Source: Coriobacteriaceae bacterium (lineage in GTDB: Bacteria; Actinomycetota; Coriobacteriia; Coriobacteriales; Atopobiaceae). Taken from it: a stretch of DNA of 38,075 nt. Positions 1-38,075 of the stretch are shown piece by piece. The notes below the pieces were generated by a model. That model was not told the DNA's origin, made no database searches, and saw only the letters and a list, made by a program, of their open reading frames with translations. Location: positions 1-38,075 of the forward strand of contig QOUO01000016.1 in the NCBI GenBank assembly GCA_003862195.1, given 5' to 3'. A program made the position numbers and the translations under genes. Position 1 is the first letter of the stretch. Every line of letters begins with the position of its first letter.

Positions 1-188
1 CTCTGCTTCATGGCGTCGAGCGTCTTGAGGTACGTGGCGTGCAGGTAGTCGAGCTTGGGCTGGCAGCGGCCGATGGAGCCCTCGCTGCGGAGCCAGATCG
101 TCACGTCGTACCCGCTGTACGCGCTCTGGAACGCGATCTGGCTGCCCAGCACGCCGCCGCCTGCTACGGTTACCTTCTTGATATCCAT
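1..188 (-). CDS. 3-hydroxyacyl-CoA dehydrogenase, N-terminal part (cut by window edge)
   Basis: Only the first 62 codons lie in the window; the rest is beyond base 1. The protein begins MDIKKVTVAGGGVLGSQIA, a Rossmann-fold NAD-binding loop (GxGxxG-like, here GGGVLG at residues 10-15), followed by a second strand ending in a charged turn (VTIWLRSE). This pattern is typical of the NAD-binding domain of 3-hydroxyacyl/3-hydroxybutyryl-CoA dehydrogenases, which oxidise 3-hydroxyacyl-CoA to 3-oxoacyl-CoA in fatty-acid or butyrate metabolism. The ATG at 186-188 is preceded by an AAAGGA-type ribosome site. The catalytic His and the C-terminal dimerisation domain cannot be seen. Another NAD-dependent dehydrogenase with the same fold is possible, but the family fits well. 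The same-strand gene upstream is 152 bases away, so they may or may not share a transcript. Confidence 0.75.
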   Translation of the reverse strand, partial: MDIKKVTVAGGGVLGSQIAFQSAYSGYDVTIWLRSEGSIGRCQPKLDYLHATYLKTLDAMKQ

Positions 189-298
189 ATGGGTTCCTTT
201 CCGTGGGACCTCGCGTTGCTTGCATTGGTCCTCTGGTACCCAATGCCGGGTATGGAATGACGTTCGCCGCCCAAAAACTTCGGTGGACGGTAGAAGGC

Positions 299-308
299 GA
301 GAAGGACG
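299..308 (+). repeat. Dispersed motif GAGAAGGACG, intergenic copy
   Basis: This is a non-coding copy of the 10-mer that recurs across the window, preceded here by GGC. It lies between the dehydrogenase start and the stop of the next gene. The 152-base gap it sits in shows no convincing promoter or hairpin. See the finding on this motif for all positions. Confidence 0.7.
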
Positions 309-340
309 GCGGCGCGGGCTGCCGGCGGTGCGGGATGCGG

Positions 341-751
341 CTACTGGGCCAGCAGGTCCGCGGCCTTGTCGCTTGCGGGCTCGAGCGCGCCGAGCGAGCG
401 GTAGAGCCACTCGACCTGGGCGGGCTCGGGCGCGGCGGCGGTGTTGGCGGCCGAGAGGTCGAGCACGCGCTGGGCGAGCTGGCGCTGCGTGTCGTCAAGC
501 GCGTCGACGTCCGCGGGCTCGTGCGCGGCGACGCCGCGGTGCTCGCTCACGTGGCCCGCAAAGGCCACGATGTTGGGCGTGACCTGCTCGGCCGCGGCAT
601 CGTCCGCGTCGGTGTACGTGGAGATGGCGTCCAGGATGACCTGCGCGGGGGTTCCGCAGGGGACAAAGCCCGGCACGTCGTCCATGGCGTCGGTGATGGT
701 GGCGCCCAGCGCGATGACGGCGCCGGCGAGCTGCTTCTTCTGGTCGGACAT
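341..751 (-). CDS. Hypothetical protein, 136 aa
   Basis: I do not recognise a family. The chosen start (MSDQKKQL) has a good AGAGAGGAA ribosome site just upstream; a longer open frame extends to 862 but has no better start. The protein is acidic and Ala/Asp-rich and looks soluble, with no signal peptide or membrane segment. It is probably mostly helical: there is a hydrophobic first helix (LAGAVIALGATITDAM) and a Leu-rich later part (RQLAQRVLDLSAAN). There is a single Cys near residue 29. It lies between the LysR gene and the acyl-CoA dehydrogenase on the same strand, with 153 bases upstream that could hold its own promoter. Its codon use matches the neighbours, which supports a real gene. 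Confidence 0.6.
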   Translation of the reverse strand: MSDQKKQLAGAVIALGATITDAMDDVPGFVPCGTPAQVILDAISTYTDADDAAAEQVTPNIVAFAGHVSEHRGVAAHEPADVDALDDTQRQLAQRVLDLSAANTAAAPEPAQVEWLYRSLGALEPASDKAADLLAQ

Positions 752-892
752 GGGTGTTCCTCTCTGTCGCTGGTCTAAAGCGGGCCTAGCGTATCCCAGG
801 CGGGTGCGCGCGTGCGTTGCAGATGCAACATCACGAGATAAACGCGAGCGCGACCGTGGCATTTGCGTGTGGGCGCGCGATGCCGTGACGGC

Positions 893-904
893 GGGCGAGA
901 AGGG
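893..904 (+). repeat. Extended dispersed motif GGGCGAGAAGGG abutting a stop codon
   Basis: This copy of the long form of the dispersed motif ends one base before the lysR stop codon (905-907), so it lies entirely in the 3' flank of that gene. It is preceded by GC, giving GCGGGCGAGAAGGG. No stem-loop accompanies it. Confidence 0.6.
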
Positions 905-1816
905 CTACCCCAGCTCGCGGATGATGTACTCCGAGAAGCGCCGCGCGGCCAGCGGCAGCGTCTTGCTGGAGCGCCAGCCCAGCGTGATCGTGCGCTTGGG
1001 CTCCTCGCGTATGGGCCGCACGGCCACGCCGGACTCGAACCCCATGAGCATCATCTCGTACAGGACCGTGACGCCGAGCCCCTGCCTGACCATGGCGAGT
1101 ATGGAGTAGTCGTCCGTCACCTCGTAGCAGACGTGCGGCTCGACGCCCGCCTGCTCAAAGGCGTGCAGCGTGACGGACTCGCGCCCCTCGTCCAGGAGGA
1201 TTAGCGGTTGGTCCGCGAGGTCCAGCAGGCTGAGCTCGTCCTTCTCGGCCAGGGGGTTGTCCGGCGGGACCACGGCCATCATGCGGTCCGGGCCAAAGGG
1301 GTGGGTCTCGAGCCCCGCGGCCTGGGCGTCCGTCAGGTTGGTGAAGCCCAGGTCGCAGGCGCCGGTGCGCACCCACTGCGCGATGGAAGTGTACTCGCTC
1401 TGGCGCAGCACGAAGCGGACGTTGGGGTAGCGCTGGCGAAAGTGAAGCATGGGGCCGGGCAGGAGGTTGCGGCTCACGCTCGTGAACGTGCCGATGGTGA
1501 TCGTGGCGCGGCCGAGGCCCTGCACCTCGCGGCGCTTCTCGTCCAGTGCGGCCTCGTCCCGCGCGAGCGCCTGCAGGTAGGGCATGAACTGCCGTCCGTC
1601 CTTGGTGAGCGTGACGCCGTCCTTGCCGCGCTCAACGAGCGTGACGCCCAGCTCGCGCTCGAGCGCCTTGACCGTCTGGCTGACGGCGCTCTGCGTGTAT
1701 CCAATTTCCTTGGCGACCTTGGTAAAGCTGCGCTGGCGTACCACCTCAAGAAAGATGGAGTACCTTGTGAGCCGTACCTGCGCGTTTGCGATGCTTGGTC
1801 CCGATTGTGCAGCCAT
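905..1816 (-). CDS. LysR-family transcriptional regulator (next to azlCD)
   Basis: This is a 303-residue DNA-binding regulator of the usual LysR length. The N-terminal winged helix-turn-helix spans about residues 17-75 and contains the family signature FLEVVRQRSFTKVAKEIGYT followed by QSAVSQTVKALERELG. The C-terminal effector-binding domain follows (for example TITIGTFTSVSRNLLP and MAVVPPDNPLAEKDEL). The ATG at 1816 has a strong AGGAGGG site. It is divergent from azlC across a 125-base AT-rich gap, the classical layout in which the regulator controls the neighbouring transporter, so branched-chain amino-acid export is its likely target. It carries a GAGAAGGACG copy read as Glu-Lys-Asp. The effector cannot be told from sequence. 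Confidence 0.92.
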   Translation of the reverse strand: MAAQSGPSIANAQVRLTRYSIFLEVVRQRSFTKVAKEIGYTQSAVSQTVKALERELGVTLVERGKDGVTLTKDGRQFMPYLQALARDEAALDEKRREVQGLGRATITIGTFTSVSRNLLPGPMLHFRQRYPNVRFVLRQSEYTSIAQWVRTGACDLGFTNLTDAQAAGLETHPFGPDRMMAVVPPDNPLAEKDELSLLDLADQPLILLDEGRESVTLHAFEQAGVEPHVCYEVTDDYSILAMVRQGLGVTVLYEMMLMGFESGVAVRPIREEPKRTITLGWRSSKTLPLAARRFSEYIIRELG

Positions 1817-1833
1817 GAGCCCTCCTGTGCGCG

Positions 1834-1862
1834 ATACTGCATTAGCAAAGCTATTGAATCAA
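1834..1862 (-). promoter_or_regulatory. Candidate lysR promoter
   Basis: Read on the minus strand, TTGATT (1857-1862) and CAGTAT (1834-1839) are separated by 17 bases, a reasonable sigma-70 arrangement. Transcription would start close to the lysR ribosome site, leaving a very short leader. The -35 lies inside the palindrome at 1852-1864, which would fit autorepression. This is a visual match only. Confidence 0.3.
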
Positions 1863-1864
1863 TA
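1852..1864. promoter_or_regulatory. Palindrome TATTGAATCAATA, candidate LysR operator
   Basis: This is a perfect 6+1+6 inverted repeat in the AT-rich gap between lysR and azlC. It contains the T-N11-A arrangement (T1852 to A1864) known for LysR-type binding sites. Its position, 36 bases from the lysR start and about 80 from the azlC start, suits regulation of both genes. Binding is inferred, not shown. Confidence 0.5.
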
Positions 1865-1941
1865 AGAAACATTCGTTTTACTTATGTTACACACCGTTGC
1901 TTAATGTGCGTAGGCAGAAATCGGAAAGGCGGGGGGCATCC

Positions 1942-2832
1942 ATGGCAACGGCGGAACTCGGAATGGGGGAGCGGCTTCCCCAGGCGCGCGTGGCGTGCAC
2001 GGCATCGCGCGGGGGCCTGCTCGCACGTCATGGCGTGGCCCTCAAGGAGGGCGTTCGCGACGGCGTGCCCATAGCCATCGGCTACCTGGTCGTGTCCTTC
2101 TCGCTCGGGATCGCCGCGCACAAGGCGGGACTCAACGCCGTGGAGGGCTTCTTCGCGAGCTTGCTCAACAACGCGTCCGCGGGCGAGTTCGCGGGTTTCT
2201 CCGTCATCGGCGCGGGCGGCTCGCTGGTCGAGATGGCCGCGGTCATGCTTGTCGCAAACGCCCGCTACCTGCTGATGAGCTGCTCCATGGCGCAGCGCTT
2301 CGAGCCGGGGACGCCGCTCGTGCACCGCGTGCTCGTGGGCTACGACCTCACGGACGAGCTCTTTGGCATCGCGATCGCACGCCCCGGCTATGCCGACCCG
2401 TACTACTCCTACGGCGCGATGGCCGTGGCGCTGCCCGGCTGGGCCGTCGGCGGCGCGCTGGGCGTCGTGGCGGGCGACGTCCTTCCGCAGATCGTGGTGA
2501 GCGCGCTCTCCGTCGCGCTGTATGGCATGTTCCTTGCGATCATCATCCCGCCGGCGCGCCAGAACCGCGTGGTTGCGGCGCTCGTGCTGGCAAGCTTTGC
2601 GGCCAGATGGTCGTTCACGTTGCTGCCGCTGGTGTCCGCGCTTTCCGACGGCACGCGCACCATCATCCTGACGGTGGCGCTCTCCGCGCTGGCCGCGGCG
2701 CTCTTCCCGGTTGACGAGCGCGACGGCGTGCAGGAGCCCGCGGGCGAGAAGGACGAGGGCGCCTCCCCCGCGGCGGGCTCCCGGGCGCAGGGCACGCCGG
2801 CCGATTGCGGGGTGAGCCTCGATGCGGCCTAA
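1942..2832 (+). CDS. azlC: Branched-chain amino-acid exporter, large subunit AzlC
   Basis: This 296-residue polytopic membrane protein is the large subunit of the AzlCD exporter, which pumps out branched-chain amino acids and their analogues. Family marks include the early segment DGVPIAIGYLVVSFSLGIAAH and the following GLNAVEGFFASLLNNASAGEFAGF, plus several further hydrophobic segments to about residue 265. The ATG at 1942 follows a G-rich ribosome site; an upstream in-frame start at 1897 has none. The last ~30 residues are a hydrophilic, poorly conserved tail containing GEKDEG, encoded by the dispersed DNA motif at 2746-2755. It overlaps azlD by 11 bases, so the two are translationally coupled. 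Control by the divergent LysR is likely. Confidence 0.92.
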   Translation: MATAELGMGERLPQARVACTASRGGLLARHGVALKEGVRDGVPIAIGYLVVSFSLGIAAHKAGLNAVEGFFASLLNNASAGEFAGFSVIGAGGSLVEMAAVMLVANARYLLMSCSMAQRFEPGTPLVHRVLVGYDLTDELFGIAIARPGYADPYYSYGAMAVALPGWAVGGALGVVAGDVLPQIVVSALSVALYGMFLAIIIPPARQNRVVAALVLASFAARWSFTLLPLVSALSDGTRTIILTVALSALAAALFPVDERDGVQEPAGEKDEGASPAAGSRAQGTPADCGVSLDAA

Positions 2833-3127
2833 CGTCGTGGCGTACCTCGCCGTCATGTCCGCGGTGACCCTGGGCACGCGCATCCTCCCGCTCACGCTCA
2901 TCAGGAAGCCGATAGAGAACCGCTTTTTGAGGTCGTTCCTCTACTACGTTCCCTACGTGACGCTCGCGGTCATGACGTTCCCGGCGATCCTTCAGGCAAC
3001 GGATACGCCCGTGGCCGGGGCGGCGGCGCTCGTGGTGGGCGTGGCCGCGGCGTGGCTGGGTGCGAGCCTGCCCCAGGTCGCGGCTGGCTGCTGCGTCGTC
3101 ACGTTCGTGCTCGAGCTGCTGGTGTAG
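2822..3127 (+). CDS. azlD: Branched-chain amino-acid exporter, small subunit AzlD
   Basis: This 101-residue protein is the small partner of AzlC. It has about four membrane segments: VVAYLAVMSAVTLGTRILPL, then FLRSFLYYVPYVTLAVMTFP, then the Ala/Val-rich third and fourth. The TRILPL and YVPYVTLAVMT motifs are typical of AzlD. The start codon lies inside the last codons of azlC and its stop is three bases from the stop of the convergent DUF4179 gene, so there is no room for a conventional terminator between them. Confidence 0.9.
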   Translation: MRPNVVAYLAVMSAVTLGTRILPLTLIRKPIENRFLRSFLYYVPYVTLAVMTFPAILQATDTPVAGAAALVVGVAAAWLGASLPQVAAGCCVVTFVLELLV

Positions 3128-3130
3128 CGC

Positions 3131-4252
3131 CTACCTCGTCGCGGTCACGCCGCCGAAGCTGACGGAGGCCACGTTGGCAGGGTCGATCAGCCCGTCGAAG
3201 AACGAGCCGACGGTGCAGACGGTCTTGCCGTCCTTCTCCTGTGAGCTTGCCGCACCAGAGGGCACGCTCACGGTGCTGCCGTCCCTCATGGTGACGGTGA
3301 TCGTGCCCAGGTCAAGGTAGTCGCTCGACCACTTGCCGCTTGCGGGTGCCTTCTGGAGGCCGTCGACCGTGTAGCTCACGGTCACGCCCACCGGCGACAC
3401 GCTCACGCCCCGGACGCTGCCCGGCGTGCCCGCGACCTTGAGGCTACCTGCCGGCTTGAGCGACACGGAGTCGCTCTGGTAGTTGAGCTTGAACTTGAGG
3501 TCCCAGCTGCCCGTGGCCATGGTGCCCGCCTCGTGGTAGGTCGTGGGGTCGAGCAGGCTCAGCCCCCTGAAGCTCGCGTGCGTGGTCGCACCGATGACGC
3601 TCGCGTTGGTGGTGTACTTGACCACCATCTGGATGGCGTTGTCGCTCGGGTCCGCGTCGTAGAAGTACGACTCGCCGCCCTGGGCGCTCGCGGCGTCCAT
3701 GCTCTGGTCAAAGTCCGCGCTCGGGTACTTGCCGTCGATCGTGAGGGTGCCGCTCGCGTCCTTCCCGATGGTGCCAAACGCCTTGCCGTCCGCGCGACTG
3801 ATGCTGTAGACCACGGCGTAGTTGTGCTCGTCGCCCACGATCGCGTCCGCGCTGATGGTGACGCCGTCGCTCGTGGCCGTCGCGTCCACGGGGCGCCCGA
3901 CCTTGTTGCGCACCTCGGTGGGCGCCGTCGACCCAAAGAACACGTCGTCGATGGCGCTGGCCACGCTCACCAGCTGGCCGCTCGCGTAGGCGTAGCCGCC
4001 GGCCCCCACCACGAGGGCGATGCCCGCCGCCACGGCAGCCATCGCAAACCTCGGGCGCGTGCGCCTGGCCGCCGCCTGCCCGCGACCCGCCTTTGCGGGC
4101 GAGAAGGACGTGGCCTCCCGCCCGGCGCCGGCCCTGGGCTCAGTCTGCCCCAACGCCGACGCAGCGACTGCCGCGGCCATCCGGTCCCTCGCCGCGGGCG
4201 AAAGAGAAACGCGATTCATCTCGTCCCGGTACGCTTCCATTATCACGTCCAT
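3131..4252 (-). CDS. DUF4179 membrane protein, probable anti-sigma factor
   Basis: This 373-residue single-pass protein has a short cytoplasmic N-terminus (1-68), one membrane segment (about 69-90, MAAVAAGIALVVGAGGYAYA) and a long extracytoplasmic beta-rich domain. The outer part begins SIDDVFFGS-like and includes GVTISADAIVGDEHNYAVVY, characteristic of DUF4179. Proteins of this kind are usually encoded just after an ECF sigma factor and are thought to hold it at the membrane. That context is present here: the gene starts inside the sigma gene, overlapping it by 113 bases in another frame. The ATG at 4252 is preceded by GGAGGAGAAGGACG, so the dispersed motif doubles as its ribosome site. A second motif copy (4101-4110), on the opposite strand, falls in the N-terminal linker. 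The link to the sigma factor is inferred. Confidence 0.8.
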   Translation of the reverse strand: MDVIMEAYRDEMNRVSLSPAARDRMAAAVAASALGQTEPRAGAGREATSFSPAKAGRGQAAARRTRPRFAMAAVAAGIALVVGAGGYAYASGQLVSVASAIDDVFFGSTAPTEVRNKVGRPVDATATSDGVTISADAIVGDEHNYAVVYSISRADGKAFGTIGKDASGTLTIDGKYPSADFDQSMDAASAQGGESYFYDADPSDNAIQMVVKYTTNASVIGATTHASFRGLSLLDPTTYHEAGTMATGSWDLKFKLNYQSDSVSLKPAGSLKVAGTPGSVRGVSVSPVGVTVSYTVDGLQKAPASGKWSSDYLDLGTITVTMRDGSTVSVPSGAASSQEKDGKTVCTVGSFFDGLIDPANVASVSFGGVTATR

Positions 4253-4775
4253 CGTCCTTCTCCTCCAAGCTCTTGCGCAGCTCCCTGCGGGCGCGGCTCA
4301 GCCGCTTTGTGACCGCGGCCACCGTGGCTCCCACGGCGCGCGCGATCTGCGCGATGCTCATTCCCTCGTAGTAGTGCAGGTACACGGCCTCGCGGTAGGG
4401 CGGGGCGAGCCTCATGACGGCGGTCGTGACCCTGCCCGGCAGCTCGTCCTTCTCGACCTGGTCCTCTACCTGGGGCGCGGGATCTCGAACCTCCCCCGCG
4501 GCGGCGAGCGGTACGTTCCGGCTGCGCGCGGCGCTTCGCAGGATGTCCTTGCAGGCGTTCGCGGTGCAGCGTATGACCCAGGCCCTCTCGTGCTCCGGGC
4601 CGTTGAACGCCCCCGGTCTGCAGATCATCTTGCACAGCACGTCCTGGCTCACGTCCTCGGCGTCCTGCCGGGAGCCTAGGTACGTGTAGGCAAGCCGCAG
4701 GGACAGGTCGCCGTACGATTCCACGAGCCTGCGGGCCTCCCGCTCCACCTCCTTGGTGCGTGTCGTTCGATCCAA
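4140..4775 (-). CDS. ECF-like sigma-70 family sigma factor
   Basis: This is an RNA polymerase sigma factor of about 211 residues with region 2 (LAYTYLGSRQDAEDVSQDVL) and region 4 (APPYREAVYLHYYEGMSIAQ, then an HTH with SRARRELRKSL), and no regions 1 or 3. I chose the TTG start at 4773-4775 because GAGGAGG lies eight bases upstream; the frame is open to 4874 but lacks a ribosome site there. The last ~35 residues after LRKSLEEKDDG are hydrophilic and overlap the first 113 bases of the DUF4179 gene. The pair probably forms a sigma/anti-sigma switch for envelope or stress response; the target promoters are unknown. Two copies of the dispersed motif encode Glu-Lys-Asp, one in the linker between regions 2 and 4 and one in the tail. 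Confidence 0.85.
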   Translation of the reverse strand: MDRTTRTKEVEREARRLVESYGDLSLRLAYTYLGSRQDAEDVSQDVLCKMICRPGAFNGPEHERAWVIRCTANACKDILRSAARSRNVPLAAAGEVRDPAPQVEDQVEKDELPGRVTTAVMRLAPPYREAVYLHYYEGMSIAQIARAVGATVAAVTKRLSRARRELRKSLEEKDDGRDNGSVPGRDESRFSFARGEGPDGRGSRCVGVGAD

Positions 4776-4971
4776 GTGAAAAACCTCCTCGATTTCCTGA
4801 GCGCTCACACACAACACGTTTGGCTGGAGGAAAGCTGACAGCGCTTCGCCAACATTGTGGCGCAACCGCGCCATGGCGCGCGAACGTTGCCCAACATGGC
4901 GCGCGGGGCGGCGTTGGGCTATAGTTTCTGCGCTGGTAGAGGTGCATGGCAGGCGGCAAGCGGGAGCTTTG

Positions 4972-5574
4972 ATGAAGGAAAAGGTCGTGAGCGGCAGGCG
5001 CTACGAGGGCGTGGAGCTTGACGGGCAGATCGTGGCGCACGTGCGCATGTCCGGCTGCGAGTTTGTGGATTGCGTGCTGGACGGCTGCTCGCTTGGCGGC
5101 TGCACCATAGAGGGGTGCACCTTCAGGGGCTGCCGCATCGCGAGCCCGCGCTCGCAGAATAGCTACCTGCGAGACTGCGACTTTGTGGACTGCGAGCTCG
5201 TGGGCGTGGACTGGTCGCTCCTGTGGCCGGACGACCGCAACGGCTCCGCCATCGGCCGGCTTGAATCCTGCCGCCTGCGCGAGTGTCGCTTTGACGGCCT
5301 GGGCATGCGCGGGCTCGGGTTTGGCGGCAGCTCCGCGCAAGACTGCGCCTTTGCGGCGTGCGACCTGCGCGACTGCGACCTCCACGGCTGCAACCTGGCC
5401 GGCACGCGCTTTGAGGACTGCCGCATGCAGCGCGCCAACCTCACGGGTGCCACCGGCTACCGCCTGAGCCTGCTGCGCAACCGCGTGCAGGGCGCACGCT
5501 TCACCTACCCGGATTGTCTCGCGCTCCTGGAGGGCACGGGTGCCATCGTGGAGAAGGACGAGCCCTCGGCCTAG
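4972..5574 (+). CDS. Pentapeptide-repeat protein
   Basis: This 200-residue protein is built almost entirely of five-residue repeats with a Cys/Leu/Phe residue at the central position (for example CEFVDCVLDGCSLGGCTIEG and later CDLRDCDLHGCNLAGTRFED). This predicts a right-handed quadrilateral beta-helix. Some members of the fold mimic DNA and protect gyrase (Qnr, MfpA); many have no known role, and nothing here singles out gyrase protection. The Cys richness is notable. The ATG at 4972 follows GGGAGC; the frame is open upstream to 4855 without a better site. The C-terminus ends EKDEPSA, encoded by a dispersed motif copy. Its stop overlaps by three bases the stop of the convergent small membrane protein gene. 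Confidence 0.85.
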   Translation: MKEKVVSGRRYEGVELDGQIVAHVRMSGCEFVDCVLDGCSLGGCTIEGCTFRGCRIASPRSQNSYLRDCDFVDCELVGVDWSLLWPDDRNGSAIGRLESCRLRECRFDGLGMRGLGFGGSSAQDCAFAACDLRDCDLHGCNLAGTRFEDCRMQRANLTGATGYRLSLLRNRVQGARFTYPDCLALLEGTGAIVEKDEPSA

Positions 5575-5864
5575 TGCCGGCGCCCGTGGTCCTGATTGTC
5601 CTGGCTGACAGTGTCGAACGCGTTCTTCCACTCGCGCTCGGACTGGCGGTTCCTTTCCTCCTGGTACCAGGGCTGGTCCTCCAGCTCGCGGCTGCGGCCG
5701 TCTGCGGTGCGGCGCGGCGCTCCCGTCTGGCCGCGCCTGCGCTCCTGCTTGGAGACGCGCGCCACGTGGATGATGAAGCCGATGATCAGCAGGATGAGAA
5801 GGACGAACAGCGCGATGCAGAGCGTCGCCGTGTCCATCGCAGCGTCCTTGGGGCCCAGGGCCAT
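5571..5864 (-). CDS. Small single-pass membrane protein, 97 aa
   Basis: I recognise no family. It has a short N-terminus, one strong membrane segment (about residues 14-34, LCIALFVLLILLIIGFIIHV) and a charged cytoplasmic tail rich in Arg, Glu and Gln with two Trp. The ATG at 5862-5864 is preceded by GGAGGAGAAGGAC, the same 13-mer found before the DUF4179 gene. A longer open frame extends to 6053 but runs through the glgA terminator and end of glgA. A motif copy (5796-5805) lies in the membrane segment, here on the opposite strand and read as Val-Leu-Leu. Confidence 0.7.
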   Translation of the reverse strand: MALGPKDAAMDTATLCIALFVLLILLIIGFIIHVARVSKQERRRGQTGAPRRTADGRSRELEDQPWYQEERNRQSEREWKNAFDTVSQDNQDHGRRH

Positions 5865-5906
5865 GTCCTTCTCCTCCGTCTTGTTCTTGCAAATCGATCG
5901 AAAAGG

Positions 5907-5944
5907 GCGCGGCCCCGCCGCCCTAAGGCTGTGCGGGGCCGCGC
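5907..5944 (-). terminator. Terminator after glycogen synthase gene
   Basis: There is a perfect 12-bp GC-rich stem (5907-5918 with 5933-5944) around a 14-base loop, just past the glgA stop. On the minus strand it is followed by CCTTTT, which is a short T run, so it fits an intrinsic terminator for glgA. Confidence 0.75.
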
Positions 5945-5953
5945 GCCGCGTTG

Positions 5954-8173
5954 CTACTGCGTCAGCTCGAGGTAGAGGTCGCGGTACTGCTTTGCGGACT
6001 TCTCCCAGCTCACGTCCTTGTTCATGTCGCGCTTGACCATCTCGTCCCAGCACCAGCGGTTGGTGAAGTACAGCGTCTTGGCGCGGTTGATGGCGTCGTA
6101 CAGCAGGCCGGCGTCGTAGCGGTCAAAGGTGAAGCCGTTGCCCTCGTTGCTGTACTTGTTGTAGGGCTCGACCGTGTCCTTGAGGCCGCCGGTCTCGCGC
6201 ACGATGGGGATAGTGCCGTAGCGCATCGCGATGAGCTGCGTCAGGCCGCACGGCTCGAAGCGCGAGGGCACCATGAGTGCGTCCGCGCCGGCGTAGATCT
6301 GGTGCGAGCGCGCCTCGTCGTACATGATGTTGGAGCAGACCGTGCCCTTGTACGTGTTCTCATAGTAGCGGAACGAGTCCTCGTACTGAGCATCGCCCGT
6401 GCCCAGGAGCACGACCTGGGTGTTGCCATCCACCATGCCGGGGATGACGGCGTTCACGAGGTCGAGGCCCTTCTGGTCCGTCAGGCGCGATATGAGGCCG
6501 ATCACCATCTTGGCGTCGTCCACCTCGAGGCCAAGCTCCTCCTGCAGGGCGCGCTTGTCCTCCTTCTTGTTGTCGATCACGTTCTTGGCGTCGTACGGCT
6601 TCTGGATGAACGTGTCCCGCGCGGGGTCCCAGATGTCCACGTCGATGCCGTTGACGATGCCGCGCAGCTTCCAGGAGTGGTAGCGCAGGTGCGCGTCGAG
6701 CCCCTCGCCGTACTCCGGGCTCTGGATCTCCTGCGCATAGGTGCCGCTCACGGTGGTGATCATGTCCGCGTAGGCGAGGCCGCCCTTGAGGATGTTGGCC
6801 TCGGTCCAGTCCTGCTGGAGCGCGCCCTCGTTGAAGACGTAGTCGGGCAGGTTGGTCCAGTACTTGATGGTGGGGATGTTGTACTTGCCCTGGAAGCGCA
6901 GGTTGTGGATCGTGAGCACGACCTTGGAGCGGCCGAGCGGCGTGTTCTGGAACATAGTCTTGAGGAACAGCGGCACCAGGCCCGCCTGCCAGTCGTGGCA
7001 GTGGATCACGTCGGGCGTCCAGTCAAGGTAGTTGAGCGCCGCGAGCGCCGCCTTGCTGAAGTAGCAGTAGCGCGGGATGTCGTCCACCAGGTTGGTGTAG
7101 GGGTTGCCGTAGCTGAAGAAGTCCTGGTTGTCGATGAAGTCGTACACGACGCCGGAATCCGCCACGTACTCCATGATGCCCACGTAGAAGCTGCGGCCGT
7201 CCGCGCACAGGTCCATGTCAAACGATCCGCGGTAGACCATCTTCTCCTGCCACTGCTCCTTGATGCAGGCGTAGCGCGGCAGGATCACCTTGACGTCGCA
7301 GTTCTGCGCGACGAGCGCCTTGGGCAGTGCGTACATGACGTCGCCCAGGCCGCCGGTCTTGACAAAGGGGTAGCACTCGGACCCGATGAAGCAGATGCTG
7401 CGGCGCGGCTGGGGGAGAGGAGCGGGCTCCGCCTTGGGTGCGGGCTCCGCCTTGGGCTCCGGCTTTGCCTTGGCTGCAGCCTTGGGCTCCGGCTTTGCCG
7501 CGGGCTCCGCCTTGGGCGCGGGGGCTGCCTTGGCCGCCGGCTTTGCGGCGGGCTTGGGCTCCGGTTTGGCGGCAGGCTTGGTCGCGGTCGCAGGCTTCGG
7601 CTCGGGCTTGGGCTCAGGCTTTGCCGCGGGCTTGGCCTCGGGCTTCGGCTCGGCCTTGGCGGCAGGCTTGGGTGCGGCCTTGGGCTCGGGCTTGGGCGCT
7701 GCTGCCGGCTTTGCCGCGGGCTCCGCCTTGGGGGCGGGGGCTGCCTTCGCGGCGGGCTTCTCCGCTGGGGCCGAAGGCTTGGCCTCTGGCTTGGCGGGTG
7801 CGCTCTTCTCGTCTGCCTTTACCTGCGGCTTCGCTGCAGCCTTGGGAGCCGGGGCGGCCTTTGCGGGTGCCGGCTCTGCCTTCGGCGCAGTTGCGGTCTT
7901 GGGCTCAGCCTTGGGTACGGCTGCGGCCTTGGGCTCGGCCTTCGGCGTGGCTGCGGGCTTGGGCTCGGACGCTGCTACCGGCTTGCTCGTCACGGGAGTG
8001 GCCGCCTTGGGCTCCGGCTTGCTTGCGGTTGGCTTGGCTGCTGTCGGCTTTGCTACCGTGGCCTTGGCGGTCGACGCCGCGGACTTGGTGGCGGGCTTTG
8101 CCGTGGTCCGCTTCCTGGCCGCCGGCTTTGAGGTTGACTTTGCTCTTGAGCTGGTCCTTTTTCTGGTGGCCAT
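5954..8173 (-). CDS. glgA: Glycogen synthase with a long Lys/Ala/Pro-rich N-terminal tail
   Basis: This is a 739-residue protein. Residues from about 255 to the end form a GT5 glycogen/starch synthase, which transfers glucose from ADP-glucose (or UDP-glucose) to a growing alpha-1,4-glucan. It shows the KTGGLGDV nucleotide-sugar motif near the domain start, HDWQAGLVPL, and the C-terminal SRFEPCGLTQLIAMRYG with the ETGGLKDTV that follows. That domain alone has the normal GlgA length (~480). The first ~250 residues are an added basic, low-complexity tail (KPEPKAA, AAKPEPKP and similar units), resembling histone H1 or cell-wall/DNA-binding linkers. ATG 8173 is preceded by GAGGAG; a GTG two codons earlier is too close to that site. 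The tail's role is unknown; it could tether the enzyme to polyphosphate, nucleic acid or membrane. Confidence 0.9.
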   Translation of the reverse strand: MATRKRTSSRAKSTSKPAARKRTTAKPATKSAASTAKATVAKPTAAKPTASKPEPKAATPVTSKPVAASEPKPAATPKAEPKAAAVPKAEPKTATAPKAEPAPAKAAPAPKAAAKPQVKADEKSAPAKPEAKPSAPAEKPAAKAAPAPKAEPAAKPAAAPKPEPKAAPKPAAKAEPKPEAKPAAKPEPKPEPKPATATKPAAKPEPKPAAKPAAKAAPAPKAEPAAKPEPKAAAKAKPEPKAEPAPKAEPAPLPQPRRSICFIGSECYPFVKTGGLGDVMYALPKALVAQNCDVKVILPRYACIKEQWQEKMVYRGSFDMDLCADGRSFYVGIMEYVADSGVVYDFIDNQDFFSYGNPYTNLVDDIPRYCYFSKAALAALNYLDWTPDVIHCHDWQAGLVPLFLKTMFQNTPLGRSKVVLTIHNLRFQGKYNIPTIKYWTNLPDYVFNEGALQQDWTEANILKGGLAYADMITTVSGTYAQEIQSPEYGEGLDAHLRYHSWKLRGIVNGIDVDIWDPARDTFIQKPYDAKNVIDNKKEDKRALQEELGLEVDDAKMVIGLISRLTDQKGLDLVNAVIPGMVDGNTQVVLLGTGDAQYEDSFRYYENTYKGTVCSNIMYDEARSHQIYAGADALMVPSRFEPCGLTQLIAMRYGTIPIVRETGGLKDTVEPYNKYSNEGNGFTFDRYDAGLLYDAINRAKTLYFTNRWCWDEMVKRDMNKDVSWEKSAKQYRDLYLELTQ

Positions 8174-8351
8174 GTGCACTCTCCTCGACGTTCACCAAAC
8201 GGCCCGCCGCAGCTGCGAACGTGCGGCAGGCATGCCTTTTGCATGCCCATCCATTGTAACTTTGCGGGCGGGCGTTCGCGGGTCGTTGCGGGCAGTGTGG
8301 TCGTCTGGGCGTCTGGCGGTTGCGGACGCCCGTTCGCGCTAAGGTAGGTGC

Positions 8352-9077
8352 ATGGACGCGATACTTTTTGACATGGATGACACGCTGTACGACCAGGCCC
8401 AGCCGCTCGCGTGCGCGGTGCGCAAGGTGGTGGGGGAGCTGCCCGGCGTCACCGCGGACGCGCTCTACAAGGCGAGCCGCCGCCACTCCGGCGAGGTGTT
8501 TGCCGCGTACGCCGCGGGCGGTCGCCCCACGGACGCCATCTACGTGCGCCGCATGCGCCAGACCATGGCGGACTTTGGCGTAAAGGTATCTGACGACGTG
8601 GCCCTTAGGCTTCAGCGCGCCTACACCGCACGCAATCCCGAGGCCATGCGGCTCAGTCCCGCGATGGTCCGCACGCTCGACCTGTGCCGTGCCCACGCGC
8701 GCCGTGGCCTTGGCATCGTGACCAACGGCACGCTCGACCGTCAGATGGACAAGTGGCGCGAGCTTGGGCTTTCCCGCTGGATTCCGCGGGAGCGGGTCTT
8801 TGTTTCAGACGAGCTGGGCACGGCAAAGCCAGACCCTGCCATCTTCCTGCACGCGCTGCGCGCCATGGGCGCAAGCGCGGACGCGTCGCTCTTTGTGGGG
8901 GACGCGTACCAGATAGACGTGGTGGGCGCGCACGCGGCTGGCATGCGCGTGGCATGGCTCGACCGCCGACGCAACGGCATGCCCAAGGGCACGAACAGCC
9001 CGCGGGCGGACTGGACCGTCCACACGGACGAGCAGCTCGCATCGCTCATGGCGCGGCTTCTGGGGCAGGAGGACTGA
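8352..9077 (+). CDS. HAD-superfamily hydrolase (phosphatase)
   Basis: This 241-residue protein has all four HAD motifs: I, DMDDT at residues 7-11 (nucleophile Asp7 and acid/base Asp9); II, GIVTNGT; III, the Lys of AKPDPAIF; and IV, FVGDAYQIDVVGA. A helical cap lies between motifs I and II, as in the phosphoglycolate phosphatase/YjjG-like group. The substrate cannot be read from sequence; nucleotide or sugar phosphates are plausible. It is divergent from glgA, with 178 bases between that contain no clear promoter, and convergent with the glycosylase gene. The ATG at 8352 follows AAGGTAGG. Confidence 0.88.
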   Translation: MDAILFDMDDTLYDQAQPLACAVRKVVGELPGVTADALYKASRRHSGEVFAAYAAGGRPTDAIYVRRMRQTMADFGVKVSDDVALRLQRAYTARNPEAMRLSPAMVRTLDLCRAHARRGLGIVTNGTLDRQMDKWRELGLSRWIPRERVFVSDELGTAKPDPAIFLHALRAMGASADASLFVGDAYQIDVVGAHAAGMRVAWLDRRRNGMPKGTNSPRADWTVHTDEQLASLMARLLGQED

Positions 9078-9111
9078 CGCTCGCTGGCCATGACGGCCCG
9101 TGGGGCTGCGG

Positions 9112-9696
9112 CTAGGATAGTGCCTCGCTCACGTGGCGCTGCAGGTCGGGGATGACGTCCTTCTCGAACCACGGGTTCTTCTTCATCCAGATCTGGTTCC
9201 TGGGCGAGGGGTGTACCAGCGGGAAGTACTCCGGCAGGTAGCTCTGGTAGTTGCGGACGACGTCCGTGAGCTTGTCCTTGCTCTTGAGTCCCAGGTAGCG
9301 CCTGGTGGCGTACGACCCGATCAGCACGGTGAAGCGCACGTTGGGCATGAGCGCCAGCAGCTGCGGGTGCCACTTCTGCGCGAAGCCCTTGCGCGGGGGC
9401 AGGTCGCCGCCCTTGCCGTGGCCGGGGAAGTAGAAGTCCATGGGCATGATGGAGACGAGGTCCGGGTTGTAGAACGTGTCGCGGTCCATGCCGAGCCACT
9501 CGCGCAGGCGGTCGCCGCTCTTGTCGTTCCAGGGGATGCGCGTGTCCTGCGCCACCTGCCCGGGCGCCTGCCCGATGATCACGATGCGCGCGCCCGCCGC
9601 CGCGGTGTAGAGCGGGTCGATCCCCGCCGCCGTGTAGGACGCGTTCTGCTCGTCCGCCCTGATCGCCTCGAAGATCTGGTCAAAGTCCATGCCCAT
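9112..9696 (-). CDS. Uracil-DNA glycosylase family protein
   Basis: This 194-residue enzyme of the uracil-DNA glycosylase superfamily has motif A, GQAPGQVAQ (residues 42-50), followed by the RIPWNDKSGDRLREWLG block, and motif B, HPSPRN, near the C-terminus. Such proteins (COG1573-like) remove uracil from DNA or act in related base repair. The four Fe-S cysteines of family 4 enzymes are absent, so it belongs to the shorter group often just called family protein. The ATG at 9694-9696 has a GGGAGG site; the frame is open upstream to 9915 but that part is not conserved-looking. It is convergent with the HAD gene. A dispersed motif copy encodes FEKDV near the end. Confidence 0.85.
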   Translation of the reverse strand: MGMDFDQIFEAIRADEQNASYTAAGIDPLYTAAAGARIVIIGQAPGQVAQDTRIPWNDKSGDRLREWLGMDRDTFYNPDLVSIMPMDFYFPGHGKGGDLPPRKGFAQKWHPQLLALMPNVRFTVLIGSYATRRYLGLKSKDKLTDVVRNYQSYLPEYFPLVHPSPRNQIWMKKNPWFEKDVIPDLQRHVSEALS

Positions 9697-9980
9697 GCCT
9701 GCCTCCCAGCAAACTGCGGCGCGGCCCCCGGTCCCTTTCGCGGTCGCGGCTCGCGCCGCCCTCTCCCGCACGCGGGGGTCCACGCCACCCTGGACTCTAG
9801 ACCTCCCGCGGCCGGTGGTGCGTTGCCATCGCAACATTTTACGCCTGCCGAGAAGTGCGCAAGTTAGCGAACGCGGCCCCCTCGCACGCGCGCACCATGT
9901 ATGGGGGCGCGGCATCTGGATAGAATCCCCTGTGACGTGGGCGCCCGCGCTTCGGCGCCCGTTGCGTGGAGGGAAGCGGC

Positions 9981-11099
9981 ATGGCAGGCACGGGTACGAC
10001 GGAGGGAAAGCGAAAGGCCAGCGGGCGCGGGGGCAACCCCGTGTCGCGGGCGCTCTCGAGCGTGTTCAACGTGCGCTCGGGGCGCGCGAGCTACGCGGAG
10101 ATCCGCCGGCGCTTTGTGGGCGGCTCCAAGCTCAACGGGACGCACCTCTGCATCCTGATCGTGGCGATGCTCATCGCGTCCATCGGCCTCAACACCAACT
10201 CGACGGAGTGCGTGGTGGGCGCCATGCTCATCTGCCCGCTCATGGGCTCCGTGCTCGCGATTTCCTACTCCGTGGCCACGGCGGACCTCAGGCTCCTTCG
10301 CGACGCCGTGGTCGGTCTTCTCGTCCAGATCGCCATCTGCCTGGCCACGTCCACGCTCTACTTTGTGCTGTCGCCCATCTCCACGGAGACGAGCGAGCTC
10401 GTCAGCAACTCCACGCCCACGGTGTGGGACATCCTGGTGGCCGCGGCCGGCGGCTTTGCGGGCGGGCTGGGCAACTCGCGCCGGCAGGAGCCGTCGACCC
10501 TCATCGCGGGCGTGGCCGTGGCGACGGCGCTCATGCCGCCGCTGTGCGCTGCGGGCTGCGGCATCGCCACGCGCGACCCGGCGCGCTTTGCGAGCGCGTT
10601 CTACGAGTTCTGGCTCAACGTCGTGTTCATCGCGCTTGCGGCCGAGATCGTGCTGCTGATCCTGCGCGTGCCGCTGCACCGCGAGGTGGGCCCGGACGGC
10701 GTGGTGACCCTCGAGGAGGAGGCGGCCGAGAAGCGCCTCTCGCGCAACATGAAGCGCTTCATCGCCGTGGCGACCGTCATCTTCATGATCCCGTGCGTGA
10801 TTGCGACGGCGGGCATGGTGCGCGCGAGCGCGTCCGGCTCCGGCACGAGCGCCGCCGCGGACCGCTACGAGGTGTCGCTCACGACCCGCGAGCTCGAGGC
10901 CGTGTGCCCAGGCTTCGAGGAGTACCGCGTGGGCACGGAGTACGTGGGGACCTCCGCGGGCGACGGCACGTCCACGCGCGTGGTGGCCACGGTCAGGACG
11001 CGCCGACCGCTCACGAAGGACCAGCGCTCGAGCGTGCGCGCGCTGATAGCCGTGCACGTGAAGGGGCTTGACGACGTGCGCTTTGTGACGGCGTCGTGA
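9981..11099 (+). CDS. DUF389 membrane protein
   Basis: This 372-residue protein has about six membrane segments between residues ~50 and ~275. It carries the DUF389 hallmark LIVAMLIASIGLNTNSTECV followed by VGAMLICPLMGSVLAISYSV, and later TLIAGVAVATALMPPLCAAG. The family has no established biochemical role, though transport has been proposed. A short soluble C-terminal domain follows. The ATG at 9981 has a GGAGGGAA site. The 284 bases upstream, separating it from the divergent glycosylase gene, contain a TAGAAT hexamer at 9921-9926 that could be a -10 box but no clear -35. It is convergent with the second LysR gene. Confidence 0.85.
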   Translation: MAGTGTTEGKRKASGRGGNPVSRALSSVFNVRSGRASYAEIRRRFVGGSKLNGTHLCILIVAMLIASIGLNTNSTECVVGAMLICPLMGSVLAISYSVATADLRLLRDAVVGLLVQIAICLATSTLYFVLSPISTETSELVSNSTPTVWDILVAAAGGFAGGLGNSRRQEPSTLIAGVAVATALMPPLCAAGCGIATRDPARFASAFYEFWLNVVFIALAAEIVLLILRVPLHREVGPDGVVTLEEEAAEKRLSRNMKRFIAVATVIFMIPCVIATAGMVRASASGSGTSAAADRYEVSLTTRELEAVCPGFEEYRVGTEYVGTSAGDGTSTRVVATVRTRRPLTKDQRSSVRALIAVHVKGLDDVRFVTAS

Positions 11100-11145
11100 G
11101 CGCGGCGCCAGCGGTGGCGGCGCGGGGCGAGCGCGGCTGCTGCCG

Positions 11146-12036
11146 CTAGCGAAGCAGGTCCGCGTTGTTGCGGTCCTTGAGGAAGCCCACGAACGTGGCG
11201 GCCACGGCGGTGAGGCCCTCGGGCTCGAGCGTCGCGATGCCGATGGTGCGGTAGCTCGCGGGCGAGAGGGGCCTGACCTCGACGTCGAAGGCCGAGTTAC
11301 TGAGAATGAGCCGCGGCATGACCGATACGCCAAAGCCGTGCTCCACCATGGCCATGGCCGAGAAGTCGTCGTTGAGTGCGTAGCGCACCTTGAGCTGGCC
11401 GTGCGCGTCCGCGAGCGCGGCGCGGATGTCCTGCTCCGAGCCGCGCAGCGGCATGACGAGGTCCTCCCGGGCGACCTCCTGCACCGTGACCTCGTCCTTC
11501 TCCGCCAGCGGATGGCCCTTGGGGAGCACGACCATCATCTGGTCGCGCTTGAGCGGGCTGAACGTGAGGCTGTCGTCGCACGCGATCGAGGGGAGGAAGC
11601 CGCAGTCCACCTGGCCACGCGCGATGCGCTGGGCGATCTCGCCATAGCCGCCGGCGAAGATCTGGAACGTGACCTGCGGGTAGAGCTTCTGGAAGCGCGA
11701 GATCATGCTGGGGAGCCACTGCGTGGAGACCGAGGTGAACGTGCCGACGCGCAGCGTTCCCGCGACGACGTGGTTGACCTGCTGGATGGCCTGCTCGAGC
11801 GCGCGCTTCTGGTTGACGAGGGCCTGGATGCGCGGCAGCAGCAGCTGGCCGTTCTGCGTGAGGGAGACGCCCGTCTTGCCGCGAGAGAGCAGAGGCGTGC
11901 CGCACTCCTGCTCGAGCGAGCGGACCGCGTGGCTGACGCCGGACTGCGTGTAGCTGAGCTCCTCCGCGGCCCGGGTGATGTTGCCGAGCTCCGCGACCTT
12001 GAGGAATATCTCGTAGCGGTCCATGCCTGCGGCCAT
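11146..12036 (-). CDS. LysR-family transcriptional regulator (next to DMT exporter)
   Basis: This 296-residue LysR protein has the N-terminal HTH (RYEIFLKVAELGNITRAAEE, then LSYTQSGVSHAVRSLEQECG) and a substrate-binding-like effector domain (GTLRVGTFTSVSTQWLPSM). I chose the start MAAGMDRY at 12036 because of the GGGAGG site; the open frame reaches 12132 without support. It resembles the first LysR in the window in domain layout and linker wording (GTFTSVS, AEKDEVT), suggesting they are paralogues. It is divergent from a DMT-family exporter, which is its likely target. The dispersed motif at 11493-11502 encodes Glu-Lys-Asp. Confidence 0.92.
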   Translation of the reverse strand: MAAGMDRYEIFLKVAELGNITRAAEELSYTQSGVSHAVRSLEQECGTPLLSRGKTGVSLTQNGQLLLPRIQALVNQKRALEQAIQQVNHVVAGTLRVGTFTSVSTQWLPSMISRFQKLYPQVTFQIFAGGYGEIAQRIARGQVDCGFLPSIACDDSLTFSPLKRDQMMVVLPKGHPLAEKDEVTVQEVAREDLVMPLRGSEQDIRAALADAHGQLKVRYALNDDFSAMAMVEHGFGVSVMPRLILSNSAFDVEVRPLSPASYRTIGIATLEPEGLTAVAATFVGFLKDRNNADLLR

Positions 12037-12067
12037 GGCGGCCTCCCTATTTGCGTGCGTGTCTGAC

Positions 12068-12082
12068 AGTACAAAACGTACT
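12068..12082. promoter_or_regulatory. Inverted repeat AGTAC-AAAAC-GTACT, candidate LysR operator
   Basis: This is a perfect 5-bp inverted repeat with a 5-base centre, located between the divergent lysR and DMT genes, 32 bases from the lysR start. Its right edge meets a possible -35 (TTGATA, 12082-12087) with TTAACA 17 bases further on (12105-12110), reading toward the exporter. Regulator binding is inferred from position. Confidence 0.45.
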
Positions 12083-12176
12083 TGATATGAGTATAAAGAT
12101 GAAGTTAACAAATGCCTCGCGGCTCGGTACAACAGTGGAGGAAAAGTTAACGCGGTGGCATCAATCGGGGGCGCTA

Positions 12177-13178
12177 ATGCAGGGCACGCAGGTAGAGGCA
12201 GGCAAGGTGGGCTGGTCGCAGCGGCAGGCGGACCTCATGATCGCGCTCATCGCGATCGCATGGGGCAGCTCGTACCTGATGATGCAGGTGGGGCTCTCGT
12301 CCATCCCGCCGTTTGGCATGGTCGCGCTGCGCTTTGGCATCGCGTTCGTGGCAGTGGCGCTCATCTTCCGCAAGAGGCTGCGCGACCTCACCAGGGACAT
12401 CGTCTGGCGCGGCGCCGTGCTCGGCTTTTTGCTGTGCGTGTTCTTCGGGCTGCTGATGTACGGCCTCAAGACGACGCCCGCCTCAACCGCCGGCTTCCTG
12501 ACCAGCGCAAAGGTCGTGATCGTGCCCGTGATCGTGTCCGTGTGGACGCGCCGCGCGCCCAGCCGCGCCACGCTTTTGGGAATCGTGGTCTGCACCGTGG
12601 GGCTCGCTCTTCTCACCCTGAACGGGCCCATGTCGATGGGCGCGGGCGCCGCGCTCTGCCTGGCGGGCTCGGCCGTGTACGCGCTGCAGATCGTGATGAC
12701 GGACGCGTTCTCGCGCCGTGAGGATGCGCTGCTTTTGGGCATCTGCCAGCTTGGCTTTGCGGCGGTCTTTGGCGCCGCGTTCAACCTTGCCTTCGAGGGG
12801 CCGGCGCTGCCGCAGTCCCCGGCGGAGTGGGGCGCCGTCCTGGGGCTCGCCCTCGTGTGCAGCGCCTTTGGCTTTGCGATGCAGCCCGTGGCGCAGAGCC
12901 GCACGACCGCCACGCACGCGAGCCTGCTCTTCTCGCTCGAGAGCGTTTCGTCCGCGGTGCTCTCCTTCGTGTTCCTGGGCGAGGTCATGGCGCCGCAGTG
13001 CTACCTGGGCTGCCTGCTGATCCTGGCGTCCGTGCTGCTGGCGTCGCTGGCGGACGGCAAGCCCGAGGAGGCCGCCGAGCAGCCCAAGGGCGTCGCGGCG
13101 TACTCCGCCGCCAGCCACGCGGGACTCGGACGTGGGCTTTCGGCCACGCGCGCCAGGGCCAAGCGGATGCTCGACTAG
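12177..13178 (+). CDS. DMT-superfamily (EamA) transporter
   Basis: This 333-residue membrane protein has ten predicted segments arranged as two EamA repeats. The first repeat begins DLMIALIAIAWGSSYLMMQV with the PPFGMVALRFGIAF loop; the second ends in SLESVSSAVLSFVFLGEVM followed by CYLGCLLILASVLLA. The family exports amino acids, nucleosides or other small metabolites; the substrate here is unknown. The ATG at 12177 follows a GGGGGC stretch that is a modest ribosome site; in-frame starts further upstream have none. The C-terminal ~35 residues are hydrophilic and basic. Divergent lysR suggests inducible export. Confidence 0.88.
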   Translation: MQGTQVEAGKVGWSQRQADLMIALIAIAWGSSYLMMQVGLSSIPPFGMVALRFGIAFVAVALIFRKRLRDLTRDIVWRGAVLGFLLCVFFGLLMYGLKTTPASTAGFLTSAKVVIVPVIVSVWTRRAPSRATLLGIVVCTVGLALLTLNGPMSMGAGAALCLAGSAVYALQIVMTDAFSRREDALLLGICQLGFAAVFGAAFNLAFEGPALPQSPAEWGAVLGLALVCSAFGFAMQPVAQSRTTATHASLLFSLESVSSAVLSFVFLGEVMAPQCYLGCLLILASVLLASLADGKPEEAAEQPKGVAAYSAASHAGLGRGLSATRARAKRMLD

Positions 13179-13192
13179 GCTTCCCGTGCGCC

Positions 13193-13198
13193 TATAAT
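13193..13198 (+). promoter_or_regulatory. Consensus -10 box TATAAT before the DUF262 gene
   Basis: A perfect TATAAT stands 65 bases before the DUF262 start, in otherwise GC-rich DNA and after the exporter stop. No good -35 hexamer lies 16-18 bases upstream, so strength is uncertain. Confidence 0.4.
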
Positions 13199-13263
13199 TC
13201 GCGTGGGCGCCGCGACGGTCAGCGGCGCGGCAGACTGGCGGGCACGCGTGATGGGAGCATGGC

Positions 13264-15387
13264 ATGGATGCAGGCGTTCGCAGGGTAATGGGCCTCATAA
13301 GCGAGATCAACGTTCGCTTTGTGGTGCCGGTCTACCAGCGGCCCTACTCCTGGGGAGAAGAGCAGTGCCTCCAGCTGTGGGACGACATCCTCCACTGCGG
13401 CCGATCCCGGGAGGAGACGCACTTCACGGGCTCCATCGTCACCATGCAGGACGGCTCCGCCTCGCCGGCTGGCGTCGCCGCGCTCGCGCTGATCGACGGC
13501 CAGCAGCGCATCACCACCATCGCGCTGCTGCTCGTGGCGCTTGCGCGCTACGCGTCCGCGCACCCGGACGAGCAACTCCCGTACTCGCGCGACGAGGTCA
13601 TGCTCGGCGGCTACCTCACGAACCCGTTCCGCTCGGGGGAGGACCACTACAAGCTCACGCTCTCCAAGGGCGACCGCGCCACGTTCCGCTCGATCGTGGA
13701 CAACCTGGAGGACCCGTCGCGTCCCGTCGACCCCACGTCCAAGCGCATCCTGCAGAACCTCTCGCTCTTCGAGCAGCGCCTCGACGCCCTGTCCAACGTC
13801 GCGAGCGTGTGGGTGGGCCTGCGCCGCCTCGAGGTCGTCGCGGTGTCGCTCACGCAGGGGCGCGACCGCGCGCAGCTCATCTTCGAGTCCATGAACTCCA
13901 CCGGCAAGGACCTGGGCGCCGCGGACCTCATCAGGAACTTCGTCCTCATGAAGTACCCCCTCGACCGCCAGGCGGAGGCGTACCGCACCTACTGGAAGCC
14001 GCTTGAGGACGCCCTTCTCCCCCTGGGCGAGGACGACGCTCTCGACGACTTCGTGCGCTGCTTCATGCAGATGGCCTACGCGCCGGAGCCCCTCGGCCAG
14101 GCGGACCTGTACCAGACGTTCAAGCGCTACGTCGCGGAGGGCGGCTTCGACCGCAACGACCGCATGGGCTTCCTTTGCCTGCGGCTCAAGGACTTTGCGC
14201 AGTACTACGTCGCGACGGTCACGGGCGAGCTCGCGCAGCCGCTCGTGGAGGCCTCCGCCGCAGACGCCCCGGCGTTTCGCGAGGTCACGGCGCGCCTCGC
14301 CGGCATCGCGGAGCTCGGCGTCCCGCAGGCGCGCCCGCTCGAGCTCGAGCTCCTGCGCAGCTGCCACCGCCGCGAGTGCACGCTCACGCAGCTCGCGACG
14401 ATGCTCGGCACGCTCGAGTCCTACCTGCTGCGCCGCGCCGTGTGCGACTGCGAGGGCAGCGCCCAGACGCAGTTCCTGCTGCGGCTCGTGGCCAAGCTCC
14501 AGGCCGTTCGCAACGCGGGCGAGAAGTACTACGACGCCTACCTCGCGCTCTTCCTCGTGGAGGAGGGCACGCCGCGCCGCCTGCCCACGGACGACGAGTT
14601 CTCGCGCGCACTCCAAAGCCGCGACTGCTTTGGCTTCTCGCGCTCGTTCTACCTGCTCACGCGCCTGAACGGCCACCGCGCCGCCGCGTCCGCACAGGCG
14701 GGGGAGAAGGACGCCGTTCCCACGGGTGACGTCCCCACCCGCGAGGGCTGGTCGGTCGAGCACGTCATGCCCGTGGGCGCGCTCGCCGACGACGCTTGGC
14801 GCGCGGCGCTCGGCCCCAACCCGGAGCTCGCCTACGAGCGGCTCGAGAACACGCTCGGCAACCTGGTGCTTACGCCCTACGCCTACGACCTGCAGGACTG
14901 CGGCTTTGACCAGAAGCTCGAGCGCCTGCGCCAGGACGCGGACGGCGTGCCGGAGCGCATCGCGCTCTCCTCGGACGTGCTCGACCAGCAAGCCTGGGGC
15001 CCGGAGCAGATCGAGGCCCGCGGCGCCCGCCTCGCGCGAGAGGCCCTCGCCATCTGGCCCATGCCCACGGTGGACGCGGCCACGCTCGAGTCCTACCGCC
15101 CCACGGCCCGCGCGGCGAGCCTCAGGCAGACCACCTGGCAGGACCTCTTCGACTCCGGCGTGGTCCAGATGGACGACACGCTCGTGAGCGCGAGCCCCAT
15201 GTACCCGGGCCGCGCCACCGTCACGTCCACGGGCAAGATCATGCTCGCCAACGGCCAGATGTTCACGGACCCCACGGACGCCTACGAGCGCTTCCTCGGC
15301 ACCATCGGCGCGAACCCCACCGGCCTCAACGGCTGGACGCACTGGCGCCTGGGCGACGGCGGACCGCTCCTGGACGACCTCCGCTAG
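13264..15387 (+). CDS. DUF262-DUF1524 (GmrSD-like) nuclease with C-terminal RAMA-like domain
   Basis: This 707-residue protein has the N-terminal DUF262 domain (VPVYQRPYSW at 22-31, then IDGQQRITTI near 77-86), the nucleotide-handling half of GmrSD-type restriction enzymes. The DUF1524 His-Asn-His-like nuclease domain follows (WSVEHVMPVG near 497, then ERLENTLGNLVLTPYAYDLQ). About 100 final residues resemble a RAMA/DUF4357 module (GKIMLANGQMFTDPTDAYER then NGWTHWRLGDGG), often found in restriction and modification proteins. GmrSD relatives cut phage DNA with modified cytosines; the substrate here is unknown. No methylase or partner gene adjoins, so it may act alone. A dispersed motif encodes the linker GEKDA before DUF1524. 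ATG 13264 follows GGGAGC. Confidence 0.85.
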   Translation: MDAGVRRVMGLISEINVRFVVPVYQRPYSWGEEQCLQLWDDILHCGRSREETHFTGSIVTMQDGSASPAGVAALALIDGQQRITTIALLLVALARYASAHPDEQLPYSRDEVMLGGYLTNPFRSGEDHYKLTLSKGDRATFRSIVDNLEDPSRPVDPTSKRILQNLSLFEQRLDALSNVASVWVGLRRLEVVAVSLTQGRDRAQLIFESMNSTGKDLGAADLIRNFVLMKYPLDRQAEAYRTYWKPLEDALLPLGEDDALDDFVRCFMQMAYAPEPLGQADLYQTFKRYVAEGGFDRNDRMGFLCLRLKDFAQYYVATVTGELAQPLVEASAADAPAFREVTARLAGIAELGVPQARPLELELLRSCHRRECTLTQLATMLGTLESYLLRRAVCDCEGSAQTQFLLRLVAKLQAVRNAGEKYYDAYLALFLVEEGTPRRLPTDDEFSRALQSRDCFGFSRSFYLLTRLNGHRAAASAQAGEKDAVPTGDVPTREGWSVEHVMPVGALADDAWRAALGPNPELAYERLENTLGNLVLTPYAYDLQDCGFDQKLERLRQDADGVPERIALSSDVLDQQAWGPEQIEARGARLAREALAIWPMPTVDAATLESYRPTARAASLRQTTWQDLFDSGVVQMDDTLVSASPMYPGRATVTSTGKIMLANGQMFTDPTDAYERFLGTIGANPTGLNGWTHWRLGDGGPLLDDLR

Positions 15388-15412
15388 CGGCGGCGTTGCT
15401 GCCAAGGCGCTG

Positions 15413-15426
15413 CGTTCTTCTCGCCC
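15413..15426 (-). repeat. Extended dispersed motif, intergenic copy
   Basis: Read on the minus strand this is GGGCGAGAAGAACG, the long form of the window-wide motif with A instead of G at one position. It lies 25 bases after the DUF262 stop. Confidence 0.6.
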
Positions 15427-15432
15427 GCGTGC

Positions 15433-15495
15433 AACGTATGCGACTTTTTTTGTTACCTGCGCGTTCGCATATGCTGGGCGCGCCGCACATACGTT
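15433..15495. promoter_or_regulatory. Inverted repeats upstream of purF
   Basis: Two inverted pairs interlock here: AACGTATG (15433-15440) with CATACGTT (15488-15495), and TATGCGA (15437-15443) with TCGCATA (15465-15471). A run of seven T follows the first arm (15444-15450). Together they could be the purF operator, a leader fold, or in part a terminator for the preceding gene. No purine riboswitch core is visible. Confidence 0.4.
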
Positions 15496-15564
15496 AAGCT
15501 GTCTGTTGGTTTGTGACGTTGGCTCGTGGGCGCCGCTGGGCGCCGGCAGAAGGGGAGCTTTCAC

Positions 15565-17094
<1,530 letters not shown>

Positions 17095-17170
17095 GCGGCC
17101 ACGCTGCCGCGCGGTGATGCGCGGGGAGTCTGGATTGCAAGGCGAGAACGGGAGATTGCGCTCCTGGATG

Positions 17171-17208
17171 AGACGGTTCCCATGCGTGATGCGTGGGAAC
17201 CGTCTTTT
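17171..17208 (+). terminator. Strong intrinsic terminator after purF
   Basis: A 15-bp stem (17171-17185 with 17191-17205, one G-T wobble) with a five-base loop is followed by TTTTT. The arms contain GGTTCCCATGC and its complement, a sequence repeated nearby at 17228-17237 and 17264-17273. Confidence 0.88.
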
Positions 17209-17227
17209 TGCGATGCAAGGATTCCGT

Positions 17228-17273
17228 TTCCCATGCGTTTGGGCCGACGGTTTCCTCGCGTGGCGCATGGGAA
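17228..17273. repeat. Second inverted copy of TTCCCATGCG / CGCATGGGAA
   Basis: A 10-bp perfect inverted repeat (17228-17237 with 17264-17273) uses the same arm as the purF terminator just upstream, giving four related arms in about 100 bases. It is not followed by a T run, so it looks like a palindromic repeat element rather than a terminator. The rest of the 432-base purF-gltB gap holds one dispersed motif and a possible -10, TAAAAT, at 17476-17481. Confidence 0.6.
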
Positions 17274-17333
17274 CCGCGGCTGCGCTGCCTGCGGACGGCT
17301 CCGAATGCCCGCACGCTGCGGCCCGAGGGCGCG

Positions 17334-17347
17334 CGTTCTTCTCGCCC
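17334..17347 (-). repeat. Extended dispersed motif, intergenic copy before gltB
   Basis: Minus-strand reading is GGGCGAGAAGAACG, identical to the copy at 15413-15426. It stands alone in the purF-gltB gap with no hairpin partner. Confidence 0.6.
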
Positions 17348-17526
17348 GTAACATCGTGACAAATCACATAGCCATTCTACCTGCGGTTGTTTCGATTTCG
17401 CTACGTCTGGGAAACCCAACGGTATCCAGCCGATGAGGATTTGCGCACGCGGGCCGCGCGGGCGCGTTTCGGACATAAAATCCGTTTGGTATGTTGCCAC
17501 CTGAGGCAAAAGCGAGAGGAGACCCG

Positions 17527-20500
17527 ATGGCAGGTCAGGATTCCCTGAGGGAGTTCCAGGCGGCGCGAGAGCGGCGCTTCAACGGAGAGGGGCATGCCCC
17601 GCAGGGGCTGTACAGCCCCGAGTACGAGCACGACGCATGCGGCATCGGCGCGCTGGCGAGCCTTCGCGGCGAGCGCTCGCACGCGATGCTGGACGATGCG
17701 CTTGCGGTTCTGATGAACCTCGAGCACCGCGGAGGCAAGGGCCTCGAGAAGAACACGGGCGACGGCGCCGGCGTGCTGCTGCAGGTTCCGCACCGCCTGT
17801 TCCGCCGCGAGGCGCAGCGCGAGGGCCACATCCTTCCCGAGGAGGGGGAGTACGGCGTCGCCATGCTCTTCTTCCCGCAGGACCCCGAGGGCTACCGCGA
17901 CGCCCGTCGCGTCTTCGAGGACGGCTGCGCCCAGGAGGGCGTGCCCCTGCTGTTCTGGCGCGAGGTGCCCGTCGACCCGCATGACCTGGGCGACACGGCC
18001 AACCGCTGCCGCCCGCACATCGTGCAGGCCTTCCTGGGCAGGCCCGAGTCCACGCCCGCCGGCGAGGAGTTCGAGCGTCGCCTGTACGTGACGCGCCGCG
18101 TGATCGAGAAGCTCGCGGAGCACGAGCCGGCGCTCTCCGGCAAGACGTTCTACGTGTGCTCCATGAGCGCCCGCACCATCGTCTACAAGGGCATGCTCGT
18201 CGCGACGCAGCTGCGCTCGTTCTACCGCGACCTCGGCGACGCCTACGCCGAGACCGCGATCGCCCTGGTGCACTCGCGCTACTCCACCAACACCACGCCG
18301 AGCTGGGAGCGCGCGCACCCCAACCGCTACATCATCCACAACGGCGAGATCAATACGCTGCGCGGCAACGTCATCGGCGTCCGCGCGCGCGAGCCGGAGC
18401 TCTACTCCCCGGTCATGGGCGCCGAGCTCAAGAAGGTCATGCCCGTCATCAGGAGCGCCGGCTCCGACTCGGCCGTCCTCGACAACGTGCTCGAGTTCCT
18501 CGTCATGAACGGCAGGTCGCTCCCGCGCGCCGTGTCGCTGCTCCTGCCCGAGCCGTGGGACAAGAACCCCCAGCTCTCCGAGGAGCGCCGCGCGTTCGGC
18601 GCCTACCAGTCCATGCTGTCCGAGGCCTGGGACGGCCCCGCGGCCATCGCGTACACGGACGGCCACTATATGGGCGCCGCGCTCGACCGCAACGGCCTGC
18701 GCCCGGCCCGCTACTACGTCACCCGAGACGACCGCCTGATCCTCTCGTCCGAGGCGGGCGCCTGCAACGTCGAGCCCGAGGACATCGTCCAGAGCGGCTC
18801 GCTCGGCCCCGGCCAGATGCTCCTCGTCGACCCCGACAAGGGCCGCGTCATCTGGGACGACGAGCTCAAGGACAAGCTCGCGCGCGAGAAGCCCTATCGC
18901 GACTGGGTCGCGCAGGAGACGCTGGGCGTGAGCGACCTCGCGCCCGCGACCGAGGGCGACGCCGAGGGCGAGGCCGCCGACGCGGAGGCCCCGCTGTCGC
19001 TCAGGCTCGCACGCCACGGCTACCACTTCGACGACGTCGAGGAGGCCATCACCCCGATGGCCACCACGGGCAAGAAGCCCGGCGCCTCCATGGGCGCGGA
19101 CATGCCGCTCGCGGTGCTCTCCAGGCGCTCCCGCTCGTTCTTCGACTACTTCAACGAGCTCTTCGCGCAGGTAACCAACCCGCCCATCGACGCGCTGCGC
19201 GAGGACTTCGTGACGTCCTCGATCCTGTACCTGGGCAACCACGGCAACCTGCTGGAGGACCAGCGCAGCAGCTGCCGCCTCATCAGGCTCGAGACCCCGA
19301 TCCTCACGCGCGAGGACTTCGACCGCATCCTGCACGTGGACATGGTGGGCTTCTCCACCCGCCGCTTCACGGCGAGCTTCGGCCGCAACGCCGGCCCGCA
19401 CGCCCTGTCCAAGGCGCTCGACAGCCTCAACGCCGAGGTCGAGAAGGCCGTCCGCGAGGGCGTGAACATCATCGTGCTGTCCGACCGCGTGGGCGAGGGC
19501 CAGGTGCCCGTGCCGTCGCTCCTCTCGCTCGGCTCCGTGTCCCACCACCTCATCGAGTGCGGCCTTCGCATGAGGGCCGACATCGTGGTCGAGACCGGCG
19601 ACGCCATGACCCCGCACGACTACGCGTGCCTGGTGGGCTACGGCGCCTCGGCCATCTATCCCTACCTCGCGCACCAGCTCATCCGCCAGCTCGCGGACGA
19701 CGGCCACATCAAGGTGGACGGCGAGAAGGGCGTGGCTAACTACAACAAGGCCCTCACGGCGGGCATCGTCTCCATCATGTCGAAGATGGGCATCTCGACG
19801 ATGCAGGGCTATCACTCCGCGCAGATCTTCGAGGTCGTGGGCCTTGCCAAGGACGTCGTGGACCGCTGCTTCACCGGCACGCCCAGCCCCGTCGCAGGCC
19901 TCGACATGGACGACGTCCAGCGCGAGTGCGAGGGCCGCTACGACGAGGGCGAGGCCCAGCGCAGGAGCCCGGCTCCCGACCAGCTGGCGAGCTCCGGCAT
20001 CACGAAGTGGCGCCCGCTCGGCGGCGAGCAGCACATGCTGACCCCCGAGGTCATCTACCTGCTGCAGCGCGCCGTGCGCGAGGGCAGCTACGACACGTTC
20101 AAGCGCTACAGCGCCGCGCTGCACAGGCCCGGCCGCTCCATCGTTCTGTCCGACCTTCTCTCCTTCGTGCCCCTGCCGACGGGCCCCGTGCCCCTGGACG
20201 AGGTCGAGTCCGTCGACAGCATCGTCAAGCGCTTCGAGGCGGCGGCCATGAGCTACGGCGCCATCAGCGAGGAGGCGCACGAGACGATCGCCATCGCGAT
20301 GAACCGCCTGGGCGCCAAGTCGAACACCGGCGAGGGCGGCGAGAACCCCGTCCGCGAGACGACGCTCCCCAACGGCGACTCCAGGAACTCCGCCATCAAG
20401 CAGGTGGCCTCCGCGCGCTTTGGCGTGACGAGCCGCTACCTGCGCAGCGCCAAGGAGATCCAGATCAAGATGGCCCAGGGCGCCAAGCCCGGCGAGGGCG

Positions 20501-22188
20501 GCAACCTGCCCGGCAAGAAGGTCTGGCCGTGGGTCGCGGAGGTCAGGAACTCCACGCCCGGCGTCGGCCTGATCTCGCCCCCGCCCCACCACGACATCTA
20601 CTCGATCGAGGACCTGGCGGAGCTCATCTTCGACCTCAAGAACGCCAACCCCGACGCGATCGTCTCCGTCAAGCTCGTGAGCGAGGCCGGCGTGGGCACC
20701 ATCGCGACCGGCGTCGCCAAGGGCGGTGCCGACAAGATCCTGATCTCGGGCGCCAACGGCGGCACGGGCTCCGCACCGCGCGACTCCATCTATCACGCGG
20801 GCCTGCCGCTCGAGCTCGGCCTGGCCGAGACCCAGCAGACGCTGCTCCTGAACGGCCTGCGCTCGCGCGTGGTGCTCGAGGCTGACTCCAAGCTCATGGA
20901 CGGCCGCGACGTCGCCATCGCGTGCCTGCTCGGCGCCGAGGAGTTTGGCTTCGGCACGCCGGTGCTGCTGTCGCTCGGCTGCCTCATGCAGCGCGACTGC
21001 CAGCAGGACACCTGCCCCGTGGGCATCTGCACGCAGAACGCCTGCCTGAGGAAGCGCTTCGACGGCAAGCCGGAGTACGTGATCAACTTCATGAGGTACG
21101 TGGCGGAGGAGCTGCGCGAGGAAATGGCCAAGCTCGGCTTCCGCACCGTCGAGGACATGGTCGGCCACGTGGAGTGCCTGCGCCAGACCGGCGTGGAGGA
21201 CAACTGGAAGGCCGAGAAGATCGACCTCTCCGACATGCTGAAGAAGGTCGGCAACGACCTCGGCAAGTCCTTCCCGGGCGCGGAGGTGCCGCACTTCGTC
21301 GAGAGCATGGGCCCGGACGTGGGCCTCGACCAGACGCTCGACGCGACCCTGCTCATCCCGTACACCAAGGAGTGCCGCGAGTCCATGGGCCGCATGCACT
21401 TCTCGGTCGACATCGCAAACGTCAACCGCTGCACCGGCACCATGCTGGGCTCCGTCATCACCAAGGAGCACCCCAACGGCCTACCCGACGGCTCGATCGA
21501 GATCGAGTGCGTGGGCTCCGCCGGCCAGAGCTTTGGCGCGTTCATGCCCGCGGGCGTCACGATGAACGTCCACGGCGACGCGAACGACTACTTTGGCAAG
21601 GGCCTCTCCGGCGGCATCCTGACCGTCGCCCCCGCCGACAGCGCCACGTACAAGTTCGACGAGAACGTGGCCGTGGGCAACGTCGCGTTCTACGGCGCGA
21701 CGGCCGGCAAGGGCTTCATCAACGGCCTGGCGGGCCAGCGCTTTGGCGTGCGCAACTCCGGCGCGACCATCGTGTGCGAGGGCGTGGGCAACCACGGCTG
21801 CGAGTACATGACGGGCGGCGTCGCGCTGATCCTGGGCCAGGTGGGCGTCAACTTCGCCGCTGGCATGAGCGGCGGCGTCGCGTACGTCTACGACGAGCGC
21901 CACGTGCTCGACTCCAGGGTCAACCACGACATGGTCCTCATGGAGAAGCCCACGGCCGACGAGCTGGAGCTCATCCACTCCCTGGTGCAGGAGCACGCGG
22001 AGCGCACCAACAGCCCGCGCGGCATCAAGATGCTCTACAGGTTCGACGACATCAAAGACGACTTCGTGAAGGTCATCCCGCGCGAGTACAAGCGCGTCCT
22101 CGAGCTCACGGCCGAGGCCAAGGCCGACGGCCTTGACGACGAGGCCGCCGAGGAGCGTGCCTTCCAGGTCATGAGGAAGGGGATGTAG
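17527..22188 (+). CDS. gltB: Glutamate synthase large subunit
   Basis: This 1,553-residue protein matches the usual GltB length. The glutaminase domain starts at Cys38 (HDACGIGALA) after a propeptide, and the ammonia it frees is channelled to the FMN domain, where 2-oxoglutarate is converted to glutamate. FMN-domain marks are KPGEGGNLPGKKVWPWVAEV, then GVGLISPPPHHDIYSIEDLA, and SGANGGTGSAPRDSIYHAGL. The 3Fe-4S cysteines are in CQQDTCPVGICTQNAC, and the C-terminal beta-helix has the expected G-rich repeats (GGVALILGQVGVNFAAGMSG). The ATG at 17527 follows GAGAGGAG. It is three bases from gltD. A very long open frame on the opposite strand is a GC-bias shadow. Confidence 0.97.
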   Translation: MAGQDSLREFQAARERRFNGEGHAPQGLYSPEYEHDACGIGALASLRGERSHAMLDDALAVLMNLEHRGGKGLEKNTGDGAGVLLQVPHRLFRREAQREGHILPEEGEYGVAMLFFPQDPEGYRDARRVFEDGCAQEGVPLLFWREVPVDPHDLGDTANRCRPHIVQAFLGRPESTPAGEEFERRLYVTRRVIEKLAEHEPALSGKTFYVCSMSARTIVYKGMLVATQLRSFYRDLGDAYAETAIALVHSRYSTNTTPSWERAHPNRYIIHNGEINTLRGNVIGVRAREPELYSPVMGAELKKVMPVIRSAGSDSAVLDNVLEFLVMNGRSLPRAVSLLLPEPWDKNPQLSEERRAFGAYQSMLSEAWDGPAAIAYTDGHYMGAALDRNGLRPARYYVTRDDRLILSSEAGACNVEPEDIVQSGSLGPGQMLLVDPDKGRVIWDDELKDKLAREKPYRDWVAQETLGVSDLAPATEGDAEGEAADAEAPLSLRLARHGYHFDDVEEAITPMATTGKKPGASMGADMPLAVLSRRSRSFFDYFNELFAQVTNPPIDALREDFVTSSILYLGNHGNLLEDQRSSCRLIRLETPILTREDFDRILHVDMVGFSTRRFTASFGRNAGPHALSKALDSLNAEVEKAVREGVNIIVLSDRVGEGQVPVPSLLSLGSVSHHLIECGLRMRADIVVETGDAMTPHDYACLVGYGASAIYPYLAHQLIRQLADDGHIKVDGEKGVANYNKALTAGIVSIMSKMGISTMQGYHSAQIFEVVGLAKDVVDRCFTGTPSPVAGLDMDDVQRECEGRYDEGEAQRRSPAPDQLASSGITKWRPLGGEQHMLTPEVIYLLQRAVREGSYDTFKRYSAALHRPGRSIVLSDLLSFVPLPTGPVPLDEVESVDSIVKRFEAAAMSYGAISEEAHETIAIAMNRLGAKSNTGEGGENPVRETTLPNGDSRNSAIKQVASARFGVTSRYLRSAKEIQIKMAQGAKPGEGGNLPGKKVWPWVAEVRNSTPGVGLISPPPHHDIYSIEDLAELIFDLKNANPDAIVSVKLVSEAGVGTIATGVAKGGADKILISGANGGTGSAPRDSIYHAGLPLELGLAETQQTLLLNGLRSRVVLEADSKLMDGRDVAIACLLGAEEFGFGTPVLLSLGCLMQRDCQQDTCPVGICTQNACLRKRFDGKPEYVINFMRYVAEELREEMAKLGFRTVEDMVGHVECLRQTGVEDNWKAEKIDLSDMLKKVGNDLGKSFPGAEVPHFVESMGPDVGLDQTLDATLLIPYTKECRESMGRMHFSVDIANVNRCTGTMLGSVITKEHPNGLPDGSIEIECVGSAGQSFGAFMPAGVTMNVHGDANDYFGKGLSGGILTVAPADSATYKFDENVAVGNVAFYGATAGKGFINGLAGQRFGVRNSGATIVCEGVGNHGCEYMTGGVALILGQVGVNFAAGMSGGVAYVYDERHVLDSRVNHDMVLMEKPTADELELIHSLVQEHAERTNSPRGIKMLYRFDDIKDDFVKVIPREYKRVLELTAEAKADGLDDEAAEERAFQVMRKGM

Positions 22189-22191
22189 CCA

Positions 22192-23649
22192 ATGGGCAAG
22201 GTAGGAGGATTCCTGGAGCAGGGCCGCCACGAGCACGGCATGCGTCCGATCGAGGAGCGCGTGCACGACTACGACGACCTCTCCGTCACGCTTCCCGAGG
22301 ATCAGCTTCGCGCCCAGGCAGGCCGCTGCATGTACTGCGGCGTCGCGTTCTGCCAGACCGGCGTCAACTTTGGCAAGGCGCGCACGAGCGGCTGCCCGCT
22401 GCACAACCTGATTCCCGAGTGGAACGACCTCATCTGGCGCGGCCTCTGGGACGACGCGGCCGAGCGCCTCGCGCTCACCAACCCGCTGCCCGAGTTCACG
22501 GGCCGCGTGTGCCCCGCGCTCTGCGAGGCGGCCTGCAACCTGGGCCTGCACGACGATCCCACGACCATCCGCGACGACGAGCGCGCCATAAGCGACTGGC
22601 AGTGGGAGCACGGCGGTCCCAAGCCGCTGGAGCCCGCGCCCAAGGGCGCGCCGCTCGTGACCGTGGTGGGCACCGGCCCGTCCGGCCTGGCCTGCGCGTG
22701 GGAGCTCGCCCGCCGCGGCCTGCGCGTGCACATGGTCGAGAAGAGCGACCGTCCGGGCGGCCTGCTCATGTACGGCATCCCCAACATGAAGCTCCCCAAG
22801 GACGTGGTGGAGCGCAGGGCCGACCTCATGCGCAGGAGCGGCATCCAGATCGAGTGCGGCGTGGACGCATCCGACCCCAAGGTCGCGGCGAAGCTCGCCA
22901 AGACGAGCGACGCCGTCGTGCTCGCCGCGGGCACCGGCCGCGCCCGCACACTCAGGGTGCCTGGCGCCGACAAGGACGGTGTGCACCTGGCCGTGGAGTA
23001 CCTCACGGCCCAGACGAAGGCACTTCTCGACGGCACCAAGAGCCCCATTTCCGCTGAGGGCAAGGACGTCGTCGTGATCGGCGGCGGCGACACCGGCACC
23101 GACTGCGTCGCGACGGCGCTGCGCCAGGGCGCCAAGTCCATCATGCAGCTCGAGTTCCTACCTGAGCCGCCCGAGCAGCCGGCTCCCGGCAACGCCTGGC
23201 CCGAGTGGCCGGTGGTCAAGAAGACCGACTACGGCCAGCAGGAGGCCATCGCGACGTTTGGCGAGGACAGGCGTCTGTGGGCCACGGACACGCTCGAGGT
23301 CCTGGGCGATGCCTCGGTCGAGGGGCTCAAGATCGTCTCGCTCGACTGGACGTCCGGCAAGCCCGTCCGCAAGGAGGAGACCGAGCGCACGCTGCCCGCG
23401 CAGCTCGTCGTGCTGGCCATGGGCTTCCTCGGCCCCGACACGGGCCTCGTGGAGGCCTTCGGTGGCGAGGTCGCGCAGCAGGGGAGGCCGCTGCCCGTCA
23501 CCGTCGGCAAGCGCCACGTGCTCGCGGGCGCCAAGGACGGCCGCGTCTACTGCGCCGGCGACACCAGGAACGGCTCGACCATCGTGGTGAACGCCATCTC
23601 CGACGGCCTCGCCTGCGCCGCCGAGGTCGCGTCCGACCTGCTGGGATAG
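22192..23649 (+). CDS. gltD: Glutamate synthase small subunit
   Basis: This 485-residue flavoprotein feeds electrons from NAD(P)H to GltB. The N-terminal Fe-S region has CMYCGVAFCQTG, SGCPLHN and VCPALCEAACNLG. FAD binding is shown by VVGTGPSGLACAWELARRG and the NAD(P)H site by VVIGGGDTGTDCVATALRQG. The C-terminal FAD contact is VYCAGDTRNGSTIVVNAISD. It starts three bases after gltB, so it is co-transcribed and probably co-translated. Length and motifs are normal. Confidence 0.97.
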   Translation: MGKVGGFLEQGRHEHGMRPIEERVHDYDDLSVTLPEDQLRAQAGRCMYCGVAFCQTGVNFGKARTSGCPLHNLIPEWNDLIWRGLWDDAAERLALTNPLPEFTGRVCPALCEAACNLGLHDDPTTIRDDERAISDWQWEHGGPKPLEPAPKGAPLVTVVGTGPSGLACAWELARRGLRVHMVEKSDRPGGLLMYGIPNMKLPKDVVERRADLMRRSGIQIECGVDASDPKVAAKLAKTSDAVVLAAGTGRARTLRVPGADKDGVHLAVEYLTAQTKALLDGTKSPISAEGKDVVVIGGGDTGTDCVATALRQGAKSIMQLEFLPEPPEQPAPGNAWPEWPVVKKTDYGQQEAIATFGEDRRLWATDTLEVLGDASVEGLKIVSLDWTSGKPVRKEETERTLPAQLVVLAMGFLGPDTGLVEAFGGEVAQQGRPLPVTVGKRHVLAGAKDGRVYCAGDTRNGSTIVVNAISDGLACAAEVASDLLG

Positions 23650-23693
23650 CGGCGTAGCGGCTCCGCGCGCGACACATAGGTTGCAAGTTGCCT

Positions 23694-23727
23694 GCGACCC
23701 CGGACATGACGTCATGTTCGGGGTCGC
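23694..23727. terminator. 34-base near-perfect palindrome after gltD
   Basis: Two 17-base arms meet directly (GCGACCCCGGACATGAC with its complement, one G-T wobble), centred on GACGTC. No T run follows. It may end gltD transcription, or be a mobile palindromic repeat. Further on, CGGCTCCCT (23777-23785) pairs with AGGGAGCCG (23797-23805), another hairpin without T's. The 300-base gap holds no gene I can support. Confidence 0.55.
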
Positions 23728-23879
23728 TTCGTGTTGGGACTGGCGAGTGCGGGCTGACGCGTGGCCATATCCCAGACGGCTCCCTCGCGATAAGCAAGGG
23801 AGCCGCAAGGCCAACAGGCGATCGCGCTCGCAAGTGGGGGGAGAAGTACGCCCGTTCCAACCGACACCCCGGCATAAAA

Positions 23880-23914
23880 GAAGCCCCGCCTCGCTTGGTG
23901 CGAGACGGGGCTTC
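23880..23914 (-). terminator. Terminator after glnN (bidirectional shape)
   Basis: A 15-bp stem with one mismatch (23880-23894 with 23900-23914) and a five-base loop. On the minus strand it is followed by TTTTA, so it fits an intrinsic terminator for the glutamine synthetase gene ending at 23950. Confidence 0.8.
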
Positions 23915-23949
23915 GTTGCAACTGGTGTCAGGTTGCGAACTACGCTTTC

Positions 23950-26040
<2,091 letters not shown>

Positions 26041-26126
26041 CAGTCCTCCTCTGACGGAATTTGACCGTAGGCCGAATGGCGGCCCCTCGTACATAATGAA
26101 TCATAGCGATTGCCCGTTGCCCCCAA

Positions 26127-26142
26127 ATTTCGTCAATGTGAC
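26127..26142 (-). promoter_or_regulatory. GlnR-like box before glnN
   Basis: Read toward glnN, this is GTCAC-ATTGAC-GAAAT, the 5-6-5 spacing of actinobacterial GlnR half-sites (gTnAC-n6-GaAAc). It stands directly upstream of a possible -35 TTGGGG (26121-26126) and -10 TATGAT (26100-26105, short 15-base spacer). No GlnR gene is in the window. Confidence 0.4.
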
Positions 26143-26143
26143 G

Positions 26144-26159
26144 GTTACGAATACGAAAC
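26144..26159 (+). promoter_or_regulatory. Second GlnR-like box, opposite orientation
   Basis: GTTAC-GAATAC-GAAAC on the plus strand matches the same 5-6-5 pattern and starts two bases after the first box. The pair is back-to-back between glnN and the DUF1295 gene. Confidence 0.4.
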
Positions 26160-26185
26160 CGTTTCCCAACCGTTTCGCTCCGGAC

Positions 26186-26195
26186 GAGAAGGACG
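26186..26195 (+). repeat. Dispersed motif GAGAAGGACG, intergenic copy
   Basis: An exact copy in the glnN upstream region, preceded by CGGAC. It lies just downstream of the GlnR-like boxes and outside any supported gene. Confidence 0.65.
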
Positions 26196-26334
26196 TGCCG
26201 CCGGTGTCGCCGCGGCAACACGCTCGCCGCATTCACGTGCGTGCGCGGCGCCGGGTGCCATATGCTAGGAAAACTTGCCCAAAGGTCCATGGGCAACGTT
26301 CCGAAAGTTTCCAACCTTATGGTATGGAGTGCAT

Positions 26335-27129
26335 ATGACCTGGTTCCTCATCGTGTTCGCGGTCGCGCTGGCGGCAAGCGCCTGCGGCTTCAAGAAGTAC
26401 GTCTGGTTCATCTCCATCGGCTACGGCGCGGCCGTGGCCGCCATCGGCGTCGTGCTCCTGCTGGCCTTTGGCGCGCAGGCGCCCCTGGCGGCCTGCCTGC
26501 AGGCGGCGCTCCTCGTGGCGTACGGCGTGCGCCTTGCGGGCTACCTTGCGTACCGCGAGGTCAAGAGCCGCACGTACAACCAGAAGATGCGTGGCGAGAT
26601 CAAGTCGAACGACGGCGTGGGCATGGGCGCCCGTGTGGGAATCTGGGTCTCCGCCGCGCTGCTCTACGCGTGCGAGACGTCCCCCGTGCTCTTCCGTATG
26701 GGCTCCGGGGCGTCCACGGACGTCCTTCTCGTCCTGGGGCTCGTCATATCCGTCTTTGGCCTCGCCTTCGAGACCGCGGCCGACCTGCAGAAGAGCGCCG
26801 CAAAGCGCCGCAACCCGCGCCGGTTTGTGGACAGCGGTCTGTACCGCATCGTGCGCTGCCCCAACTACCTGGGCGAGCTCCTCATCTGGACAGGTGTCTT
26901 CGTGTCCGGTCTGGGCGTGTACGAGGGCGCGGCGCAGTGGGTGGCGGCGCTTGCCGGCTACCTGGGGATCGTGTACGTGATGTTCGGCGGCGCCAGGCGT
27001 CTGGAGATGCGGCAGAACCGCAGCTACGGCAAGGACCCGGCGTATCAGGCGTACGTGCGCAGCACGCCGATCCTCATCCCCTTTGTGCCGCTGTACAGCG
27101 TAGAGAAGTACACGTGGCTCGTGGCGTAG
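26335..27129 (+). CDS. DUF1295 membrane protein (steroid 5-alpha-reductase fold)
   Basis: This 264-residue polytopic protein belongs to the DUF1295/isoprenylcysteine methyltransferase-like group. The C-terminal signature is RFVDSGLYRIVRCPNYLGEL, followed by LLIWTGVFVSGLG and a later YGKDPAYQAYVRSTPILIPF. About six membrane segments are visible. Members are thought to reduce or methylate lipid-like substrates, but the substrate is unknown. ATG 26335 follows GGAGTGC; an open frame to 26275 is unsupported. Its leader has a small hairpin (TTGCCCA 26275-26281 with TGGGCAA 26290-26296). A motif copy encodes Val-Leu-Leu in a membrane segment. It is divergent from glnN. Confidence 0.82.
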   Translation: MTWFLIVFAVALAASACGFKKYVWFISIGYGAAVAAIGVVLLLAFGAQAPLAACLQAALLVAYGVRLAGYLAYREVKSRTYNQKMRGEIKSNDGVGMGARVGIWVSAALLYACETSPVLFRMGSGASTDVLLVLGLVISVFGLAFETAADLQKSAAKRRNPRRFVDSGLYRIVRCPNYLGELLIWTGVFVSGLGVYEGAAQWVAALAGYLGIVYVMFGGARRLEMRQNRSYGKDPAYQAYVRSTPILIPFVPLYSVEKYTWLVA

Positions 27130-27135
27130 CGCCTC

Positions 27136-27162
27136 GGGACCCGACGCGGTTCCCAGGGTCCC
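27136..27162 (+). terminator. Weak hairpin after the DUF1295 gene
   Basis: GGGACCC (27136-27142) pairs with GGGTCCC (27156-27162) around a 13-base loop, seven bases after the stop. No strong T run follows, so termination may be partial. Confidence 0.4.
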
Positions 27163-27186
27163 GCTATTGTTACGTGATTTCTGTCA

Positions 27187-27192
27187 TATAAT
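27187..27192 (+). promoter_or_regulatory. Consensus -10 box TATAAT before the ABC operon
   Basis: A perfect TATAAT 82 bases before the small gene. The nearest -35-like TTGTTA is only 14 bases upstream, so an activator or a different sigma contact may be involved. Confidence 0.45.
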
Positions 27193-27273
27193 GGGCGGAC
27201 CGGCGCGCGCAGAGCGACCGGAGCGCCAGACGGCGCACTTACGTATATGACACCTGTCTGATGGGAGAGGCAC

Positions 27274-27687
27274 ATGGCGGAAGAGAAGACCGAGGGTAAG
27301 GGCACGATCGACCTCACACAGGAGCTGGGAAAGATCGCGGCTGAGGCGCCCGAGGTGCCGGGGGTCCTGGAGGAGCTTGGCTTCGAGCAGCCCGACCCCG
27401 CGAAGACCGTGCTCGAGGCATGCGAGGACGCCGGCGTGGACGCGTCGATCGTGGCGCTTGCCCTTCTCGCCGAGGGCTATGACGTGGAAGGCTACGAGAG
27501 CGAGGACGGCGGCGTCGCCGCAAGGGCGTTCGACACCGTGCTGACCGCGCTCTTCGATCCCACGAGCGACCTGATGCCCGACGCGTCCGGCTCCGACGCG
27601 CCGATGCTCGCGCACATGGAGGCGGCCGTCCGCCGTGCCCAGCGCGAGGGCAACCTTCCCGGGTGCCAGTGCCACCGCAAGGGATAG
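27274..27687 (+). CDS. Hypothetical acidic protein, 137 aa
   Basis: I do not recognise a family. The protein is acidic and predicted helical, with a core (VLEELGFEQPDPAKTVLEAC then EDAGVDASIVALALLAEGYD) that could be a small helical bundle domain. The C-terminus ends CQCHRKG, and Cys49 in EACEDAG adds a third Cys; with the His this could bind metal, which is speculation. ATG 27274 has GGGAGAGG. It leads a set with the solute-binding lipoprotein (83 bases later) and the fused ABC transporter, so a role linked to that transport is possible. Confidence 0.65.
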   Translation: MAEEKTEGKGTIDLTQELGKIAAEAPEVPGVLEELGFEQPDPAKTVLEACEDAGVDASIVALALLAEGYDVEGYESEDGGVAARAFDTVLTALFDPTSDLMPDASGSDAPMLAHMEAAVRRAQREGNLPGCQCHRKG

Positions 27688-27770
27688 ACTGAAGGCGTTC
27701 TTATGTTTGCGTAGCGCCGTGCGCGCCGGGTGGTCCGGCGGCGTGCGGCGTGACTTGAGGGGAGAAGTGC

Positions 27771-28859
27771 ATGAGCAGGAACATGACGCGTCGCGAGGCG
27801 CTTGCGACCTTCGCGGGACTGGGTTTTGCCGGGGTGCTTTCCGCGTGCGGGAATTCCGGTTCCGACGGGAGCGACAGCTCCTCCTCCGCCAAGAAGGCGA
27901 GCTCCAAGAAGAAGTCCGAGGACGTCGTCGTCCGCGTCGCCTCGCTCAAGGGGCCGACGACCATCGGCCTCGTGCAGATGATGAACTCGACCACGGGCAT
28001 CCCCGAGTCCGGCGCGTCGCTTCCGGCGAGCAACAAGGCCAAGGCGGGCTCCGGCGTGACGTACGCGTACTCCGTCAGCGCGGCGCCGGACGAGATCCTT
28101 CCCCTCGTGATCCAGGGCAAGGTGGACATCGCGTGCGTGCCGTCCAACGTGGGCTCCGTCCTGTACAACAAGACGAACGGCAAGATCAAGGTGATCGACC
28201 TCAACACGCTGGGCGTGCTGAGCGTGGTCACGGGTGACTCGAGCGTGAAGAAGTTCAAGGACCTGGCCGGCAAGACGGTCTACATCTCCGGCAAGGGCTC
28301 GAGCCCCGAGTACGTCCTCAACTACCTGCTTGACAAGGCGGGCATCAAGGACCAGGTGACCCTCGAGTGGAAGAGCGAGCACACCGAGGTCGCGGCCGTG
28401 CTGGCCAAGGACACCAATGCGGTGGGCGTGCTGCCGCAGCCGTTCACGACGGCGACGCTGGTGCAGGTGCCTGCGCTGAAGGCGCCCATCGACCTGACGG
28501 ACGTGTGGAAGAAGTACGCGAAGGACGGCAGCCAGTTCGTGATGGGTACGACCATCGTGCGCAGCAAGTTTGCGGATGAGTACCCGGGCGCCGTGCAGGA
28601 CTTCCTCGAGCGCCACGCGAAGTCGGTCAAGACGGTCAAGGCGGACCCCTCCGGCACCGCGTCGCTGGTCGTGAAGGCGGGCATCGTAGCGAAGGAGGCC
28701 ATCGCGAAGAAGGCCATCCCCGAGTGCAACGTGGTCTGCATCACCGGCAAGAAGATGAAGAAGGGCCTGGAGGGCTACCTCAAGGTGCTGTACAAGGCGG
28801 ACAAGACGTCCGTCGGCGGTGCCCTGCCCGCGGACGACTTCTACTACCTGGGCGAGTAG
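27771..28859 (+). CDS. ABC solute-binding lipoprotein (NMT1/TauA-like)
   Basis: This 362-residue protein has a signal with twin Arg (MSRNMTRREALATF) and a lipobox LSAC, Cys26, so it is a lipoprotein and may use Tat. After a Ser/Lys linker, the two-lobe binding domain follows (VRVASLKGPTTIGLVQMMNS; ILPLVIQGKVDIACVPSNVG; FKDLAGKTVYISGKGSSPEY). The wording fits the NitT/TauT/NMT1 class (nitrate, taurine, thiamine precursors), but the ligand is not predictable. ATG 27771 follows GAGGGGAGAAG, a variant of the dispersed motif. It is 17 bases from the ABC permease-ATPase. Confidence 0.88.
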   Translation: MSRNMTRREALATFAGLGFAGVLSACGNSGSDGSDSSSSAKKASSKKKSEDVVVRVASLKGPTTIGLVQMMNSTTGIPESGASLPASNKAKAGSGVTYAYSVSAAPDEILPLVIQGKVDIACVPSNVGSVLYNKTNGKIKVIDLNTLGVLSVVTGDSSVKKFKDLAGKTVYISGKGSSPEYVLNYLLDKAGIKDQVTLEWKSEHTEVAAVLAKDTNAVGVLPQPFTTATLVQVPALKAPIDLTDVWKKYAKDGSQFVMGTTIVRSKFADEYPGAVQDFLERHAKSVKTVKADPSGTASLVVKAGIVAKEAIAKKAIPECNVVCITGKKMKKGLEGYLKVLYKADKTSVGGALPADDFYYLGE

Positions 28860-28876
28860 CTGCCTGAATACGAGTC

Positions 28877-30304
28877 GTGCGGGGAAGGCTTGCTGACATA
28901 GTGAGGAGGCTCGCGCCTGTCGCGCTGTGGGTGTGCGTGTGGCAGGTCGCGAGCCTTGTCGTGGGGAGCGGCATCCTGCTGGCCGGTCCCGTGGACACGG
29001 TTGTGAGGCTGGCGTCGCTCCTGGGCGATGCCAGCTTCCTTTCGACGGTGGGGTTCTCGCTCGTGCGGATCGTCGTCGGCTTTGCGCTGGGGTTTGCGGG
29101 CGCGGTGGCGCTCGCGTTTGCCGGGGCGCGTTGGGGCGTGGTGCGCACGATCTTCTCGCCCGCGTTGAGCGTGCTCAAGAGCGTGCCCATCGTCTGCGTG
29201 ATCGTGCTGCTGCTCATGTGGGTTGGCGCTGGCAGCGTGTCCGCCGTGGCGGTGTTCTTGGCCGTGTTCCCGGCGGTGTTCTTTAGCTGCTCCGAGGCGC
29301 TTGACAACGTGGACGCAAAGACGGGCGAGATGCTCGAGGTCTTTGGCGTGCCGCGCGTGCGGCGGCTGCTCGCGCACGTCTGGCCCGAGGTGCTGCCGTA
29401 CCTGGTGGGCACGAGCCGGAACGTGTGCGGCATGGCGTGGAAGGCGGGCGTCGCGGCGGAGCTCATCGGGAGCCCGATGGGGTCGATCGGCGAGCGCATC
29501 TACCAGTCGAAGCTCCTGCTTGAGACTGCGGACCTGTTTGCGTGGACCATCGTGATCGTGGTGATGTCGTGGCTGTGCGAGCGCGCCTTTGTGGCGGTGC
29601 TTGCGCGCACGGGATCGTGGGCACTGCGGGCGAGCCTGCGCGTCGGGCGACCGAGGCGTACGGTTGGCGTAGGGGAGTGTGGCGCGCGCACTGACGGGGT
29701 GCGCCGCGGTGAGGTCGTGCTGGATGGCGTCACGATCGGCTACCCCGGACGCGTGGTGGCGAGGGGCGTCCGCATGGACGTGACGCCTGGTGAGCGCGTG
29801 ATCTGCTCGGACGCGTCCGGCGCGGGCAAGACGACGCTGCTGCGGACCGTGGCGGGACTCCAGCCGGCGCTTGCCGGCACTTGCGCCGTTGGCGGAGCCG
29901 TGACGATGGCCTTCCAGGACGTGCGGCTGATTGGCGGCATGTCTGCGGTGCAGAACCTGCTGCTTGTGATTGGTTCGAGCCGTGACGACGGGGCGCGGGA
30001 TCGCGCGCGGGAGCTCCTGGCGGAGCTTCTGCCTGCGGAGACGCTGAACGTTCCCGTGGACCAGCTTTCTGGCGGGCAGCGCCGCAGGGTCGAGCTTGCC
30101 CGGGCCATCGCCGCGCCGGGCGACGTGGTGCTGCTGGACGAGCCGTTCGCGTCGCTGGACGCCGCATCGCACGAGGTGGCCGCGCGGTTTGTGACGGGCC
30201 ACCTTGGGGGACGCACGCTGATAGTCGCCTCGCACGAGGCTGGCGACGCCGAGCGACTGGACGCCACGGCGTACTCGCTGGGCGGGACTGCGGCCGAGGC
30301 CTAG
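28877..30304 (+). CDS. Single-chain ABC permease-ATPase fusion
   Basis: This is a 475-residue protein. Residues 1 to ~255 are a BPD-type permease of the NitT/TauT/SsuC class (FAGARWGVVRTIFSPALSVL, then KSVPIVCVIVLLLMWVGAGS; the EAA loop is FGVPRVRRLLAHVWPEVLPY). From ~270 it continues as an ABC ATPase: Walker A SDASGAGKTTLLR near 312, Q-loop AFQDVRLIGG, signature LSGGQRRRVELARAI near 396, Walker B VVLLDEPFASLD near 416, and H-loop VASHEAG. These are normally separate proteins; the ATPase is short (~205 residues). GTG 28877 has a poor ribosome site; GTG 28901 lies 12 bases after GGGGAAGG and is an alternative. A motif copy on the opposite strand (29152-29161) lies in the permease. Confidence 0.85.
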   Translation: MRGRLADIVRRLAPVALWVCVWQVASLVVGSGILLAGPVDTVVRLASLLGDASFLSTVGFSLVRIVVGFALGFAGAVALAFAGARWGVVRTIFSPALSVLKSVPIVCVIVLLLMWVGAGSVSAVAVFLAVFPAVFFSCSEALDNVDAKTGEMLEVFGVPRVRRLLAHVWPEVLPYLVGTSRNVCGMAWKAGVAAELIGSPMGSIGERIYQSKLLLETADLFAWTIVIVVMSWLCERAFVAVLARTGSWALRASLRVGRPRRTVGVGECGARTDGVRRGEVVLDGVTIGYPGRVVARGVRMDVTPGERVICSDASGAGKTTLLRTVAGLQPALAGTCAVGGAVTMAFQDVRLIGGMSAVQNLLLVIGSSRDDGARDRARELLAELLPAETLNVPVDQLSGGQRRRVELARAIAAPGDVVLLDEPFASLDAASHEVAARFVTGHLGGRTLIVASHEAGDAERLDATAYSLGGTAAEA

Positions 30305-30347
30305 GAAGCCCAGCGTCGGCAAGAATTTTCTGCCCTTGTGTAACTGG

Positions 30348-30405
30348 AGGGGGTTTGTGTGTGATTGCCGGCTCCGGTCGAGGTGGCAAGGCACACAAAC
30401 CCCCT
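30348..30405 (+). terminator. Long hairpin after the ABC operon
   Basis: A perfect 14-bp stem (30348-30361 with 30392-30405) closes a 30-base loop, inside which TTGCC and GGCAA can pair again. It lies 43 bases after the ABC stop. No T run follows, so it may be a terminator, an mRNA-stabilising fold, or the edge of a repeat element. Confidence 0.5.
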
Positions 30406-30410
30406 TGAAG

Positions 30411-30945
30411 TGCAATATGGCGCCGAGAACTTGGTCGCTAGGCACCATCAAGGTCGTGTGAGGCTGATGATCAGTCGAGACAGTGTGAATTAGATGCATA
30501 GATGACACCATGCATCCATATTATTGCATCAGAAATTGCGCGCCCTCCTCTTGGGTGGAGTGCTGCTTAGAAATGTGCGGCATCTGGGCGCCTCTGGACT
30601 CGAGAATGCTTGGCGTCGCATCCCAATCAAGGCTCCGGAGGCACCAAGTCCGCTCTTCGAAGGGCTGCAGGCTATCTCGCAGGCGCTTCCCCAGATGGCG
30701 CGGAGCCAGACCTTGGCCGTTGGCGCCATGCATGGTCATCCAAAGCACCCAGAACGAGGGATTCTTTCAACGTCCGTCCTCGCAACTCCCAATTCGGCTT
30801 GCTGCTTTGTACTGGGACTATTTGATTAAAAGACATACACGCTTAGCAGTCATTCATACCATAAAATAGGTCATTCGTACCAGATTCAAGTGTGATGGTA
30901 GCGTGTGCGGGCGGTGTGCGCAGCGTGAAGCGCATGTGTAACTTA
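30411..30945. other. AT-richer gap without a supported gene
   Basis: About 530 bases are visibly AT-richer than the flanks. Several short open frames exist on both strands (for example 30524-30829 plus and 30521-30748 minus), but none has a ribosome site, typical codon use or a recognisable domain. It may be a decayed gene or mobile-element remnant, or hold a non-coding RNA; no known RNA core was seen. Direct repeats lie at its right end. Confidence 0.45.
30849..30882. repeat. Direct repeats GTCATTCRTACCA
   Basis: GTCATTCATACCA (30849-30861) and GTCATTCGTACCA (30870-30882) start 21 bases apart, two helical turns, the spacing expected of paired sites for a DNA-binding protein. They lie 120-150 bases before the amidotransferase gene. 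Confidence 0.5.
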
Positions 30946-31005
30946 CATAGTCGTATTTCCTTTAGGGTATCTTCTCCAAGTCGTCAATAGGAAGGAACGA
31001 CTATG
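30946..31005 (+). promoter_or_regulatory. Inverted repeat covering ribosome site and start codon
   Basis: CATAGTCGT (30946-30954) is complementary to ACGACTATG (30997-31005), which includes the ATG, and TCCTT (30958-30962) to AAGGA (30992-30996), the ribosome site. In RNA this makes a 14-bp stem with a three-base bulge that would hide translation start. TGTAACTTACA (30937-30947), a small palindrome, adjoins. It could equally be an operator if transcription starts inside the loop. Confidence 0.5.
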
Positions 31006-31776
31006 TGCATGATGCTTGCCATCGATACCAGCAAGCCCATTGTTGCTAACGACCTGCTTGGCTCCCTGTTCTCTCACGGCAACGACCATCCCGAGGGCTG
31101 GGGCCTCTCATATCTGCCCGCCGGAGACGAAACGAGACCCGCGACCGTCCGCGAGGCCAAGAACGCCGCCGTCAGCGAGCGCGTCCAGGCAATCCTGCGC
31201 GAGCCCGTCGAGACAGCGCACCTGATCGCGCACATCCGCAAGGCGTCCGTCGGCTCCGCGAAGCTCGAGAACTGCCATCCGTTCGAGAAGGACGACCACG
31301 AGGGCAGGACGTGGGTGCTGGCCCACAACGGCACGATGTTCGAGCCCGGCGCCACCCAGCCCTACTACGCCCAGCGCAAGGGCACCACGGACAGCGAGGC
31401 GATCCTGCCGTACCTGGTCGAGGCATCCGACATGGCCGTCGCGCAGGGCGCGGACGAGGCCGGCCGCATCGAGGCCATCGACCGCGCCATCCAGGCCATC
31501 GCGCCCGGCAACAAGCTCAACCTCGCCTTTGGCGACGGGACGCACACCTACGCGTACACCAACGACGTCAACAAGACCCTCTGGCGCCTCAGGCTCGATG
31601 ACGGCTGGGCGTTCGCAACGGCGCCGCTCGACGGCCGCGCCTGGGAGCCCATGCAGCTCTGCCAGCTGCAGGCCGTGAGCGACGGCGAGATGGACTACGA
31701 GGGCACGCCCGGCACGGGCACCTTCACGTCCGACAACGTCGAGTACCTCCGCATGCTCGAGCTGCTGAGCGCCTAG
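31003..31776 (+). CDS. Class II glutamine amidotransferase (YafJ-like)
   Basis: This 257-residue Ntn hydrolase has the nucleophile Cys2 (MCMMLAID), exposed after Met removal, so no propeptide is needed. Glutamine-site features include EGWGLSYLP, AHLIAHIRKASVG and WVLAHNGTMFEP, and TDSEAILPYLVE resembles the TDSE block of PurF and YafJ. No synthase domain follows, so it is a stand-alone amidase-type member whose acceptor is unknown. A strong AGGAAGGA site precedes it, inside a possible hairpin. A motif copy encodes FEKDD. Confidence 0.88.
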   Translation: MCMMLAIDTSKPIVANDLLGSLFSHGNDHPEGWGLSYLPAGDETRPATVREAKNAAVSERVQAILREPVETAHLIAHIRKASVGSAKLENCHPFEKDDHEGRTWVLAHNGTMFEPGATQPYYAQRKGTTDSEAILPYLVEASDMAVAQGADEAGRIEAIDRAIQAIAPGNKLNLAFGDGTHTYAYTNDVNKTLWRLRLDDGWAFATAPLDGRAWEPMQLCQLQAVSDGEMDYEGTPGTGTFTSDNVEYLRMLELLSA

Positions 31777-31808
31777 GCGCGGGCTCCCGCATCAATCGTC
31801 AAACAACA

Positions 31809-31838
31809 GCGGCCGGGTGGCACACGCCTCCCGGCCGC
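31809..31838. terminator. Hairpin between convergent amidotransferase and AI-2E genes
   Basis: A perfect 9-bp stem GCGGCCGGG/CCCGGCCGC (31809-31817 with 31830-31838), with two more inner pairs, lies between the two stop codons. No T run; it may serve both strands. Confidence 0.5.
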
Positions 31839-31909
31839 AGTCATGCCCAGGGGAGAAGTGCGGCTCCCAATCGCCGCGGCCCCATCCCAAAGAAGCGCTC
31901 TGCCCCGGT

Positions 31910-33124
31910 TCACTCCTCCGCTGCCGGCTCCTCCGTCGCAGCGGCCGTGCCATCGCCCGCGCGCCGCGCCGCCCGCCAGGCCACGTAGCGCTCGAAGTAG
32001 ATCTTCACCATCGCCGCGCACGGCACCGCCACGAACATGCCCACGAGCCCGCCGATCTTGCCGCCCACGATGAGCGCCACGATCACGGCGATGGGGTGCA
32101 CCTCCACCGAGTCCGCGAGGATCTTGGGGTTCACGATCTGCCCGTCCACAAACTGGATCACGGCGAGCACGATGGCGGCCACCACGAGCCTTCCCAGGTC
32201 GCCCGCCACAAGGCAGGAAAGCGCGGTCGCCGCGTACGCCACGATCGGCCCCACGTAGGGGATGAGGTTCCCCAGCCCCGTGGCGATGCCGATCAGGAGC
32301 GCATACGGCACGCCCAGCACCTCGAGCGCAATCGAGACGGCGACCCCCATCAGCAGCGCGTCGATCACCTGGCCGCGCATGTAGCCAGCAAACGCGCGCC
32401 GCGCGTCCATCGCAAACGTGTGCAGGTGACCGTACGCCTTCCCACCCATGAGCGCCCGCAGCGTGCGGTCCCAGTAGGCGGCCAGGTTGCTGCCGTCAAT
32501 CAAAAAGTAGACGCAAAAGATCGTGGCGAACACCGTGTCCGAGGCAAACGTCCTCACGGCGTCCACGCCCGAGCTTACGGTCTTGCCGATGCTCCCGCCG
32601 CCGGACGTGAAGACCCCCACGACGGAGCCCACGACCTCGTCCACGTCGGCCCGCGAGCCACCCAGCGACGTGGCCAGCCGCACGACCCCGTCGTACGCGG
32701 CGGACATGCTGTCGCCCACGTAGTCCACCAGCTCGGAGAGGTTCCCCGGCGACACCGCGCGGATGCTGTCCGTCACAAAGGCGAGAAGAACAGAGACGAC
32801 CGCGGCCACGATCCCGGCCGTCAGCAGCACCACGGCCACGACCGCGAGCGCGTGTCGCGCCCGGTCAGCGCCGGAAAGCGGCCGTACCTTCGCAAACAGC
32901 CGGTCGAACCTGGTGACCAGCGGCCACAGCAGGCATGCCACCAGCCCGCCCGCTATGAGCGGGTTCAGGATCGCGAGCACCCACGCGCAGCCCGCGCCGA
33001 TGCCCCGGGCGATCTCCGCAAGGTGCACGCCCACGTAGGAGACGAGCGCCAGCGCGATGCCCGTCGCGATCACGTAGCGGCTGATGGTAGAGTACTTGCT
33101 GTCGTTCAGTCCAAAGCGGCTCAA
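31910..33124 (-). CDS. AI-2E family transporter (PerM/YdiK-like)
   Basis: This 404-residue membrane protein has the AI-2E family pattern: N-terminal segments (YVIATGIALALVSYVGVHLA, then ILNPLIAGGLVACLLWPLVT), a soluble middle part, then the conserved C-terminal block with LLIGIATGLGNLIPYVGPIV, AAIVLAVIQFVDGQIVNPKI and HPIAVIVALIVGGKIGGLVG. Members export small solutes or act as Na+/H+ antiporters; the name does not prove autoinducer transport. I chose the TTG at 33122-33124 because GGGAGG lies seven bases upstream and the frame beyond is a shadow of yaaA on the other strand. The tail is acidic and Ala-rich. Confidence 0.9.
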   Translation of the reverse strand: MSRFGLNDSKYSTISRYVIATGIALALVSYVGVHLAEIARGIGAGCAWVLAILNPLIAGGLVACLLWPLVTRFDRLFAKVRPLSGADRARHALAVVAVVLLTAGIVAAVVSVLLAFVTDSIRAVSPGNLSELVDYVGDSMSAAYDGVVRLATSLGGSRADVDEVVGSVVGVFTSGGGSIGKTVSSGVDAVRTFASDTVFATIFCVYFLIDGSNLAAYWDRTLRALMGGKAYGHLHTFAMDARRAFAGYMRGQVIDALLMGVAVSIALEVLGVPYALLIGIATGLGNLIPYVGPIVAYAATALSCLVAGDLGRLVVAAIVLAVIQFVDGQIVNPKILADSVEVHPIAVIVALIVGGKIGGLVGMFVAVPCAAMVKIYFERYVAWRAARRAGDGTAAATEEPAAEE

Positions 33125-33181
33125 GGCAGCCTCCCGGTCGGTCGCGTCCTCGTGCCAAGAATGATACTGGAGGGCGCCGCC

Positions 33182-33970
33182 GTGCCGCTCATGTTCATAC
33201 TCTCGCCAGCAAAGCGCATGGTCGCGGTGGAGGGCGAGCCCCGCCCCCGGGCCGCCCCCGCCCTTCTCGCCCGCACGCGCGTGCTGCAGGGCGCGCTGCG
33301 CGGCCTCTCGCTCGGGGAGTGCCAGCAGCTCTGGCGCTGCAGCGACGCCCTCGCGCGGCAGAGCTACGAGCTGCACCAACGCATGGACCTGGACGCGATC
33401 GCCACCGCGGGCAGCGCCGCGTGCGCGAGCTTCAGCGGCATCGCGTTTACGCACCTCGCGGCGGGGGTCATGACCGCGTCCCAGTTCGACTACCTGCAGC
33501 GGCGCCTCAGGATCGTATCGGCGTTCTACGGCTGCCTGCGCCCGCTCGACGCCATCCTGCCCTACCGGCTCGAGATGGCGCAGCGCCTCGACGTGCCCGC
33601 GGCGCCCGCGCTCGGCCTGCCCGCGACGGACGACCTCTACGCCTGGTGGGGCGACTCCATCGCGCGCGAGGTCCTGCGCGGCGCGCCCACCGCCCTCGTC
33701 AACGTCGCCTCCGTGGAGTACGCGCGCGCCGTCGTGCCGCACATGGGGCAGGTTCCCGTCGTCACCTGCCTGTTTGGCACGCGCCGCGCGACGGACGGGC
33801 GCTTTGTGCAGCGCGCCACGGAGGCCAAGGCAGCGCGCGGCAGCTTCGTCAGGTGGTGCGCGGAGAAGGACGTGGACAGCGTCGCCCAGCTCCGCACGTA
33901 CGCGGAGCGCGGCTACGCGCTCGACGCCGCGGCCTCGGACGAGCGCACGCTCCGCTTCGTGCGCACGTAG
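33182..33970 (+). CDS. yaaA: YaaA family (UPF0246) peroxide-stress protein
   Basis: This 262-residue protein begins with the family motif FILSPAKRM, followed by FSGIAFTHLAAG, IVSAFYGCLRPLDAILPYRL and DLYAWWGDSI, all typical of YaaA/UPF0246. In E. coli YaaA limits free iron and DNA damage during peroxide stress; that role is assumed here. The GTG at 33182 is chosen because GGAGGG lies seven bases before it; an ATG three codons later is less well placed. It is divergent from the AI-2E gene with 57 bases between. Two dispersed motif copies occur (33263-33272 minus, 33863-33872 plus). Confidence 0.85.
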   Translation: MPLMFILSPAKRMVAVEGEPRPRAAPALLARTRVLQGALRGLSLGECQQLWRCSDALARQSYELHQRMDLDAIATAGSAACASFSGIAFTHLAAGVMTASQFDYLQRRLRIVSAFYGCLRPLDAILPYRLEMAQRLDVPAAPALGLPATDDLYAWWGDSIAREVLRGAPTALVNVASVEYARAVVPHMGQVPVVTCLFGTRRATDGRFVQRATEAKAARGSFVRWCAEKDVDSVAQLRTYAERGYALDAAASDERTLRFVRT

Positions 33971-33989
33971 GGGAGCGGGGGCCGCGCGT

Positions 33990-34042
33990 CTTGCCACACC
34001 CCGCGCGTTGTGGCAAGGTCTACCTTGGCGCACAACGTGCGC
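33990..34042 (+). terminator. Two hairpins after yaaA
   Basis: CTTGCCACA pairs with TGTGGCAAG (33990-33998, 34009-34017; perfect 9 bp), then GCGCAC pairs with GTGCGC around AAC (34028-34042). No T run follows. They may end yaaA transcription or act in the leader of the next gene. Confidence 0.4.
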
Positions 34043-34084
34043 GCTGGTACGGCAATCCGCAGGAAACCGCAGGATGGGAGGGCC

Positions 34085-35074
34085 ATGGCAGAGGCGTCCA
34101 AGGCTGTGCGCGACGGCGCGTCGGTACCCGCGAGCGGGTCGCCCGATTCCGCGGCCCAGCCCCACGAGTCCCGTCCGGACCACCGCCGTCGCGTGGTCGC
34201 GGGCACGCTCATGGTCATCGCCGGCGCGTGCCTGTGGGGCATCTCGGGCACGGTGTCCAAGCTCCTGATGGACCGTACGGGCGTGAGCCCGCTCTGGATG
34301 ACCAACGTCAAGATGCTCGCGGGTTCGGCCGTGTTCTTCTCCTTTGCCGCCGCGCGCACGCCGGATCTCCTGCGCGATGCCGGCCGCTCGCTTCGCCACC
34401 CGCGCGAGCTCCTGGGCGTCGTCGGCATGAGCGTGATGGCCTACCTGGTGCTCAACGCCAGCTACTTCGCAAACGTGGACGTGACCAACCCCGCCACCGC
34501 CACGGTGCTCCAGAGCCTGGGCGTGCCCATGACGCTCGCGGCCGTGTGCCTGCGCAAGCGCCGCGTGCCGTACGGGCGCGAGGTCCTCTGCTTCGCGATG
34601 GCGGTCCTCGGCACGTTCCTGCTCGCCACGGGCGGGGACCCCACCACCCTCGCCATGCCGGCGCTCGGCCTCGCGCTGGGGCTGCTCACGGCTGCGGGCC
34701 AGGCGTCGGAGTCGCTGCTCACGGTGGGCTACGTGCGGCGTTGGGGGAGCCTCGTCACCAACGCGATCGGCTTTCTGGTCGCGGGCCTGCTGCTCCTGCC
34801 GGCGGTGCGCCCGTGGGCGTACGACGCGGCCGCGGCCTTCGCCCCGCTCGACTGGTTCCTGCTCGCGTTCTCCGTGCTGGTGGGCACGTTCGGCGCGGGC
34901 GCGCTCTACATGGCGGGCCTCGTGCGCGTGGGGCCGGTCCGCACCACGCTCCTTTCCACCACGGAGCAGCTGTCTTCCGCGGTGAGCGCCTGGGCCCTGG
35001 TCGGCACGACCTTCTCGCCCGCGGAGCTTGCCGGCTTCGCGATCATCACGGCCATGGTCGCGCTTTCGGCGTAA
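34085..35074 (+). CDS. DMT-superfamily (EamA) transporter
   Basis: This 329-residue protein has a hydrophilic ~40-residue N-terminus, then ten membrane segments in two EamA repeats (MVIAGACLWGISGTVSKLLM at the first; FLLAFSVLVGTFGAGALYMA and STTEQLSSAVSAWALVGTTF in the second). Export of small metabolites or peptidoglycan/amino-acid related compounds is the family role; the substrate is unknown. It differs clearly from the DMT gene at 12.2 kb. ATG 34085 follows GGGAGG closely; the open frame to 34010 overlaps a hairpin. It is nine bases from the exonuclease gene, so they are probably co-transcribed. Confidence 0.88.
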   Translation: MAEASKAVRDGASVPASGSPDSAAQPHESRPDHRRRVVAGTLMVIAGACLWGISGTVSKLLMDRTGVSPLWMTNVKMLAGSAVFFSFAAARTPDLLRDAGRSLRHPRELLGVVGMSVMAYLVLNASYFANVDVTNPATATVLQSLGVPMTLAAVCLRKRRVPYGREVLCFAMAVLGTFLLATGGDPTTLAMPALGLALGLLTAAGQASESLLTVGYVRRWGSLVTNAIGFLVAGLLLLPAVRPWAYDAAAAFAPLDWFLLAFSVLVGTFGAGALYMAGLVRVGPVRTTLLSTTEQLSSAVSAWALVGTTFSPAELAGFAIITAMVALSA

Positions 35075-35083
35075 GGGGGAGGC

Positions 35084-35965
35084 ATGTCGCGCAGGAATCG
35101 CTACCGGGACATAGACGTGGGCTCGCTCCCGCGCAGCTACGTGAGCTACGACCTCGAGACCACGGGCCTCGGGGCGGACGCGCGCATCGTGGAGATCGGT
35201 GCCGTCCGCGTGATCGACGGCTATGAGGACGAGAAGTTCGACACCTTTGTCGCGCCTCCCGCGGGGGTGCGCTTCGAGCCGGGCGCCCGCGCCGTCAACC
35301 ACATATCTGACGCGATGCTCGCTGGCGCGCCGGCGGAGGCGAGCGCCTACCGCGACTTCGCCGCGTTTGCGGAGGACCTGCCGCTCGTGGGGCAGAACAT
35401 CGTCGCGTTCGACAACCCGCTGCTCGACGCCGCGGCCGCCCGTGCGGGGGAGCGGCCCCTCACGGCAAACGGCTGCCACGACACCATGCTCCTGTACCGC
35501 GCGCTCGTGGGCATGCCCGCGAGCCTTGCGGCGATCTGCGCGCACTACGGCGTGCAGAACCCGCAGGCGCACCGCGCCTGGGCGGACGCCGTCGCCACGA
35601 GCGACTGCTACCTGGCCATACTGCGCGACGCCGCCTCGCGCGCCGTGCACGTGCGCGACCTTGCGGAGCGGCCGGCCTCGGACGAGCTTGCGGGCGAGCG
35701 CGTCTGCTTTACGGGCAACAGCTACGACTTTCCCAAGCGCGACATGGAGGTCCTCGCGCTCGAGCACGGCGCGGAGCTGCGCGAGCGCGTGACCAAGCGC
35801 GTCACGATGCTCGTGGCGCTGGAGGACCGCCGCAGCGGCAAGGTCATGCGCGCGGAGGAGCTGGGCGTGCCCGTCGTGGGCGCGGAGGCGTTCCTGGGGC
35901 GCATCGGGCTTGCGCCGGCGGACCTCCGCCGCGAGCCGCCAGCCGGGCGCCTAGCCCATACCTAA
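35084..35965 (+). CDS. DEDDh 3'-5' exonuclease with BRCT domain
   Basis: This 293-residue protein starts with a DnaQ-like exonuclease: Exo I DLETTG (residues 23-28), NHISDAML, Exo II within VGQNIVAFDNPLL, and Exo III HRAWADAVAT with the His/Asp pair. From ~205 a BRCT domain follows (ELAGERVCFTGNSYDFPKRD, then VTKRVTMLVALEDRRSGKVM and KVMRAEELGVPVVGAEAFL). Such fusions are found in actinobacteria and likely act in DNA repair or RNA/DNA end trimming. It is not the polymerase III epsilon subunit by context. ATG 35084 follows GGGGGAGG. Confidence 0.88.
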   Translation: MSRRNRYRDIDVGSLPRSYVSYDLETTGLGADARIVEIGAVRVIDGYEDEKFDTFVAPPAGVRFEPGARAVNHISDAMLAGAPAEASAYRDFAAFAEDLPLVGQNIVAFDNPLLDAAAARAGERPLTANGCHDTMLLYRALVGMPASLAAICAHYGVQNPQAHRAWADAVATSDCYLAILRDAASRAVHVRDLAERPASDELAGERVCFTGNSYDFPKRDMEVLALEHGAELRERVTKRVTMLVALEDRRSGKVMRAEELGVPVVGAEAFLGRIGLAPADLRREPPAGRLAHT

Positions 35966-36096
35966 GCGTGGGGCACGTAGGTTTTCTCTTCTCGCACGTA
36001 TACGATTTTAAGAGTGGGGTATCCATCTATCGTATGCACACGAGTCGCCCGGGCGGCGTGCCGCGCCGCGGCGCATGGTAGGGGAGGAAGCCAGGC

Positions 36097-38073
36097 ATGA
36101 AGCAGTTCAAGACCGAGAGCAAGAAGCTCCTGGACCTGATGATCAACTCGATCTACACCAACAAGGAGATCTTCCTGAGGGAGCTCATCTCCAACGCGTC
36201 CGACGCGCTGGACAAGCTGAGCTTCGAGGGCCTCACGGACGAGTCCAAGCGCGTGGACGAGGAGCTGGCCATCAACCTGGCCTTCGACAAGGACGCCCGC
36301 ACGATCACCGTGTCCGACAACGGCATCGGCATGACGGAGGACGAGCTCGACAAGAACCTGGGCACAATCGCACACTCCGGGTCAGAGCAGTTCAAGGAGA
36401 AGAACGCGGACGCCCAGGGTGACGCCGTGGACATCATCGGCCAGTTTGGCGTGGGCTTCTACTCCAGCTTCATGGTCGCGAAGCGCGTGCGCGTGGTGAG
36501 CCGCGCTCTGGGCGAGGCGCAGGCCAACACCTGGGAGTCCGACGGCGTGAGCGGCTACAGCATCGAGGCCACGCCCGCGGACCAGCTGCCCGAGGCGCTC
36601 GCCGGCGAGCACGCGCACGGCACGCAGATCACGCTCTTCCTGCGCGACTCCACGGAGGAGGACGACACGGACCAGTTCCTGAGCGAGTGGAAGCTCCGCG
36701 ACCTGGTGCGCCAGTACTCCAACTACGTGCGCTACCCCATCCGCATGATGGTCACCAAGAGCCGCGAGAAGCCGGCGCCCGACCCCAAGCCGGACGACTA
36801 CAAGCCCGAGTACGAGGACTACCAGGAGCTCGAGACCCTCAACTCCATGACGCCGATCTGGAAGAAGCGCAAGTCGGACGTGGAGCAGAAGGACTACGAC
36901 GAGTTCTACAAGTCCACGTTCCACGACTGGGAGAAGCCGCTGCGCACCGTGAGCTTCCACGCCGAGGGCGCCATCAGCTACGACGCGCTGCTCTTCATCC
37001 CGAGCGTGGCGCCGTTCGACCTCTATAGCAAGGACTACCAGAAGGGCCTCGCGCTCTACAGCTCGAGCGTCCTCATCCAGGAGAAGTGCGCGGACCTGCT
37101 GCCCGACTACTACAACTTCGTCCGCGGCATCGTGGACTCGCCGGACGTCACGCTCAACATCTCGCGCGAGACGCTGCAGCAGAACTCGCAGCTCCGCGCC
37201 ATCGCCCGCCGCGTCGAGAAGAAGGTCACGTCCGAGCTTGAGGACATGCGCGACAACGACCGCGAGTCGTACGAGAAGTTCTTCAACAACTTTGGCCGCG
37301 GCCTGAAGTTTGGCATCTACAACAGCTTTGGCTCCAAGTCCGACGAGCTGGCAGACCTGCTGCTGTTCTACTCCGCGCGCGACAAGAAGATGGTCACGCT
37401 CAAGGAGTACGTCGACGGCATGGCCGAGGGCCAGGACAAGATCTACTACGCGGCCGGCGAGACCCGCGAGCTGCTCGAGCAGACGCCCGCGGTCCGCAGC
37501 GCCCTCAAGCACGGCTACGACGTCCTTCTCTGCACGGAGAACGTGGACGAGTTCATGTTCCAGTTCCTGCGCAGCTACCACGTGGACGCCGTTGCCGGCG
37601 ACTCCGAGCACAAGGGGACCGAGGCCCGCGACATCGAGCTGCAGAACGTGGCCGACGCCAAGCTCGACCTCGCCACGGAGGACGAGAAGAAGGCGGCCGA
37701 GAAGGCCACGGAGGACAACAAGGAGCTCTTTGGCGAGCTCAAGGACGCCCTCGACGGCAGGGTGAGCGAGGTCAAGGTGTCTGCCAGCCTGGACGACGAC
37801 ACGCCCGCGACCGTAAGCGCCGAGGGTCCCGTCTCGCTCGACATGGAGCGCCGCCTGCAGCAGACGCCCGACGCCGACAAGGCGCCCAAGGCCAGCCGCG
37901 TGCTCATGCTGAACGCGAAGCACCCGGTCTTTGGCAAGCTCCAGGCCGCCAAGGACGACAAGAAGCGCCTTGCCCTCATGGGCGACATCCTCTACAACCA
38001 GGCGCTCCTGGTCGAGGGCCTGCCCGTGGAGGACCCGGCCAAGTTCGCGCGCGAGATCACGGAGCTCATGTAG
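36097..38073 (+). CDS. htpG: HtpG, Hsp90-family chaperone
   Basis: This 658-residue protein is a complete HtpG. The ATPase domain has LRELISNASDALDKL, DNGIGMTEDELDKNLGTIAH and GQFGVGFYSSFMVA. The middle domain has NYVRYPIRMMV and GIVDSPDVTLNISRETLQQN. The C-terminal dimer domain lacks MEEVD, as usual in bacteria. It refolds or remodels client proteins using ATP. ATG 36097 follows GGGGAGGAAG. The 131-base leader has no CIRCE or HAIR repeat; ATACGA (36000-36005) and TCGTAT (36030-36035) form a short inverted pair. The stop lies two bases before the window end. Confidence 0.97.
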   Translation: MKQFKTESKKLLDLMINSIYTNKEIFLRELISNASDALDKLSFEGLTDESKRVDEELAINLAFDKDARTITVSDNGIGMTEDELDKNLGTIAHSGSEQFKEKNADAQGDAVDIIGQFGVGFYSSFMVAKRVRVVSRALGEAQANTWESDGVSGYSIEATPADQLPEALAGEHAHGTQITLFLRDSTEEDDTDQFLSEWKLRDLVRQYSNYVRYPIRMMVTKSREKPAPDPKPDDYKPEYEDYQELETLNSMTPIWKKRKSDVEQKDYDEFYKSTFHDWEKPLRTVSFHAEGAISYDALLFIPSVAPFDLYSKDYQKGLALYSSSVLIQEKCADLLPDYYNFVRGIVDSPDVTLNISRETLQQNSQLRAIARRVEKKVTSELEDMRDNDRESYEKFFNNFGRGLKFGIYNSFGSKSDELADLLLFYSARDKKMVTLKEYVDGMAEGQDKIYYAAGETRELLEQTPAVRSALKHGYDVLLCTENVDEFMFQFLRSYHVDAVAGDSEHKGTEARDIELQNVADAKLDLATEDEKKAAEKATEDNKELFGELKDALDGRVSEVKVSASLDDDTPATVSAEGPVSLDMERRLQQTPDADKAPKASRVLMLNAKHPVFGKLQAAKDDKKRLALMGDILYNQALLVEGLPVEDPAKFAREITELM

Positions 38074-38075
38074 GC

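Follow-up and report, generated by a model that had tools for sequence, protein, structure and literature searches.

The window analyzed here is a stretch of DNA of 38,075 nucleotides, which carries on its minus strand a gene, glnN, starting with an ATG at 26040. A domain search identified its product as a type III glutamine synthetase (GSIII), with matches to both GSIII_N (6e-80) and Gln-synt_C-ter (4.5e-41). The original prediction placed two back-to-back GlnR-like boxes upstream of this gene, and a pattern scan of the window recovered both of them at their predicted places, namely GTCAC-n6-GAAAT on the minus strand at 26127-26142 (GTCACATTGACGAAAT) and GTTAC-n6-GAAAC on the plus strand at 26144-26159 (GTTACGAATACGAAAC), albeit separated by one base (26143) and not by two. 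What that reading of the site had overlooked is a third half-site, GCAAC, on the coding strand and its fixed 10-nt distance to a TATGAT hexamer. The features of the locus, together with a weaker site elsewhere in the window, are as follows:

26138-26142, minus strand: GTCAC, distal half-site of the coding-strand array (scan and cross-family comparison)
26127-26131, minus strand: GAAAT, middle half-site, 11 bp from the distal GTCAC (scan and cross-family comparison)
26116-26120, minus strand: GCAAC, proximal half-site, 11 bp beyond the middle GAAAT (Gibbs motif, half-site scan and cross-family comparison)
26100-26105, minus strand: TATGAT, -10-like hexamer exactly 10 nt past the proximal GCAAC (motif and cross-family comparison)
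26144-26159, plus strand: GTTAC-n6-GAAAC, inverted box shared by the genus (three genomes) and probably accessory (scan and sister alignment)
23950-26040, minus strand: glnN, type III glutamine synthetase of 696 amino acids, the putative controlled gene (ORF list and domain match)
17400-17415, plus strand: GCTAC-n6-GAAAC, weak half-site pair upstream of gltB, a possible target (scan and sister alignment)

The window also encodes a glycogen-synthase-like protein whose N-terminal part includes a long segment rich in Ala, Lys, Pro and Glu (5954-8179, minus strand; function assigned by reading) and, downstream of a gene for an NMT1-like binding protein, a single protein in which permease and ABC ATPase domains are fused (28877-30301, plus strand).

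The pattern GTNAC-n6-GAAAY occurs twice in the window against an expectation of 0.17, a number that was reached in one of 100 shuffles. Over the whole genome, the 16-mer pattern by itself shows hardly any enrichment (14 matches versus 10 for the reversed pattern), so that the motif alone proves little and the weight falls on comparative evidence; accordingly, these genomic counts were set aside as proof. The triple half-site pattern has eight matches in the genome versus four for its reverse, two of the eight being the arrays at glnN and amtB, and a third precedes a gene for a YfcC-like transporter (named by reading its translation), as it does in both sister genomes. We further defined a strict element, GHAAY-n10-TAnnnT, which matches only once in the whole window, at the promoter of glnN. 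A search of 581 kb of strand, drawn from this genome and its relatives, gave 21 matches, seven of which are at glnN or glnA promoters.

Among the genomes of the class, full-length matches to GSIII are found in all 78 Coriobacteriales and in none of the 42 genomes of other orders (counted from the table). In genera g30 and g35 at least two matches to the enzyme are seen in all 16 g30 genomes and in many g35 genomes. From more than 150 places listed for GSIII in the family we studied 69 upstream regions (70 with one added for the strict-element count), L036 being omitted because its match began at residue 35. Unsupervised Gibbs sampling of 39 of the 69, drawn from 26 genera with at most two per genus, yielded the motif GnAACA-n9-TAGnnT along with an upstream half-site in 11-bp phase, with a best score of 563 against 316-328 for shuffled sequence. 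Pairs of coding-strand half-sites in the 69 regions peak at spacings of 11 (48 pairs) and 22 (35 pairs), with no other spacing exceeding 16 pairs, and those in 11 amtB upstream regions peak likewise at 11 (19 pairs) and 22 (17 pairs), with at most three at any other. The strict element is present upstream of GSIII in 54 of 70 regions from what we take to be the Atopobiaceae, 17 of 24 from the Eggerthellaceae and 8 of 12 from the Coriobacteriaceae (shuffle expectations 0.53, 0.28 and 0.12, respectively), these family assignments being based on the named relatives of the regulator described below. As related sequences are not independent, we also counted by genus, obtaining 21 of 27, 12 of 15 and 4 of 5. 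It is absent from the remaining 16/70, 7/24 and 4/12 regions, though the regulator is present in most of these genomes; two further genomes, G218 and G018, were excluded from the family counts and are reported separately. A chance resemblance to GlnR sites, for which the commonness of the 16-mer in the genome might speak, is contradicted by the conservation of the element and its geometry across families, by the 11/22-bp phasing and by the unsupervised recovery of the motif, and we hold it to be exceedingly improbable.

The glnN half-sites are of the GTnAC-n6-GnAAC type, in 11-bp phase on the coding strand, and agree with consensus forms of the GlnR box such as gTnAc-n6-GaAAc and t/gTAAC-n6-Gc/aAAC, which the review PMC10704036 places mostly on the coding strand. 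The divergent pair is not the conserved unit; what most likely functions is the series of direct half-sites that run in 11-bp phase along the coding strand. Both boxes are kept in two sister species, as the original prediction required, and it is the element with its -10 geometry that is conserved across the three families. Taken as a pair, the boxes read as an imperfect palindrome, TTTCGT-n4-GTnAC-n-GTnAC-n4-ACGAAA, and fall in the block that is best conserved between the sister species; this 33-bp inverted repeat (~26127-26159) could be viewed as the operator of an unrelated dimeric repressor, its likeness to GlnR sites being incidental. This is very unlikely, given that other genera and families have direct repeats at a fixed distance to the -10 hexamer, and that even in the genus of the window the third half-site and its spacing obey the direct-repeat rule. 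Similarly, the plus-strand box points toward a divergent gene at 26335 (DUF1295 family), and the sites might be imagined to serve this gene and not glnN. We consider this even less plausible, since it is the glnN strand that carries the family-wide element, and since the sister genomes keep the boxes, yet have a different sequence upstream of the block, which by our reading is the end of a gene transcribed the same way as glnN. All three genomes of the genus have the plus-strand box, and no exact counterpart was seen among the relatives compared outside it. Because other genera have direct repeats, we interpret it as probably an accessory upstream site or a lineage-specific one peculiar to the genus; it could also be a chance resemblance kept through recent descent.

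Six proteins of the genome pass the cut-off for the OmpR-type DNA-binding family. One of these, L003 (G000:C90:41862-42530), emerges from sequence matches to PDB entries and from its placement in a tree as the GlnR-type response regulator that the original prediction proposed to look for. It has an OmpR-type C-terminal DNA-binding domain (Trans_reg_C, 2.5e-23), and Pfam gave no Response_reg match, i.e. no recognisable receiver domain; on reading the alignment, the phosphorylation-pocket aspartate, D54, is present in L003, with glutamate in its place in four of five Eggerthellaceae-type rows. GlnR chains are its best matches among the PDB sequences (106.9 and 104.9 bits, with the next non-GlnR chain at 70.9), and a class-wide profile separates them likewise (140.7 versus 95.4 for the next non-GlnR chain). 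The best-matching chains are the GlnR proteins of Saccharopolyspora erythraea and Mycobacterium tuberculosis, and identity to a GlnR chain is about 38% over the aligned part. A tree of 53 rows places L003 together with GlnR and actinobacterial homologues and separates it from four of its own paralogues with support of 100/99, the sampling of the OmpR family being confined to GlnR, these homologues and the four paralogues (L004 was left out) and the rows of unnamed homologues being trimmed so as to keep no more than 90 residues ahead of the match. In the NCBIfam scan, from which the sixth OmpR-type protein, L004, was omitted, every match of L003 fell below its cut-off and no GlnR model was among the matches listed. 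A fold comparison with a predicted model of L003 (pLDDT 85.5, pTM 0.61) was rejected as proof of GlnR identity, with PrrA best by E-value and GlnR (8hih) ninth and not above other OmpR proteins.

Strong homologues of L003 (E below 1e-40) were counted in 128 of 140 genomes of the family, and among the 101 of these with completeness of 90% or more and contamination of 5% or less a homologue is missing from only two, G018 and G032. In the class as a whole 116 of 120 Coriobacteriia genomes have a strong homologue, the exceptions being G018, G218, G192 and G201. Named relatives include proteins from Parafannyhessea umbonata (95%) and Olsenella phocaeensis (93%), and more distantly from Collinsella, Slackia and Adlercreutzia. 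The gene order at the locus is glnA (a type I synthetase), a fused binding-protein/permease gene, its ATPase, L003, an htrA-like and a ligA-like gene; L003 is an orphan, with no sensor kinase gene among its neighbors in this genome. Outside the family glnA directly precedes the regulator on the same strand at all 14 loci examined, and inside it the two lie in one cluster in four of four cases, separated by the transporter. An amtB-like gene follows the regulator in G191. This glnA-linked neighborhood connects the regulator with nitrogen without recourse to any binding site. In the fused protein of the glutamine-type transporter (L011:11556-13760, minus strand) a DUF2808 match lies between the binding-protein and permease parts.

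Genomes without the regulator provide a further comparison. G218, which has no strong homologue of it and only a distant relative of glnA, has an eroded GSIII promoter, with CAAAA, ATAAC and TCGTTT in place of the GAAAA, GAAAC and TAGTTT (TAATTT in one) of six relatives; a second promoter-like sequence further downstream, TGCTATCGT, is kept despite this erosion. The latter sequence is common to the Eggerthellaceae-type GSIII upstream regions, where it lies downstream of the GlnR element. G032 has no element at GSIII and neither the regulator nor glnA was found in it, but it says little, because regulator-bearing genomes may also be without the element. In G018, a fragmented assembly of 140 pieces, the element at GSIII is intact and again neither regulator nor glnA was found. 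Thus two of the three regulator-less genomes fit a joint loss of regulator and element, and G018 does not. A rival possibility is that another protein of the OmpR family, for instance the MtrA-like L002, occupies the direct repeats in place of the GlnR-type protein or jointly with it. L002 has its top NCBIfam score with the MtrA model, at a value that does not reach the cut-off of that model, and MtrA and GlnR boxes are the subject of a title in the reference list of PMC11000389. Only L003, however, clusters with glnA and matches GlnR best, and in G218 the element is eroded in the absence of an L003 homologue despite 13 weaker OmpR-family matches, possibly with MtrA-type proteins among them; we therefore judge involvement of such a protein to be improbable and favor L003.

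The original prediction also extended to other nitrogen genes, and here it holds for amtB and glnA, with gltB offering only a weak pair. A box like that of glnN stands before amtB and before glnA in this genome, where a P-II gene follows amtB. In the 20 genomes tried amtB was found in 12, and its upstream regions, though not all of them, have the clearest arrays, such as five half-sites in series in G042. Upstream of glnA a half-site pair followed by n10 and NAnnnT is present at 27 of 49 loci, with an n9-TATAAT form at six more; the reverse strand of the 49 regions gave no match to the glnA-type element. The pair at gltB reads GCTAC-n6-GCTAC in both sister species. From the two-half-site scan we dropped the matches lying within an operator-like palindromic repeat (G001, G114); others, near genes whose translations read as trpB-like, ilvD-like, AGCS-like and phenylacetate-CoA-ligase-like, count as no more than leads. 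Some further arrangements were observed: at L011:14048-14079 (plus strand) GTCAT-n6-GTAAC-n10-TATACT lies just behind glnA and points against it, which could be chance or an antisense promoter; at L117 (G079) amtB is directly downstream of the end of a type III synthetase gene, as if in one operon; and in G001 and G002 triple half-site arrays precede a peptide-transporter-like permease gene, in G002 adjoining htpG. In the window htpG (36097-38073, plus strand) is the last gene, and as the contig stops there any corresponding array would lie beyond it.

Taken together, these observations make it highly probable that 26100-26142 on the minus strand is a GlnR-dependent promoter of glnN, to which the regulator would bind head to tail as a class II activator, and that the same regulator would drive amtB-glnK and the glnA-led cluster. 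GlnR control of a GSIII gene, the central proposal of the original prediction, is in this way upheld at the level of sequence. We infer that L003, encoded beside glnA and a glutamine-type ABC transporter, would occupy GTCAC, GAAAT and GCAAC at 11-bp spacing, in line with PMC10704036, where four DNA-binding domains of GlnR are described as sitting head to tail on the DNA. With 10 nt between the last half-site and the -10 hexamer, the protein would sit over the usual position of a -35 element, and it may recruit RNA polymerase there, acting by activation and not by repression. The signal would presumably be nitrogen limitation, and amtB-glnK and L003's own glnA-led cluster would respond to the same regulator.

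The glnA promoters differ from those of GSIII in their -10 hexamer. With n10 geometry, the first base of the hexamer is not T in 12 of 12 glnA promoters of Atopobiaceae or Coriobacteriaceae type (our assignment), whereas TAnnnT is retained in the GSIII promoters of the same families; T is kept in 13 of the 15 other n10 glnA promoters, and it is at Eggerthellaceae-type loci that the six n9-spaced TATAAT forms occur. In one tentative and rather doubtful scenario, GlnR already controlled nitrogen assimilation before the Coriobacteriia split from other Actinomycetota; the GSIII gene, once gained by the Coriobacteriales, was drawn into the GlnR regulon and replaced glnA in its starvation role, after which the GlnR promoter of glnA itself changed. 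A literature search found no report of GlnR in Coriobacteriia (Collinsella, Eggerthella and Atopobium relatives). If correct, our reading would extend the classic actinobacterial nitrogen regulator to this class, with its relatives of Olsenella, Collinsella and Eggerthella, would bring a type III glutamine synthetase under GlnR, and would offer a handle on nitrogen sensing in these gut bacteria, with conserved sites that make the regulon directly testable.

The predicted system resembles the GlnR regulon of Streptomyces and Mycobacterium (glnA, glnII, amtB-glnK-glnD), as set out in PMC10704036, in having an orphan regulator of the OmpR type, GTnAC and GnAAC half-sites with n6 between them and mostly on the coding strand, and amtB-glnK and glnA as (here predicted) targets. 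It differs from that regulon in that the target is a type III synthetase, in that the regulator gene is located directly after glnA or in its cluster, and in the further divergence of the receiver part of L003, to the point of lacking a Response_reg match. The geometry recalls class II activation of the PhoB type, where the 11-bp direct repeats of the pho box end about 10 nt before the -10 and replace the -35 element; here, unlike the pho box, the half-sites are GnAAC/GTnAC, and L003 scores well below with PhoB chains. GlnR and TnrA of Bacillus share the name and nitrogen targets, but belong to the MerR type family and recognize a different, palindromic site.

Follow-up and report, generated by a model that had tools for sequence, protein, structure and literature searches.

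The window, a stretch of 38,075 nucleotides from a contig of an Atopobiaceae bacterium, contained a gene in which the permease and the ATPase of an ABC importer were joined in one chain (Table 1). The frame was open for 475 codons with zero internal stops, and its start matched the collinear start in a congener (locus L023). Pfam matched BPD_transp_1 at residues 84-233 (50.8 bits against a cut-off of 26.4) and ABC_tran at residues 297-425 of the same chain (67.4 bits against a cut-off of 25). These were the only two Pfam matches, and no ABC_membrane-type transmembrane domain, as in the exporter fold, was found. Residues 151-174 were taken to be the EAA loop from knowledge of the family, and the catalytic motifs of the ATPase were complete and in the expected order. 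The lipoprotein gene ended at 28859, 17 bases 5' of the fused gene. BPD_transp_1 with an EAA loop, the ATPase motifs and the cognate NMT1/SsuA-type lipoprotein are the marks of a NitT/TauT-type (type I) importer. Separate permease and ATPase subunits are usual but not essential for this type, and here both lay in a single frame. The first-pass annotation had read from the letters alone a permease followed by an ATPase with no stop or restart between them, the NitT/TauT class and a lipoprotein partner 17 bases upstream, and all three readings were borne out. The product is almost certainly a fused importer.

Table 1. Features of the importer genes and of the genes upstream (positions in the window)
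Feature	Position	Strand	Basis or remark
Glutamate synthase, large and small subunits	17491-23649		
Glutamine synthetase III	23950-26094		
Lipoprotein substrate-binding protein (SBP), NMT1/SsuA family, cognate partner	27771-28859	+	Pfam NMT1, 33.3 bits; SsuA_fam, E 1.3e-15
Fused ABC importer subunit, permease and ATPase	28877-30304	+	475 aa, GTG start
Permease (transmembrane) domain, aa 1-245	28877-29611	+	Pfam BPD_transp_1; helices in AlphaFold model
EAA-type coupling loop (presumed), aa 151-174, EMLEVFGVPRVRRLLAHVWPEVLP	29327-29398	+	Sequence motif
Inter-domain linker, aa 256-279	29642-29713	+	Low confidence in model; varies among relatives (alignment)
ATPase (nucleotide-binding) domain, aa 280-470	29714-30286	+	Pfam ABC_tran; Foldseek match to MalK
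Walker A, DASGAGKTT	29810-29836	+	GxxGxGK with Asp for the first Gly
Q-loop Gln	29915	+	Motif reading
ABC signature, LSGGQ	30065-30079	+	Motif reading
Walker B, VVLLDEP	30125-30145	+	Motif reading
H-switch His (ASHEA)	30233-30235	+	Motif reading

In the AlphaFold model (nine sequences, mean pLDDT 81), the permease helices were followed by a disordered linker, with pLDDT below 50 at residues 260-274, and then by the ATPase fold. The ATPase domain aligned with MalK at an rmsd of ~2 over ~200 columns in Foldseek. A likeness of the permease to exporters was discarded because the long Foldseek alignments had rmsd values of 15-29 and were meaningless, the search with the fused model being dominated by the ATPase domain. 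The ATPase domain had previously been described as short and trimmed. It was indeed short, at ~190 residues, but the spacing from the Walker A lysine to the Q-loop was 30-32 in most homologues, fused or split. The shortness is therefore not a result of the fusion, and a trimmed ATPase as a trait of the fused form was ruled out. Most split homologues retained the first glycine of Walker A; the window lineage had Asp in its place, and the other fused members mostly had Ala or Asp.

The model of the lipoprotein matched the fold of NitT/TauT-type SBPs with Z of 22-26, and the SBP gene adjoined the permease gene in most fetched loci. The best fold matches were PqqT, BDI_1369, SsuA, TauA, CmpA, NrtA and Thi5. 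Assignment of the cargo from the SBP fold was rejected because these proteins bind unlike ligands and their Z values were nearly tied. In the lipoprotein family, the Cys at position 319 was kept in 91% of 75 sequences and the motifs KGPT, VPxN, GKGxxPEY and LPQPF were conserved; judged by this conservation, they are candidates for the ligand site. The neighbours of the importer genes in the window encoded glutamate synthase, glutamine synthetase III, a methyltransferase-like protein, a small protein and a class II amidotransferase. The region 17491-26094 formed a nitrogen-assimilation neighbourhood just upstream of the importer genes, and glutamine synthetase III was also found near the importer in three other loci (L026, L030 and L032). 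A 137-residue protein encoded at 27274-27687 matched nothing in Pfam or NCBIfam. In the set of loci that were compared, homologues of it were present in both congeners only, always just 5' of the lipoprotein gene.

The same fusion had been proposed for a search in relatives, with a stop and restart in homologues as the sign of an assembly error. The fused chain was present in both congeners (67-68% identity, no stops), one of which is a single-contig genome. When 140 genomes of the family and 347 of the order were searched, dozens of genera from several families proved to have the full-length fused chain, the fusion recurring across the order in Atopobiaceae, in Collinsella and in relatives. 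An evenly drawn set of 346 genomes from the phylum contained none outside the order at E <= 1e-40. The 80 loci with both domains comprised 56 fused and 24 split cases, and two more loci held the permease only. In a quick tree of 79 sequences, 52 of the fused ones grouped in a single clade (SH-aLRT 99), and there were two more fused groups. The split SBP-permease-ATPase versions persisted in other lineages, mostly on separate branches of the tree. The suspicion of an assembly error failed because most of the paired loci were fused in a single frame and the split ones lay mostly on branches of their own. Split homologues do occur in related lineages, but a frameshift between two neighbouring genes, introduced in sequencing or assembly, is virtually excluded by the identical continuous frame in both congeners and in the 52-sequence clade, many of whose members come from complete or nearly complete genomes. 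A single origin for all fused sequences was disfavoured in the quick tree with its long branches (AU p = 0.005), which suggests that at least one further fusion arose separately from the main clade. Since the split relatives keep the SBP-permease-ATPase order, the fusion most simply arose by the joining of neighbouring genes. The fusion is old within a group of gut bacteria and is an elegant variation, in which a NitT/TauT importer consists of only two genes and has been maintained across a bacterial order. RefSeq lists the fused member of Collinsella under the generic name “ATP-binding cassette domain-containing protein”. Five loci (L084, L085, L087, L116 and L117) had split permeases with an N-terminal extension of more than 100 residues, and these loci also held a large gene of the BadF/2-hydroxyglutaryl-CoA dehydratase activase type.

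A link of the importer to hydrogenase genes lay outside the window sequence. In about 25 fetched loci from several families, the SBP-transporter pair was located directly after or beside the genes for a HydB-like flavoprotein and a group A [FeFe]-hydrogenase. The HydB-HydA and lipoprotein-transporter genes often overlapped, and the same hydrogenase-importer gene order is annotated by RefSeq in Collinsella aerofaciens. HydB carried GltD-like domains, and the HydDB rule would on this basis assign the hydrogenase to group A2, although the rule is framed for the gene downstream. Beyond the order, a family of the same phylum had the gene arrangement HydA-TM1266-SBP-permease-ATPase with split genes (L142; locus L145 was alike, its contig ending within the permease gene), and a clostridial relative had TM1266-SBP-permease-ATPase. 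The split arrangement outside the order implies that the hydrogenase link predates the fusion. TM1266 (TIGR03959) carries the annotation of a regulator of iron-only hydrogenase systems. Of the 32 Atopobiaceae genomes that had both it and the fused gene, 15 had the two no more than 2 kb apart. Of the genomes tested, TM1266 stood next to the importer in 8 of the 10 that lacked HydE/HydF and in none of the 4 that had them (p = 0.015). In the window genome, the importer and HydBA were on different contigs (HydA and HydB at G000:C47, locus L138), and TM1266 was absent from the window genus. These neighbourhoods make it quite probable that the importer belongs to the [FeFe]-hydrogenase system.

With a concatenated query and a threshold of E <= 1e-30, the window genome gave no hit to HydE, HydF or HydG; the same query found true homologues of 51-100% identity in other genomes. 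Both congeners likewise lacked HydE, HydF and HydG although HydA was present. The H-cluster motifs TSCCPGW, MPCxAKK and ExMACPGGC were intact in HydA of the genomes without these maturases, including the window genome. All HydA examined kept the motifs, except two that were truncated by contig ends and lacked the third. The window species and many relatives, including those of the Collinsella type, thus lack HydE, HydF and HydG but have [FeFe]-hydrogenases whose H-cluster motifs are intact. Among Atopobiaceae with group A HydA, the importer was present in all 23 tested genomes without HydE/HydF (20 fused, 3 split), compared with 7 of the 15 tested with them; the remaining 8 of these 15 had HydE/HydF and no importer, and no genome lacked both. 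This complementarity gave p = 1.3e-4 in a Fisher test and p = 0.005 at genus level, values that overstate the evidence because the genomes are related; the 80 genomes had been hand-picked before their HydE/HydF status was known. The importer occurred together with HydEF or HydEFG in genomes G022, G041, G042, G132, G043, G209 and G258 and, in split form, in G077, G088 and G090. Several genomes had the importer without group A HydA. One of them, G058, also lacked HydEFG and at first seemed an exception; it was the one such genome in which other hydrogenase types were looked for, with roughly two thirds of its sequence covered, and it carried a group B monomeric [FeFe]-hydrogenase (L245:16804-18423, minus strand; TIGR04105, 604 bits). 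HydE and HydF without HydG were found in twelve genomes (G040, G041, G042, G044, G052, G061, G064, G072, G131, G132, G133 and G022), most of which were also without the importer. The CO and CN ligands are considered to require HydG.

Apo-hydrogenase can be activated by synthetic [2Fe]adt in the absence of HydF, the synthetic complex is able to pass into living bacterial cells, and Collinsella has been reported to make H2. In the mechanism that we favour, the fused chain would be a half-transporter, and two copies would pair into a complete type I NitT/TauT-type importer fed by the lipoprotein encoded just upstream; because each chain holds one permease and one ATPase, a homodimer is expected as the complete translocator. 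The importer would bring in the organometallic [2Fe] portion of the H-cluster, or one of its precursors, which other gut organisms are postulated to supply, and the imported [2Fe] part would activate apo-hydrogenase in cells without HydE, HydF and HydG. This cargo is proposed because of the complementarity with HydEFG and the intact H-cluster site. We infer the homodimeric assembly, the transport activity and, most of all, the cargo, which we hold to be possible, at appreciably less than even chance. That the importer replaces HydEFG, so that gut bacteria which lost the entire maturation pathway keep their [FeFe]-hydrogenases active by scavenging the [2Fe] subcluster or a neighbour-made organometallic precursor through this dedicated importer, appears rather doubtful. 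The co-occurrence of HydEF and the importer in some genomes argues against strict replacement, but not against scavenging. The position of the window importer away from the hydrogenase genes, the absence of TM1266 from its genus, the importers in genomes without group A HydA and an SBP fold that fits many ligands also count against the favoured mechanism. The account as a whole, a single-chain, hydrogenase-linked importer bringing in the [2Fe] part of the H-cluster or a precursor, is put forward tentatively, as one that falls somewhat short of probable. If it is true, there would be a cofactor-sharing route for the H-cluster, and hydrogen metabolism in the gut would depend on cofactor exchange between species.

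Alternatively, the importer could be tied to the hydrogenase and carry another cargo, such as a metal, a cofactor precursor or a compound to which HydBA passes electrons from NAD(P)H or H2; the H-cluster would then be made by unrecognised maturases. The genomic link fits any hydrogenase-related cargo, and the ligands bound by relatives of the SBP differ widely. There is also precedent for HydA in organisms that do not have every maturase: protists and Rhodospirillum rubrum have HydA without some or all of HydE, HydF and HydG (PMC4967309). Hydrogenase activation without maturases is a puzzle posed by some protists too; in contrast to these cases, a candidate replacement, the importer, was linked to the hydrogenase genes here. 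NitT/TauT transporters have also been reported beside clade B Ni-CODH (PMC6344411, PMC11338639), and PMC6344411 proposed a metal as their cargo. The same three components stand beside a metalloenzyme in those systems, whereas the partner here is the [FeFe]-hydrogenase. CODH had no match in the window genome (G000) and, at the threshold used, was absent from 138 of the 140 family genomes and present in 2, and the CODH link raised by these two papers was not found in this bacterial family. Another cargo alone does not predict the distribution of the importer between genomes without HydE/HydF and genomes with them, and we regard this alternative as possible, at appreciably less than even chance.

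In another explanation, which we consider unlikely, the protein is an ordinary NitT/TauT nutrient importer for a sulfonate, a pyrimidine or a nitrogen compound, and its hydrogenase neighbourhood reflects inherited gene order and shared ecology. The nitrogen-assimilation genes beside the importer in the window, the genomes that have the importer without group A HydA and the resemblance of the SBP to SsuA, TauA and Thi5 agree with such a role. On the other hand, the link to hydrogenase genes turns up again in a different family of the phylum and in a clostridium, and TM1266 changes its partner with the loss of HydEF. Rfam found no TPP or other riboswitch ahead of the operon, either in the window or in the 12 other loci examined, which also speaks against a nutrient importer. 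A ThiXYZ-type importer of thiamin pyrimidine was rejected because the TPP riboswitch was missing from these loci.

The preferred single-chain, hydrogenase-linked importer was compared with known systems. It shares with the NitT/TauT importers (COG0715-COG0600-COG1116; SsuABC, TauABC, NrtABCD and CmpABCD) the common SBP fold, BPD_transp_1 with the EAA loop and the ATPase motifs, and its split relatives share their SBP-permease-ATPase order. It differs from them in the single chain, the replaced first glycine of Walker A and the [FeFe]-hydrogenase link. Siderophore importers of the IrtAB and YbtPQ type also import with a permease and an ATPase in one chain (PMC2991359), and PMC10246721 describes them with the exporter fold. 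In contrast, the transmembrane domain here is BPD_transp_1, a different family, and a lipoprotein SBP is present. In the open-licence literature, no report was found of a fused NitT/TauT permease-ATPase, or of a hydrogenase-linked importer or its complementarity with HydEFG. Of the findings, the hydrogenase link and the distribution of maturases most deserve to be pursued. Parabacteroides distasonis, from another phylum, has a 452-residue fused permease-ATPase (WP_011966425.1) whose gene overlaps an SBP gene (L160:4072-6356), with no hydrogenase genes nearby in the stretch seen. It is distant from the fused importer, with 24% identity over 97% of the query, and may represent an independent fusion.
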